The notes below the pieces were generated by a model. That model ran no database searches. It was not told where the DNA came from and saw only the letters and a list, made by a program, of their open reading frames with translations. Shown here piece by piece: positions 1-50,865 of a DNA stretch of 50,865 bases. Both the position numbers and the translations under genes were made by a program. The stretch spans positions 1 to 50,865 of the forward strand of contig VHBK01000006.1 of assembly GCA_016872015.1 (NCBI GenBank), read 5' to 3'. How positions within the stretch are numbered: the stretch's first letter is position 1; each line of letters begins with the position of its first letter. The DNA is from Nitrososphaerota archaeon. Its GTDB lineage: Archaea > Thermoproteota > Nitrososphaeria > Nitrososphaerales > Nitrosopumilaceae.

Positions 1-255
1 GTCCAAGTTCCAGGATTTAGAAGATCAAATCAACCTGTAGAATCACTTCTTGCCAAATACATCCCATCGGTTACAATTATTGGCTCTGCAATATTGGGCG
101 CCCTGGCAGGTGCATCAGACGTGCTTGGAGTATTTGGAACAGGTATTGGAATCCTACTAATGGTCGATATTCTGATCAACTACTATCAACAACTAGTTCG
201 AGAACAAGTCGAAGTCGTCATGCCTCGTCTGGGTGCGTTGCTTGGCAGAAAGTAA
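1..255 (+). CDS. secY: SecY preprotein translocase, C-terminal end (partial)
   Basis: An open frame enters the window at base 1 and stops at TAA 253-255, giving the last 84 residues of a membrane protein. The visible part starts with VPGFRRSNQ, has one hydrophobic segment (SVTIIGSAILGALAGA), then GTGIGILLMVDILINYYQQL and a basic tail. This matches the last transmembrane helices and cytosolic tail of archaeal SecY, the channel of the Sec translocon. adkA follows directly and overlaps it, the usual archaeal order at the end of the spc-type operon. The start lies outside the window. Confidence 0.9.
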   Translation, partial: VQVPGFRRSNQPVESLLAKYIPSVTIIGSAILGALAGASDVLGVFGTGIGILLMVDILINYYQQLVREQVEVVMPRLGALLGRK

Positions 256-820
256 AAAAGTAATAATTGTAGGTATTGCCGGCGCAGGCAAAACAACACT
301 TGTATCGAAAATAGTCGAAATTCTCAAAAACAAAAACAAGAGCGTCAGCGTCCACAGCTTTGGCACAGTAATGTTCGAAGAAGCAAAAAAACTTGGAATC
401 GAAAACCGAGACGAGCTACGAAAGCTAGCAGTAGACGAGCAAAAACAACTTCAGGCAATGGCCGCAAAAAAAATCGCTGACATGTCAGACGATCTGGTAA
501 TAATTGACACCCATGCATTCATCTCCACAAAGGAAGGATTCTACCCAGGTCTGCCGTATCCAGTATTAGAATTGCTAAAACCGGCAAATTTCATCGCAGT
601 TTCTGCAAGGCCTGAAGAGATCTACAACCGAAGAATGAAGGATAGCACACGAAGCCGTGATATCATCTCTATAGATCTAATCAAAAAGGAACTTGCAGTC
701 CAAGATGCAATGCTGTCCAGCTGTGTAGTTCTTACCGGATCACCTATGAAATCAGTCTTAAACACAGAAGGAAAGGTTGAAGAAGCAGCTCTTGAGGTAA
801 TAAACGCAATAGGTCTGTAA
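242..820 (+). CDS. adkA: Archaeal-type adenylate kinase
   Basis: Converts AMP + ATP to 2 ADP in the cytosol. The 192-residue product has an N-terminal P-loop (GIAGAGKTT), the strand DLVIIDTHA and an Arg-rich segment near residue 135 (RMKDSTRSRD) as in the archaeal trimeric AdkA family; the length is normal. I chose TTG 242, which gives MAESKKVIIVG and overlaps secY by 14 nt. A GTG at 233 would add three residues. It sits between secY and the EMC3-like gene, so it is probably cotranscribed with them. Confidence 0.88.
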   Translation: MAESKKVIIVGIAGAGKTTLVSKIVEILKNKNKSVSVHSFGTVMFEEAKKLGIENRDELRKLAVDEQKQLQAMAAKKIADMSDDLVIIDTHAFISTKEGFYPGLPYPVLELLKPANFIAVSARPEEIYNRRMKDSTRSRDIISIDLIKKELAVQDAMLSSCVVLTGSPMKSVLNTEGKVEEAALEVINAIGL

Positions 821-821
821 A

Positions 822-1436
822 ATGGAATTCATAATTTTGCAATTCTTGGAATCAATCTTTTTGCAGGGTGATCTCTTTGGGATGACCCAAGGCCCGCTTG
901 GCAGCGCAGACCCGCTAGTCAAGGGCATAATTCCATCAATGTTTGGAATCCTGGGGTTCTCAATTCTGTTGAACCTATTCAACGCAGTAGTTCGACGCAA
1001 GCTAGTCGACCAAGAAAAACTCCAGCGAATAATGAAAGAGACTCGAGCCTGGCAAAAAGAGAGAATGTCTGCCTTTAGATCAAAGGATGCAGAAAAGCAA
1101 GCAGAGCTCAACAAAAAATCAGCCTACATGACTCGCCTGAATCAGGAAATGATGCAGATGAACATGCGCCCAATGATGATCACATTTGTGCCATTGATCT
1201 TGATTTTCTACTTTGTCCTGCCGCCATTGTTTGCATATACTGTAGCGTTATCGCCAATATCGCTAAATGTAATTCCGGGCGACTTTTTCTCACTTACCTG
1301 CACTGCAGAAAAGGTAGATGGAAAAATCTGTCATAATGAACATGATGTTTATTTCTGGGCTTGGTATTTTCTTGGTTCAATTGCGTTTAGCGGCATAATA
1401 ATGAAGATCACCAAGACATCAATGGATCTTACCTAG
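822..1436 (+). CDS. EMC3/TMCO1-family (DUF106) membrane insertase
   Basis: A 204-residue membrane protein with about three hydrophobic segments (near residues 33-52, 118-142 and 182-198). A charged, probably coiled-coil cytosolic hairpin (about 60-112) lies between the first two. This is the layout of archaeal DUF106, a member of the Oxa1/YidC/Alb3 superfamily related to eukaryotic EMC3 and TMCO1, which helps insert membrane proteins. ATG 822 lies 1 nt after the adkA stop. The position directly after secY-adkA supports a role with the Sec translocon. An insert with three Cys/His residues (about 158-172) lies before the last helix. Confidence 0.85.
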   Translation: MEFIILQFLESIFLQGDLFGMTQGPLGSADPLVKGIIPSMFGILGFSILLNLFNAVVRRKLVDQEKLQRIMKETRAWQKERMSAFRSKDAEKQAELNKKSAYMTRLNQEMMQMNMRPMMITFVPLILIFYFVLPPLFAYTVALSPISLNVIPGDFFSLTCTAEKVDGKICHNEHDVYFWAWYFLGSIAFSGIIMKITKTSMDLT

Positions 1437-1438
1437 CT

Positions 1439-1999
1439 TTGCAAAAATCAATTATTATCTCAGGACCACCTGCCATCGGCAAGACTACAGTAGCAAAGGG
1501 ACTAGCACAAGAATTTGAAATGAAGAATCTCAGCGGCGGAGATGTCCTCAAGGAAATGGCACACACGCAGGGATTCAAGACAAAAGGCGATGACTGGTGG
1601 GACACAGACGAGGGAATGAAGTTTCTCTCACAAAGAAAGGACAATTACGAATTTGACAAAAAAGTAGATGAAAAGCTAAAAGAGATTTTCCAAAAGGGCG
1701 GCGTAGTAATTACAAGCTACACACTACCATGGCTTGTCTCCGGTGGAATCAAAATCTGGCTTGGCGGAAGCAGACAAAACAGCGCAAAAAGAATGCAAAC
1801 CAGGGATAACATGGAACTATCAAACGCACTGGACATTGTAAAAAAACGATACGAGGAAAACAAGGCATTATACAAAAAACTCTACGGATTTGATTTTGGC
1901 GAAGACTTGTCCGTATTTGATATAATAATAAATACAGACGGCCTCGACGCCCATGCAGTCCTAGATACTGCAATACAAAAGGTAAGGGAGCTTTCTTGA
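1439..1999 (+). CDS. cmk: Cytidylate (CMP) kinase
   Basis: Phosphorylates CMP/dCMP to the diphosphate. The product has 186 residues and starts at TTG 1439, 2 nt after the preceding stop. The P-loop GPPAIGKTT is at residues 8-16, followed by LSGGDVLKEMA (nucleotide-binding segment) and a late Arg-rich lid (SRQNSAKRMQTRDNM). This matches the short archaeal CMP kinase, which sits between the DUF106 and cbf5 genes in many archaea. Its stop overlaps the next start as TTGA (1996-1999), so translation is probably coupled. Confidence 0.88.
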   Translation: MQKSIIISGPPAIGKTTVAKGLAQEFEMKNLSGGDVLKEMAHTQGFKTKGDDWWDTDEGMKFLSQRKDNYEFDKKVDEKLKEIFQKGGVVITSYTLPWLVSGGIKIWLGGSRQNSAKRMQTRDNMELSNALDIVKKRYEENKALYKKLYGFDFGEDLSVFDIIINTDGLDAHAVLDTAIQKVRELS

Positions 2000-2991
2000 G
2001 TCTGCCGCAACTGCAAAACCTACTCCAAATAGACCAGGACATCACAAACGATGCCTATGGAATTCCATATGACAAAAGATCAGTCAAGGACCTCCTAAAT
2101 TATGGCCTGATTCTTCTGGACAAGCCACCAGGGCCAACAAGCCACGAAACAGTAGCTTGGGCAAAGCGAATTCTCAAGCTCCCAAAGATTGGCCATAGTG
2201 GAACACTAGACCCGCAGGTCTCCGGAGTCTTGCCATTGGGATTAGGCGAGGCAACAAAAGCACTAGGTGTACTGCTTATGGGCCCCAAAGAATACTATGG
2301 CCTAGGAAGACTGCACTCAGAGCCAAACAAGGAAAAACTTGCAGCGGTCCTAAAATTATTCATCGGAGAAATCTACCAAAAACCACCACAACGATCCGCG
2401 GTATTACGCCAAACAAGAACAAGAACAATCTACGAGCTAGAAGTAGTAGAGCAAAAAGAGCGATTACTACTATTGCGGGTCTTGTGTGAGGCAGGAACCT
2501 ACATCAGAAAACTATACTATGACATTGGAGAAATCTTGGGCCCAGGTGCAACCATGATAGAGCTGAGACGATCTCGTGTTCATCAGTTCCATGAATCCCA
2601 GCTGGTGACATTGCACGAAGTAGCAGACGCCTTTGCAACATGGGAGGAAAAAAATGATGATTCAAAGCTCAAAAAAATAATTTTGCCAATAGAATACGCG
2701 TTAACTGAAATTAAATCAGTAATAATTCGCGATTCTGCAGTCGATGCGTTATGCCATGGCGCACAGCTAGCAATTCCTGGAATTTTGCAGCTCTCGCCAG
2801 ACATCAAAAAGGGTGACCTTGTCGGCATTTACACGCAAAAAGGCGAGGTAGTAGCATTGGCAGAATCCATGATGAGCACAGACGAAATCAAGGATGCAAT
2901 CAAGGGCTATGCATTTCAGACAAGGCGAATCATAATGGCGCCAAGCACATATCCTAAAAGCTGGCGTACAAAACCAAAAGCAGAGCAATGA
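1996..2991 (+). CDS. cbf5: Cbf5, archaeal tRNA/rRNA pseudouridine synthase
   Basis: Catalytic subunit of H/ACA RNPs; makes pseudouridine in rRNA and also acts on tRNA U55. The 331-residue product has the N-terminal Cbf5 segment, then the TruB-type catalytic motif GHSGTLDPQVSG with the catalytic Asp at residue 72, then GTYIRKL (about 167-173). A C-terminal PUA domain follows (about 245-320; DALCHGAQLAIPGI, KGDLVGIYTQKGEVVALA). It starts at TTG 1996 in a 4-nt TTGA overlap with cmk and ends in a 4-nt ATGA overlap with the next gene. The length and domains are those of archaeal Cbf5. Confidence 0.95.
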   Translation: MSLPQLQNLLQIDQDITNDAYGIPYDKRSVKDLLNYGLILLDKPPGPTSHETVAWAKRILKLPKIGHSGTLDPQVSGVLPLGLGEATKALGVLLMGPKEYYGLGRLHSEPNKEKLAAVLKLFIGEIYQKPPQRSAVLRQTRTRTIYELEVVEQKERLLLLRVLCEAGTYIRKLYYDIGEILGPGATMIELRRSRVHQFHESQLVTLHEVADAFATWEEKNDDSKLKKIILPIEYALTEIKSVIIRDSAVDALCHGAQLAIPGILQLSPDIKKGDLVGIYTQKGEVVALAESMMSTDEIKDAIKGYAFQTRRIIMAPSTYPKSWRTKPKAEQ

Positions 2992-3425
2992 TCCCAAAAG
3001 GGCTCTTAATTGCAATTCTGATTGGATTATCAGCTGGCCTTGCACTGGGACTCTATCTAGAAAAAACATACAATGGCCAAGCAATAAAATTCGTAGACGG
3101 ACCGTCGATTACTATAGCAACTGAGAAATCCGATTATGCACTAGGCGAGCCAATAAAAATTGAGATAATCAATACTGGAACAGTCGATGTCTTTTTTGCA
3201 AATTCAGATCCAAGCCTCAGGGTGCGAGCACTGGATGGAACCGAATTCTATTCGATATCATCTGATGGGGCAATATTGGCACCAAAAGAAAAATTTGCCA
3301 TAACCTGGAGCCAACAAAAAAATGATGATTCCAAAGTTCTAGAAGGACGCTATGTCATAGAATCTACTGCACACAATAGCAATGCCAAAGTCCACGATTC
3401 TGTTACTATCGACATTCTCAGGTAG
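2988..3425 (+). CDS. Membrane-anchored beta-sandwich protein, unknown function
   Basis: A 145-residue protein with one N-terminal hydrophobic helix (about residues 4-24) followed by an extracytoplasmic domain of short beta strands (YALGEPIKIEIINTGTVDVFFA). The second part resembles immunoglobulin-like or BsuPI-type domains, which often start with the same GEP.K.....N.G pattern. Its ATG overlaps the cbf5 stop as ATGA, so it is cotranscribed with a gene of quite different function. No catalytic motif is visible. Lipid attachment is unlikely because the hydrophobic segment has no Cys after it. Confidence 0.7.
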   Translation: MIPKGLLIAILIGLSAGLALGLYLEKTYNGQAIKFVDGPSITIATEKSDYALGEPIKIEIINTGTVDVFFANSDPSLRVRALDGTEFYSISSDGAILAPKEKFAITWSQQKNDDSKVLEGRYVIESTAHNSNAKVHDSVTIDILR

Positions 3426-3427
3426 GA

Positions 3428-3440
3428 AAACTTAAAACGC
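3428..3440 (+). promoter_or_regulatory. Probable TATA box of ino1
   Basis: The A/T-rich segment AACTTAAAACGC lies about 27-35 nt before the TTG start at 3464. This is the spacing expected for an archaeal TATA box serving a leaderless or nearly leaderless transcript. No Shine-Dalgarno sequence is present before the start. Confidence 0.45.
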
Positions 3441-3463
3441 GTTATGGAAGAATCAAACTAGGT

Positions 3464-4552
3464 TTGGCAAAAATTAAGGTAGGTCTTGTAGGAATAGGCA
3501 ACTGTTTTTCCGGCCTAATCCAAGGAATCGAATACTATAGACAAAATCCAAAGCAAAAGGTAATTGGAATAATGCATGAAAAAATCGCCAAATATTCAAT
3601 TCATGATTTAGACTTTGTAGCAGGCTTTGATGTTGGAAATAACAAAATTGGCAAGACAATCAACGAGGCAATCTACGAATACCCAAACATGGTCAACTGG
3701 GTTCCAAAAAACAAAATGCCAAAAACAAAGGCCGAAGTCTATGAAAGCCCAGCACTGGACGGAGTTGGAATCTGGGTCGAAAACAGAGTCAAGCCAATAA
3801 AATCAAGAAAATCAACCGAACAACTAAGAAAAGAAATCAAAAAAACAATAGAAAAAACCGGAGCCGAAATAATTGTCTCTTATTTACCGGTAGGCTCAGA
3901 CAAGGCAACCCAATTCTGGGCTCAGATGTGCCTTGACACCAATACGGCATTTGTAAATTGCATTCCATCCTTTATTGCGTCTGACAAAAAGTGGGGTGCA
4001 AAGTTTGCAGCAAAAAAGCTACCCGTAGTGGGTGATGACATCAAGGGCCAAGTCGGCGCAACCATTGTGCATCGAACACTGGCAAAGCTATGTGATGATA
4101 GGGGAACCAAAATAGAAAAAACTTATCAAATCAACGTTGGCGGAAACACCGATTTTCTAAACATGAAAGAGCAAGAGCGCCTAGTGAGCAAGAGGATCTC
4201 CAAAACAGAAAGCGTCCAATCACAATTATCGCAAAGACTAGCAGATGACCAAATCTATGTAGGACCGTCCGATTTTATTCCATTTTTAGGAAATACAAAA
4301 CTAATGTTCATGAGAATAGAGGGACGCCAGTGGGCAAACATTCCATATAACATGGAAGTCAGACTAGAAGTAGACGACAAGGCAAACTCGGCAGGTATTG
4401 TAATTGATGCAGCAAGACTAGCCAAAATTGCTCTAGAGAGAAAATTGGGCGGACCAATAATTCCGGCATGCGCATATTTGATGAAGCATCCTCCAAGACA
4501 AATGAGTGATCCCCAAGCAAAAGCAACTCTTGAGGATTTCATAAAAGGCTAA
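3464..4552 (+). CDS. ino1: Myo-inositol-1-phosphate synthase
   Basis: Converts glucose 6-phosphate to 1L-myo-inositol 1-phosphate with NAD as internal redox cofactor; in archaea this feeds inositol phospholipid headgroups. The 362-residue protein has an N-terminal Rossmann motif (VGLVGIGNCFSGLIQG), the central IIVSYLPVGSD segment and GDDIKGQVGATIVHR, the latter typical of the actinobacterial/archaeal short form of the enzyme. The TTG start 3464 places the Rossmann strand directly at the N-terminus. It appears to have its own promoter. Confidence 0.92.
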   Translation: MAKIKVGLVGIGNCFSGLIQGIEYYRQNPKQKVIGIMHEKIAKYSIHDLDFVAGFDVGNNKIGKTINEAIYEYPNMVNWVPKNKMPKTKAEVYESPALDGVGIWVENRVKPIKSRKSTEQLRKEIKKTIEKTGAEIIVSYLPVGSDKATQFWAQMCLDTNTAFVNCIPSFIASDKKWGAKFAAKKLPVVGDDIKGQVGATIVHRTLAKLCDDRGTKIEKTYQINVGGNTDFLNMKEQERLVSKRISKTESVQSQLSQRLADDQIYVGPSDFIPFLGNTKLMFMRIEGRQWANIPYNMEVRLEVDDKANSAGIVIDAARLAKIALERKLGGPIIPACAYLMKHPPRQMSDPQAKATLEDFIKG

Positions 4553-4603
4553 TCGTCTAATATATAATGAATAATTTGTCAGCAATTTTGTCGCAAGACT
4601 AGT

Positions 4604-4703
4604 GCCGGGGTCGCCTAGCCTGGTAGGGCGCGCGCCTGGAAATTACACAAACCATAAAGCGCGTACTCGCAAGGGTTCGAGAGTTCAAATCTCTCTCCCG
4701 GCG
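4604..4703 (+). tRNA. tRNA-Ser(GGA) with a 16-nt anticodon-loop intron
   Basis: Acceptor stem GCCGGGG (4604-4610) pairs with TCCCGGC (4696-4702), followed by discriminator G as expected for serine. D arm is 4613-4629. Anticodon stem CGCGC (4631-4635) pairs with GCGCG (4659-4663). The 23-nt loop between them leaves CTGGAAA (anticodon GGA) after removal of about 16 nt near 4642-4657, between positions 37 and 38. A class II variable arm (4664-4678) forms ACTC-GCAA-GGGT, and the T arm is GAGAG-TTCAAAT-CTCTC (4679-4695). CCA is not encoded. The exact intron ends are ambiguous by one or two A residues. Confidence 0.9.
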
Positions 4704-4748
4704 CCTTTTTTCATAATCAATTAATGACTCTGATGTAGTATCATATCA

Positions 4749-6026
4749 TTGAAGTTTGATGTTGCAATAATAGGTGGGGGAGTCCTTGGCACCGCAATAT
4801 CGTATTGGCTCTCCACACTTACCAATCACAAAGTTTGCGTAATTGAAAAAGAAGAAAAAGTAGCTGCACATACTAGCAGCAGAAACACAGGTGTGGTGCA
4901 CTCACCGTTTTACCTAGACCCACAAAAAAAGAAAAAAATCGCCAAGGCAGCCTTGCAATCACATGATCTGTGGCAATCTTTTGCAAAAAAGCACAACATT
5001 CCGTGGAGTGATACTGGCACAATAGAAATCGCACTAGATGAATCACAGCACCACACCCTAGAAAAATATCTCAAGTGGGGTATACAAAACGGCCTTGCAG
5101 AATCTGATCTGCAATTATTAGATTATGCCCAAATAGAGCAAAGAGAGCCGAACGTAAAATGCCACTCTGGAATTTACTGCAAAAAAGATGCATCAACTGA
5201 CTATGGAATGCTTACCGCACAACTATATCTAGAATCAAAACAAAACGGAACTCAATTTTTATTCTCACATAAAATGCAAAAAATAAAAAACAACACAATA
5301 TTTTTTGCAGATGCAAAGTCACTTGAATTTGGGTTTTTGATAAATTGCGCAGGAGGATATTCTCTAGATATAGCAAAGCAGCTAGGACTAGCAAAAGAAT
5401 ACTCTAGTCTTCATTTTAGGGGAGAATACTGGCGAATAGCACCACAATATTCCGGTCTCGTTGGCACAAACATTTACACTGTGGCAAAATTTGCCAGCTT
5501 TCCCTTCCTAGACCCGCATTGGATAAGACGCGCAGACGGAACTGTGGAAATTGGACCAAATGCTGTGCCTGTATCAGACCCAGAGGCATATTCTGGAATC
5601 GGTGGAGCATCAAAGGCAATATCAAAGCTAGGACAGCTAGTTTCTGGCAGCTCTAAAAAACTATTACTCAATTCGGAATTTCTATCCCTGGTATCAAAGG
5701 AATGGAAGAGTTCCATTTCCAAAAATGCCATGGTAAATCGTGTCAGGCAGTTTATCCCAAAAATAAAACCGCAGTATTTTATAGAACGCGGAACTGCGGG
5801 AATACGCACACCAATTATTACAAAAAACGGAACGTTCCTGCCAGAAACGCTGGAATTACAGTCTGATAATTCATTGCACATTATTAATTACAATTCGCCT
5901 GGCGCGACAGGTGCACCTGCATATTCGGCGTACTTAGTCCGACAATTATCCGATGATGGTATAATACAACTAGACAAGACTCCAAAGCAACACATCTGGA
6001 ATTTTTCCACTCTAAATTCTGTCTAG
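4749..6026 (+). CDS. lhgO: FAD-dependent L-2-hydroxyglutarate oxidase-like dehydrogenase
   Basis: A 425-residue DAO-superfamily flavoprotein. The FAD-binding motif DVAIIGGGVLG is at residues 4-14, followed by VIEKEEKVAAHTSSRNTGVVH, the conserved N-terminal LhgO/L2HGDH pattern with a His for flavin. Later conserved parts are FRGEYW (about 223) and GPNAVPV (about 269). The family oxidises L-2-hydroxyglutarate to 2-oxoglutarate and passes electrons to a membrane acceptor. TTG 4749 gives MKFDVAIIGGG. The exact substrate is inferred from overall similarity; a related hydroxyacid is possible. Confidence 0.78.
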   Translation: MKFDVAIIGGGVLGTAISYWLSTLTNHKVCVIEKEEKVAAHTSSRNTGVVHSPFYLDPQKKKKIAKAALQSHDLWQSFAKKHNIPWSDTGTIEIALDESQHHTLEKYLKWGIQNGLAESDLQLLDYAQIEQREPNVKCHSGIYCKKDASTDYGMLTAQLYLESKQNGTQFLFSHKMQKIKNNTIFFADAKSLEFGFLINCAGGYSLDIAKQLGLAKEYSSLHFRGEYWRIAPQYSGLVGTNIYTVAKFASFPFLDPHWIRRADGTVEIGPNAVPVSDPEAYSGIGGASKAISKLGQLVSGSSKKLLLNSEFLSLVSKEWKSSISKNAMVNRVRQFIPKIKPQYFIERGTAGIRTPIITKNGTFLPETLELQSDNSLHIINYNSPGATGAPAYSAYLVRQLSDDGIIQLDKTPKQHIWNFSTLNSV

Positions 6027-6070
6027 GTTTTGTGCGTAAAATAGAGGGCGGGGGTACGTTTACATAGAAT

Positions 6071-6370
6071 TTGCCGGAACTTGTCTTGTTGCTCCCAGAC
6101 AGATGCTCAATTAAAGAACAAGGACGACAATGCGTCAATCCTCCAGAATTTGTAATATCTATTTTGGCAACAAAAGACGAGTACATGGTAGGCGTTACAT
6201 GCGCAAAACACAAGGACACAATTTACCAAAAGTTAGGAGATTTGCAAAAAGCTGGCTCTGTACCACAGGGTCAGATAAAATTTGAAACACTAAAACCAAT
6301 TGGTACTGATTGCATCAAGGCAGATCCAAATGATCTGATTCAACTAAAATCAGTCCGTGAGATGCTATAA
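6071..6370 (+). CDS. Conserved hypothetical protein, 99 aa
   Basis: A small soluble protein starting at TTG 6071 (MPELVLLLPDRC). It has four Cys (near residues 12, 21, 44 and 81), GVTCAKHKDTIYQKLG in the middle and a charged C-terminus. Cys-12 and Cys-21 flank a short loop, and C44-x2-H might form part of a metal site, but no known zinc motif is complete. It ends one base before the stop of the convergent dehydrogenase gene. Function unknown. Confidence 0.65.
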   Translation: MPELVLLLPDRCSIKEQGRQCVNPPEFVISILATKDEYMVGVTCAKHKDTIYQKLGDLQKAGSVPQGQIKFETLKPIGTDCIKADPNDLIQLKSVREML

Positions 6371-7327
6371 TTATACAGAATAGATCATTTTCTTTTTCCG
6401 CAGCCCCAAAATCAAGTTTTGTACAGTTATCTCTGCCATCTTTGTGCGTGTTTCAGCAGAAGAGCTGCCAATGTGTGGTGCTAATACTACATTTTGCATT
6501 TTTGCTAGCTTGTGGTTTTTACCAATTGGCTCTTTTTCAAATACATCCAGTGCGGCGCCTGCAATTATCTTTGATTCCAATGCTTTAACCAAGTCCCCCT
6601 CATTGATTATTTTGCCGCGCGCAGTATTGATCAGAATGGCAGATTTTTTCATTTTTCTCAAGGTTTTCAAATTTAGCATATGATGCGTTTCTTTTCTGTA
6701 TGGAGCATGAATTGACAAAATGTCGCTGTTTTTTAGCAAATCATCAAAGCTAACATGTCTAATTCCAAGTTTCTTCTCCTGATTTGCAGGTAATCTGGTT
6801 CTTGTGTGATATACAACAACTAATCCAAAACCTCTTGCCCTTTTTACAACCGCTTGGCCGATTCGTCCCATGCCCAAAATACCAAGTGTTTTTCCATCCA
6901 AATCCACCCCAACATAGTCATGGGGCCCAAAAATCTGGCGCCATCTTCCAGCACGAATAAGTCGATCCCCCTCCGTTATTCTGCGCATCAAATCTAAAAT
7001 TAACCCAATAGTAAGATCCGCAGTAGCACCGGTCAGAACGTCAGGCGTGTAGCCAATTCTGATGTTTTTCTTTTTTGCAGCATCCAAATCAATGTGATCA
7101 TATCCAACACTATACGTGCTGATTACTTTGAGATTTTTTGCACTCTCTATCACCTTTCTATCTATGCCATCATATGGAAAGCAGATGAGGCCGTCCACAT
7201 TTTTTATCTTTTCTACTAGAGTTTTTTTTGGCATTGGAATTTTGCCATCATGGATGAAAATCTTGTATCTTTTTTGCAGTTCTTTGATAGCAAAGTCGTG
7301 TAGTTTTCTAGTAAGCAGAATCTGCAT
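6371..7327 (-). CDS. D-isomer-specific 2-hydroxyacid dehydrogenase (glyoxylate/hydroxypyruvate reductase type)
   Basis: NAD(P)-dependent reduction of a 2-oxoacid such as glyoxylate or hydroxypyruvate, or the reverse. The product has 318 residues. It has the Rossmann motif LGILGMGRIGQ, the catalytic Arg segment NTARGKIINEGDL, the Glu of DVFEKEP and the catalytic His of LAPHIGSSS, in the order expected for the family. I use ATG at 7327; a TTG codon directly before it would add one residue. The gene is convergent with the 99-aa gene (stops adjacent at 6370/6371). The substrate cannot be fixed; phosphoglycerate dehydrogenase is less likely because there is no ACT domain. Confidence 0.85.
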   Translation of the reverse strand: MQILLTRKLHDFAIKELQKRYKIFIHDGKIPMPKKTLVEKIKNVDGLICFPYDGIDRKVIESAKNLKVISTYSVGYDHIDLDAAKKKNIRIGYTPDVLTGATADLTIGLILDLMRRITEGDRLIRAGRWRQIFGPHDYVGVDLDGKTLGILGMGRIGQAVVKRARGFGLVVVYHTRTRLPANQEKKLGIRHVSFDDLLKNSDILSIHAPYRKETHHMLNLKTLRKMKKSAILINTARGKIINEGDLVKALESKIIAGAALDVFEKEPIGKNHKLAKMQNVVLAPHIGSSSAETRTKMAEITVQNLILGLRKKKMIYSV

Positions 7328-7349
7328 CAAAGCAGAACTTGATCAAATC

Positions 7350-7357
7350 TTTATAAG
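7350..7357 (+). promoter_or_regulatory. TATA box of the 8-Cys micro-gene
   Basis: TTTATAAG lies with its centre about 29 nt before the TTG start at 7383, good spacing for an archaeal promoter giving a nearly leaderless mRNA. It supports the short reading frame at 7383-7526 rather than the longer frame starting inside the divergent dehydrogenase gene. Confidence 0.6.
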
Positions 7358-7382
7358 ATTTGTTGTGGGGTATAATGGTAGC

Positions 7383-7526
7383 TTGGCAGACAAAAAAGAC
7401 GAAGAGGAATTTGCCTTGTGCATAGAGTGTGGTAATGCAATTGAAAAATGCGTCTGTGTTTGTCCTTATTGCGGCGAGCGCGACAAGTGTGAATGCGCGC
7501 TCTTTGAAGCTGCTACGGGTGGTTAA
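7383..7526 (+). CDS. Cys-rich micro-protein, 47 aa, probable zinc ribbon
   Basis: TTG 7383 starts MADKKDEEEFALC and the frame stops at TAA 7524-7526. Eight of the 47 residues are Cys: 13, 16, 23, 25, 27, 30, 36 and 38. They form CxxC (13/16), C-V-C-V-CPYC (23-30) and CEC (36/38), enough to bind two metal ions; CPYCG is a classical zinc knuckle. An acidic head and a short Gly-ending tail flank them. The same frame stays open upstream to 7116, but that part is antisense to the dehydrogenase, and the TATA box at 7350 points to the short form. Function unknown; protein or nucleic acid binding is possible. Confidence 0.7.
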   Translation: MADKKDEEEFALCIECGNAIEKCVCVCPYCGERDKCECALFEAATGG

Positions 7527-7571
7527 GAAATTCAACCACATTCTTAATTAATCAAAAATTGGCACATTATT

Positions 7572-9482
7572 ATGACCTTGACAGATGTTAGCTGGCTTAT
7601 TGGTGGGCCGCAAGGAAGCGGAGTAGAGTCTGCAGCCAACATATTTTCTAGAGCATGCGCCGCTATGGGGTATCAAATCTTTGGCAAAAGAGAGTTTCAT
7701 TCCAATATAAAGGGAGATCACAGCTATTTTACAGTCCGAGTATCTGATCAAATAATCCGCTCAAACGTCAATGACGTGACAATTATGATGGCATTTGATG
7801 CAGAAACTATCTTTAGGCATTATGACGAAGTAATAAAAAACGGAGCTATAGTTTACGATTCAGACATTTCAGAAACAACTCTGAATGAAACTCATACTAT
7901 AGACAATCAGTATCGCACAAGACTACTCGCACGTCTTTCCCTAAAGAAAAAACCGGCAACGATTCAAGGAGTCTTGGATATTGCAAAAGAAAATGGAGTC
8001 AAACTATATCCAATATCGTTCAAAACAGTTCTGTCTAGCCTAGCAGACGAAATCAACAATCCAAAGATTAAGGGAATGGTTCGAATGTATAATGTTCTTG
8101 GGGTGTCATTTTCTTTAGGAGTTCTTAAAATGCCACCAAAAACCTTGCTTGATTCAATCGATGTGATATTCTCAAAAAAACAAGCAGTTGCGGATCTGAA
8201 CAAAAAGACCGCAACCTTTGCGTATAATTACGCCGCCGCAAAGTTTGTAGATTTTGAATACACACTCAAGCCTACAACAAAGAAGCAAAATACGATTATG
8301 GTCCAGGGATATCATGGAACCGCATTGGGAAAAATGGCATGTGGTTGCAGATTTCAGCCATACTATCCTATTACACCAGCATCTGATGAGAGTGTATTTT
8401 TGGAATCGAATGAGCTAGTTGATGTAATTGATAACCGTCCAGGCTCTACACTTGTGGTACAAACTGAAGATGAAATAGCAGCAATTGGAATGACCATAGG
8501 TGGTGCGCTGACTGGAACACGTTCGGCCACTTGTACCTCAGGCCCTGGCTTTTCTCTGATGGCGGAAGCATTAGGATGGGCTGGAATAAACGAAGTACCA
8601 ATTGTAATTACGACATATCAGAGGAGCGGCCCCTCAACTGGACTTCCAACCAGGCATGGGCAAGATGATCTATTATCAACAATTCATGCTGGACATGGAG
8701 AATTCCCACGAATTGTTTATGCCTCAGGCGATGTTGAGGAAAGCTTCTATGATACTGGTCGCTGTTTTAACTATGCAGATGTTTATCAGTTGCCTGTAAT
8801 TCATATGATGGATAAATTCATTGGAAGCTCTGTTGTTACCTGCAATAAGTTTGACACCGAGAAAATAACAATCAATCGCGGTAAATTGCTTGATAAAGTA
8901 GATGGAAACTATCAGAGATTTGCGTTAACTCCTGATAATATCTCGCCTAGATCAAAGTTGGGTCTTGAGAATGGAGTCTTTTGGAATACTGGAGATGAGA
9001 GCGATGAATCTGGACATATCACCGAAGACCCAGAACTTCGAATAAAAATGATGGATAAAAGATTGGGAAAACTCTTGCACATTCTAAAAACAATTCCAGA
9101 TGATGAGCAGGCAATATCATATGGAAAAGCCGAGATATGTGTTATCAGCTGGGGCTCACCGAAGGGGCCTATATTGGATGCATTGCAAATGTTAAGAAAA
9201 GAAAATGTCGATATTGGATTTATCCAGATAAAACTATTGCATCCATTCCCAAAAGACTATGTCGAGTTTTTACTCAAGGACGTGAAAACAATAATCGATA
9301 TTGAAGCAAATCACACTGGTCAGCTTGGAGAGTTATTAAAACAAAACCTTGAACGAGGGCCAGACTTTTACATTATAAAATATACTGGGCGATCAATGAC
9401 TAGCACAGAAATTTACGATTCTCTGAAGAACATCATTCAAAACAAGGCACAAAAAAGGCAGGTATTGACGCATGGATCTTAA
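7572..9482 (+). CDS. korA: 2-oxoacid:ferredoxin oxidoreductase, fused gamma-alpha subunit
   Basis: Larger subunit of the two-subunit archaeal OFOR, which oxidatively decarboxylates 2-oxoacids (2-oxoglutarate or pyruvate) to acyl-CoA while reducing ferredoxin, or runs in reverse. The 636-residue chain starts with the gamma domain ([18 protein letters not shown], residues 12-29). The alpha domain follows from about 235, with [10 protein letters not shown] (about 265-274), the family signature of OFOR alpha chains. ATG 7572 is the start. The last 11 nt overlap the beta-subunit gene, so the two are translationally coupled. Pyruvate versus 2-oxoglutarate preference cannot be told from sequence alone. 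Confidence 0.9.
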
Positions 9483-10437
9483 ACTAGGCGATTACAAAAC
9501 CCAAGTACACAATGACTGGTGTCCAGGATGTGGGGATTTTGGAATTGTCAATGCTATTCAGATGTCTTTGGCAGAAATGCAGATCCCAAGACACAAGGCT
9601 GCAATATTTTCTGGAATTGGCTGTTCTGGAAAGACTTCTCATTTTATCAATGTGAATGGAATCCATACATTACATGGTAGGGTTCTCACATTTGCACAAG
9701 GGGCTAAACTTGCAAATCCAGATATGACGATTATTGCTGCTGGTGGAGATGGCGACGGCCTAGGAATTGGCGCAGGCCACTTTGTTGCGGCTGGAAGAAG
9801 AAATTTAGATATTACATATCTGATATTCAACAATGGTGTTTATGGCCTAACAAAGGGGCAGGCATCGCCAACACTAAAGCTTGGGGAAAAAACAAAATCA
9901 TTACCATCACCAAATACAAATTATAATGTGAATCCAATTGGGCTTGCAATTGCAAGCGGATTTACCTTTGTTGCGCGAAGCTATGCGTACGATGTTAGGC
10001 ATCTAAAAGATACAATAACTGCCGCAGTAAGGCACAAGGGACTATCATTCATTGACGTATTGCAACCATGTCCTACATATAATGACATTAACACGCGAGA
10101 TTGGTATTCAGGAATGGATCAGGCTGATGAGATAACAAAAATGGCAAAACCGCGAATATACAAGCTTGAGGAATCAGGCTATGATCCATTGGTACACTAT
10201 GATACAGAAACAGAGCTAAATGAAAAACTGACACAGGCTCTAATAAAATCACTGGAATGGGATACAAAAATCCCAATAGGTGTATTTTACAAAAATGAAA
10301 TAATAAGTCAGTATGATAGGAGACTCACGGACAAGATACCGAATTATTTGGAAAACCCACCTGCATCGCAAATCATATCTACCAATGGCAAGTCTGTGAC
10401 TGATATTTCACGAATTTTGGATTCATTGTCTGTCTGA
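9472..10437 (+). CDS. korB: 2-oxoacid:ferredoxin oxidoreductase, beta subunit
   Basis: Thiamine-diphosphate and [4Fe-4S] subunit of the OFOR encoded with the preceding gene. The 321-residue product has WCPGCGDFG (residues 16-24), [11 protein letters not shown] (about 48-58) and the cluster Cys of LQPCPTYND. The ThDP/Mg site runs [16 protein letters not shown] to [12 protein letters not shown] (GDG...NN motif). It starts at ATG 9472, 11 nt inside the alpha gene. No separate delta ferredoxin subunit follows, in keeping with the two-subunit type, which uses a free ferredoxin; two candidate ferredoxin-domain proteins are encoded at 27-32 kb. Confidence 0.92.
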
Positions 10438-10613
10438 TGGTATTGTAAAAGAAATATTAATTCGCACTAGGATTACTCTATAATTTAACACGAATGATGT
10501 ATTTTCTTAATCATATTGTGCATACTATTAACAATGGAAAGCTAAACTAAGTGACCGGTTAATCTTTTAATTCATTTTATTTCTGTCTAGTTGATGTATG
10601 ATAGACTCATATC

Positions 10614-10635
10614 ATGACTGGGCAAAACTAGTCAT
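10614..10635. repeat. Inverted repeat in the 257-nt gap after korB
   Basis: ATGACT (10614-10619) and AGTCAT (10630-10635) are perfect 6-bp arms around a 10-nt spacer. They lie in the A/T-rich 10438-10694 interval, which otherwise holds only stop-rich sequence and the probable TATA box of the next gene (AATTAAAATAA, 10658-10668, about 30 nt before TTG 10695). The repeat could be an operator for the 144-aa gene or simply chance; 6-bp arms are weak evidence. Confidence 0.3.
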
Positions 10636-10694
10636 AAACTGACTAATTCTCAACGGAAATTAAAATAACCTCGATCTAACTACTTCATCTGTAA

Positions 10695-11129
10695 TTGAAT
10701 CTGACTGAGGCAAACAAGATATTTAGAAAATCCATAATCAAGGGCTATTTTGAGCCAAACCTGCTGAATCTTGATTTTAGCAAATCAAACATCAAGCATC
10801 CTACAATATCGGATGATGGTTTGATGCAATCTAGTTTATTGCACATATTTTTTGACGTTGAAACTGGTTCTGATTATCCAGACGGCGACGAATGGTTTAT
10901 TGCAGAATTTTTATTCCCATACAATATCAAAATTCCAGACTCTGTCAAGGGACCTGACTACTTTACAACATTGTCACTAAGCGATGGGAAAAATTTCTGG
11001 CATCATCGTGAGCTAATCCGCTTCAAATACGGAAAATCAAAAAAACTAGTCGAATCGCTGGAATTTTTAGATTCTAAATACAAAGAATTTCATTCAATGT
11101 TGGAACCACTAGAAAAAGACATCAAATAA
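10695..11129 (+). CDS. Hypothetical protein, 144 aa
   Basis: A soluble protein starting at TTG 10695 (MNLTEANKIFRKSIIKGYF). It is rich in aromatic and acidic residues, for example DVETGSDYPDGDEWFIAEFLFPYNIKIP, and ends with a charged helix. No motif or family was recognised. A probable TATA box lies about 30 nt upstream. The last 8 nt overlap the 3' end of the convergent gene at 11122-11655. Confidence 0.6.
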   Translation: MNLTEANKIFRKSIIKGYFEPNLLNLDFSKSNIKHPTISDDGLMQSSLLHIFFDVETGSDYPDGDEWFIAEFLFPYNIKIPDSVKGPDYFTTLSLSDGKNFWHHRELIRFKYGKSKKLVESLEFLDSKYKEFHSMLEPLEKDIK

Positions 11130-11655
11130 TCATCTTCCACGTATTGTTTACCAAAAGAAATCGCTTGTTATTTGCAAACAAGGTATGCATTTTCCATTTT
11201 CTAGTTCCTATATCGAATTTGTAAATTACCTTGTACACATCTTCGATGTTCTCAAAATTCAAATGATACGATAATAGTTCAATCACAAAATCGAGTTTTT
11301 CAAGTGCGTTATCAAACGTGTCTTTTTCCTCAACATCTAGTATGAACTCTATCTTTGGTGCTCCTGCAAATCCGATACCTATTTTGAGTGAGTTTTTCCT
11401 GCCACGTCGTCGCTTCATCTCTTTGAAAATATACTTTATCTTGTCCCATCTATGATATTCAAACCACTTGAAAAACTCTTCATTGAATGCAAGCGGAATG
11501 ATGATCTCTATGACACTGACAAAATTTGGATCTTGCTCCGTGATTTCGTTTTGCATAATTTTGAATCGTTCTCTTAACAATCCGTATATGACTTCGACTT
11601 CCCATGGGGATACGCCATAATGACCTAGTTCAACAGGGAGAAAATCATCACTCAT
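11122..11655 (-). CDS. Hypothetical protein, 177 aa
   Basis: Starts at ATG 11655 (MSDDFLPVELGHYGVSPWE). It has a basic stretch EMKRRRGRKNSLKIG near residue 80 and alternating charged helices and strands; no transmembrane segment or signal peptide. The segment PKIEFILDVEEKDTFDNALEKLDFVIELLSYHL may be a beta-alpha unit. It is probably in one transcript with the tail-anchored gene upstream (12245-11694, same strand, 38-nt gap). Function unknown. Confidence 0.6.
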   Translation of the reverse strand: MSDDFLPVELGHYGVSPWEVEVIYGLLRERFKIMQNEITEQDPNFVSVIEIIIPLAFNEEFFKWFEYHRWDKIKYIFKEMKRRRGRKNSLKIGIGFAGAPKIEFILDVEEKDTFDNALEKLDFVIELLSYHLNFENIEDVYKVIYKFDIGTRKWKMHTLFANNKRFLLVNNTWKMII

Positions 11656-11693
11656 TGAACTGGTTGGTAAAAAATTGTAATTAAGTCTTCAAG

Positions 11694-12245
11694 CTAGAAT
11701 ATTGTATCTAGGTATTTCCACAGATAAAACACGCCTACGGTACCAATAAAAAATATCATTGGCTTCCAGGCGAAAACCGGGATGTTTGGCGTAGCGAGCG
11801 TTATTTTGTAATTGTCAAGTATTGCATGAACATGATTTTTTATTTTGTTGTGCCAGATTCTGTATTCAATTTGGTGCTTTTTTAGAAGCGCTTCTATTTC
11901 ATAAATGACTGGGGTTCGCTGGCAAAACAGGTGTTGCAGGTAATCGCGTGAGACTTCGACTTCGGCTTCAATTCCTACTTCGCCGTTTTTTCTGTCAAAT
12001 AATCGCAAGTGCATCTCCCATGGTTTTTTTAATTTTAGTGATAATCCATCACCTATCTGGGATTCCTGCTTATGCTCAAACTTTACTTTGGTAAATCCCT
12101 CTTTGAGCATGATATGGTATAGTTCCTCTGCGCTTTTTTTCACAATAACTGTGAGTTGCTCTACTCCCTTGACATCAATATCAATAGAATGATCTTTTCC
12201 GCCACCAAATGATATTGTTCTTGGGTATCTAGTCAGGTATTGCAT
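11694..12245 (-). CDS. Tail-anchored membrane protein, unknown function, 183 aa
   Basis: Starts at ATG 12245. Residues 1-155 form a soluble alpha/beta domain (HSIDIDVKGVEQLTVIVKKSAEELYHIMLKEG). A single C-terminal hydrophobic helix (FAWKPMIFFIGTVGVFYLW, about 159-177) then leaves only a few residues outside, the layout of a tail-anchored protein facing the cytosol. A TATA-like AATTTAAATAAACC on the minus strand (about 12263-12276) lies 20-30 nt upstream. No family recognised. Confidence 0.62.
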   Translation of the reverse strand: MQYLTRYPRTISFGGGKDHSIDIDVKGVEQLTVIVKKSAEELYHIMLKEGFTKVKFEHKQESQIGDGLSLKLKKPWEMHLRLFDRKNGEVGIEAEVEVSRDYLQHLFCQRTPVIYEIEALLKKHQIEYRIWHNKIKNHVHAILDNYKITLATPNIPVFAWKPMIFFIGTVGVFYLWKYLDTIF

Positions 12246-12275
12246 AGGCCAAACTTTACTCTTGGTTTATTTAAA

Positions 12276-13031
12276 TTAGTTAGCAAAGCCGCGCATGTAC
12301 ACGCAAAGATCCGACGATATTGACATTTCATCTGGCCTAATTTTGCGTCCTGTGAGTTTTGCTCCAGATTCTTTGATTATGACAATCGGTGTGGATTCCG
12401 ATCCCTCTCCCATTGTATGGTTTGCGATTGTTGCCAAATTATCTGCTGTTGCTTTTATGGTGACTCGCAGAGGATTTCCATCCAGATCTTTTTGGCCACG
12501 CACATCCTGTATTGGCTCAAATCCAGATACTGCTATTGCAATACCCGTGGTTCCTGATCTTGCAGGCATTAGTCTGCTGTCCACTAGAATTACACCAACA
12601 TGGACTCCAAGATTTAGCAGAATTTTTTTTCGAATATTGTCTGTTATTGTATATGGCAAATCTGGGTATAATATTATGGTGCCTTTTTTTGCGTTGGACT
12701 TGTCAATTCCAGCATTTGGCGCCAAGACATGGTCTGCAGATGTGAGGACAAATCCCGTCACTCCACCTAGTCTTTTGTCAGATTCGCGTAAAATGACTTC
12801 AGCAAATTTTGTATCTATTTGGTATTTTTTTGATAGTTCTGCTGCCTCTGGTGACGGTCTAGTCCTTACAATGTCTAGTAGACGTCCCTGGGAATTTGCC
12901 ACATATTTGCTTGAAATCACAATAATGTCACCTGTTTCCAAGACATGTGGCTTTACTGATTCTATTAGATCCTCATACAGATCAAAGCTGGATTGTTTTC
13001 TTGAGGTCATGATTGGAATTACTCTGGTCAA
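12276..13031 (-). CDS. cofE: Coenzyme F420-0:L-glutamate ligase
   Basis: Adds gamma-linked glutamates to F420-0 with GTP, the last steps of coenzyme F420 synthesis. The 251-residue product has the family's segments VLETGDIIVISSKYVANSQGR (about 34-54), LRESDKRLGG, LTSADHVLAPNAGIDKSNA and VDSRLMPARSGTTGIAIAVSG. ATG-free start: TTG 13031 gives MTRVIPIMTSRKQ, which keeps the first beta strand; ATG 13010 would cut it. No fused FbiB-type C-terminal domain is present, so this is the archaeal length. It is divergent from the leuC-type gene, with start codons 74 nt apart. Confidence 0.92.
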   Translation of the reverse strand: MTRVIPIMTSRKQSSFDLYEDLIESVKPHVLETGDIIVISSKYVANSQGRLLDIVRTRPSPEAAELSKKYQIDTKFAEVILRESDKRLGGVTGFVLTSADHVLAPNAGIDKSNAKKGTIILYPDLPYTITDNIRKKILLNLGVHVGVILVDSRLMPARSGTTGIAIAVSGFEPIQDVRGQKDLDGNPLRVTIKATADNLATIANHTMGEGSESTPIVIIKESGAKLTGRKIRPDEMSISSDLCVYMRGFAN

Positions 13032-13073
13032 TGATATAATTGCGGTTTTCGCATTTTTTATCCTTCTCCAAAG

Positions 13074-13081
13074 CTTTTAAT
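13074..13081 (+). promoter_or_regulatory. TATA box of the archaeal-type leuC gene
   Basis: CTTTTAAT lies about 28 nt before the GTG at 13106. It favours that start over the in-frame upstream codon at 13040, whose extra 22 residues would be encoded across the promoter. Confidence 0.55.
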
Positions 13082-13105
13082 CTGAAACGACTCGATCTTT
13101 GTTCT

Positions 13106-14374
13106 GTGAATATAACGGAAAAGATTCTCGCGCGTGCATCCGGCAAATCCAGCGTTGCACCAGACGATATCATATTTGCAAATGTAGACAAGGCAATGAT
13201 TCACGATGTTTCAGGCCCAGGCGTAATCAAGGTATTTGAAAAGCTCCAAAAACAAGGAATTTCAACAGACAGACTCTGGAATTCATCCAAAGTTTGGGTT
13301 GCAGAAGACCATTTTGTGCCGTCTGCGGAAAAGATTTCTGCTGAAAACATTGTCAAGCTGACAAAATTTACAAAGCAATATGGAATTGAAAAACACTTCA
13401 AGTATGGGATGGGCCAATACGGAATCTGCCATACATTATCTCACGAAGAGGCAATGGTCTTGCCCGGCGAAGTCTATGTCGGAGGTGATTCCCACACAAA
13501 TACCACAGGTGCACTGGGTGCATTTGCTTGCGGCCTAGGCCATACTGATGTTGCATATGTTTTGTTAAATGGCAGAATTTGGTTCAAAATCCCAGAGACA
13601 TTATACTTTAAGCTAAATGGCAAATTGCCAGATCACATGATGGCAAAAGACTTGATCCTAAAAATAATTGGAGATATTGGCACCGAAGGTGCTGCATATT
13701 ATGCAATGCAGTTTGGCGGTAGTGGAATTTCTGAAATGTCTGTGGAATCTAGATTGACATTATGTAACATGACGACAGAGGCGGGCGCAAAAAATGGAAT
13801 CATAGAACCAGACCAAAAAATCTTTGATTATTTATCCCAAAGAGGCGCTACAAAATACACGCCAGTATATGGTGATGCAGACGCAGAATATGCCAAGGTA
13901 TACGAATACGAGGCATCAGAACTAGAACCAACTATAGCAAAACCATATTCTCCTGAAAACATTGCAACAGTACGAGATATTGCCGGAGTTGAGCTAGACA
14001 AATCCTACATTGGCTCTTGCACTGGAGCAAAATACGAAGACCTTGAAGCGGCAGCCAAAATTCTAAAGGGACGCCAAGTAAAAATCAGAACAGAAGTACT
14101 ACCTGCAGCAATTTCAATATACAAGCGAGCAATGGAAAATGGCTTGATCAAAATATTTCTAGATGCTGGTGTAACAGTGGGCCCGCCAACATGCGGTGCA
14201 TGCTGTGGCGCACACATGGGAGTATTGGCAAAAGATGAAATATGCATCAGTACTACAAACAGGAATTTCCCTGGGCGAATGGGACATGTAGAGTCCCAGA
14301 CATATTTGGCCTCTCCACTGGTTGCTGCAGCATCTGCTGTTACTGGGAAAATAACCGATCCGCGTGATTTGTAA
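13106..14374 (+). CDS. Archaeal-type 3-isopropylmalate dehydratase / homoaconitase large subunit
   Basis: Aconitase-family [4Fe-4S] hydro-lyase, 422 residues from GTG 13106 (MNITEKILARASGK). Conserved pieces are the cluster Cys of GSCTGAKYED (about 311), the paired Cys of PTCGACCGAHMG (about 370) and GGDSHTNTTGALGAFACGLG (about 128). The length and NITEKILA start are typical of the archaeal LeuC/HacA group, which serves leucine synthesis, the 2-aminoadipate (LysW) lysine route, or both. A bacterial-type leuCD pair follows directly, so this pair could be the homoaconitase (lysine) enzyme; that is inference. It overlaps the small-subunit gene by one base. Confidence 0.85.
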   Translation: MNITEKILARASGKSSVAPDDIIFANVDKAMIHDVSGPGVIKVFEKLQKQGISTDRLWNSSKVWVAEDHFVPSAEKISAENIVKLTKFTKQYGIEKHFKYGMGQYGICHTLSHEEAMVLPGEVYVGGDSHTNTTGALGAFACGLGHTDVAYVLLNGRIWFKIPETLYFKLNGKLPDHMMAKDLILKIIGDIGTEGAAYYAMQFGGSGISEMSVESRLTLCNMTTEAGAKNGIIEPDQKIFDYLSQRGATKYTPVYGDADAEYAKVYEYEASELEPTIAKPYSPENIATVRDIAGVELDKSYIGSCTGAKYEDLEAAAKILKGRQVKIRTEVLPAAISIYKRAMENGLIKIFLDAGVTVGPPTCGACCGAHMGVLAKDEICISTTNRNFPGRMGHVESQTYLASPLVAAASAVTGKITDPRDL

Positions 14375-14856
14375 TGGGAAAAGTAATCAAATACGAAAAA
14401 GACAACATTGACACTGATGTCATCTTGCCAGGTCAGTATCTCAAATTACATGACTATGACGAAATAGCAAAACACGCAATGGAAGGAATCGATCCCAACT
14501 TTCACTCCAAGGTGCAAAAAGGGGATTTTCTGGTGGCAGGCCGCAACTTTGGATGTGGCTCATCGCGAGAGCATGCACCAATTGCCCTTAGTCAGTGTGG
14601 GATAAAAGGCGTAATTGCGGTAACATTTGCTAGAATTTTTTATAGAAATGCAGTCGATGGCGGATTTTTACTTCCTATTGAAGTGGATGAAGAAACATAC
14701 AAGAAAATCTCTGATGGCGACCAAATCGAAATAGATATTTCAAAAAACCAGATCAAAAATCTCACCAAAAACCAGATCTATTCCATGAAGCCATTCTCAG
14801 AAATTGTAGCCAAAATAATTGAGGCGGGCGGCCTCTTCAAGTATAAGCCTGACTAA
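14374..14856 (+). CDS. Archaeal-type 3-isopropylmalate dehydratase / homoaconitase small subunit
   Basis: Swivelling-domain subunit, 160 residues, that completes the active site with the preceding large subunit. The conserved segment [18 protein letters not shown] is at about 56-73, and [15 protein letters not shown] at 14-28 holds the substrate-specificity loop, which here reads YLKLHD. In characterised archaeal enzymes this loop helps decide between isopropylmalate and homoaconitate, but YLKL does not match the forms I know well enough to assign it. Start ATG 14374 shares its first base with the previous stop (TAATG). Confidence 0.86.
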
Positions 14857-14891
14857 TTTACAATTTTATACCTATATTACTGATCATATCC

Positions 14892-16298
14892 ATGGCAAAG
14901 ACCTTATTTGAGAAAATTTGGGACTCGCACAAAGTAGATGAAATTGATGGCCGCTCTCTAATCTACATTGACAGGCATATGGTGCATGAGGTTACATCCC
15001 CTCAAGCATTTGACGGTCTTCGAATAAACAAACGAAGGGTGCGAAGGCCGGACTTGACATTTGCTACAATGGATCACAATGTGCCTACAACAAACAGGTC
15101 ATTGCCTATAGCAGACCAAATATCTGCAATGCAAATCAAAACTCTGGAAAAAAACTGCCAGGAATTTGGAATCCCGTTGTTTGGCCTTGATTCACCATAC
15201 CAGGGAATAGTGCATGTAATTGGTCCTGAGCTTGGAATTACTTTGCCTGGGGCTACTATTGTTTGCGGTGACTCGCATACATCTACACATGGGGCGTTTG
15301 GAGCATTTGCGCTAGGAATTGGCACATCCGACGTAGAGCATGTCTTGGCAACTCAGTGCCTTGTTTTGGACAAGCCAAAGACATTTGAGATTAGAGTTGA
15401 TGGTAAAAGAAAAAACACTCATGCAATTACTGCCAAAGATATCATATTATCAATAATTAAAAAAATCGGTACTGCTGGTGGAAATGGCACTGTGCTGGAA
15501 TATCGCGGACAGGCGATCTCGGATTTATCCATGGATGAGCGCATGACAATGTGCAACATGTCAATAGAGGGCGGCGCACGTGCAGGCCTAGTCGCACCTG
15601 ACCAGAAAACTTTTGATTATCTTGGTGGCCGAAAATACACCCCAAAAAACTATGACGAACTAGTGGAAAAATGGAAAGACACACTAAAAACTGATGATGG
15701 AGCAAAATTCGACAAATCCTTTGCAATTGACGCATCGCAAATCATACCGCAAGTAAGCTGGGGGACAAATCCTTCCATGACTGCCGATGTCACAGAATCT
15801 GTGCCAGACCCTGCTGAGTTTGCCAAAGGAGATTCCAGTCAAGAGATTGCTGCAAAAAACGCCCTACAATACATGGACCTAAAATCCGGAACTCCAATTA
15901 CTGATATCAAAATAGATCGTGTCTTTATTGGCTCTTGTACAAATGCAAGACTCCAAGACTTGGTCGAAGCTGCAAGTATAATCAAAGGAAGAAAGGCGTC
16001 GCCAAATGTTAGAGTAATGGTGGTTCCAGGATCTCAACAAGTAAAGAAAAAGGCAGAAGAGATGGGCCTTGACAAAATCTTCAAAGATGCAAACTTTGAA
16101 TGGCGCGAGTCTGGATGCAGTATGTGTCTTGGAATGAATCCTGACATTTTGTCTAGGGGTGAGAGATGTGCAAGCACATCAAATAGAAACTTTGAAGGCC
16201 GACAGGGAGCTGGTGGCAGAACCCACCTAGTTAGCCCTATAATGGCAGCAGCTGCTGCAATTGCAGGACACTTTGTAGATGTGCGAGAATGGGTCTAG
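14892..16298 (+). CDS. leuC: 3-isopropylmalate dehydratase large subunit, bacterial type
   Basis: Isomerises 2-isopropylmalate to 3-isopropylmalate in leucine synthesis. The 468-residue protein begins [15 protein letters not shown] and follows the bacterial LeuC pattern: [10 protein letters not shown] (about 57), [20 protein letters not shown] (about 124), the cluster Cys of [12 protein letters not shown], and [12 protein letters not shown] (Cys pair for the [4Fe-4S] cluster), ending in FVDVREWV. It is about 45 residues longer than the archaeal-type copy just upstream and clearly from another subfamily. It probably forms one operon with leuD. Confidence 0.94.
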
Positions 16299-16871
16299 AT
16301 GGAAAAATTAGGTATGGTTTCCAGTATAGTAACACCGCTTGATAGGCCAAACGTAGACACTGATCAAATTGTACCAAAACAATTTCTCAAGCTAGTCCAG
16401 AGAACCGGATTCGGGAAATTTCTATTCCATGATTGGCGCTTTGATCAAAATAATACTCCAAAAAAGGAATTTGTTCTAAATGATTCAAAATACACTGGTT
16501 CTCACATTTTAGTTAGCGGTGATAACTTTGGGTGTGGCTCTAGTCGTGAACATGCTGCTTGGGCTATCAAGGACTATGGGTTTGATGTTGTAATTGCACC
16601 CTCATTTGCTGATATATTTTACAATAATTGTTTCAAAAATGGCATACTGCCAATATCATTACCAAAAGAAATTGTAAATGATCTGATGAAAACTGATTCT
16701 GTTGTACATGTGGATCTTGCATCACAAACAATACAATACAATTCAAAATCTATTCATTTTGACATTGATGGATCGCGAAAAAAGACACTCCTAGAAGGAC
16801 TAGATGACATTGCGATAACACTACAACACGAAAACAAAATCACATCATTTGAAAAAAATCACGTACTGTGA
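16299..16871 (+). CDS. leuD: 3-isopropylmalate dehydratase small subunit, bacterial type
   Basis: Small subunit, 190 residues, partner of the bacterial-type LeuC that ends on the base before its ATG. The conserved core [21 protein letters not shown] is at about 73-93, preceded by DTDQIVPKQFLKLVQRTGFG (the bacterial substrate loop). The FGKFLFHDWR stretch and the DGSRKKTLLEGLDDI tail are bacterial LeuD features absent from the archaeal-type copy at 14374. The last 13 nt overlap the convergent nucleotidyltransferase gene. Confidence 0.94.
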   Translation: MEKLGMVSSIVTPLDRPNVDTDQIVPKQFLKLVQRTGFGKFLFHDWRFDQNNTPKKEFVLNDSKYTGSHILVSGDNFGCGSSREHAAWAIKDYGFDVVIAPSFADIFYNNCFKNGILPISLPKEIVNDLMKTDSVVHVDLASQTIQYNSKSIHFDIDGSRKKTLLEGLDDIAITLQHENKITSFEKNHVL

Positions 16872-17575
16872 TTTATTGAATTGATTATTTTTTTGATATC
16901 GTTTGATTTTCTCTGTAAAATAGAGGGAGATTCTATGTCTATCCAGGGAGTCTTACCAATATCAAACGAGCTTACCTGGCCTTTTTTTGATAATTCCTGC
17001 AAAATGTCATAGGACAAATTCAGGTTTTTCTTTGATTTTGATTTTATAATGTCGATGATTTTGCTTGATAACACATAGATTCCAGTACACTCACAGTTTT
17101 CCATCTTTATGGTTGGTTTTTCAATGAATTGGGTAATAATTCCATCATTTACTTTGGCAAAGCCAGTTTCTTCTTTGCGAAATTGTCTTGTTGCAATGCA
17201 TGCCAGACTATTTTTGTTAGTATAATGCTTGTACATTTTTTTCAAGTCGAGGGCACAAAGATTGTCTGCAAACCACAAAAAGAACGGCTCTTTTTTTACC
17301 AGGCCTGCTAAATGCACCAAATCCCCAGCAGTTCCACTTGCAGAATCTTGGATGAATCGTATCTTTGATTTTTCAAAATAATTCTTTATCTGTCCTCCAA
17401 AGCCGTCCAAATCACATACCACGATAATCTCAGATATGAAATCAAATGAGGAAAGGTGCTTTATGATGTGAGAAATCAGCGGCTTTCCATACACTGGAAT
17501 CATTGCTTTTGGAAAATAGTCAGTAAAAGGTCTTGCACGCGTTCCCTTACCGCCTGCCAAGATTACTGCTTTCAA
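16859..17575 (-). CDS. Sugar-phosphate nucleotidyltransferase
   Basis: Transfers a nucleotide from an NTP to a sugar 1-phosphate, giving NDP-sugar for glycan or glycolipid synthesis. The 238-residue catalytic domain starts LKAVILAGGKGTRARPFTDY, the family signature, followed by FPKAMIPVYGKPLI and GTAGDLVHL. It lacks the C-terminal left-handed beta-helix of longer relatives, so specificity is unknown. I use TTG 17575, one base after the rpsI stop; the frame is open to 17656 but that would run through rpsI. It is the last gene of the rpoD-rpl18e-rplM-rpsI block. Confidence 0.82.
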   Translation of the reverse strand: MKAVILAGGKGTRARPFTDYFPKAMIPVYGKPLISHIIKHLSSFDFISEIIVVCDLDGFGGQIKNYFEKSKIRFIQDSASGTAGDLVHLAGLVKKEPFFLWFADNLCALDLKKMYKHYTNKNSLACIATRQFRKEETGFAKVNDGIITQFIEKPTIKMENCECTGIYVLSSKIIDIIKSKSKKNLNLSYDILQELSKKGQVSSFDIGKTPWIDIESPSILQRKSNDIKKIINSINHST

Positions 17576-17576
17576 T

Positions 17577-18023
17577 CTACCTGTATGATTTCTGCTTTCT
17601 TCTTCTTGCGCCAGGTCCACCAAACTTCTTTGGTTCTTTTCTTCTGGCATCTCCACTTAGGAGGTGTTTATCAAAATCGTTTAATCTTTTTCTGAGGTCG
17701 GTTCTTGTCTGCTTTGGGAATGGATGTTCTTTTGGCTCTTTTTTGGATTTTGTCCAGCCAGTGAGTGCTCGTGATATTGCAGTTGCTACTGCATATGCTT
17801 GACCCATAAATCCACCACCTTTTACTCGAACTGAAATGTCTACTTTGGTTCTCAAGTCTCCTGCAATTTCCAGTGGTGATAAAATTACTTCTCTTGCTGA
17901 TTCTTGGTTTATCATCTCTGCTGGAGTGTTGTTGATTCTAACTCGACCAGAGCCCTTTGTAATATAGACATGGGCTCGCGATGTCTTTCTTGTTGCAAAA
18001 TAGATTTCAGTTTTTGGAGTCAA
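17577..18023 (-). CDS. rpsI: 30S ribosomal protein uS9
   Basis: 148 residues with IYFATRKTSRAHVYITKGSGRV at the start, VRVKGGGFMGQAYAVATAI in the middle and the basic C-terminal tail KKFGGPGARRRKQKSYR that reaches the ribosomal P site. Start is TTG 18023, overlapping the rplM stop as TTGA. The order rpl18e-rplM-rpsI after rpoD is the conserved archaeal cluster. Confidence 0.96.
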   Translation of the reverse strand: MTPKTEIYFATRKTSRAHVYITKGSGRVRINNTPAEMINQESAREVILSPLEIAGDLRTKVDISVRVKGGGFMGQAYAVATAISRALTGWTKSKKEPKEHPFPKQTRTDLRKRLNDFDKHLLSGDARRKEPKKFGGPGARRRKQKSYR

Positions 18024-18463
18024 TTATTCCATCCTACTTCTTGTGCCAAATCTGACATGCTAGTATAGTTTGCGATCGGTCTTGTTATTTTTGCAGAGTC
18101 AAAACTTGTTTTCTTGGATGTACCCATTCCACTTGGAACTCCTACGTAGGTTCTCAGTCTTCGCAGTGCGGCAGTTCCTGATGGCTTTTTTCTTGGAAGC
18201 ATTCCGCGAATCATTCTTGCAATGATTGTGTCTGGTCTGCGTGGGTGGTATGGTCCGTGCTCTGGATGCAAAATACTAGAGATTCCTAGAAAGTTTTTGT
18301 AATTCTGAATAATGTTTCGTCTGTTTCCGCTAATCAAGATTTTTTCGCAGTTTATTATGGTTACATGGTTGCCTTGCAGGAGAAGTTTTGCTACATTTGA
18401 GCTGAGTCTTCCCGCAAGCAGGTTTGTTCCATCAACTATGACTGATTGTGCTTGGTCAGCCAA
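18020..18463 (-). CDS. rplM: 50S ribosomal protein uL13
   Basis: 147 residues; VIVDGTNLLAGRLSSNVAKLLLQG at the N-terminus and the RMIRGMLPRKKPSGTAALRRLR signature of archaeal/eukaryotic L13 in the second half. Start is TTG 18463 (MADQAQSVIVDG), overlapping the end of rpl18e by 8 nt; its stop overlaps the rpsI start. Part of a coupled ribosomal protein operon. Confidence 0.96.
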   Translation of the reverse strand: MADQAQSVIVDGTNLLAGRLSSNVAKLLLQGNHVTIINCEKILISGNRRNIIQNYKNFLGISSILHPEHGPYHPRRPDTIIARMIRGMLPRKKPSGTAALRRLRTYVGVPSGMGTSKKTSFDSAKITRPIANYTSMSDLAQEVGWNN

Positions 18464-18803
18464 TTATTTTCACTCCTTTACCTGTTGGAAATTTGGAAAT
18501 TAGGTCAGAATATGATATAATTTTGCCTCCGGCTGCCTTGATTTTGTTGGCAGCTGCAGTCGATATTGCAAATGAACACAATGTTACCTTGTGGGAAATG
18601 TTACCAGTTCCCAAAACCTTGCCTGGAACTACTATGGTGTCATTATCAGAAGTGACTCGGCTTATCTTTGTGACATTGACTAGTCTTTTTGCTATCTTTG
18701 GTTTGAGTGCCATTTCTGCAAGATCTGCCCAAATTGGAGCCTTGTTCTTTGCAGATGCTGTCTTGAGCTCTTTTACCATTCCTTGGACTAGCTGATTAGT
18801 CAT
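18456..18803 (-). CDS. rpl18e: 50S ribosomal protein eL18 (L18e)
   Basis: 115 residues from ATG 18803 (MTNQLVQGMVKELK), a plausible N-terminus for L18e, which begins close to its first helix. Conserved parts are WADLAEMALKPK, VVPGKVLGTGNISHKVTLC and AAGGKIISYSDLI. An alternative TTG at 18827 adds eight residues, but a TATA-like sequence (ATTATATTT on the minus strand, 18826-18834) sits just there, 23-31 nt before the ATG, which favours the shorter form. Between rpoD and rplM. Confidence 0.93.
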   Translation of the reverse strand: MTNQLVQGMVKELKTASAKNKAPIWADLAEMALKPKIAKRLVNVTKISRVTSDNDTIVVPGKVLGTGNISHKVTLCSFAISTAAANKIKAAGGKIISYSDLISKFPTGKGVKIIG

Positions 18804-18841
18804 AGATATTGCGCTTTTGGAACCCAAATATAATGTTATGA

Positions 18842-19480
18842 TTAGGCTTTTAGCTCTGCGATGACTTGCTTGAAGTCTTCTAGTCTTTGAGCAAGCTCAT
18901 CAACCCCTGCAGTCACAATTTGCTCTGGGGTAAGTGCACCGGTGCTCTCTACTGTAAGGATGAATTCGTCTGGCTTGTCAGTATGTGTTAAAACAGAGAC
19001 ATTGGCGGAATTCCATTTTGCGTGGGTTGTTCCACGTCCTAGCCTTGCATATGCTTCTAACTTTACCTTTTGACCTGGAGCAACCTGGACAATTGGGACT
19101 TTGTCAGAAACTGGTTTTACTGTTTGGTCTTCGGAGCTTAGTTCAGATGATGTGATTGTTCTTGTGGTATCTGTATCGCCAGAATCGATTACTAGCATTA
19201 CCCTGCAATTTGAGCAGCCTGCCTGGCTTTTGCAAGAACACAGGTGCGGCTCTGAGAATCTTTTGAGATCTGTCTTTATTGGTATGAGGCCCAATCTGTG
19301 GGCGATTCCCTCATCTGACATTACAGAGGAATTGTCAATTACGTCTACAGTGTCAATTGCAAAGACTGGAACGCCGTTTAGGCAGATTCGTCTTAGCGCG
19401 TTTGCGTATTGCAGTGCTACGCCCTTTAGCTTGACTGAAATACGGTTTTTGTCTTGTGATATTATCTCCAAAGAAGGCAA
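18842..19480 (-). CDS. rpoD: DNA-directed RNA polymerase subunit D
   Basis: Homologue of eukaryotic Rpb3 and bacterial alpha; nucleates assembly of the polymerase with subunits L, N and P. From TTG 19480 the product has 212 residues (MPSLEIISQDKNRISVKLKG). The dimerisation motif YANALRRICLNGVP is at about 27-40, and SDEGIAHRLGLIPIKTDL follows. Four Cys in CSCKSQAGCSNC (about 80-91) resemble the Rpb3 zinc loop, and no separate ferredoxin-like Fe-S domain is present. The frame is open to ATG 19507, but a TATA-like GATTTTTATG (minus strand, 19505-19514) lies just before and supports TTG 19480. Confidence 0.93.
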   Translation of the reverse strand: MPSLEIISQDKNRISVKLKGVALQYANALRRICLNGVPVFAIDTVDVIDNSSVMSDEGIAHRLGLIPIKTDLKRFSEPHLCSCKSQAGCSNCRVMLVIDSGDTDTTRTITSSELSSEDQTVKPVSDKVPIVQVAPGQKVKLEAYARLGRGTTHAKWNSANVSVLTHTDKPDEFILTVESTGALTPEQIVTAGVDELAQRLEDFKQVIAELKA

Positions 19481-19504
19481 TTTGAAAAAATTTTTCCAAG
19501 TCCA

Positions 19505-19514
19505 CATAAAAATC
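19505..19514 (-). promoter_or_regulatory. TATA box of the rpoD operon
   Basis: On the minus strand this reads GATTTTTATG, 25-34 nt before the TTG at 19480. It lies in the short divergent interval shared with the SBDS-exosome operon and helps choose the rpoD start. Confidence 0.5.
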
Positions 19515-19574
19515 TAGCGTGAGTTTTGAGCCAAATTTGACAGAGATAAATACCAATATTTCATTACCAAACCC

Positions 19575-20261
19575 ATGACTGATGTAACAGTAATTCGACA
19601 CTCTGTGGCAGGAGAAAAGTTCGAAATTCTAGTAAAGCCTGATCCTGCCCTGGAATACAAGCTTGGCAAAAGAAAGGACGCCTCCACGGTTTTGGTCTCT
19701 GATGAGGTCTATACAGACTCTAACAAGGGAACTAGGGCGTCAACTGAGAAGCTGCTCAAGGCATTCAAGACGCAAGACACCAATACTATCATAGAAATTA
19801 TTCTCAAAAAAGGCGATCTCAATCTCACCACTGAACAGAGGCGCAAAATGGTTGCAGAAAAAAGAAAGCAGATAATCGAGTTTATTGCAAAAACCTATGT
19901 TGATCCAAGATCACACCTACCGCATCCGCCACTTAGGATAGAGCAAGCACTAGAGCAGGCAAGAATCTCAATTGATCCTTTCAAAAATACTGAAGAACAA
20001 TGCAAGGATGTGGTGGAATCTCTTCGAAGCATAATACCATTAAAATCAGAAAACATGTTGCTTGAAATTTCGGTTCCAGCTCAATATGCTGGCCAGTCCT
20101 ATGCAGTTCTCAAATCAACTGGCACACTAAAAAAAGAAGAATGGCAAAACAACGGATCACTTAAAGCAATACTAGAAATACCTGCGGGGGCAAGGGCAAA
20201 CGTGATCGACAGACTAGGTTCCATTACTAAAGGCTCTGCAACAGTGGAGATGGTCAAGTAA
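19575..20261 (+). CDS. sbds: SBDS ribosome maturation protein (Sdo1)
   Basis: Archaeal homologue of the Shwachman-Diamond protein, which acts in late maturation of the large ribosomal subunit (release of aIF6). 228 residues with the N-terminal FYSH domain (VTVIRHSVAGEKFEILVKPDPALEYK; VLVSDEVYTDSNKGTRAS), a helical middle domain (QRRKMVAEKRKQIIEFIAKTYVDPR) and a C-terminal ferredoxin-like domain. It is the first gene of the exosome operon, its usual place in archaea, and its TAA overlaps the rrp4 ATG by one base. Confidence 0.96.
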   Translation: MTDVTVIRHSVAGEKFEILVKPDPALEYKLGKRKDASTVLVSDEVYTDSNKGTRASTEKLLKAFKTQDTNTIIEIILKKGDLNLTTEQRRKMVAEKRKQIIEFIAKTYVDPRSHLPHPPLRIEQALEQARISIDPFKNTEEQCKDVVESLRSIIPLKSENMLLEISVPAQYAGQSYAVLKSTGTLKKEEWQNNGSLKAILEIPAGARANVIDRLGSITKGSATVEMVK

Positions 20262-20941
20262 TGGATGATATCAAGCGAAAATACGTCATACCTGGCGATG
20301 TCATAACAACCGGTCCGTACAGAGCAGAGGAAAACGTCCATCTGCATGGTGACAAAATAATTGCAACAACTGTAGGAATTTCTGAAATTTTTGACAGCGG
20401 AGTTCGCGTAATTCCTTTGGCTGGAATGTACATTCCGCGAATTGATGACTTTATCATTGGTATCGTAAAATCACACACATCTCTTTCTTGGGAGCTTAAC
20501 ATCAACTCATGTTATGCGGGAATTTTACCTGCACAAGATGTCTTTGGCCGAGACTTTAACCCAAAGGTTGACGATCTTACTTCACGACTAAAGACAGGTG
20601 ATCTCATTGCAGCACGCGTTGCAAACTCTGATAGATCACGCGATCCACTAATTACAATAGCAGACAGGGACTTGGGCAAAATTGAAGAAGGCGAGCTAAT
20701 CAAAATCTCTCCAAGCAAAGTTCCGCGATTAATTGGCAAGCGTGGCTCTATGATTCAAACAATAGAGAGTGCAACAAAAGCAATAATCACAATTGGGCAA
20801 AATGGATTTGTCGTAGTGTCATCTGAGGAGCCAGAGGGATTATTAAAGGCCATGGAAGCAATCAAAATGGTCGAAGAACAAGCACACGTTCCAAATCTGA
20901 CTGAAAGAATACAACAAATGTTAGGATCAAATAGTGAATAA
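20261..20941 (+). CDS. rrp4: Exosome RNA-binding subunit Rrp4
   Basis: Cap subunit of the archaeal RNA exosome that binds RNA above the Rrp41/Rrp42 ring. 226 residues: N-terminal domain (KYVIPGDVITTGPYRAEENVH), S1 domain (about 65-145; GIVKSHTSLSWELNINS, RLKTGDLIAARVAN) and KH domain (about 150-215; PSKVPRLIGKRGSMIQTIE, with the GKRG loop). Directly followed by rrp41, 2 nt downstream. No sign of damage. Confidence 0.96.
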   Translation: MDDIKRKYVIPGDVITTGPYRAEENVHLHGDKIIATTVGISEIFDSGVRVIPLAGMYIPRIDDFIIGIVKSHTSLSWELNINSCYAGILPAQDVFGRDFNPKVDDLTSRLKTGDLIAARVANSDRSRDPLITIADRDLGKIEEGELIKISPSKVPRLIGKRGSMIQTIESATKAIITIGQNGFVVVSSEEPEGLLKAMEAIKMVEEQAHVPNLTERIQQMLGSNSE

Positions 20942-20943
20942 TC

Positions 20944-21675
20944 ATGGGTGTAAAAAAAACAGACATAGTACTACTAGACGATAAGGGAATTCGCTGCGAC
21001 GGCAGAAAAATCAACGAGCCTCGCAGAATTATGATTAAAGCTGGCGTTCTCAAAAACGCAAACGGCTCTGCATATATCGAGTTTGGCGAAAACAAAATTC
21101 TGGCAGGAGTGTTTGGCCCAAGAGATGTCCATCCAAAACATCTGGCAAACACCGACCGTGGAATTTTGCGATGCAGATACCACATGCAGCCATTCTCAGT
21201 AGGGGAGAGAAAAAATCCAGCACCATCTAGAAGAGAAATTGAGATTTCCAAAGTAATCAAAGAGGCACTAGAGCCGGCAGTAATGTTGGAAAATTTCCCA
21301 AGAACAGTAGTTGATGTGTTCATAGAAATTCTACAAGCAGACGGAGGTTCTAGATGTGCGGCACTAGATGCTGCAGCCGTTGCATTAGCAGACGCCGGAA
21401 TTCCAATGAGAGACATGGTTTCTGCGTGTGCCGCAGGCAAAGTAGCTGACACCATAGTGCTTGACATCAACAATGAAGAAGACCAGGAAGGCCAGGCAGA
21501 CATGCCTGTCGCATACATGCCAAACTTAGGCAAAGTCACACTAATCCAACTTGATGGAGTATTGTCTCCGCAGGAATATGAAAAATGTGTCAACACTGCA
21601 CTGGAAGGATGTAAAATTGTTTATGAGGTTCAGAAAAAGGCATTACAGGAAAAATTCTTTGGTGACTCACAATGA
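20944..21675 (+). CDS. rrp41: Exosome catalytic subunit Rrp41
   Basis: RNase PH-fold phosphorolytic 3'-5' exoribonuclease of the archaeal exosome; also able to add A-rich tails in this complex. 243 residues: GIRCDGRKINEPRRI at the start, the phosphate/RNA-binding Arg region APSRREIEISKVIKEALEP, QADGGSRCAALDAAAVALADAG and the catalytic Asp region ADMPVAYMPNLGKV. Start ATG 20944; its 3' end overlaps rrp42 by 4 nt (ATGA). Confidence 0.96.
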   Translation: MGVKKTDIVLLDDKGIRCDGRKINEPRRIMIKAGVLKNANGSAYIEFGENKILAGVFGPRDVHPKHLANTDRGILRCRYHMQPFSVGERKNPAPSRREIEISKVIKEALEPAVMLENFPRTVVDVFIEILQADGGSRCAALDAAAVALADAGIPMRDMVSACAAGKVADTIVLDINNEEDQEGQADMPVAYMPNLGKVTLIQLDGVLSPQEYEKCVNTALEGCKIVYEVQKKALQEKFFGDSQ

Positions 21676-22484
21676 CTACAACAACAATACTAGATGATCT
21701 GAAAAAGAAAAAAATTCACGCCCTTCTAAAAGAAGGACAGCGAGTTGACGGCCGCGCACTAGACGAGCCAAGACAACTAATCATTGATACTGGTGTCATT
21801 CCAAAGGCAGAAGGCTCTGCACGTGTTCGACTAGGAGATACTGAAGTAGTGTGTGGAGTCAAGGTTCAGCCAGACAAGCCGTTTCCAGATTTAGGCGATA
21901 GGGGAATTTTTATCTGCACTGCAGAAATCTTGCCACTAGCAGATCCTGCAGCAGAGCCAGGCCCACCAGGCGAAGAAGTAATAGAATTAGCACGTGTTGT
22001 TGATAGAGGAATTAGAGAAAGTGGAATGGTTGACCTTAAGCAACTAGTCCTAGAAAAGGACAAATCCGTAGTCGGAATATTCATTGACAACTCTGTTACT
22101 GACTATGATGGAAATCTCTTTGATGCATGCTCTTATGCATCAGTTGCAAGCGTTCTTTCATGCAAGATTCCAAAATACAACTATGCGGATGGGGTTGTGA
22201 CCAAAGTAGAAGGTGAATTTACAGCACCACCAATTACAACAGTCCCAGTCTCTGTCACAATGGGCAAAATTGGCAATAATATCATAGTTGATCCCAATGC
22301 AGACGAATGGGCGTGCATGGACGCAAGAATAACAATTACAACAAACGAAGCTGGTAACATTTGTGCAATCCAAAAGGGCGGCAACAATGGATTCACACCA
22401 GAAGAACTAGTACAATGTGGCAAAATCTCAATTGCAACCGGAGCAAAAATAAGGGACATGCTAAAAAAGGCAGGTAGAAGTTAA
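21672..22484 (+). CDS. rrp42: Exosome subunit Rrp42
   Basis: Non-catalytic RNase PH-fold partner of Rrp41 in the hexameric ring. 270 residues: LLKEGQRVDGRALDEPRQL near the N-terminus, VRLGDTEVVCGVKVQPDKPFPD, the acidic GPPGEEVIELARVVDRGIRES segment and a C-terminal helix. The larger size and the lack of the Rrp41-type catalytic Asp motif identify it as Rrp42. Its stop is followed at once by the ATG of rpl37ae (22485). Confidence 0.95.
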   Translation: MTTTTILDDLKKKKIHALLKEGQRVDGRALDEPRQLIIDTGVIPKAEGSARVRLGDTEVVCGVKVQPDKPFPDLGDRGIFICTAEILPLADPAAEPGPPGEEVIELARVVDRGIRESGMVDLKQLVLEKDKSVVGIFIDNSVTDYDGNLFDACSYASVASVLSCKIPKYNYADGVVTKVEGEFTAPPITTVPVSVTMGKIGNNIIVDPNADEWACMDARITITTNEAGNICAIQKGGNNGFTPEELVQCGKISIATGAKIRDMLKKAGRS

Positions 22485-22697
22485 ATGCTCAAAAAAGGCG
22501 CATCGCTAAGGGGTCTGAGACAAAAATATGGAATCAAGCACAGAAAAAAGTTCTCTGCGGTACATTCCGTACTAAAGCAAAAAAGAAAATGCCCACAATG
22601 CGGCTCACTCCGATTTGGCCGAGAGGCAGTAGGGATTTGGTCATGCAAAAAATGCGGATACAAAGTTACTGGAACCGCATATGACGTCGAAGTTTAG
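22485..22697 (+). CDS. rpl37ae: 50S ribosomal protein eL43 (L37Ae)
   Basis: 70 residues with a zinc ribbon: CPQCGSLRFGREAVGIWSCKKCG provides CxxC (about 37/40) and CxxC (about 55/58), after a basic head GLRQKYGIKHRKKF. It is slightly shorter at the N-terminus than some archaeal homologues but complete. It overlaps the next gene, pcc1, by 17 nt. Confidence 0.95.
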   Translation: MLKKGASLRGLRQKYGIKHRKKFSAVHSVLKQKRKCPQCGSLRFGREAVGIWSCKKCGYKVTGTAYDVEV

Positions 22698-22929
22698 CGC
22701 TGTATTATACATCAAAGACAAGGGAAAAACACAAGCAATCTTTGATTCTATATCTGCCGACAATCGGTTTTATCCTGAAAATCCAACACAAACAAAAATT
22801 TCTATCAAAAAAGACACGATCCACATCGAAATCACTGCGGATGAGCTTGCGCATATGCGGGCAAACCTCAACTCTACACTGCGATTGATACAGGCAAGCT
22901 CGGACTCTCTTGAATCGCTAAAGATATAA
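22681..22929 (+). CDS. pcc1: KEOPS complex subunit Pcc1
   Basis: Dimerisation subunit of KEOPS, which makes the t6A modification of tRNA with Kae1 and Bud32. 82 residues; ends in ADELAHMRANLNSTLRLIQASSDSL, which matches the conserved C-terminal helix of the Pcc1 family (LRa.lNs.lr.l). ATG 22681 lies inside rpl37ae; the 17-nt overlap and the conserved order rpl37ae-pcc1-prefoldin support it as a real gene. Confidence 0.88.
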   Translation: MTSKFSAVLYIKDKGKTQAIFDSISADNRFYPENPTQTKISIKKDTIHIEITADELAHMRANLNSTLRLIQASSDSLESLKI

Positions 22930-22951
22930 GAAATTCAAAGTGAACATAGGC

Positions 22952-23323
22952 ATGTCACAAGGCCAACAAATTCCTCCATGGCTACAAGAACAATTAATGA
23001 AACTACAGCAATCTCAGCAAAACCTTCAATCGATAATGGCGCAAAAGCAACAGCTGGACATGGAGCAAGTAGAGTCCGATCGTGCTCTAGAGGAGCTAAA
23101 AAAGTCATCAGATACTGATCCTGTCTACAAGCATGCTGGAACAATTCTCATAAAATCTACAAAATCTGTCTTGATTGCAGAACTTGAAGAGAAAAAAGAG
23201 CTTGCAAATACACGAATAACAGTACTGGCAAAACAGGAAACACGAATAAAGGAAAGCATCAAAGAACAAGAAACAAAAATCAACGAAATGATTCACGGCG
23301 CACAAAAACCACCATCTCAATAA
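22952..23323 (+). CDS. pfdB: Prefoldin beta subunit
   Basis: Subunit of the archaeal prefoldin hexamer, which hands unfolded proteins to the thermosome. From ATG 22952 the product has 123 residues: two long coiled-coil helices (about 12-45 and 78-115) around a beta hairpin with DTDPVYKHAGTILIKSTKS, the family signature. A GTG at 22940 would add four residues (MNIG); I prefer the ATG. It follows pcc1 after a short gap. Confidence 0.93.
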   Translation: MSQGQQIPPWLQEQLMKLQQSQQNLQSIMAQKQQLDMEQVESDRALEELKKSSDTDPVYKHAGTILIKSTKSVLIAELEEKKELANTRITVLAKQETRIKESIKEQETKINEMIHGAQKPPSQ

Positions 23324-23348
23324 ATAACAGATAATCAAACACTACACC

Positions 23349-24032
23349 ATGAAGATAGAAAATCTTCGAATTGTGGTAGATGAGCGTGAAAAAAAAAGCG
23401 GCATACCTGATTTACTTAGAGCAGTCGGAATTAACCTGGAGATAAAGACACTTCCCATAGGGGACTATATTGTTGCACCAGAAACAATTGTAGAGCGCAA
23501 GTCCGTGTCTGATTTGATATCGTCAATATTTGATGGAAGGCTTTTTGATCAGTGCAATCGACTAAAGGAGCATTTTGCAAACCCCGTCATACTAATGGAG
23601 GGAAACGTAGAGGAAATAGAGCAAATCGTGGAGAACCCACTTGTGTTTTATGGGGCAATGTCTGCAGTTGCAATTGACTTTAAGATTCCAATCATTCCGA
23701 CCCCAAGTGCCACACACACGGCCAAGATGCTAGTATCAATGTGCTCACGAAAGGAATCCCTGCGCGGACCTTTCTTGAAGAAAATCAAAAAATCTGACGA
23801 TCTATCAAGACAACAACTCTCTGTTTTGTGCAGTCTGCCTGGAATTGGGGAAAAGCTCGCCACTAGGATGCTTGCCAAATTTGGCTCGCCTTCCAAGACG
23901 CTAAATGCATCACTTGCAGATCTTGCCAAAATAGAAGGATTAGGTGAGGCACGCGCCAAAAAAATAAAGCAAATGCTAGATCAGCAAAGCAAGCTACACA
24001 AAGAATCAAATCAGAAAACACTGGACCTCTAA
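23349..24032 (+). CDS. xpf: XPF/ERCC4-family structure-specific endonuclease
   Basis: Cuts branched DNA near single/double-strand junctions during repair and replication restart. 227 residues: nuclease domain with VVDEREKKSG (Asp-11), GDYIV (Asp-39) and ERKSVSD (residues 49-55), then tandem helix-hairpin-helix motifs (about 165-215; LCSLPGIGEKLATRML, LAKIEGLGEARAKKI). There is no helicase domain, so this is the short crenarchaeal/thaumarchaeal form. The C-terminal end NQKTLDL resembles a truncated PCNA-interacting (PIP) box, fitting the known PCNA dependence of short archaeal XPF. Confidence 0.93.
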   Translation: MKIENLRIVVDEREKKSGIPDLLRAVGINLEIKTLPIGDYIVAPETIVERKSVSDLISSIFDGRLFDQCNRLKEHFANPVILMEGNVEEIEQIVENPLVFYGAMSAVAIDFKIPIIPTPSATHTAKMLVSMCSRKESLRGPFLKKIKKSDDLSRQQLSVLCSLPGIGEKLATRMLAKFGSPSKTLNASLADLAKIEGLGEARAKKIKQMLDQQSKLHKESNQKTLDL

Positions 24033-24035
24033 AAC

Positions 24036-24794
24036 ATGTTTGTATCGCATCAGTGGTTGGCAGAAAATATCAATGATCCAAATTTGGTCATAATAGATAC
24101 CAGACCAAAGATTATGTACTCGCATGGACACATTCCAAATTCCATATCTCTGATAGTGGATCAGCTAATACAGCTCAGTCCTGCTGGGGCACACCTAGCA
24201 CCAGACCCACAAAAAGTATCACAACTACTAGGTAATATTGGAATAGACAATGACAAAACTGTAATTGTAACTGGCGAGCTGATGGATCCATCTGTGTTCA
24301 GAATAGCATGGACTATGCAATATCTGGGCCAAAAAAACACCAAAATTTTAGATGCAAGCATTGGGACATGGCAGAGCCTGGGCCTAGAAATAACAAGAAC
24401 ATCAAAGAAATACACCCCAGTGCAGTTTGTACCGCAAATTCAGGATGATATCAGAATAGAATCCGATGAGCTGCAAGGATTACTTGGCAAGGCAACCATA
24501 TTGGATGCAAGGACTCCGCAAGAATTCTTTGGAGGGCACATTCCCGGTTCAATTTTGTTTCCTTTTACTGATGGGATTGGCCAAGATGGATTATTGCTTG
24601 ACTCTAAAGAATCACTAGAAAATTTATTCTCGCAAAGAGAAATTCCAAAGGACAATCAAGTTATCTGTTATTGCATGCATGGGCATCGCGCATCCAGTCT
24701 TTTCTACCAGGCAAAACTAGCCGGATTTGAAAATGTTCGTCTCTATGATGGCTCGTTTGTAGATTGGTATTTCAAAAAACTACCGCTTGAGTAG
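24036..24794 (+). CDS. Two-domain rhodanese-type sulfurtransferase
   Basis: 252 residues in two rhodanese domains. The N-terminal one (about 1-125; VIIDTRPKIMYSHGHIPNSI) has no Cys in its active loop and is probably structural. The C-terminal one (about 135-250; ILDARTPQEFFGGHIPGSI) carries the catalytic loop CYCMHGHRAS. It would transfer sulfane sulfur from thiosulfate or a persulfide donor. ATG 24036 is 3 nt after the xpf stop. A second rhodanese of another subtype is encoded at 26158. Confidence 0.88.
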   Translation: MFVSHQWLAENINDPNLVIIDTRPKIMYSHGHIPNSISLIVDQLIQLSPAGAHLAPDPQKVSQLLGNIGIDNDKTVIVTGELMDPSVFRIAWTMQYLGQKNTKILDASIGTWQSLGLEITRTSKKYTPVQFVPQIQDDIRIESDELQGLLGKATILDARTPQEFFGGHIPGSILFPFTDGIGQDGLLLDSKESLENLFSQREIPKDNQVICYCMHGHRASSLFYQAKLAGFENVRLYDGSFVDWYFKKLPLE

Positions 24795-25259
24795 CTTTCT
24801 GTTTAGCTTGTTGCCGCAATTTGGGCAAAACTCTAGTCCTGAGAACTCTTTTTTGCAACCTGCGCAATAATGGAGCCATTTTCCTACATCACGTATTCCC
24901 TTTGTCATTATTGGTTGCACCTGGAGTCTGATGTTTTTTGCAAGATTTGATATTGCAAAATCATCTGTGATCAAAGTTGCTTTTAGCTCGTGTGCCAAAG
25001 CAACTGCAGAAATGTCTGCCCCTGATAATTTTTGTATGTCGCCTGTCTTTTTTGCTTCATTGGACACAAATTCTATACTGGTTGAATCTGGGTCTTGAAT
25101 CTGCAGTCTGTTTGTATCCAGCAGAGTTTCTAGCGCACCGTGACTTTTTTTGATGTGCTTTATTTCATCAAAGACAAGTGTTGTAGTTAGGCCCAACTCG
25201 GGCGATGCAAAGGGGACTCCGGCATAAAATGCACTAGCATCGTACACCCTAGACGCCAA
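24780..25259 (-). CDS. nob1: Nob1 rRNA-maturation PIN endonuclease
   Basis: Cleaves the 3' end of pre-16S rRNA in archaea. 159 residues: a PIN domain with acidic residues in VYDASAFY (Asp-7), SGADISAVALA and TLITDDFAISN, followed by a zinc ribbon HYCAGCKKEFSGLEFCPNCGNKL (two CxxC). It starts at TTG 25259 inside the NAD kinase gene end (11-nt overlap) and is convergent with the rhodanese gene, overlapping it by 15 nt. Confidence 0.9.
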   Translation of the reverse strand: MASRVYDASAFYAGVPFASPELGLTTTLVFDEIKHIKKSHGALETLLDTNRLQIQDPDSTSIEFVSNEAKKTGDIQKLSGADISAVALAHELKATLITDDFAISNLAKNIRLQVQPIMTKGIRDVGKWLHYCAGCKKEFSGLEFCPNCGNKLNRKLLKR

Positions 25260-26067
25260 GCTTGCTCATCTGTCTTAGGCCGCGCTTTTTGAGTCTGACA
25301 AATACTGCGCGCTTGGGGTATTTTTTGATCACAATTGGCTCTTCAAATCCCGCTGTCTTGATTACCTGTGCGTCCATTACAATATTGGTGTCATGAGAGC
25401 AAATCACTTCAATTTTTTCATCAGGTACAACAATTGATGGCAGCAATCTTAGGACCGGCGCCACAGGTGTAATAATCAAAATGTCAAGGCTCTCATGCAG
25501 TACAGGCCCGCCAAGTGAAAAAGAATGTCCAGTAGAGCCACTTGGAGTTGAGATCATGACTCCGTCCATTTTGTGCTTGACAATGTCGTTTTGGAACTTG
25601 ATCTCAAATTCCGCAGTTTTTGTCATGTTTTGTCGGTTGATATAAATCTCATTTAGGGCTGGAGGAAACTCTTCTCCCCCCGCAGATGCGACAACTCGGG
25701 TTCTTTTGTCAAACCAAATCTTGTTTGACTTCATATCGGAAATCGCTGTGTCTATTTTATCCAGTGTTATTTCTGATAAGATTCCTCTGTTTCCACCTAC
25801 ATTTATTGTCAAAAGTGGCACTTCATTTGCAAGACTTCTAAATGCGCGAAGTGTGGTGCCGTCCCCGCCCATTGTAACTACTAGGTCTAGCTTTTTGTCG
25901 TTGAGGTCTTCGACTGATTCTACCTTTTTTGCACCATCTACCGTTACTGGAGCTATAGTAAAGACTTCGGCCTTGCTTGAGATGAATTTCTTTGCTACCT
26001 TTTTTGCGGCATTTTCTGACTCCTCAGAGCCAAATTTGGACACTATTCCTACACGATTAAGCTTCAA
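25249..26067 (-). CDS. nadK: NAD kinase
   Basis: Phosphorylates NAD (and perhaps NADH) to NADP. 272 residues from TTG 26067 (MKLNRVGIVSKFG). GGDGTTLRAF (about 67) is the nucleotide-binding signature, followed by NVGGNRGILSE, LNEIYINRQ and TPSGSTGHSFSLGGP. The frame is open 105 nt further upstream, but TTTTTTAAAC (minus strand, 26089-26098) lies 22-31 nt before this TTG and the added residues are unlike the family. Probably cotranscribed with nob1. Confidence 0.92.
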   Translation of the reverse strand: MKLNRVGIVSKFGSEESENAAKKVAKKFISSKAEVFTIAPVTVDGAKKVESVEDLNDKKLDLVVTMGGDGTTLRAFRSLANEVPLLTINVGGNRGILSEITLDKIDTAISDMKSNKIWFDKRTRVVASAGGEEFPPALNEIYINRQNMTKTAEFEIKFQNDIVKHKMDGVMISTPSGSTGHSFSLGGPVLHESLDILIITPVAPVLRLLPSIVVPDEKIEVICSHDTNIVMDAQVIKTAGFEEPIVIKKYPKRAVFVRLKKRGLRQMSKLGV

Positions 26068-26088
26068 CCCTTTGTTTTTGCATTGTTT

Positions 26089-26098
26089 GTTTAAAAAA
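26089..26098 (-). promoter_or_regulatory. TATA box of nadK-nob1
   Basis: TTTTTTAAAC on the minus strand, 22-31 nt before TTG 26067. It is in the divergent interval with the rhodanese gene, whose own TATA-like element (AATTAATTATG, 26126-26136) points the other way. Confidence 0.5.
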
Positions 26099-26157
26099 TG
26101 TAGTTTTTTGATATGATGGAAAAAATTAATTATGCATGCGATGGCGTACAATTGAAA

Positions 26158-27003
26158 ATGACTTATGCACATCCCGAAGTCCTAGTTGATACGGAATTTG
26201 TGTCAAAAAACCCACCAAACGCCAACCTGAAGCTGGTAGAAGTTGACTATGATCCTGAGAATGGTTACAGAAAAGGCCACATTGCGGGCGCAACTCTGAT
26301 TTGGTGGAAGCGTGACATCAACGATCCAATAACACGAGATATCGTAGATAAAAAACAATTTGAAGCGTTAATGTCCAAAAACGGAATCAATCCAGAAAGC
26401 GAGGTAATTTTGTATGGTGACTTTAACAACTGGTTTGCGGCATTTGCGTTTTGGGTTTTCAAGTACTACGGCCACAAAAATGTCAAAATTATGAATGGTG
26501 GCCGCAAAAAATGGGAGCTAGAAAAAAAACAATACACGACTGATGAACCACAAGTTTCTCCAACTAACTATGTTGCGCAACCACCAGATGAGGGATTACG
26601 CGCATATCTCTTTGATGTGAGACGTGCATTAAACAGAAATGAAATTGGCCTAGTTGATGTAAGATCTCCAAAAGAATTCACTGGCGAAATTACTGCGCCA
26701 CCAGAATATCCAATGGAGCATGCACAAAGAGGAGGACACGTACCAGGTGCACAAAACATTCCGTGGGCTACTGCAGTAAATGATGCGGATGGCACATTCA
26801 AAACAGTAGATGAGCTAAAGCAAAATTATACTCCAAAGGGAATCACACCAGACAAGGAAATCATTTGCTATTGCAGAATTGGCGAACGATCCTCACACTC
26901 TTGGTTTGTCCTAAAGTATCTGCTTGGATATCCACAGGTTCGAAACTATGATGGTTCTTGGACTGAATGGGGCAACATGATAGGCAACCCAGTAGAAAAA
27001 TAA
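26158..27003 (+). CDS. Thiosulfate sulfurtransferase (SseA-type rhodanese)
   Basis: 281 residues from ATG 26158 (MTYAHPEVLVDTEFVSKN). The two rhodanese domains are the typical tandem form: N-terminal inactive domain (VEVDYDPENGYRKGHIAGA), C-terminal domain with LVDVRSPKEFTGE and the catalytic loop CYCRIGERSSHSW (Cys of CRIGERS). It transfers sulfur from thiosulfate or 3-mercaptopyruvate to a thiol acceptor. The frame is open to 26113, but the added residues overlap the likely promoter. The next gene starts inside its stop codon (TAATG), so the two are coupled. Confidence 0.9.
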   Translation: MTYAHPEVLVDTEFVSKNPPNANLKLVEVDYDPENGYRKGHIAGATLIWWKRDINDPITRDIVDKKQFEALMSKNGINPESEVILYGDFNNWFAAFAFWVFKYYGHKNVKIMNGGRKKWELEKKQYTTDEPQVSPTNYVAQPPDEGLRAYLFDVRRALNRNEIGLVDVRSPKEFTGEITAPPEYPMEHAQRGGHVPGAQNIPWATAVNDADGTFKTVDELKQNYTPKGITPDKEIICYCRIGERSSHSWFVLKYLLGYPQVRNYDGSWTEWGNMIGNPVEK

Positions 27004-27314
27004 TGAGTCAAGAACTACCAATTCTAAAAAAAGGTGCATTTTACTATATTCGCGATGGTCTATCTGATATCATTTTAGAAGACAGAACAAAGCGGGGCTT
27101 GACAGTGCGCGAACAAACTCTAGATGATACATATCAAGTATTGGCAGACAAGGGCATGATTCATGACATGGATGGAATAGGACACTGGGTTCCGATAAGG
27201 TGGTATTACTCTAAAAAAGATCACGGTCTTGCCCAAGTTGTAGATCATGCTGAAAAAATGGAAAAAAAATACACCGAACTGCGGGAACTGACCTGTCCTG
27301 ACGACTCGGATTAA
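27003..27314 (+). CDS. Conserved small protein coupled to rhodanese, unknown function
   Basis: 103 residues, ATG 27003 sharing a base with the rhodanese stop. Sequence is soluble and rich in charged and aromatic residues (KKGAFYYIRDGLSDIILED, GIGHWVPIRWYYSKKDHGLA) with a C-terminal charged helix. The middle part could be a small winged-helix-like fold (TYQVLADKGMIHDM) but no family was recognised. The tight coupling with the sulfurtransferase suggests a joint role in sulfur handling, which is inference. Confidence 0.65.
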   Translation: MSQELPILKKGAFYYIRDGLSDIILEDRTKRGLTVREQTLDDTYQVLADKGMIHDMDGIGHWVPIRWYYSKKDHGLAQVVDHAEKMEKKYTELRELTCPDDSD

Positions 27315-27320
27315 ACAAGA

Positions 27321-27328
27321 TTTAAAAA
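27321..27328 (+). promoter_or_regulatory. TATA box of the first ferredoxin-domain gene
   Basis: TTTAAAAA lies 22-29 nt before the GTG at 27350, inside the near-palindrome GATTTAAAAATC (27319-27330). Spacing fits a leaderless transcript. Confidence 0.55.
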
Positions 27329-27349
27329 TCATTTCAGCTGAATAATTCT

Positions 27350-28303
27350 GTGTCACTCTTACTAAAAGATCGAGTCTACACAATGGAATCTCCTACAGCA
27401 AAAAGAGGAGTTTATCCATTACATGGATACAAGCTAGGCCTTTACAGAATGCCAATCAAGCTTGAAGATCCGCTTGAGATAAAGTCAATCTTTGATGGAC
27501 TAAAAAAGACTTTTGCCATGGACATGTATGCAGATAGAATTTTTGCGACCTATAACTGGACTGAAGAGAATCTACCCGATCCTGATGCAAAAGGTTATGA
27601 AAAAATTGGTCTTTCAGTGACAGTCGAGATAGTAACCGGTGAAGTAGTAGATTTAATTTATCAGATTTTCCCAATTGAGAAATTTGGTGACAAGGAATGG
27701 ATAAAGGACTATCGCAAAAAGGCCGACTATTATGCAAAAATGATAATTGACAGCATTTTGCGAAATACAATTCTGGCAGACAAGTTGATTGAATATTATG
27801 TAAAGACTGAAAAACTAGAGCAAGACGACGCCATAGTAAAACTAGAACAATTAACTCCATTTGCAAAAATCATTCCTGATGCCAAGCCAAAGCCCAAGCC
27901 AGAAGTGGAGATACAGGCAGCAGGTCCTGTAGTCGCAGCCACGCTTGATGGTCCAAAACAAGGCCCGATTGATGTTGAATACAAGGCACACATGGTTGCA
28001 ACTACTGCATTTACCGTACCATCCAACAAAAATATCATCAAGACCTGGGGTCGTGCAGGAACTGACAACAAAAACATGGGTGTTTGGGGAGAATTCGTCT
28101 CAGTTGATTATGATATCTGCGTAGCTGACGGCGCATGCATAGACGCATGCCCTGTTTCTGTATACGAGTGGTTTGATACCCCTGGAAATGTGGCATCCGA
28201 GAAAAAACCACTAATGGCGAGAGAGCCAGACTGTATCTTTTGCCTGGCATGTGAGGGAGTATGTCCTCCACAAGCAATCAAAATCTTCCAGAGAAAATCC
28301 TAG
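27350..28303 (+). CDS. Seven-Cys dicluster ferredoxin-domain protein, copy 1
   Basis: 317 residues from GTG 27350. Residues 1-205 form a domain of unknown function (MSLLLKDRVYTMESPTAKRG...). Residues about 215-317 are a ferredoxin of the Sulfolobus zinc-ferredoxin lineage, with C257-V-A-D260-G-A-C263-I-D-A-C267-P and C295-x2-C298-x2-C301-x3-C305-P. Seven Cys plus Asp-260 predict one [3Fe-4S] and one [4Fe-4S] cluster. A close paralogue lies at 31608, with a ferredoxin/flavin reductase gene beside it. A Pro/Lys-rich linker (KPKPKPE) joins the domains. Likely an electron carrier; the role of the N-terminal domain is unknown. Confidence 0.85.
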   Translation: MSLLLKDRVYTMESPTAKRGVYPLHGYKLGLYRMPIKLEDPLEIKSIFDGLKKTFAMDMYADRIFATYNWTEENLPDPDAKGYEKIGLSVTVEIVTGEVVDLIYQIFPIEKFGDKEWIKDYRKKADYYAKMIIDSILRNTILADKLIEYYVKTEKLEQDDAIVKLEQLTPFAKIIPDAKPKPKPEVEIQAAGPVVAATLDGPKQGPIDVEYKAHMVATTAFTVPSNKNIIKTWGRAGTDNKNMGVWGEFVSVDYDICVADGACIDACPVSVYEWFDTPGNVASEKKPLMAREPDCIFCLACEGVCPPQAIKIFQRKS

Positions 28304-28329
28304 ATCTGTTTATTCCGGCCTGTAAAAAC

Positions 28330-28340
28330 TTAAATTTTAA
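28330..28340 (+). promoter_or_regulatory. TATA box of the coiled-coil gene
   Basis: TTAAATTTTAA lies 20-30 nt before the TTG at 28360, in the short gap after the ferredoxin gene, so the coiled-coil gene and hemA probably have their own transcript. Confidence 0.5.
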
Positions 28341-28359
28341 CATCGACTGACAGGTTTTG

Positions 28360-29025
28360 TTGTCTGAAACTCAAGATGCGCCAAAAGAAAAACAAGGAAC
28401 TGGCGCTACAGGTCTAGTTCAAGCAGCAACAGATCAAGTAGAGTTGACAGCAACAAAACTTGCCGCAGCAAAAGCAATTTTGGAAGCTGCAGAAAAAGAA
28501 CACGAATCGGCAATGGATGCATTGGCAAAGGCAGCAGCTGAGGCCGAAAAAGAATATGCCGCAATCGCAAAGGCATCATCGAAGGCATCCGAGGCGGCAA
28601 AACCACTGACAAACAAAAGAAACGAAGAGAGAATTTTCAGAAGAGAAATGGGCGAGCCAGAATTTTTCCGCTCTAAAAAAGACATTTTGCCAAAGAGGAC
28701 TGTTCTTAGCGAAGAAGAACAGGAGGAAGTATCGCGCAAAGTTGAAGAATTCCCAGTTGATGCTACTCCGCAATACAAGCCATTACACATTCTCAGCCCA
28801 GAATACATGGGTACTTCTAACTATGAATCTGCAATATCTGATCTTGTAACAGCAACAAAACAAAGACTAGCCAATCTACAAAATGATTCTTCTGCAGGAG
28901 TAGAAGAAATTGCGCGCGCAGAAAAAGACTTGGATTATCTTGATTCTCTGTACGAGAGTTATTACTATAGCATGAATGTTTTCCGTACTGCACAAAAAGG
29001 AAGGGCAAAAATAGAGCACAAGTGA
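28360..29025 (+). CDS. Ala/Glu-rich coiled-coil protein, unknown function
   Basis: 221 residues from TTG 28360 (MSETQDAPKEKQ); another TTG directly before is possible. Residues about 25-95 are almost all Ala, Glu, Lys and Asp with heptad spacing, a long coiled coil. The second half (PVDATPQYKPLHILSPEYMGT, then a helical hairpin with KQRLANLQND) is less repetitive and ends in a basic tail. No signal peptide. It ends 6 nt before hemA, so it may be cotranscribed. No family recognised. Confidence 0.65.
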   Translation: MSETQDAPKEKQGTGATGLVQAATDQVELTATKLAAAKAILEAAEKEHESAMDALAKAAAEAEKEYAAIAKASSKASEAAKPLTNKRNEERIFRREMGEPEFFRSKKDILPKRTVLSEEEQEEVSRKVEEFPVDATPQYKPLHILSPEYMGTSNYESAISDLVTATKQRLANLQNDSSAGVEEIARAEKDLDYLDSLYESYYYSMNVFRTAQKGRAKIEHK

Positions 29026-29031
29026 TTTTTG

Positions 29032-30270
29032 ATGACAGAGAATTCCTTTAACATAATTAATGTGCGTGTTACTTTTCACAATTTACCACTACATAGTCTA
29101 TCTAAATTCTCATTCAAGGATCTAGCAGCCGCGTCTGAGGCATTCAAAAAAATTCCTGGCATTTCAGAATGTGTAATACTCCAAACACAAAGCCGAGTTG
29201 AAATTTTCACAGTCAATGAATTAGAAGCTGACTCGCCCGACTTGAGAACAGTAGAAGGAAAAAATCTAATCATAAATAAAATTCAAGAAGTATGGAAGTC
29301 GCTAGCCGAACTAGAACAATATGACATTGATCACTTTGACCAAATCCTTGAAGTTTATGTGAACAATGATGTCTATTTACACTTGTTAAGACTCGCATGT
29401 GGGCTAGAATCTGTAGTTGTAGGACACGAAACGGTGCTTGAAGAACTCAAGGCAACAATTCTTGGAGCAAAGCTGGCAATGACATCTGGAGTGATGCTTA
29501 ACAAACTCTTTGATACTGTAATCATGACCGCAACTCGCATTAGAAACGCAACCCAGATTAACAAATACGCCATGTCATGGGGAGAAATTGCCGTAAAAAT
29601 AGCAGAACAAAATGCAGGACTTGATGCCAAAAAGCAGATTCTGTTGATGGGCACAGGAGAGATTGCTGCAATGGTTGCCAAGATGCTAAACAAAAAGGGC
29701 TATCCATTTGATGTCTGTAGTCAAACAATTGAGCGTGCAACTGGATTCTCAAAATTGCTTGGAGGAAAGCCACGCGCATTCAAAGAAACACTAAAGGACT
29801 TTGGTAAATTCGACATTGTGTTTGTCGCAGCAACCGCTGACTATTTCGCATTGACCTATGATAATCTGAAAATGGCAATGGAAGGCAAAACCAAGGGTAC
29901 TATGATTTTGGACATTTCTGATCCAAGAATTGTGCATGATTCGGTGTCTGGCTTTCTTGGAACCAAACTGATGTTTCGAGACCAGATCACGGAAATGGAA
30001 GAGCGAAACATGAAGGCAAAGGACGAGACAATTGCGGCAGTAGAGAAAATAATCACAAAAGAAATCTCCGTAATTGCGGCAACAATGCGACTAATTGGCA
30101 AAGGCCCACACGTAACCGATGTGTTTGCAAGCGTAGATGCAATACGTAAAAAAGAACTGGAAAAAGCACTAGGCCTTCTTGGCGAGACTGATGAGAAAAA
30201 GATCCAAATTATCACTGATCTGACCAAATCCATCGTGGATGGTATATTGCCAAAACCTGCTGCAAAATAA
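29032..30270 (+). CDS. hemA: Glutamyl-tRNA reductase family protein lacking the catalytic cysteine
   Basis: The family reduces glutamyl-tRNA(Glu) with NADPH to glutamate 1-semialdehyde, the first committed step to tetrapyrroles (siroheme, heme, cobalamin). 412 residues from ATG 29032; the NADPH motif LLMGTGEIAAMVAKML and the C-terminal dimerisation domain are present. The usual active-site stretch T-C-N-R-x-E instead reads TQSRVE (29185-29202), with Gln at the Cys position, and the following GExQI-type motif reads GHETVLE. The nearest Cys is six residues earlier (ECVIL). Either another residue does the job or the protein has another function. Confidence 0.85.
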   Translation: MTENSFNIINVRVTFHNLPLHSLSKFSFKDLAAASEAFKKIPGISECVILQTQSRVEIFTVNELEADSPDLRTVEGKNLIINKIQEVWKSLAELEQYDIDHFDQILEVYVNNDVYLHLLRLACGLESVVVGHETVLEELKATILGAKLAMTSGVMLNKLFDTVIMTATRIRNATQINKYAMSWGEIAVKIAEQNAGLDAKKQILLMGTGEIAAMVAKMLNKKGYPFDVCSQTIERATGFSKLLGGKPRAFKETLKDFGKFDIVFVAATADYFALTYDNLKMAMEGKTKGTMILDISDPRIVHDSVSGFLGTKLMFRDQITEMEERNMKAKDETIAAVEKIITKEISVIAATMRLIGKGPHVTDVFASVDAIRKKELEKALGLLGETDEKKIQIITDLTKSIVDGILPKPAAK

Positions 30271-30364
30271 GAAATTCTAATTTTTGTATAATTGTAGCTT
30301 GTTTGATTCTGTCACTCAAAATCAGGAAATAGATAAATAAGATTTGTTTTTTATTTGGCCTGTG

Positions 30365-30526
30365 ATGAAACTAGTCTGTAGAGATTATGGTTTTGACTGT
30401 GAATTTGTATCTAGCGGCACTGATATCAAGCAAGTAATCGATGACTATGGCAAGCACTCTGCAGACGAGCATGGAATAGAATATTCCAAAGAAGCGCTAA
30501 TGCAGATCATTATAAGAAAAGGTTAG
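30365..30526 (+). CDS. DUF1059 small protein
   Basis: 53 residues from ATG 30365 (MKLVCRDYGFDCEF). The CRDYGFDC head and the GTDIKQVIDDYGKHSADEHG part are the DUF1059 pattern: a conserved small protein of archaea and bacteria with Cys-5 and Cys-12. Function unknown. The frame is open to TTG 30344, but AGATAAATAAG (30330-30340) about 27-35 nt before the ATG is a fitting TATA region, so I use the shorter form. Confidence 0.8.
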   Translation: MKLVCRDYGFDCEFVSSGTDIKQVIDDYGKHSADEHGIEYSKEALMQIIIRKG

Positions 30527-30550
30527 ATTTTCAAAAAATTACTTTACGCT

Positions 30551-31399
30551 CTATCCGTAGGATTCGTATTTTACTTCAAAACTATCGTCTTCGCGTTTGT
30601 CGTGATATGTTACAAAGCCTAATGGTTTTACAAATTCCATTACACCATCAATTGTTCCCTGCCAGCCACAGATGTAAATACTGGTATTGTCTTTGGTTAT
30701 TTTTTCGCCAACTAATTCCTCTAGAGGGGACTTGCCTCCGTCTTTGGCTCTAAGAAAATTCTCAACTCTACCCGTTGGACCTCTCCATGATCTGTTGAAC
30801 CATTCCTGTGGACGGCTAACTGCAGCGCGATACTTGAAATTCCACTTGTCCGCACCTCTATCGATGCTTTCGGTTTCTAGTTTTGTGAATAGCTCCCTGT
30901 AACTTAACTCATCAACATAACTTGCACCATGTAACACAACAATTTCACGTTTGTCGCCTGCCTCGTGGAGGTGTTTTGCAAAGCTCACAAATGGAGCAAT
31001 TCCTGTTCCTCCACCAATACAGACGATACGTCTTTCGTCTTTGCGACCGTCCGGGAGTTTTTCGTTTATTGTTAAAGCATTCCCGGTTGGGTTTCCTATG
31101 GTTACTTCGTCTCCTTCACTGGAATAGAACAATTGTGTAGTGACTCGCCCAGGAAGTGGCTTTCTTACCCATCGTATTACAAATTCGTAATAATCTCTGT
31201 TTTCAGGATTAGACGCAATGGAGTATGCTCTTCGAACGGTTTTGAAATCCTCATTTGCTACTGAAATTCCTAATGTGAGGAATTGGCCTGCCTTGTATGG
31301 CGGAATCTTGCCGTCCTCAGGAACAATGCGAAAAACTGCCAGATCCTCTTTTAAAAGATTGACATAAGATATTCTTGCCTTGTTTGACGCTGCGACCAA
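30551..31399 (-). CDS. Ferredoxin/flavodoxin-NADP reductase-type flavoprotein
   Basis: Moves electrons between NAD(P)H and ferredoxin through FAD. 282 residues from TTG 31399. FAD-binding beta-barrel with RRAYSIAS (RxYS motif, about 55-62), NAD(P) domain with CIGGGTGIAPFVSFAKHL (about 126-143) and the late YICGWQGTIDGVM segment; the chain ends in KYESYG. It is divergent from the second ferredoxin-domain gene, so a functional pair is likely. It carries no own Fe-S domain, hence a reductase and not an oxygenase component. Confidence 0.87.
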   Translation of the reverse strand: MVAASNKARISYVNLLKEDLAVFRIVPEDGKIPPYKAGQFLTLGISVANEDFKTVRRAYSIASNPENRDYYEFVIRWVRKPLPGRVTTQLFYSSEGDEVTIGNPTGNALTINEKLPDGRKDERRIVCIGGGTGIAPFVSFAKHLHEAGDKREIVVLHGASYVDELSYRELFTKLETESIDRGADKWNFKYRAAVSRPQEWFNRSWRGPTGRVENFLRAKDGGKSPLEELVGEKITKDNTSIYICGWQGTIDGVMEFVKPLGFVTYHDKREDDSFEVKYESYG

Positions 31400-31571
31400 C
31401 CTTGTTTAATCTGCTTACATCTGTTAAATATTTTATGATATGTGCACAAATCGCATTAATTTACTTAGCTTGGACAAATTGGCATCTACTGCGATCATTA
31501 TTGCGCTGGTTCACCCGTCATTGTTTTAATCATCAAAAATATTTTGAACATTTCACTCTAAATGAATAAGA

Positions 31572-31580
31572 CTTTTAAAG
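31572..31580 (+). promoter_or_regulatory. TATA box of the second ferredoxin-domain gene
   Basis: CTTTTAAAG lies 28-36 nt before ATG 31608. On the other strand AAATATTTAAC (about 31425-31435) is 26-36 nt before the reductase start 31399. The 208-nt interval is thus a divergent promoter region; nothing else was recognised in it. Confidence 0.5.
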
Positions 31581-31607
31581 ATAGGAAATCGGCTCAAAAA
31601 ATATCAA

Positions 31608-32564
31608 ATGTCACTCCTACTAAAAGACCGCGTCTACACGATGGAGTCTCCTACAGCAAAAAGGGGGGTGTATCCATTACATGGATTCAAGCTTGGCCTG
31701 TATCGTTTGCCAATTAAGCTAGAGGATCCCGCAGAAATGAAATCCATCACTGAGGGCCTCAAAAAGACATTTGCCATGGATACTTTTGCAGACAGAATCT
31801 TTGCTACCCATATTTGGAGTGAGGAAAACATGCCAAATCCAGAAGATAGGAAATACCAAAAAGTAGATCTCTCAATAACTGTAGAAATAGTAACTGGCGA
31901 AGTAGTCGATATTATCTATCAGATTTTCCCAATTGAAAAGTTCGGTGACCCGCAATGGGTAAAGGACTATCGCAAAAAGGCTGATTATTATGCAAAGATG
32001 ATAATCGATACCATACTGCGCAATACAATTTTGGCTGATAAAATGGTTGAAAGTCTCATCAAGACAGAAAAAATAGAACAAGAGGCAGCAATAAAACGAC
32101 TAGAGGAGCTAACACCACTCGCAAAAATAGTTCCAAACGCGAAGCCTATTCTAAAGCCGGAAATTTCAGAAGGCACACCAACTGCAGCAGCTCAAATAGA
32201 AGTCAGAGATGGCGCAAAACCCGGACCAATTGATGTTGAATACAAATCACACATGCAATCAAGTGCGCCGTACACAGTAACTGCAAACAGCAACATCATC
32301 AAGACTTGGGGACGACAGGGAATGGATAATGGCGTCATGGGTGTTTGGGGAGAATTCGTCTCAGTTGATTTTGATATTTGCATAGCTGATGGTGCATGCA
32401 TAGACGCATGCCCTGTCGGCGTATACGAATGGTTTAGCACCCCTGGAAATCCAGCATCGGAGAAAAAACCACTAATGGCACGAGAGCCAGACTGTATCTT
32501 TTGTCTGGCATGTGAGGGAGTATGTCCTCCACAAGCAATCAAAATCTTTCAGAGAAAATCCTAA
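31608..32564 (+). CDS. Seven-Cys dicluster ferredoxin-domain protein, copy 2
   Basis: 318 residues from ATG 31608, a close paralogue of the gene at 27350: the same N-terminal domain (MSLLLKDRVYTMESPTAKRG) and the same C-terminal ferredoxin with C258/D261/C264/C268 and C296/C299/C302/C306. The copies differ mainly in the linker (about 175-215, no KPKPKPE here) and in scattered substitutions. The last 90 nt are almost identical at DNA level. It lies next to the flavoprotein reductase gene, which may reduce or oxidise it. Confidence 0.85.
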   Translation: MSLLLKDRVYTMESPTAKRGVYPLHGFKLGLYRLPIKLEDPAEMKSITEGLKKTFAMDTFADRIFATHIWSEENMPNPEDRKYQKVDLSITVEIVTGEVVDIIYQIFPIEKFGDPQWVKDYRKKADYYAKMIIDTILRNTILADKMVESLIKTEKIEQEAAIKRLEELTPLAKIVPNAKPILKPEISEGTPTAAAQIEVRDGAKPGPIDVEYKSHMQSSAPYTVTANSNIIKTWGRQGMDNGVMGVWGEFVSVDFDICIADGACIDACPVGVYEWFSTPGNPASEKKPLMAREPDCIFCLACEGVCPPQAIKIFQRKS

Positions 32565-32596
32565 GTTGTAAATACTCTGCTCTGGGTTGACTTGTA

Positions 32597-34612
32597 ATGG
32601 CAGTAAACCCATTTACCGTATTTGTATTTGATATTTTCATTATCTCGGCTATTTTGCTGACTGCATATACCTTTAATTTCTATTATCTTGCGATTTTGGC
32701 GATCCGAAGAAAGGACAAATACCCAGTAAAGAAAATCGGTACGCCGTCAATTACAATACAACTTCCACTATACAACGAAAAATATGTTGCGGCAAGACTG
32801 GTTGATGCAGTCTGCGCAATGGACTATCCAAAGGACAAAATGAAGATAATGGTCCTTGATGATTCTGACGATGACACTACGAATCTTTTGCATGATCATG
32901 TAAACAACTACAAAAAAGACGGATACGACATTACTCACATTAGACGTGGAACAAGAAAGGGGTACAAGGCGGGGGCACTCAAATATGCAATGACACTTAC
33001 TGACACGGAATATGTTGCAATTTTTGATGCGGACTTTATCCCGCCGAAATGGTTTCTCAAAAAGGCAATGCCATACTTTGCCAAATCTAACATTGGACTA
33101 GTCCAGTGTAGATGGGGACACGTCAATGAGAACTACTCTGCAATGACTCAAGCACAAGCGCTAAGCCTTGACTTTCATTTTTTGGTGGAGCAAAAGGCAA
33201 AAAGCAATTCTTCAATGTATATGAATTTCAATGGAACTGCGGGAATTTGGAAGCGAGACTGCATCGAAGATGCTGGCGGATGGCACACTGCCACATTGGT
33301 TGAGGACCTTGATCTGAGCTATAGGGCACAGATGAAGGGATGGAAGTGCGTTTTCATTGAGGATATAGTAGTTGATGCGGAACTGCCAGTCCAGATGAAT
33401 GCCGCAAAAAGACAGCAATTTCGATGGGCAAAGGGTGCAATCCAGTGTGCAGTAAAATTGCTTGGCGACATTGTCATAAAGCGACACATTCCAATAGAGG
33501 CAAAAATTCAGGCATTTGTTCAGCTTACTCGCCACATTGGCTATCCATTGTTATTAATACAATTTTTGGCACTGCCGATTCTTTTGGCCGCAAACTTTAA
33601 CCTTCATGTACTCAAGTTTGTCCCGGCGTTAACCATATCTGCATATCTTGCAATGGGGCCGTTTGCATATTTGGTTGTGATTTACAATTTGTGGGGTCAA
33701 AACTGGAAGCAAAAGGCAAAGGTCATGCCATTTTTGCTGATTTACTCTGCAGGCCTTGCTGTGAACAACACTGTTGCAGTCTTTGATGGGCTGTTTGGCA
33801 AAAAGAACGAGTTTTTGCGCACACCAAAATATGGAATCACAAAGAACACTGATGACTGGCGTGACAAGGCATACAATTTACCTTTTACCAAGACCACACT
33901 ATTGGAGATATTCTTTGCAGTATATGGTATAATGGGAATCCTAATTGCAATATTTTCCAAGAATCCGGTTTTTGCGCCAATAATAGCAATACCTACAATT
34001 GGCTTTGCGTATGTTGCGTACCAGAGCCTCTCTCATTCTAGGTTTAAAAGAAATAAATCAGAGAGGCCAAAATCAAAAACAGAAAAAATGGCTGACAACT
34101 ACTACCAGATGGCACTAGTCGGCATGTTTGCAATAATTACATTTGGCGCATACATGGCATACCAGGGATACCAAAGCGACGTATATCCACTGGACCTGTC
34201 ACGCGGCTATTTGGATAGAATTGCAACGGGAGGAGATCCACAACTGATGCTTCAAGACCTCAACGCAATAAAGGCACAGCTTCCAAAAGAAGGCAATCCT
34301 GTATGGATCTTCCCAACAGACACTACTGACTTTGGACGAATCCAGGAAGACGTTGATTCCCTAATAGAGTCTGTAGAGGCAATACAAAACCAGCCAAAGA
34401 GCTCAGTTGAATACAGCACCGCCATGTCTGATCTGCATCTTAGAGCAATTCAGATACGACAAAACATAATGGATGCAACTCCATACATGTATGCTAGTTT
34501 TTCAAACATTGTGTTTAGCTCAATTTGGATTGCTGCAATTCTTGGAATATTTGCAGTGCTCAAAAGAAAGAAGGACCAACTCAAAGCCTACGACAAATCA
34601 GAAGACGTCTAG
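32597..34612 (+). CDS. Membrane-bound family 2 glycosyltransferase (cellulose/mannan synthase-like)
   Basis: 671 residues. A first transmembrane helix (about 10-33) is followed by a GT-A domain with the processive GT2 motifs: DD 88-89, DAD 144-146, ED 236-237 and QQFRW 273-277. Four or so membrane helices follow (about 310-400 and 428-475), then a soluble segment and a last helix near 640-662. It would polymerise or transfer a sugar from an NDP donor to the cell surface. The donor is unknown. An extracytoplasmic insert of about 110 residues (about 530-640) before the last helix is not a standard part of the family. Confidence 0.87.
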
Positions 34613-35955
34613 GCTTGTACTAGAGGAGCATCTTTTTGCTCATCAGAGCTTAGCTTGAATTTGGAAATCACATTTTGAAGTTGTTCTGCCAAAGTAGACA
34701 TTTGATTTGCTGCAGATGCAATCTCTTGTGTGTGCGCTGTTTGTTGTTCTACGGCAGCCGATGTTTCTTCGGTGGCAGATGCGTTTTGTTCTGCTACTGA
34801 CGAAATTTCTATTGCGTGCGCAGACACTTCGTTTACTTTGATCACCTCTTGCTGTACTGTGTTTGAGAGATGCTTGATCTTGTCTGAGACATTTCTGACG
34901 TGGGACGCTATTTCGTCAAGTGACTTTAGCGAAGATTCGATTACCAATTTGCCTTGGTTTACCTCATTAGAAGACACCTCGATATCTTCGACTACCATTT
35001 GTGCGTCTTCGTGGATTTGTTTTAGTTTTGAATCGATTTCTTCAGATGATCTGGATGAGCTTTCTGCTAGGCGTCTTACCTCGTCAGCTACTACTGCAAA
35101 TCCTCTGCCTGATTCTCCAGCACGGGCTGCCTCTATTGCGGCATTTAACGCCAAAAGATTTGTCTGGTCTGCAATGTCTCTTATTACTGTTAAAACTGCG
35201 GTGATCTCACTTGTTTTTTGAGCTAACTCTCGCACCTTTACTGCAGAACTGTTTGTGACTCGAATAATGTTGTTCATTCTCTCACCTGCTTCCTTTGCCG
35301 CCTCTGAGCCTTTCTCTGATAGCGTACCTACGCGATTTGCTTCCTCAACTGACTCTATTGCGTCTTTTGATAATTCGTTAATTGTCTTTGACAGCTCATC
35401 TACTATTTGTTTTGACTTGTTGAGTCCCTGTGCTTGAGATTCTGAGCCTTTTGCCACTTGATCAACTGTTGCTGCAATTTGTTGTATTGATGAGTTCATC
35501 TCTGTTCCAGACGCTGCAATTTGCTGTGCGCTTGCAAAAACCGACTGTGATGAATTGTTTACTTCGGATATTATGTTTCTCAGATTTGACACCATTTGTT
35601 TTTCTGCGTAAAGCAGCTTACCTATCTCGTCTTTGGATTTTGACTCTTGTACTGTGACAGACAGATCGCCTTGGCTTATTTGTGTTGCAATCTCTGTTGC
35701 CTTGACGATTGGCTTTGTTATTTTGCGTGACATAAAATATGCAAAAACACCTACTACTGCGTTTACTGTTATTCCTAAAATTAGTACCTGAGTGGACATC
35801 TCTGATAGGTGACTCTTCAGGCTCTCATCACCAGAATTTTCTACAAGCTGGCTTGTGATATTGAAACTGCCTAGCGATATTACCAGTACGGAAACTATGG
35901 CAATCGCATTGAACAATAACTGCAATTTCCAATTAAGCGAGATACGATTCCACAT
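34609..35955 (-). CDS. Methyl-accepting chemotaxis protein with minimal sensor loop
   Basis: 448 residues. TM1 (about 13-31), a loop of only about 20 residues outside, TM2 (about 52-73), HAMP ([25 protein letters not shown]), then a long helical signalling domain with the conserved hairpin tip [41 protein letters not shown]. It ends in APLVQA. It would signal through CheA/CheW to the archaellum. With so short a loop it cannot hold a Cache or four-helix ligand domain, so it may sense membrane state, energy state or a cytosolic signal. It overlaps the glycosyltransferase end by 4 nt (convergent). Confidence 0.92.
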
Positions 35956-36086
35956 GATAACTTTGCTCTGTAATTTTGGATTATAGGCTCAAGTGTGTTT
36001 ACTATGAACGTATGATTTTGTAGAATCTGTTCATCAATTCGTGCGTACTAGGCACGAGTAATTATGACATAACCACAGTATTATTA

Positions 36087-36106
36087 GTACGGTACTGGTA
36101 CCGTAC
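36087..36106. repeat. Perfect 9-bp inverted repeat just before the micro-gene
   Basis: GTACGGTAC (36087-36095) and GTACCGTAC (36098-36106) are exact reverse complements around TG. The repeat ends 3 nt before ATG 36110. It could be the operator of a dimeric regulator, possibly of the micro-protein itself, or a hairpin in the mRNA leader that masks the start. The arms consist largely of GTAC units, so the internal symmetry is high. Confidence 0.7.
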
Positions 36107-36109
36107 CAT

Positions 36110-36217
36110 ATGATTACATGCGAATATTGCACAAAACAGTTCGTCGAATCCATGACTGGACTGACCGAAAAAACGCTCCATGAGATACTCCATGGACCAG
36201 AATTGGTCAATGAGTAG
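36110..36217 (+). CDS. Micro-protein with C2H2-like zinc finger, 35 aa
   Basis: ATG 36110 to TAG 36215-36217 encodes 35 residues: MITCEYCTKQF, a middle part and LHEILHGPELVNE. Cys-4, Cys-7, His-24 and His-28 give C-x2-C-x16-H-x3-H, a zinc-finger layout with a longer middle than the classical x12. An aromatic residue (Phe-11) follows the Cys pair as in real C2H2 fingers. The gene is directly behind a perfect palindrome. Function unknown; a tiny DNA- or protein-binding factor is the obvious guess. Confidence 0.6.
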   Translation: MITCEYCTKQFVESMTGLTEKTLHEILHGPELVNE

Positions 36218-36332
36218 TTACTCTTTTTTATATTTTTGAAACAGAAATTCTGGCACAAAAATGGGTGTTCAACTAAGTGGTTCACCTTATTTTAGCTCCA
36301 AATTTTAGTATCTTTGAGACCTGGTAAAATCA

Positions 36333-37688
36333 GTGTCAGCAAAGAAAACCCCTAAAACTGCAGAAAAATCAATGACAAAAAGAGATACGGCCAATCTGGC
36401 AAAAAAAGTGGCGGCAGTATCTGATTCTACCAAATCATTATCTAAAGAAATTAAATCGATGGCAAAGGTATTTTCTGATAATCAAAAGGTGCTCTTGTCC
36501 ATGAAGGGAATGATTGATACCCTCATTGATACCTTGGAGCAGATACAAAAGCAATCAAAGCAGCTAAACATCATGGAAGAGGACAATCAAAGACTCTATG
36601 CAGGACTAAATCAGGTTCGTGCACAGGCAAACATGATTACAAGTGTTGGCGAGCATGCAAACAAACTGCAAGAACAGGTAAACAAGCTAGTCCAGACCCA
36701 AAAGGATGCGCCAGCACCAGATGAAATAATGAAGGCAGTATCCGAAAGCCAAAACTCGATTCAAAACAACACTCACATGATAATCAAGATTGCACAAAGA
36801 ATAGACACAATCAAAGACGATCTTGCTGGCATATCATCCAAGGCAGAAAAAACATCCAACATTGAATCGGAATTAGACACAATCAAGGAAAAACTAGAAG
36901 CATTGTCTGAAAATTCATCAAAATTAAGCCTAGAATCTCAAATTCCTCATATACAATCAAGCCTAGAAGCACTACAAAACGAGCTTGCAACAAACATGGC
37001 AAAGACTGATTCTATTACTCATCTTAGGGGAGAGATTGCCAAAATTGAATCTGAGGTTAGCTCGCTAGTCAAGAGGGCAGACTCGACTGCGTTTGTTGGC
37101 GAGGGACTCAAATCAGTTCAATCTGATCTTTCATCATTTAAGGATCACATCTTTGGCAAGACAAACACCATTGACCAAAAGATTTCATCAATATCTGAAT
37201 TACTAAAGAGAGCAGACGCTGCATCGTCTGAATTCCACAAAAAGGCGGACCATCTTGTACAAGAAGTGCAGCACATCAAGAGTGCCACAAACAAGTCTTC
37301 ATCCACTGCATCAAAAGAGGTAATTGCATTACTGAAATTATCCGAATTCCAGTCAAACATTAGAATTCTATCAGAGTCAAAATATGGTGAGCTAAAAGAC
37401 ATTGAGAAAATGGCAGAGCAGACATCAGATATTGTCAATCTATTTGACAAAGTGGCAATTGAATCCCAGGAAAAAGTCTCGCTACCGCAAGAGATCCGCC
37501 AGTGGGCAATATCTAAAATGCTTGACTGTGCAGACAAATGGGAGATCAGATTCTCTGATCTGTATAGTGTTCTGATAAACAAGCTTGGCAAAGAGCTAGT
37601 CAAAGAAAACATTCGCATAAACCAAGTGCGCGACATTTTTGGAATCCGTGGTGTGGATGAAATACGAAAAGAGCTTAGCTTGAACTGA
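36333..37688 (+). CDS. Long coiled-coil protein, unknown function
   Basis: 451 residues from GTG 36333. After a basic Lys/Thr-rich head (1-25) nearly the whole chain to about residue 345 is predicted coiled coil, with repeating hydrophobic heptads and few Pro. The last 100 residues (EIRQWAISKMLDCADKWEIRFSDLY ... RINQVRDIFGIRGVDEIRKELSLN) form a compact helical domain, perhaps winged-helix-like. No signal peptide or membrane helix, no ATPase motif. It precedes the winged-helix and ATPase genes on the same strand (185-nt gap), so a joint function is possible. Confidence 0.7.
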   Translation: MSAKKTPKTAEKSMTKRDTANLAKKVAAVSDSTKSLSKEIKSMAKVFSDNQKVLLSMKGMIDTLIDTLEQIQKQSKQLNIMEEDNQRLYAGLNQVRAQANMITSVGEHANKLQEQVNKLVQTQKDAPAPDEIMKAVSESQNSIQNNTHMIIKIAQRIDTIKDDLAGISSKAEKTSNIESELDTIKEKLEALSENSSKLSLESQIPHIQSSLEALQNELATNMAKTDSITHLRGEIAKIESEVSSLVKRADSTAFVGEGLKSVQSDLSSFKDHIFGKTNTIDQKISSISELLKRADAASSEFHKKADHLVQEVQHIKSATNKSSSTASKEVIALLKLSEFQSNIRILSESKYGELKDIEKMAEQTSDIVNLFDKVAIESQEKVSLPQEIRQWAISKMLDCADKWEIRFSDLYSVLINKLGKELVKENIRINQVRDIFGIRGVDEIRKELSLN

Positions 37689-37873
37689 TTTAGAGCAGTC
37701 AGATACCCCAGGTCTCATTCTACATAAAATTCAGATGACCTAATCATCACTCTGCAAGGCAGACTTTGGCACTATTCCTAATAATTCTTGATGCGTCCTA
37801 GGTAATTATTATTCACAAAATAGTAATACAAGTCGACCTTTCCCATTAAAAAAAATTTTAGGGATTTTAGCAC

Positions 37874-38398
37874 ATGAATTCCCAGATTCTTGAGAAAGTT
37901 GAATCATCAGGAGTCTGCGGAATAAAAAAGGCAGAACTAAAGAAGATTTTTGGCGCAGACTGTGAAAATACAATAAACGAGCTTGCAAAAGAGGATAAAG
38001 TAATAGTGGACAACAAGGGCGTTGCGCACTATGTGTGGAGCAAGGACAATTACCTGTCTCATGTGTCACAAAACGACCCCAAGTTCAAGATTCTAGCAAA
38101 GCTGGTCCACAATTTAGAGGCAAAAATCTCGCAAATCCCAGCAAAATCAGAAAATACTGTCGACTTTAAGATTCATTTTGATAACTGCGTATCAGAAATT
38201 TCGTCATCTTTGGGATGGGTTCCACTGGCAGATGTGCGAGTCAAAGTTTGCACAATCCTCGATATCACGCAAGAAAAATTCTACTCCGAGGTGTATGCAA
38301 TAGTAGAGCAAAACCCGACAAAATATGAAATATCAACAGGTGGAGTGGAGGGAATCCATGTGCGCGGAATGTTACATGGATACATACGACGACTATGA
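37874..38398 (+). CDS. Tandem winged-helix-like protein, unknown function
   Basis: 174 residues from ATG 37874. The N-terminal part (1-55; ILEKVESSGVCGIKKAELKKIFG ... NELAKEDKVIVDNKGVAHYVW) has the helix-helix-strand-strand layout of a winged helix. A linker with coiled-coil character follows, then a second alpha/beta region (about 95-174; SSSLGWVPLADVRVKVCTIL ... VEGIHVRGMLHGYIRRL) that may also be winged-helix. It is linked to the ATPase gene by a 4-nt ATGA overlap, so both are probably made together. Confidence 0.65.
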   Translation: MNSQILEKVESSGVCGIKKAELKKIFGADCENTINELAKEDKVIVDNKGVAHYVWSKDNYLSHVSQNDPKFKILAKLVHNLEAKISQIPAKSENTVDFKIHFDNCVSEISSSLGWVPLADVRVKVCTILDITQEKFYSEVYAIVEQNPTKYEISTGGVEGIHVRGMLHGYIRRL

Positions 38399-39999
38399 CA
38401 TATCCATACGGCCTAAAATCAAATCCATATCCTAGTAGCCCAACACCAACTGAGCAAGATGCCAAGATTTTGGGTGGAACAAAACACCAGGAGGCAAAAA
38501 ACTCGATAGTCGAATGCATCTCTGATTTGTACAAGCAAACCTCTAGAAGAAACTCTGATGAGAATGACTTTAGACTAATCACAGTAGTGCAAGATGTTGG
38601 CTCTGGCAAGACACATCTGGCATTACACATCAAGACACTAAAGACAAGGCAAGACATTGTAACTGCATATGTAGACCTATCCACAATATCGCCCAAGACT
38701 AACGAGAGCATTTATTCTGCAATAATGCGAGGCTTTAGCCGTGAAATGTTCTCGGAGCTGCGAACAAAGTTCTTAATGCAGATATGCGAGCGAGCCCAAA
38801 AGGGAGATGCCCTGGCAAAAAAGGTACTTGGCTATGGCTTTTTGGACAGACTAAAGGGAATCACCATAAAGCAAAAGGCAGAAGATATCATCTATGACAA
38901 AAATATTATGTCACAAGAGACTCTGCGTAGCTATCTCGGTGCTCACTATTCACAGCACGAATCAGCTGTAATACAGAATATAATTTCCAATTCATTTGAC
39001 AGGGTAACAAATCTGGACGATCTTCACGGCCGACTGGCTGTAACATGCAAGTTTTTCCATAATTTGTTGGGCAAAGTAACTCTCTTTGAGCTAGACGAGC
39101 TTGACGCACAAGAAGGCACACTAGAATTTGTAAAATCGCTCATAAATGCGCACATTCCGGCATCTGTTTTACTGTTGATTACCACACCCTCACTATATCT
39201 AGACATACAAAAAGTAAACCCTTCCGTCTTTGACAGGCTGGAAAAGGCAAACTACAAAATTGATCTTGCCGGTGCAAATTCAGTAGACGAGCTAATCGAG
39301 ATTGCAATTGAATACATCAAGGAAGCTGACAAGACAGAGCGATTCAACAAAAAAGAACAGCACGATTTGGCAGCAAAGATTCGAGTTTTATGTGATGAAT
39401 TCCCAGAATTCCGAAACGTCCGCTCTATCATAAACATACTAAACCATGCAATAGAGCAAGGATACGAATTAGACGCTTCTGAAATCACAGAGACAGTAAT
39501 TGATGAAACCATCAAGCACACATATCCAGGACTAAAAATCAAGGGAAGCATCATGGAAGTGCCAATATCTGAATTTATCAAAATAAAGAGAACTGCGGGA
39601 GCCACCCAGGACCAAGTAAAGCAGGCAATCGCAAACCTGGTCAACTATGCGCATGAAATAGGAAACGTCTCAAAATCGGCAATGCAAAACCCTTCCTTTG
39701 ATGTGGTGTATTCAGATCCATTTGGCACAAAAATAGGAATTGCCGTAGTCATGAACGACAATCACGCAAAGAACTTTGAGGTAATCTCTAATGTGGTAAA
39801 ATCATCGGCATTTGTGGACAAGCTAATCATCATAACAAACACAAGCATCCCGCAGTCAAACTTAGCCACAATAGTAAATGTGGACAAGTCCAAGGTAATT
39901 GACTTGCTATACTTTAACAATAAGTACACAGAGCGCAAGCTTGACGAGCCAGAGTCCGAAAAAGTCAAAATCCTGGCAAAAACAATCTCGGTAATCTAA
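38395..39999 (+). CDS. ExeA/Orc-like AAA+ ATPase with unknown C-terminal domain
   Basis: 534 residues. The N-terminus (YGLKSNPYPSSPTPTEQDAKILGGTKHQEAK) resembles the lead-in of ExeA/TniB-type AAA+ proteins (YGL..NPF......H.EA). Walker A QDVGSGKTH is at 66-74, Walker B-like FELDELD at 231-237, and a helical lid with winged-helix features at about 290-390. The last 140 residues (from about 395) form an alpha/beta domain with GTKIGIAVVMND and FVDKLIIITNTSIP, perhaps a degraded nuclease-like or partner-binding fold. It is coupled to the winged-helix gene. No homologue with known function was recognised. Confidence 0.7.
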   Translation: MTYPYGLKSNPYPSSPTPTEQDAKILGGTKHQEAKNSIVECISDLYKQTSRRNSDENDFRLITVVQDVGSGKTHLALHIKTLKTRQDIVTAYVDLSTISPKTNESIYSAIMRGFSREMFSELRTKFLMQICERAQKGDALAKKVLGYGFLDRLKGITIKQKAEDIIYDKNIMSQETLRSYLGAHYSQHESAVIQNIISNSFDRVTNLDDLHGRLAVTCKFFHNLLGKVTLFELDELDAQEGTLEFVKSLINAHIPASVLLLITTPSLYLDIQKVNPSVFDRLEKANYKIDLAGANSVDELIEIAIEYIKEADKTERFNKKEQHDLAAKIRVLCDEFPEFRNVRSIINILNHAIEQGYELDASEITETVIDETIKHTYPGLKIKGSIMEVPISEFIKIKRTAGATQDQVKQAIANLVNYAHEIGNVSKSAMQNPSFDVVYSDPFGTKIGIAVVMNDNHAKNFEVISNVVKSSAFVDKLIIITNTSIPQSNLATIVNVDKSKVIDLLYFNNKYTERKLDEPESEKVKILAKTISVI

Positions 40000-40038
40000 A
40001 ACCAAAATCATTTTAATGATTTTATTTTACACTAGTTG

Positions 40039-41322
40039 ATGCAAAATTATTTTCTGCAATCTGGCATCCAATCCATGATAGAACAGGTCACGCCAGACAT
40101 TCCACATTCTTCATTTGTGACGGATTTGGCAATAATCATGATTTTGGCATCGGTTGCAACTTTGGCGTTTTTCAAAATGCGACAACCATTGATAATTGGA
40201 TACTTGTTTGCAGGAATGCTAATAGGCCCGCTCTCTCCAATTTGGACCTCACTTCTGCCTGAGGGCCAAAATTTTATGGGATTTGGACAGGCGGGACTGT
40301 TGTCTGATCTTGGACTGCTCAATATTTTTGCAGAACTTGGTGTGATTTTGCTTTTGTTTGTAATTGGAATAGAGTTCCCGTATTCTAAAATTCGCTCAAT
40401 AGGTAAAGTTGCAATTGGTGCAGGAACAATTGGATTGTTTTTGACGTTGGGTGTAGTGTTTTATGTAGCAAACTTGGTGGGTCTGAATTTTATGGACTCG
40501 CTCTTTTTGGGCGCAGCACTATCTATTACCAGTACTGCAGTAATTGTCAAAATTCTAGAAGATGCTGGCAAAATAAAAAAGGAATCATCAATTCTGGTTT
40601 TGGGTGTTTTAATTGTTGAAGACATTATCGCAGTAATTTTGATTGCAACACTAGAATCGGTCGCACTGGTGGGAAGCGTATCGTACGAGAGCATCATAAC
40701 TGTAATTATAGTTGCAGGTGCACTGATTGGTGGAACACTGACCATTGGAACAAAATTAATTCCAAAACTAATTGATCGGGTGGCAGCTACTGAACATAAA
40801 GAGATTCTGTTGCTGTCTGTTCTTGGTTTGTGTTTTGGCTATTCATTATTTGCAAATATAGTTGGTCTGTCTGTCGCAATTGGCGCATTTCTGGCAGGAG
40901 TCCTCGTCGCAGAATCAAAATCTGCCGAAGTCTCCAAAATTTTATCCAGTCCGATTAAGGACATGTTTGTTGCGATATTTTTCGTCTCTGTCGGCGCACT
41001 CATGAATATTTCAGAACTGGAAAACTACATTTTCTTGGCATTTGGAATCATTGCCCTGGCAATTGGAGTAAAATTTGGAGGAGCAATGCTAGGAACATAC
41101 TTGTTCAGGCAAGGCAAGGCAAAATCACTGCGTTCTGCATTTGCTCTTGCAGGCCCGCGAGGGGAATTCTCTATTGTCATAGTAAAGACAGGCGTAGATA
41201 TTGGCGCAGTTAGCAGCTTTTTGTTCCCGCTGATAGGAATCATATCTATAATTTCGGCATTTATCTCACCATTTTTAATTAGGGCAAGCGACAAAATTGT
41301 TGCAAAGACTGCGGAGGAATAG
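40039..41322 (+). CDS. CPA2-family (Kef-type) cation:proton antiporter
   Basis: 427 residues, about 12 hydrophobic helices over the whole chain. Family motifs are IGYLFAGMLIGP (about 52-63), ELGVILLLFVIGIEF (about 98-112), the paired SITSTAVIVKIL / VEDIIAVI region with the ion-binding Asp, and AGPRGEFSIVIVK (about 372-384). It exchanges Na+ or K+ for H+. There is no C-terminal TrkA-N/RCK domain, so it is the short form without nucleotide gating. I use ATG 40039; a TTG directly before is possible. A small soluble gene follows with its own Shine-Dalgarno sequence. Confidence 0.9.
   Translation: MQNYFLQSGIQSMIEQVTPDIPHSSFVTDLAIIMILASVATLAFFKMRQPLIIGYLFAGMLIGPLSPIWTSLLPEGQNFMGFGQAGLLSDLGLLNIFAELGVILLLFVIGIEFPYSKIRSIGKVAIGAGTIGLFLTLGVVFYVANLVGLNFMDSLFLGAALSITSTAVIVKILEDAGKIKKESSILVLGVLIVEDIIAVILIATLESVALVGSVSYESIITVIIVAGALIGGTLTIGTKLIPKLIDRVAATEHKEILLLSVLGLCFGYSLFANIVGLSVAIGAFLAGVLVAESKSAEVSKILSSPIKDMFVAIFFVSVGALMNISELENYIFLAFGIIALAIGVKFGGAMLGTYLFRQGKAKSLRSAFALAGPRGEFSIVIVKTGVDIGAVSSFLFPLIGIISIISAFISPFLIRASDKIVAKTAEE
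41313..41317 (+). promoter_or_regulatory. Shine-Dalgarno sequence GGAGG of the 141-aa gene
   Basis: GGAGG ends 6 nt before ATG 41324 and lies in the last codons of the antiporter gene. It fixes the start at 41324, not at the upstream in-frame codon 41297. Clear Shine-Dalgarno sequences are rare in this window. Confidence 0.7.
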
Positions 41323-41323
41323 C

Positions 41324-41749
41324 ATGGATGATGAAATGAAAGAACTAATGGACAAAGTACACGTAGGCATTACTTCGTTTAACTATAATGGCACCAAAGT
41401 GCCGTGCGTGATTTTGGCAGAAAAAAGATTTGATGAAATAATGGCCAAAGTTGCCGGCAAGCCACTATCAGTTGATACAAACCTCAACATTTTGCAAAAC
41501 GGACTAGGCAATGTCTTTGTGGAGATGGCGCTTACCTTTTCAGAAGGCGGAATTGATGAGAAAATACTGCTATATGCAAACGAGTCACTCGACTTTTTTG
41601 AGTCTCTGTCAACTACCTCAATGCTCGCATTATCATCACCTCATTCCCAAGTAGGAAAAGACAACGTGTTTATGATCCAGCTTCCAAGGCCTGAAAAAAT
41701 AGCAAACGCACTGGATATAATCAAAAAGGGCTTACAAGCAAAAAGCTAG
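41324..41749 (+). CDS. Hypothetical soluble protein, 141 aa
   Basis: Starts at ATG 41324 (MDDEMKELMDKVHVG), one base after the antiporter stop, behind a GGAGG sequence. Mixed alpha/beta sequence (VPCVILAEKRFDEIMAKVAG, NVFVEMALTFSEGGIDEKILLYANE). No known motif. It is translated from the antiporter mRNA, so a regulatory role for it is conceivable; that is inference. Its end overlaps the convergent secreted protein gene by 4 nt. Confidence 0.62.
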   Translation: MDDEMKELMDKVHVGITSFNYNGTKVPCVILAEKRFDEIMAKVAGKPLSVDTNLNILQNGLGNVFVEMALTFSEGGIDEKILLYANESLDFFESLSTTSMLALSSPHSQVGKDNVFMIQLPRPEKIANALDIIKKGLQAKS

Positions 41750-42372
41750 CTTTCTGTCTTCTTGACTGGCTTTTTCACGGTTTTCTTTTTTGCGTCTTTT
41801 TTCTTGTCTTTTTTAGGGTCCTTTTTGTCTTTTTTGGAATCTTTCTTTAGATCTTTTTTGTCTTTTACTTCTGATGGTTTTGACTTGTCTGCTTGTTTTT
41901 GTTCTGTAGGCTTTACATCTGCTTTTGGTTCTTCTTTTGATTGCACTGGTTTGTCACCTAGTATGATTGAAAACGATGCCTTTTCTGTCGGAATCGGTCT
42001 GAACAAGATTCCCTGTATTTCGATTACAACTTTGTTTTCACCGTCTTTGAATTGTACTGGAATTGTGGCAGAGCCAAGAGATGTATGTGTAAGTGGAATC
42101 GGTCCAAAAACTGCACTACCTCCATTTGTGATTAGGACGGTATAGTCAATGTGTTCCTGAATAATGCCGCTTTGTGGATTTAGAAAATCTATTTTCATCT
42201 TTAATGTTTCGCCCGGTTTTGGAGATGCAGGCTCAGTCAATACTCCGACTTTGAGTGTGCCAATGTCAGTTGATACTACCTGCTGATGTGTTTGTGCGCT
42301 AGCAAGCATTGGTGAGGCGAAAATACCCATGGCAAGAATCATTGCACCAAAAATGCCAAGATGCACATTCAT
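41746..42372 (-). CDS. Secreted protein with Lys/Asp-rich tail
   Basis: 208 residues from ATG 42372. Signal peptide about 1-26 (GAMILAMGIFASPMLASAQ), then an immunoglobulin-like beta domain (about 38-138; KVGVLTEPASPKPGETLKMKIDFLNPQSG). The last 70 residues are almost only Lys, Asp, Glu, Pro and Ser (for example KKDSKKDKKDPKKDKKKDAK), a strongly basic disordered tail. It may bind anionic surfaces such as the S-layer glycan or DNA. No enzyme motif. Similar PGE..K....N beta domains occur in other exported proteins of this group. Confidence 0.72.
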   Translation of the reverse strand: MNVHLGIFGAMILAMGIFASPMLASAQTHQQVVSTDIGTLKVGVLTEPASPKPGETLKMKIDFLNPQSGIIQEHIDYTVLITNGGSAVFGPIPLTHTSLGSATIPVQFKDGENKVVIEIQGILFRPIPTEKASFSIILGDKPVQSKEEPKADVKPTEQKQADKSKPSEVKDKKDLKKDSKKDKKDPKKDKKKDAKKKTVKKPVKKTES

Positions 42373-42463
42373 GATTATGTTTTGTTTTAATTAATAATAA
42401 ACCAATGTCCAAATTTCATCGCAAGTTTTTTCTAGTGGATTACTTTGGCAGAAGAATTTCAAA

Positions 42464-42537
42464 TGCGGCTGCCGGGATTTGAACCCGGGTCACAGAATTG
42501 GCAATCCCGCGTACTGGCCAGGCTATACTACAGCCGC
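42464..42537 (-). tRNA. tRNA-Gly(GCC)
   Basis: On the minus strand the acceptor GCGGCTG pairs with CAGCCGC (42465-42471 on the plus strand), discriminator A. D arm GTAT...GTAC, anticodon stem CGGGA/TTCTG with loop TTGCCAA (anticodon GCC), T arm CCGGG-TTCAAAT-CCCGG. No intron and no encoded CCA. A TATA-like TTTTAATAG (minus strand, about 42562-42570) lies about 30 nt upstream, overlapping an inverted repeat. Confidence 0.95.
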
Positions 42538-42544
42538 ATGATCG

Positions 42545-42566
42545 AATAGACTAAACAGAGTCTATT
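42545..42566. repeat. Perfect 8-bp inverted repeat in the tRNA-Gly promoter
   Basis: AATAGACT (42545-42552) and AGTCTATT (42559-42566) are exact reverse complements around AAACAG. The repeat covers about -8 to -29 relative to the tRNA-Gly 5' end and touches its TATA region. It also lies about 47 nt before the 87-aa gene on the other strand. It may be an operator, or a cruciform without function. Confidence 0.6.
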
Positions 42567-42612
42567 AAAATCAATTGTTTAACCTTTAATCCAACTTGGA
42601 CCATATTGTACC

Positions 42613-42876
42613 ATGGACAAAAGGCTGGAACAAAAAATCAACCAAAAAATTACTGATACGCTAAACAACACTTTTGAAATCAATACAATAGCAAAATCAA
42701 TCGATGCAGAAAAAACCGGCACCGATTTCAAATACGGAATAATAATTGGTAGACTGTACAATTCATTTTACTATCAGAGCAGAAGAATACTAAAGCGTGA
42801 TCCAACACCGCAAGAATTTACAGAATTTTTAGAAATCTTGTCTAGTAGGAAAAATGAAATTTTAGAAAAATTCTAG
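42613..42876 (+). CDS. Conserved small protein, 87 aa, unknown function
   Basis: Starts at ATG 42613 (MDKRLEQKINQKITDTL) and is probably all helical. The second half (GIIIGRLYNSFYYQSRRILKRDPTPQEFTEFLEILSSRK) looks conserved in style: aromatic and basic residues in a helix-turn-helix-like hairpin. No Cys or His site. The last 4 nt overlap the L10e gene (convergent). No family recognised. Confidence 0.62.
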   Translation: MDKRLEQKINQKITDTLNNTFEINTIAKSIDAEKTGTDFKYGIIIGRLYNSFYYQSRRILKRDPTPQEFTEFLEILSSRKNEILEKF

Positions 42877-43373
42877 TTTTTCTTTGCTGGTAAAACCTTG
42901 ATTGATGGCGTGATTGGCAGTTTTACACATGCGCCGACTAGTGCTTTTTTTGCCGCCTCGACGTGGTCCTTTTTGACATGCATTTCCATTATGCATTGTC
43001 CGCCTCGAACTCTGGCCGCAAGGCTTACTGCTTTGCCAAAGGCACGTCTCATTCCTTCCTGAAGTCTGTCTGCTCCTGCAGTTGCAATCATTTTGTTTTC
43101 TCTAAGTAAGATGTGTGGGTATATTCTCAAAACCGAAAAGTAGCCTGTTTCGCCAGTTGTCTGCTCTAGGGTCTTGTTTGCTGCAAGTCTTGCAGATTCT
43201 ATTGCCATGTGGCGAATCTGCATTTTCTCGTTTGAGCATAATTGCACGATAAAGTCGTATTCGCCTCGCTTTCCGCCTTGGTATTTTGCGATTTTTGGCT
43301 GGGGTTTACCCTTGATGAACTCTTTACGAGCATAAGGTTGCCCGTTTCCTATTCTGTAACATCCGCCGTGCAT
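42873..43373 (-). CDS. rpl10e: 50S ribosomal protein uL16 (L10e)
   Basis: 166 residues from ATG 43373 (MHGGCYRIGNGQPYARKEFIKG). It has KIAKYQGGKRGEYDFIVQL, ESARLAANKTLEQ, the loop YFSVLRIYPHILLRENKM and GADRLQEGMRRAFGKAVSLAARVRGGQ, the conserved L10e/L16 signature. It is slightly shorter at the N-terminus than typical L10e. It sits alone, outside the large ribosomal clusters. Confidence 0.95.
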   Translation of the reverse strand: MHGGCYRIGNGQPYARKEFIKGKPQPKIAKYQGGKRGEYDFIVQLCSNEKMQIRHMAIESARLAANKTLEQTTGETGYFSVLRIYPHILLRENKMIATAGADRLQEGMRRAFGKAVSLAARVRGGQCIMEMHVKKDHVEAAKKALVGACVKLPITPSIKVLPAKKN

Positions 43374-43441
43374 TATGACTCAATAAAACCCCAAAGTTCC
43401 CATATTTTAACGATGGAGCGGCTTTTGCGCCTCTGATCACG

Positions 43442-43449
43442 CTTATATG
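43442..43449 (+). promoter_or_regulatory. TATA box of the endA-type gene
   Basis: CTTATATG lies about 24-31 nt before ATG 43473 and supports that start over TTG 43467. Confidence 0.5.
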
Positions 43450-43472
43450 GAAATTTGTAGGATTTTTTGCAA

Positions 43473-44048
43473 ATGAGTTCGGATGCAGAGCCAAACATTG
43501 CAGGAGTGTTACTTGATGATCATACCATTATACAAAACAAGGAGATGCAAAACCAACTAGAATCAAAGGGATATGGCGAGACAAGGCAGGGAAAATTCCT
43601 GCTAAAGCCGTTTGAGACTCTGTATTTTCTGTTTTACAAAAAACTTGACTTGTCCAAGGGCAAAAAGAAAATCAACTTTGAGCAAATGATCTCTATTGCG
43701 TCAGAAAAGGACGAAAATGCACTGACTAAATTTTTGATCTATCGCGATTTACGTGTGCGTGGCTATGCAGTCAAAGATGGATTTGGGTTTGGGGCTGACT
43801 TTCGTGTTTATGAGCGCGGACAATTTGGAGAAAAAGGCGCCAAATACCTGGTGTTTGGCCTAGCCGAAGGAAAGCAGGAGAAAATGGGAACACTACAAAA
43901 AAACATTGAAGAAATCACGAAGATGGGAAAAGAACCCATACTTGCCGTGATTGAGCGAAGAGGCGAAGTAATCTATTATAAAATATCCAATGTCAAGTTT
44001 GTGGAAAACACAAAAAATATTGATTCGTCTGGCTTTGTGTTTAGCTAA
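43473..44048 (+). CDS. endA: tRNA splicing endonuclease subunit without the catalytic His
   Basis: 191 residues from ATG 43473. The N-terminal domain (IAGVLLDDHTIIQ) and the C-terminal nuclease-fold domain (LIYRDLRVRGYAVKDGFGFGADFRVYERG) match archaeal EndA. Of the usual Tyr-His-Lys triad, Tyr-113 (FRVYERG) is present and Lys-153 may be. The His of the (H)S.YLV motif is replaced by Gly-122 (KGAKYLV). This fits a structural subunit of an alpha2beta2 enzyme of the crenarchaeal/thaumarchaeal type, with the catalytic chain encoded elsewhere. The enzyme's likely local substrate is the tRNA-Ser intron at 4642-4657. Confidence 0.85.
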   Translation: MSSDAEPNIAGVLLDDHTIIQNKEMQNQLESKGYGETRQGKFLLKPFETLYFLFYKKLDLSKGKKKINFEQMISIASEKDENALTKFLIYRDLRVRGYAVKDGFGFGADFRVYERGQFGEKGAKYLVFGLAEGKQEKMGTLQKNIEEITKMGKEPILAVIERRGEVIYYKISNVKFVENTKNIDSSGFVFS

Positions 44049-44700
44049 GTGTCTCTATTGCCCAGCTTGAGTTGTATTTTACAAGATTGTTCTTGTATGC
44101 ATACGCAAAGTCGTGAACCTGGACATATTTTGTCTCGTTGTTCCATAGTCGCTCAAAGTCGCCTATTTTGATATCTACTCTTGGCCTATCATTCCATGAC
44201 GTATAGACATCGACGGATTCAAAATTGCGGTTTTCTGTGTTAAATGTCTCATTGGACGTGCCTGTGTATGCCACCATTTCACCTTGCTCGTCTCGAAATA
44301 TTCCAATTCTCTCAGAAAAAGAGCCATCAACATGCTCGGATCTTGGGATTGCTATTTTGATCTGGATCTTGTTTTTTTGTACTAGCTTTTGTAAAATGTC
44401 TAGCTTGTGGCCGTGAATTGCGCCAAGCGAGAACATGTCGTTTTTCTTGCTGAAAATTTTACCCAAAATGTCCAAGTCTGTACTGGAATAACGATGACCA
44501 GTGATGATTCGTATCTTTCCGTCATGGTCTGCAAAGTTTTGCAGGCCCAAAGACAACGTCGAGATGCTCTTTAGGGTGACAAATTGAACTGCTCTGTCAT
44601 ATTCTATGGAATTTGAAAGGCATGGAATGAAAAATTCTGTTACTAGGTTGTCAATGTCTGTTCTATACTGTAGTTTTAGTGGGATGTCTTTGAGTGCCAC
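44041..44700 (-). CDS. Stand-alone PLD-like nuclease-fold protein
   Basis: 219 residues from GTG 44700. The segments IRIITGHRYSSTDLDIL, AIHGHKLDILQKL and ERIGIFRDEQGEMVAYTGTSNETFN resemble the PLD-like domain found at the N-terminus of some restriction- and defence-associated helicases. The HxK(x)4D motif is not complete: HGHKLDIL has His and Lys close together but the Asp spacing is off. No helicase part follows. It may be a free PLD-like protein or the remnant of a longer gene. It overlaps the endA end by 8 nt (convergent); ttatttaa (44721-44728) is its TATA region. Confidence 0.62.
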   Translation of the reverse strand: MALKDIPLKLQYRTDIDNLVTEFFIPCLSNSIEYDRAVQFVTLKSISTLSLGLQNFADHDGKIRIITGHRYSSTDLDILGKIFSKKNDMFSLGAIHGHKLDILQKLVQKNKIQIKIAIPRSEHVDGSFSERIGIFRDEQGEMVAYTGTSNETFNTENRNFESVDVYTSWNDRPRVDIKIGDFERLWNNETKYVQVHDFAYAYKNNLVKYNSSWAIETLS

Positions 44701-44766
44701 AATTTCTTTGCGTATTGATGTTATTTAAGTGCAAAATTTATCACGCTTAGAGTATAATATTATAGA

Positions 44767-45204
44767 ATGATAGTTCGAGCTGCAACAAAAAACGACATTG
44801 ATGCTATCTTGTTGTTATTGTACGAGCTTGGTAGGCCAAAACCCAGAACCAAATCCAAAAAAACAATGTTTGAAAAACAAATTTTGCAATACATCAAGGA
44901 AAAACAACTCGTAGTTGCACAAGTCAACTCTGAAGTAATTGGTGTAATTAGTATGATTCTGACGCCACGATTAAACCAAACTAGATTGGAAATGTACATT
45001 CCAGAACTAGTCGTATCTAGGACTCATCAAAAAATGGGAATTGGTAAAGCCCTCATTAATCATGCTATGTTGTTGGCAAAAAAGGAAAACTGCTTTAGAA
45101 TTAGGCTAGAATCTGGACATGCAAGAAAGGAATCGCACAAGTTCTATTCTCATTTGGGTTTTGATCAGTATGCCAAAACATTTAAGCTTGATTTGGAAAA
45201 GTGA
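44767..45204 (+). CDS. GNAT-family N-acetyltransferase
   Basis: 145 residues from ATG 44767. The acetyl-CoA motif is VVSRTHQKMGIGKALINHAM (about 79-98, with the Q/R-x-x-G-x-G/A pattern), and the last motif is KFYSHLGFDQYAKTFKLDL. The protein acetylates an amine; the substrate cannot be told. It is a single-domain enzyme, ending 2 nt before the 3' end of the convergent tRNA-Glu gene. Confidence 0.85.
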   Translation: MIVRAATKNDIDAILLLLYELGRPKPRTKSKKTMFEKQILQYIKEKQLVVAQVNSEVIGVISMILTPRLNQTRLEMYIPELVVSRTHQKMGIGKALINHAMLLAKKENCFRIRLESGHARKESHKFYSHLGFDQYAKTFKLDLEK

Positions 45205-45205
45205 G

Positions 45206-45281
45206 TGCTCCCGCCGGGATTTGAACCCGGGATCACTGCCTTGAGAGGGCAGTATGCTTAACCGGACTACACCACAGGAGC
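45206..45281 (-). tRNA. tRNA-Glu(CTC)
   Basis: On the minus strand, acceptor GCTCCTG pairs with CGGGAGC (one T-G pair), discriminator A. Anticodon stem CTGCC/GGCAG, loop CTCTCAA, anticodon CTC reading GAG. T arm CCGGG-TTCAAAT-CCCGG. No intron, no CCA. A TATA-like TTTAAATT (about 45310-45317) lies 29-36 nt upstream. tRNA-Glu is also the substrate of the reductase family encoded by hemA. Confidence 0.95.
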
Positions 45282-45388
45282 TTCAAAAAAAGCCGTGGAT
45301 TCTAGCAATTTAAAGGAATGCTATTCGATTGATTGGTTAAAAAATAATCATTGCTACATTTAAGAAAATTAAAAATCAATTTTTGTTA

Positions 45389-46264
45389 TTGCAGGCCCAT
45401 GATCTAGTAGGAAAACTTTCCTTATCGAATAATATGGTAGGCCTTGGCGGATGCAAAACACATGGAATTACACTTGATTGTTGTGAATATGATATCACCG
45501 TGTTTGATGGCAAATCAGGAATTGAGCTAAAAACTATAGATGGAATTCTAGTTCAAATCCATCATGATACAATAAACGAGACAGATCCAGATGTTTTGCA
45601 AAAATATGAATCCATGCAAATTCTCTCCGATCCATCATGGGATCTTCGAGCGTTACTGTCAAAAACAAAAGAAAAGCAGGAAAAGATTCGCAATTCCGTG
45701 GCAAAAAACGCACTAGTTGATGCGGCATTTTTTGCAACATGGGCAAAGCAAAACATCAATGGCGAGTTTGCAGCAATCTGGACAAAGTGTGCGGCCTATC
45801 TAATTTGTGATGGACTAGTCCTACTAAACTCAAAACAGCGCAGTCCAACACACATGCTGGAATTTATACGCAAATTTGAGAAAAATAACAAAAACCAATA
45901 CTTTTCTAATATAACCGAAGTTCTTGGATTGGAAAGAGCAACGCCGTCACTATTAGAGCGAATGGCAAAATCCACAATCGGATTCTCAGACATGACTGAG
46001 AATTCTTCACATGGTACCATAATTCAGAAAAAATACGAATACCTCACAGCAAACTCGCTATTGTCTGATTGCTACTTTTATCTGGGATACATAAACAAAA
46101 ACAATATTATAACAATACGTGATTCAATCCACAAAAAGCCAGAACTAATACACGTTCTAAAAACCGCGATGGATTTGGAGCACGATGCAGTCAAGCTAGA
46201 ACAACAAGCCATACTGTTGCACAAAATAGCAAACGAACTTGTACATCTGCAAAATTACGCATAA
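45389..46264 (+). CDS. Hypothetical protein, 291 aa
   Basis: Starts at TTG 45389 (MQAHDLVGKLSLSNN); a TTG six bases earlier is possible. The first part (MVGLGGCKTHGITLDCCEYDITVFDG, then VQIHHDTIN) could be a nucleotidyltransferase-like fold, but this is weak. The rest is helical (LVDAAFFATWAKQNINGEFAAIWTKCAAYLICDGLVLL; DSIHKKPELIHVLKTAMDLEHDAVKLEQQ). Soluble, seven or so Cys, no clear motif. It lies alone between tRNA-Glu and the metallothionein-like gene. Confidence 0.62.
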   Translation: MQAHDLVGKLSLSNNMVGLGGCKTHGITLDCCEYDITVFDGKSGIELKTIDGILVQIHHDTINETDPDVLQKYESMQILSDPSWDLRALLSKTKEKQEKIRNSVAKNALVDAAFFATWAKQNINGEFAAIWTKCAAYLICDGLVLLNSKQRSPTHMLEFIRKFEKNNKNQYFSNITEVLGLERATPSLLERMAKSTIGFSDMTENSSHGTIIQKKYEYLTANSLLSDCYFYLGYINKNNIITIRDSIHKKPELIHVLKTAMDLEHDAVKLEQQAILLHKIANELVHLQNYA

Positions 46265-46294
46265 AGGTTATTCTTTCATTCCAATCTAGACAAC

Positions 46295-46302
46295 CTTTAA
46301 AA
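46295..46302 (+). promoter_or_regulatory. TATA box of the metallothionein-like gene
   Basis: CTTTAAAA lies 23-30 nt before ATG 46325, consistent with a leaderless transcript and strong support for this short gene. Confidence 0.6.
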
Positions 46303-46324
46303 CCCTCCAAGCGGTTCTTAGTTT

Positions 46325-46471
46325 ATGGTAGATCAAGCTTGCGGATGCGAAACAGAAACAGGCGACCCAGAATTTCAATGCGATTGTGAAATGCAAGGTC
46401 ACTGCCTGTGTAGCGCAGACTGTAAATGCAAATCTTCTGTTTGCAAAGAAGCAGTATCACAGTTAAGCTAA
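46325..46471 (+). CDS. Metallothionein-like Cys-rich micro-protein, 48 aa
   Basis: ATG 46325 to TAA 46469-46471. Nine of 48 residues are Cys (6, 8, 19, 21, 27, 29, 33, 35, 40), eight of them in four CxC pairs, plus His-26 (GHCLC). CxC pairs with little else conserved are typical of metallothioneins, which bind Zn, Cu or Cd in clusters. The protein is acidic in its first half. It has its own TATA box and a T-rich terminator (46483-46500). In an ammonia oxidiser with many copper enzymes, copper or zinc buffering is a reasonable guess, but this is inference. Confidence 0.72.
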   Translation: MVDQACGCETETGDPEFQCDCEMQGHCLCSADCKCKSSVCKEAVSQLS

Positions 46472-46482
46472 ACTTAACCTAC

Positions 46483-46500
46483 TTTTGTTTTTATTTTTTT
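46483..46500 (+). terminator. T-rich terminator after the metallothionein-like gene
   Basis: The coding strand runs T-rich (TTTTGTTTTTATTTTTTT) 12 nt after the stop, the usual archaeal intrinsic termination signal without a hairpin. It also separates this gene from the convergent micro-gene that ends at 46505. Confidence 0.55.
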
Positions 46501-46504
46501 GTCC

Positions 46505-46681
46505 CTAGATTAATTTCTCATCTTCAGGATCAAGACCCCATGACTTTACCAGTTCTTTTTGGAATTTGCCCAATTGGGTCTCATTTAATGCATTGCCACA
46601 GTTTTTGTGGGTTGGAACCACACTCATTCCAGCTAGTTTGTATTCTACTTCAAACATGTGAACTTTGGCGCATTCGCACAT
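46505..46681 (-). CDS. Small Cys/His protein, 58 aa, unknown function
   Basis: ATG 46681 (MCECAKVHMFEVEYKLAG) to TAG at 46505. Cys-2, Cys-4, His-8 and His-25/Cys-28 (VPTHKNCGNAL) could form a metal site, and the second half is a charged helix (ETQLGKFQKELVKSWGLDPEDEKLI). A TATA-like AAATATAG (minus strand, 46707-46714) lies 26-33 nt upstream. The reading has clean codon use and a helix-like C-terminus, unlike the overlapping frames. It is convergent with the metallothionein-like gene. Function unknown. Confidence 0.65.
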   Translation of the reverse strand: MCECAKVHMFEVEYKLAGMSVVPTHKNCGNALNETQLGKFQKELVKSWGLDPEDEKLI

Positions 46682-46767
46682 TTCTATTTGGGAAACGAAA
46701 TTGCCTCTATATTTGCTTAGCTTAGCTGAATAACGTTTAACTAACCAAAATCAACTATGATGTATAG

Positions 46768-48249
46768 TTGAAGACATTTTTAGTTGCGTTACTTACTGTA
46801 TCACTTTTAGCATCTGGATTATCACACAATGCCAGCGCCCAGCTCCAGGCAGGAGGAGTAAACAAGGAAGGATCCTGGTATGTTGGTGAAGGCCTCAAAA
46901 AAGGAGATTACTTTAGCTATAGTGTATGCCACATTTACTACAAAGACTGTACCCCATTCAAAATCCACTTTTGGGTGGAAGGGGATGAAAAAGTTGGAAG
47001 CGAAACACAGTGGAAGCTCCAAGTTAAGGTAGAAGAAACTGGCAAGACTCTTCGAGGAACAATCAATCTGGGCAAAATTGCCGCAGAGCCAATTGGAAGC
47101 ACCAAAAATCTAATCCCGCACGCAGCTGCTTTCAAGTCATCATTTTCATGGTTGTCTGCATATGCTACTGGTGATACTGAAAACCTGACTGGCAAGGGAC
47201 CAAAGAAATTCAACATGCCATCATGGGGAAGAATTGGTAACATTGGTGGAGAGCAAATCATCCCGGCTTCTGAAGAAAAAATTGCAGTGCCTGATGGAGT
47301 TTTTGATACAGTTAGAATAACGTGGAAGACAGGAGGCAAAGTAAACAATGTCTGGATTGTTGACGAGTTTCCATTCCCAGTAAAGGCTGATACTTATGCA
47401 CATGTCTCATCTGGAGTTCCACCGCAAGAATATAGATTCGAGTTACTTGACTTTCAGAGAAACGTAAAGGAGAACCCATTCCCAGATAGTGGAGATACCG
47501 GCGGTCCTGATCCCGGACTGAACTGCCCAAAACCTTCTAACGAATTTGCCCAAGTATCAAGGAACACCAACACAAACACAATGATAATTGATGTCAAATA
47601 TTCTCCAAAAAATCCAAAGCAAGGATGTCTAATGGACATAATTATTGATTTCAAGCGCAAGGTAAACCAAGAGGAATTTGAAAACGAGGTTCACTATGAC
47701 ATTTTGGTTGTCAAGCAATCAAGCTCTGGAATCCCAGACGTGCTAAGATCTCTTGCAGGCGAAGCCAAACGAGGTGCATTCTTTACCACATCTGGCCAAG
47801 TCAGAACAACAATTGACATTAAAGAATCCAGCAAGACCACATATGCTATACTAGTAAAGGGAACAGGCCCCGAAGTCGCACCAGATCCAGCAAAAATCGG
47901 ATTTATCACATTTGATGTTGATGTGCAGGCAGGTACTGGAACAATCACTCCATCACCACCCACAAAGCCTGGAGAGATAGTAATTCCGTCTTGGATCAAG
48001 ACAAATGCCAAGTTCTGGTCAGACGGCAGCATCACAGACAAGGACTTTGTCTCTGGCATACAATATTTGATTAACCAAAAAATCATCAAGATTCCATCTA
48101 GTACATCTACTGGAGCAAAAAGCGACGTCATACCGTCATGGGTAAAAGATGCGGCCAAGTTCTGGGCAGAGGGACAGACAACCGACAAGGACTTTGTCAA
48201 CGGCCTGCAGTATCTAATAACAAACGGAATCATCAAATTAAAGTCCTAG
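46768..48249 (+). CDS. Secreted protein with two IPxWIK repeats
   Basis: 493 residues from TTG 46768. Signal peptide about 1-24 (FLVALLTVSLLASGLSHNASA), a beta-rich domain (about 30-235) that ends with WIVDEFPFPVKADTY, a Pro/Gly linker (DSGDTGGPDPG), an Ig-like domain (about 260-390), a Pro-rich linker, then two C-terminal repeats (406-443 and 455-493). Each has the pattern IPSW(I/V)K..AKFW..G...DKDFV.G.QYLI..IIK. Such repeats are common at the ends of exported thaumarchaeal proteins and may anchor them to the cell surface. No enzymatic motif. Confidence 0.8.
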   Translation: MKTFLVALLTVSLLASGLSHNASAQLQAGGVNKEGSWYVGEGLKKGDYFSYSVCHIYYKDCTPFKIHFWVEGDEKVGSETQWKLQVKVEETGKTLRGTINLGKIAAEPIGSTKNLIPHAAAFKSSFSWLSAYATGDTENLTGKGPKKFNMPSWGRIGNIGGEQIIPASEEKIAVPDGVFDTVRITWKTGGKVNNVWIVDEFPFPVKADTYAHVSSGVPPQEYRFELLDFQRNVKENPFPDSGDTGGPDPGLNCPKPSNEFAQVSRNTNTNTMIIDVKYSPKNPKQGCLMDIIIDFKRKVNQEEFENEVHYDILVVKQSSSGIPDVLRSLAGEAKRGAFFTTSGQVRTTIDIKESSKTTYAILVKGTGPEVAPDPAKIGFITFDVDVQAGTGTITPSPPTKPGEIVIPSWIKTNAKFWSDGSITDKDFVSGIQYLINQKIIKIPSSTSTGAKSDVIPSWVKDAAKFWAEGQTTDKDFVNGLQYLITNGIIKLKS

Positions 48250-48262
48250 AAAATCCGAACAA

Positions 48263-48925
48263 TTGGTTCGCAAAGCACTCTTCATACCATTAGGAATAAT
48301 GCTAGGAGCTGCAGCAATTGGACTTTCGTTTCCTTTTCTGACTGGAGTTCCGGGGTCAGAGCAGAACATTATTCCTAGATTTGCAAGCCAGTGGCATGTG
48401 GGAAAAGGAGTAGAAGAGCAGCCAGTCCTGCAATATTTGGTAAATTATCAGGACAAGGAATTTTTGGCAAAGATTGCATTTTTGGAAAAAACAGGCGACA
48501 CTGAAAAAATCCACCTCACAATAGATGACAAAAAGACAGGCCGGCACATAGAGCAGGAACTGCAAATTGGCGAGGCCTTTGTCTTTATCGGACCAAGCGA
48601 CGAGATAAAACCGTACACTCTAGCGCTTGATAGATCCGTCTTTTCAGTCAGGGACACACTGACTGGCTCAAAGTATTTGGTAGTTGGCGCAGAATGGGGC
48701 ATAACCTATGTAGGAAAATTCACTCCCAAGCTAAAGGTGACAGAATATGTGGACTCCGAGTTTGAGTTTGGCACACTCAAAACATTTGTGGTGTCCTACA
48801 GAATAAGCAACATTGAAAACAAGCTCTGGATTGCAGATAATATTCCACTTCCTGCAAAAGCGCAATACTATACAATAGACGGCGCACTGGACTATTCTTA
48901 TGAGCTGGTAGCGCTAGAACCCTGA
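48263..48925 (+). CDS. Membrane-anchored extracytoplasmic protein related to the preceding one
   Basis: 220 residues from TTG 48263. An N-terminal hydrophobic helix (about 6-29) anchors an outside beta domain. Its last part (LWIADNIPLPAKAQYYTIDGALDYSYELVAL) follows the same pattern as residues 200-235 of the preceding secreted protein (VWIVDEFPFPVKADTY...YRFELLDF), so the two share a domain and may be an old duplication. It has no terminal IPxWIK repeats. The 13-nt gap suggests one transcript. Function unknown. Confidence 0.7.
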   Translation: MVRKALFIPLGIMLGAAAIGLSFPFLTGVPGSEQNIIPRFASQWHVGKGVEEQPVLQYLVNYQDKEFLAKIAFLEKTGDTEKIHLTIDDKKTGRHIEQELQIGEAFVFIGPSDEIKPYTLALDRSVFSVRDTLTGSKYLVVGAEWGITYVGKFTPKLKVTEYVDSEFEFGTLKTFVVSYRISNIENKLWIADNIPLPAKAQYYTIDGALDYSYELVALEP

Positions 48926-49407
48926 GCACTATCATAGACATTCTCTAGTAGCCAATTGCAAAACTCGTTTACTTTATCATCAAAGAAACACCAAATGTGC
49001 AGAGAATGCGGCAAAATGTCTATTCTACCACCATCAAATGTCACACGAACGCCTTCCTTTCCCTCATACATGTATGCATCATCTATTATAGCAGAGCCAA
49101 AAATCTTGGCAGCAACATCCTTTATTGTCTGGCGCGGAATTGCAAAGTTTCTTTTCTGCCTGTCTACTATAATGGATAGGTCTCGCTTGCCGTAAAAGTC
49201 AAACTCGTTAATCTTGTTTTCCTGCGGGAAATTTACCAATAACTGGATATTGTATTTTTTGCCTACATCTAGACCTATCTCTGTTATTTTCGTGTACGCC
49301 ATTGCGGGATTGTTTCGCAATAGCATCATAATCTGGGGCAGATTTGATTTTAGCTGCGCCTGTAGCTGTGTTGTGATACTAGTAAAACTCAACGATTCTT
49401 CCAGCAT
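48898..49407 (-). CDS. Hypothetical soluble protein, 169 aa
   Basis: Starts at ATG 49407 (MLEESLSFTSITTQLQAQL). N-terminal helices are followed by a mixed region (IQLLVNFPQENKINEFDFYGKRDLSIIVDRQKRNFAIPRQTI) and a beta-rich middle, ending in a helix and a Ser/Ala tail. No signal peptide. Its 3' end overlaps the preceding plus-strand gene by 28 nt (convergent). It is divergent from the gene at 49466 with 58 nt between the starts, so they may share regulation. Confidence 0.6.
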   Translation of the reverse strand: MLEESLSFTSITTQLQAQLKSNLPQIMMLLRNNPAMAYTKITEIGLDVGKKYNIQLLVNFPQENKINEFDFYGKRDLSIIVDRQKRNFAIPRQTIKDVAAKIFGSAIIDDAYMYEGKEGVRVTFDGGRIDILPHSLHIWCFFDDKVNEFCNWLLENVYDSAQGSSATSS

Positions 49408-49465
49408 AATTTGGGATATATTTTTTCAAGATTGGTTTTTTACAGACTGGAATCACTCTGGTATT

Positions 49466-50110
49466 ATGGCAATGCCTGCTGATTATGACGGAATGAGAAT
49501 AGATGAGGCATCCGAGCGGGCAAATTCTGTTGATGACTACAAGGTAACGTGCATCCAGTTCATCGAGGACATTTCCAAGGACTATTTGGCCTGGGTTGAC
49601 AGATATCAGCTAGATCCAGAAGAGGACAAAAAAAGACGGGAGCGAATAGCGGCAGTAATACAAAAAAGCAACGAGTGGATTGCCAAGGTTTCTCAGACAA
49701 TCAAGGGAGTAGATGTTGCAATGAATGACGGAATACAAAAAATGGCAGAATCCACTGCTGGCCAGCCATTCCAGCTTGGAGTATTTGTAAACAAACAGTC
49801 AGGATACACCAGCTCAAAGCCCGGAATAATAGACATCAATGTCAGAGCTGCAGGCAGAAACGGAAGAAAGACCAAGATTATCGAGCACTACAAGGGCCAG
49901 CAATTCCGAGTAGAATCTACCGCCAAAGTCTTCATTGATGAGAGCAGAATCCCTCAGGAAGAATTTGACCTGATGGATGTGCATCTGTACCTTGATGCGA
50001 CTGCGGCACAACAGCGAGACTTGATTTCATTTACTATTACAGTTGCAGAAATGGAAAACGGCTACGAAACTGAAAAGCGTGGCGTCTCTACCATAATTCA
50101 CATTATTTAG
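49466..50110 (+). CDS. Hypothetical soluble protein, 214 aa
   Basis: Starts at ATG 49466 (MAMPADYDGMRIDEASERANSVDDYK); a second ATG two codons later is possible. The longer frame from 49214 is antisense to the divergent gene and not used. A helical first half (VDRYQLDPEEDKKRRERIAAVIQKSNEWIAKV) precedes a beta-rich second half (IIDINVRAAGRNGRKTKIIEHYKG ... ISFTITVAEMENGYETEKRG). No motif or membrane segment. Convergent with the 3D-domain gene (8-nt overlap). Confidence 0.6.
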   Translation: MAMPADYDGMRIDEASERANSVDDYKVTCIQFIEDISKDYLAWVDRYQLDPEEDKKRRERIAAVIQKSNEWIAKVSQTIKGVDVAMNDGIQKMAESTAGQPFQLGVFVNKQSGYTSSKPGIIDINVRAAGRNGRKTKIIEHYKGQQFRVESTAKVFIDESRIPQEEFDLMDVHLYLDATAAQQRDLISFTITVAEMENGYETEKRGVSTIIHII

Positions 50111-50865
50111 TGTCTTTGAATCCGACTGCCAGGACTTTACTTGATTCCTGTGGCGGAAGCTTGGTTATCCTATATGCGTCTGCCTTTGCCTTTGCGCCAT
50201 ACCCTGTAAAAATGTCAATGTGCTTGTCGCTCCATTCCCCAATGTCTGTTGCCCAGTAAGTCCTGGCGTTCCATGGCGACGGTATGTCTGGAATTCTAAG
50301 TAAAGTTCCATGAGATATTATTCCTTTTTGCATGTCTGTTTTTCCCCTTGTCACTGCAACTAGGACCAGTGGTTCTGAGAGCGAGGATTCCGATAGTGGA
50401 AGACAAACACCAGATGCAGTGTACGCGCATTTTCCAAAATGATAGAATCGAGTCATTTCCCCATTTGGATAGATAAAATCATTCATCCATGTTTGCAGTA
50501 TTTTTGATTCTGTTGTCTTGCCAGAGCCCTGTATAATTACATCAGATAGAAACCCTGATCTGAACTGCTTGTAGTAAAATGTGGAATTTCCCTCGATATA
50601 GTCAAAAGAGCCATTCTTCTTTTTTCCCTCTACTAGTACTGTTTGAAATTTGTCCTTGAAGAATTCTTTTTCTAGCGGCAAGTAATATCCAGTTATTTTC
50701 CAGCCGTCAGAGCCTGGATGGCACTTTAGCGTTATTTTGTCTAGTGCCTGGTCCTTTGGGCATGCCTGCACCTTTGAGCATAGGGTGTCTCCGCAGATTT
50801 TTGATTTTTGGGCAAAGGCATCGTTATTTGCAAAAACAAGACACAATGCAGCTATGATGATAACT
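50103..50865 (-). CDS. Secreted 3D-domain protein (5' end outside the window)
   Basis: The frame runs off the window at 50865. The visible N-terminus is the end of a signal peptide (VIIIAALCLVFANNDAFA, then QKSKICGDTLC), so the start lies just beyond. Paired Cys (CGDTLC, ACPKDQ, KCH) follow. The C-terminal part SPWNARTYWATDIGEWSDKHIDIFTGYGAKA carries the three Asp of the 3D (Asp-Asp-Asp) fold, known from MltA and Bacillus YabE/YuiC, which act on murein. Archaea of this group have no murein, so the substrate should be another surface glycan. Confidence 0.72.
   Translation of the reverse strand, partial: VIIIAALCLVFANNDAFAQKSKICGDTLCSKVQACPKDQALDKITLKCHPGSDGWKITGYYLPLEKEFFKDKFQTVLVEGKKKNGSFDYIEGNSTFYYKQFRSGFLSDVIIQGSGKTTESKILQTWMNDFIYPNGEMTRFYHFGKCAYTASGVCLPLSESSLSEPLVLVAVTRGKTDMQKGIISHGTLLRIPDIPSPWNARTYWATDIGEWSDKHIDIFTGYGAKAKADAYRITKLPPQESSKVLAVGFKDTK

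Follow-up and report, generated by a model that had tools for sequence, protein, structure and literature searches.

A winged-helix protein and an ORC/Cdc6-BrxC-type AAA+ ATPase form a conserved and apparently undescribed gene pair in ammonia-oxidising archaea

The window analysed here (the whole 50,865-nucleotide stretch of contig VHBK01000006.1, assembly GCA_016872015.1, from a Nitrososphaerota archaeon of the family Nitrosopumilaceae) carries a two-gene operon, apparently undescribed before, that encodes a tandem winged-helix protein (hereafter WH) and an AAA+ ATPase. The pair is old and inherited vertically, and is a core feature of the soil and hot-spring lineages of ammonia-oxidising archaea (AOA). 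It is best read as an ORC-type ATPase switch, bound to DNA and fixed in the chromosome, that has its winged helices in trans and derives from a nuclease-bearing ancestor. We put the probability that WH and the ATPase make up a two-subunit, DNA-bound machine of the ORC/Cdc6 clade, with a role most likely in chromosomal DNA maintenance, at about 45%, i.e. somewhat short of even.

Organization of the locus

The first-pass annotation had grouped three consecutive plus-strand reading frames of 451, 174 and 534 aa into one undescribed system. The frames and their coordinates are confirmed and are listed below with two neighbouring genes:

32597..34612, + strand: membrane glycosyltransferase family 2 (GT2) gene, conserved upstream of the pair (52 loci); syntenic backbone
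36333..37688, + strand: CC, coiled-coil protein of 451 aa with a conserved C-terminal domain of ~120 aa; outside the pair
37874..38398, + strand: WH, tandem winged-helix partner of 174 aa; core member of the pair
38395..39999, + strand: ATPase, ORC/Cdc6-BrxC-like AAA+ protein of 534 aa; core member of the pair
41297..41749, + strand: 150-aa protein without a Pfam match; among genes downstream of the pair, the one most often conserved (65 loci)

CC, WH and ATPase are real genes, since the closest sister genomes (G013 and G015) have orthologues of all three, at similar length and 87–96% identity. WH and ATPase overlap by four bases (38395–38398, ATGA), as had been claimed; the 185 non-coding bases between CC and WH had been passed over, and translational coupling is thus limited to WH and ATPase. 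This arrangement is recurrent: WH lies directly upstream of the ATPase in 73 AOA loci (gap of −16 to +4 bases, usually overlapping), a diverged pair is present outside AOA (L066, 26% identity), and the f22 pairs (L067–L069 and L156–L159) are likewise coupled.

CC is a core Nitrosopumilaceae protein and not part of the pair. Its C-terminal domain is present in 128 of 136 genomes of the family and the ATPase in 35; CC occurs without the ATPase in 93, and the two genes show no significant association (Fisher p 0.11). Furthermore, CC runs opposite to the pair in 26 of 34 loci, is retained in three genomes from which the pair is gone (G014, G018 and G019), and was not found in three sampled order-level relatives that do have the pair (G025, G026 and G031). 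In gene content, strand and synteny CC therefore separates freely, and of the proposed three-gene system the WH–ATPase pair stands as real and apparently undescribed while CC falls outside it. A single chromosome-handling or defence complex of all three proteins is highly improbable on these grounds, even though CC adjoins the pair in many members of the Nitrosopumilaceae, each of the 35 family genomes with an ATPase also has CC, and the WH proteins of Nitrosocaldus carry a coiled-coil-like insert of ~230 aa. We rejected that insert as a fused CC, which it does not convincingly resemble (E 1.0; 4 of 500 heptad-block shuffles score equally high). CC itself has no ATPase domain; its SMC and Rad50 matches, far below cut-off, and its SpiroCoCo matches were set aside as coiled-coil background.

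Domain architecture of the two proteins

Motif alignment and AlphaFold2 (AF2) models divide the two proteins as follows:

37874..38041, + strand: predicted N-terminal winged helix, WH residues 1–56 (AF2 model)
38156..38398, + strand: predicted C-terminal winged helix, WH residues about 95–174, conserved in all partners; proposed ATPase docking module
38395..39564, + strand: AAA+ module, ATPase residues 1–390 (motif alignment, AF2 model)
39565..39996, + strand: C-terminal domain, ATPase residues 391–534, predicted PD-(D/E)XK (Mrr-like) fold in which D436 is kept and the (D/E)xK half is lost

The motifs and the model identify the ATPase as an ORC/Cdc6-BrxC-type AAA+ protein. It has an ExeA-like N-terminal motif, Walker A GSGKT (69–73), a helical insertion of ~120 aa before Walker B (103–225), Walker B DE (234–235), sensor 1 T264, arginine finger R281, a helical lid (297–376) and sensor 2 R343. 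Residues G69, G71, K72, T73, D234, E235, T264, R281 and R343 are invariant in 55/55 AOA ATPases, and the Walker A K-T, Walker B D-E, R281 and R343 are also present in 11/11 rows of a wider ATPase set. The helical insertion and WH diverge faster than the AAA+ core. Pfam AAA_22 matches the window ATPase weakly (2.2e-4, below cut-off) and a distant relative above cut-off (34.6 bits). The top Foldseek matches of the model are ORC (1.4e-4), BrxC (3e-4) and Cdc6/Orc1 (4.3e-4), followed by TnsC, RuvB and MuB; whole-chain TM-scores by query against Orc/Cdc6/BrxC are low (0.33–0.35). The ExeA/Orc-like identity proposed in the first-pass annotation is thus upheld, as is its view that the ATPase is not SMC-like: Pfam and Foldseek agree on AAA+, and there is no SMC-type ATPase carrying a hinge and an ABC signature. 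A sequence search of solved structures returned nothing useful for the ATPase or WH. In the model, no winged helix follows the lid in cis, and an alpha-beta domain begins at about residue 405 instead.

This C-terminal domain, first annotated as unknown, is most likely a degenerate Mrr-type PD-(D/E)XK restriction-endonuclease fold. The assignment combines model topology with distant relatives that match Mrr_cat or keep D...DxK. In the AF2 model, the order of helices (H) and strands (E), namely H405–421, E437–440, E446–452, H457–473, E476–481 and E492–495, fits the alpha-beta-beta-beta-alpha-beta core, the first strand being a short one (E426–427). Mrr_cat (PF04471) is matched by a fragment of relative L069 (3.9e-5, 24.2 bits versus a cut-off of 21), more weakly in the same region by relatives L040 and L068, and above cut-off by the ATPase frames of G112 and G068 in a genome scan. 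That scan did not reach the window ATPase, whose C-terminal fragment alone gave nothing relevant in Pfam, and no Foldseek match isolated the domain. Full-length profile comparison links the AOA ATPases to the f22 ATPases (E 1.5e-17). D436 and D441 are kept by every one of the 55 AOA ATPases; in the same 55, hydrophobic or small residues stand in place of the (D/E)xK half, and Lys never occurs at the catalytic position. At the position of the lost DxK, relatives L066 and L067 have LDVK.

The AF2 model of WH (mean pLDDT 83) contains two wHTH-like units (residues 1–56 and about 95–164), in agreement with the tandem winged helix first proposed. Most of its fold matches are to DNA-binding and assembly proteins of the wHTH type, transcription regulators among them, and no match has an E-value under 0.001. 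The C-terminal motif YELSTGGxEGIxxRGLLHGFVR is conserved; in the L067 partner, the position of the N-terminal wHTH is occupied by an unrelated segment, SAP-looking by eye. The match between WH and the f22 partners is weak (probability 67%, E 5e-5).

Distribution and inheritance

The pair is present in 39/39 Nitrososphaeraceae, 6/6 Nitrosocaldaceae and most Nitrosotalea and Nitrosotenuis, and is lost in most marine genera. Most marine genomes do not have it and G014 shows a clean deletion, so the pair is not essential; the apparent absence in G006 reflects a contig end and was not counted as a loss. Five Nitrosopumilus genomes (g28) keep the ATPase and have no detectable WH, so WH is not always needed. 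The gene tree groups sequences by main lineage. GT2 upstream (in Nitrosopumilaceae and Nitrososphaeraceae) and the 150-aa gene are fixed neighbours of the pair in two families, and the neighbours differ in Nitrosocaldus. We treat the 150-aa gene as part of the syntenic backbone because it is kept where the pair is lost. The first-pass annotation had suggested that a core distribution would mean cell biology and a patchy one defence; the pair falls on the core side in most AOA lineages, with lineage-specific marine loss, and is neither patchy nor mobile. At the sensitivity used, no relatives were found in viral contigs, phages or plasmids, and a mobile or viral origin was rejected on this basis; Foldseek against viral models gave nothing below 1e-3. 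A match of Acidianus two-tailed virus 2 to a WH relative (E 2) was judged to be noise after its context was viewed.

Likeness to known systems and possible roles

As first suggested, searches of Pfam, NCBIfam and PADLOC gave the pair no convincing match to a named family or defence system. Among open-licence papers we found no description of an AOA ORC/Mrr/wHTH pair, and one may exist elsewhere. Orc1/Cdc6 and ORC provide the best fold matches (7jgr, 2qby and 2v1u) and share Walker A/B, sensor 1, arginine finger, sensor 2, helical lid and DNA-binding winged helices. By contrast, the ATPase lacks a winged helix in cis behind its lid, the winged helices being in a separate protein, and has the ~120-aa insertion and the PD-(D/E)XK-like C-terminal domain. 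The window ATPase also matches no orc1/cdc6 family model: NCBIfam gave no match at E ≤ 1. BrxC and BrxD (BREX, DUF499/DUF6079 systems) likewise have ORC/Cdc6-clade AAA+ and wHTH modules; BrxC (9zll) is the second-best fold match, and PF10923 (BrxC_BrxD) matches weakly (window ATPase 0.014, 14.8 bits versus a cut-off of 22.2; best member 7.6e-4). BrxC is, however, 1200–1300 aa long with C-terminal domains that differ from that of the ATPase (PMC12839542), and the WH–ATPase pair is core and vertical rather than patchy. No PglZ, BrxX/PglX, BrxB or helicase was noticed near the pair in neighbour lists and the Pfam annotation of window neighbours. In PADLOC the window ATPase has no match; of the 55 members, one is hit by each of five families (best 7.7e-4), and the match to BrxF, in 1/55, is at 0.017.

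Three other systems share parts of this design. arCOG03166, an AAA+ ATPase that carries fused HTH and RecB nuclease domains and occurs in variable islands (PMC4158269), is alike by its description in parts list (AAA+, HTH and PD-(D/E)XK-type nuclease), but is a single fused protein, whereas the pair has its HTH in trans, a degenerate nuclease and a fixed locus. Mrr-type restriction endonucleases (PF04471) most likely share the fold of the C-terminal domain, via L069, L068 and L040; in the AOA ATPase the DxK is lost and the domain is fused to an AAA+ ATPase. TnsC/MuB/TniB with TniQ also combine an AAA_22/ExeA-like N-terminal AAA+ with a DNA-binding partner, and TnsC and MuB are among the fold matches (8fcv and 8xvb), but the pair has no transposase, no mobile-element context was seen and its locus is fixed.

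We infer that WH and the ATPase form a complex. The intact motifs suggest that (i) the ATPase would bind and hydrolyse ATP and (ii) an oligomer would assemble via the arginine finger. As the ATPase shows no winged helix after the lid, DNA recognition would be supplied in trans by WH: from conservation and coupling, its variable N-terminal wHTH may read DNA and its conserved C-terminal wHTH may dock on the ATPase. In AOA, the Mrr-type fold would have given up DNA cleavage and instead serve a structural or DNA-holding function; nuclease activity may persist in distant relatives that keep D...DxK. Vertical inheritance, a fixed locus and universal presence in some AOA families make chromosomal DNA maintenance (replication, segregation or damage handling) the most likely role. 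More tentatively, it could be an undescribed AOA chromosome-maintenance complex in which a restriction-type device was domesticated for housekeeping, its nuclease fold becoming non-catalytic, and which was later lost in marine lineages.

The same parts, an ORC-type AAA+ with wHTH and nuclease modules, also recur in anti-invader systems (PMC12839542). The pair could thus serve innate defence or genome surveillance, with WH recognizing invading DNA and the ATPase as switch, as in BREX-related and Mrr-containing systems; the BrxC fold match, the weak BrxC_BrxD matches and the fast divergence of WH and the helical insertion are in line with this. We consider it rather unlikely, given a pair that is universal in two families, vertical and fixed in locus, without a convincing PADLOC match, with conserved surroundings in which no methylase, helicase, PglZ or integrase was noticed, and with the catalytic DxK lost in AOA. 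Equally doubtful is a transcription regulator in which a STAND/ORC-like ATPase controls WH binding at specific promoters. Weak nSTAND3 and NACHT matches in some ATPase members, the regulators among the WH fold matches and the operon structure would suit it, but the arginine finger and sensor 2, both invariant, favour an ORC-type oligomer, the ATPase lacks the sensor repeats (TPR, WD) seen in STAND regulators, and there is no fixed local target because neighbours differ in Nitrosocaldus. That the C-terminal domain still cuts DNA via other residues, making the pair a working restriction or repair enzyme, is very unlikely: the invariance of D436 and D441 is unusual for a fully dead site, but the (D/E)xK half has given way to hydrophobic or small residues throughout.

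Both replication initiation and a number of defence systems depend on ORC-type ATPases. An ATPase of this type that soil and hot-spring ammonia oxidisers keep universally, with a trans DNA-binding part and a disabled nuclease domain, would exemplify in nature how a defence or restriction module becomes a cell component. It would also provide a testable handle on the chromosome biology of ammonia oxidisers, organisms central to the nitrogen cycle, for which the marine loss of the pair offers a natural comparison with soil and hot-spring relatives.

Gene layout and the separation of the coiled-coil gene

Three plus-strand genes were confirmed in the window as open reading frames. Since each has orthologues at 87–96% identity in G013 and G015, the closest sister genomes, all three are genes:

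36333-37688, plus strand, coiled-coil protein, 451 aa
37874-38398, plus strand, tandem winged-helix protein, 174 aa
38395-39999, plus strand, ExeA/Orc-like AAA+ ATPase, 534 aa

The last two (hereafter the pair) are coupled by an ATGA overlap, while a 185-base gap separates the coiled-coil and winged-helix genes. The first-pass annotation put the three genes forward as a strong candidate for one undescribed system, which our gene-order comparison of 18 relatives, plus more than 80 loci, upholds for the pair but not for the coiled-coil gene. The pair is directly adjacent on one strand at 73 loci (gap −16 to +4 bases). The coiled-coil gene was not found in order-level relatives that bear the pair (G025, G026 and G031); of the 136 genomes of the window's own family, 128 have its C-terminal domain and 35 have the ATPase, with no significant association (Fisher p 0.11). 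Where both are present, the coiled-coil gene is on the opposite strand to the pair in 26 of 34 loci; an unrelated 395–413-aa ORF sits between it and the winged-helix gene at L041:7855-9096 (G001) and L027:8598-9785 (G012); and G014, G018 and G019 keep the coiled-coil gene and the flanks without the pair. Together, gene content, strand, the intervening ORF and retention without the pair contradict a single three-gene system. The coiled-coil gene is best seen as encoding a core protein in its own right within its family, and the real unit is the pair, an apparently undescribed variant of ORC/Cdc6-clade ATPases.

In Nitrosopumilaceae and Nitrososphaeraceae loci, the pair is flanked by a family-2 glycosyltransferase and a 150-aa protein. 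The latter (41297-41749 in the window; no Pfam match) occurs on the downstream side of the pair at 65 loci, in two families of ammonia-oxidising archaea (AOA), and persists where the pair is lost. The coiled-coil protein has a conserved C-terminal domain of ∼120 aa, and its gene adjoins the glycosyltransferase gene in many family genomes. A chemoreceptor gene lying between these two in the window (34609-35955) is absent there in G014 (L030) and G015 (L026), with the flanks kept.

Predicted folds of the pair

The winged-helix model (mean pLDDT 83, pTM 0.45) has two winged-helix units linked by helices, their mutual placement being uncertain, and Foldseek returned no significant match to it. Among 47 AOA proteins, the conserved unit is the C-terminal one (motif YELSTGGxEGIxxRGLLHGFVR), and linker length ranges between a few and about 230 residues. 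Partners of ATPases in f22, another family of the same phylum outside the AOA, share this unit weakly (hhalign E 5e-5, probability 67%); the partner at L067, a locus from a relative outside the AOA, also has it, together with an N-terminus that looks SAP-like by eye. Our inference is that the N-terminal part reads DNA, with the C-terminal unit docking on the ATPase. Nitrosocaldus-type proteins (402–419 aa; L141:4727-5983, L142:4754-5971 and L145:4775-5980) bear a coiled-coil-like insert of ∼230 aa between the two winged helices, whose similarity to the coiled-coil protein is not convincing. In their C-terminal winged helix, the window protein (0.0016) and L066:857-1489 (5.9e-4) weakly match viral family phrog_38850.

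In the AlphaFold2 model of the ATPase (55 sequences, mean pLDDT 86, pTM 0.71), the AAA+ module carries a helical lid and, at residues 103-225, a helical insertion, and a second domain comes after it; model confidence is low at the Walker A loop (69-77). The top Foldseek matches are Drosophila ORC (1.4e-4), BrxC (3e-4) and archaeal Cdc6/Orc1 (4.3e-4), with low whole-chain TM-scores (0.33–0.35), so that the similarity is clade-level, in the AAA+ part, and does not imply family membership. The catalytic AAA+ residues are invariant in all 55 sequences, and an active, oligomerising ATPase is therefore predicted. In distant AOA sequences, conservation is higher in the AAA+ core (51–57%) than in the helical insert (22–27%). 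Three Nitrosopumilus ATPases (L077, L078 and L080) have GCGKT rather than GSGKT in the Walker A loop, and one Nitrososphaeraceae genome holds a second, more diverged copy (G507:C24:263003-264676).

The C-terminal domain, initially described as unknown, is modelled as helix 405-421, strands 437-440 and 446-452, helix 457-473, strands 476-481 and 492-495, and helix 498-512, which fits a PD-(D/E)XK core. Fragment search and genome scan gave no direct Pfam match for the window's domain, so its Mrr-type link is indirect, through relatives outside the AOA. The full-length AOA profile matches f22 ATPases (611–624 aa) across 506 columns that take in the C-terminal domain (E 1.5e-17). Pfam Mrr_cat matches the C-terminal fragment of one such ATPase (3.9e-5, over the cut-off) and, more weakly, the same region of L068 and L040; in the genome scan, ATPase frames of G112 and G068 exceed the cut-off. 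Distant relatives L066 and L067 have D followed by LDVK, and L040 has NVK. In AOA ATPases D436 is kept (55/55) and the (D/E)xK positions hold hydrophobic or small residues; if the Mrr-type assignment holds, AOA carry a disabled nuclease. The f22 second ATPase type, with its Mrr_cat C-terminus, has its own winged-helix partner of 164–169 aa (L157:6834-9132, L158:7761-10077, L159:7854-10155 and L156:7332-9291), and G068 bears both ATPase types.

Distribution, history and proposed role

Among genomes at least 90% complete (taxon names are our inference), the pair occurs in 39 of 39 Nitrososphaeraceae, 10 of 12 from the window's genus (Candidatus Nitrosotenuis; of the two without it, G006 reflects a contig end) and in 17 of the 19 Nitrosotalea genomes showing the coiled-coil gene. 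All six Nitrosocaldaceae, each >90% complete, carry it, and most marine genera are without it. In five Nitrosopumilus genomes the ATPase occurs by itself (at a different locus in the related records examined), and a search of these five detected no winged-helix gene; ATPases with no detectable adjoining winged-helix gene lie at L076, L077, L078, L080, L085 and L098 (Nitrosopumilus MAGs). In a maximum-likelihood tree, sequences cluster by main lineage, with some deep forks below the support threshold, and the Nitrosopumilus copies are sister to Nitrosotenuis. At the sensitivity used, searches of viral contigs, phages and plasmids yielded no relatives. The history of the pair suggests vertical inheritance with losses rather than mobility.

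The pair shares its parts list with defence systems: ORC/Cdc6 AAA+ proteins, fast-evolving wHTH proteins and effector nucleases recur in anti-invader systems (2026 survey, PMC12839542), and arCOG03166 joins an AAA+ protein with HTH and RecB nuclease (PMC4158269). However, some families carry the pair without exception, its inheritance is vertical and its locus is fixed, which makes defence the less likely role. Regulation of transcription by the pair is possible. The winged-helix protein and ATPase would form a two-subunit, DNA-bound ORC-type switch, in which the winged helices would be supplied in trans and the ATPase's former nuclease domain would be structural. A housekeeping role on DNA, in replication, segregation or damage handling, is more likely for the pair than defence.
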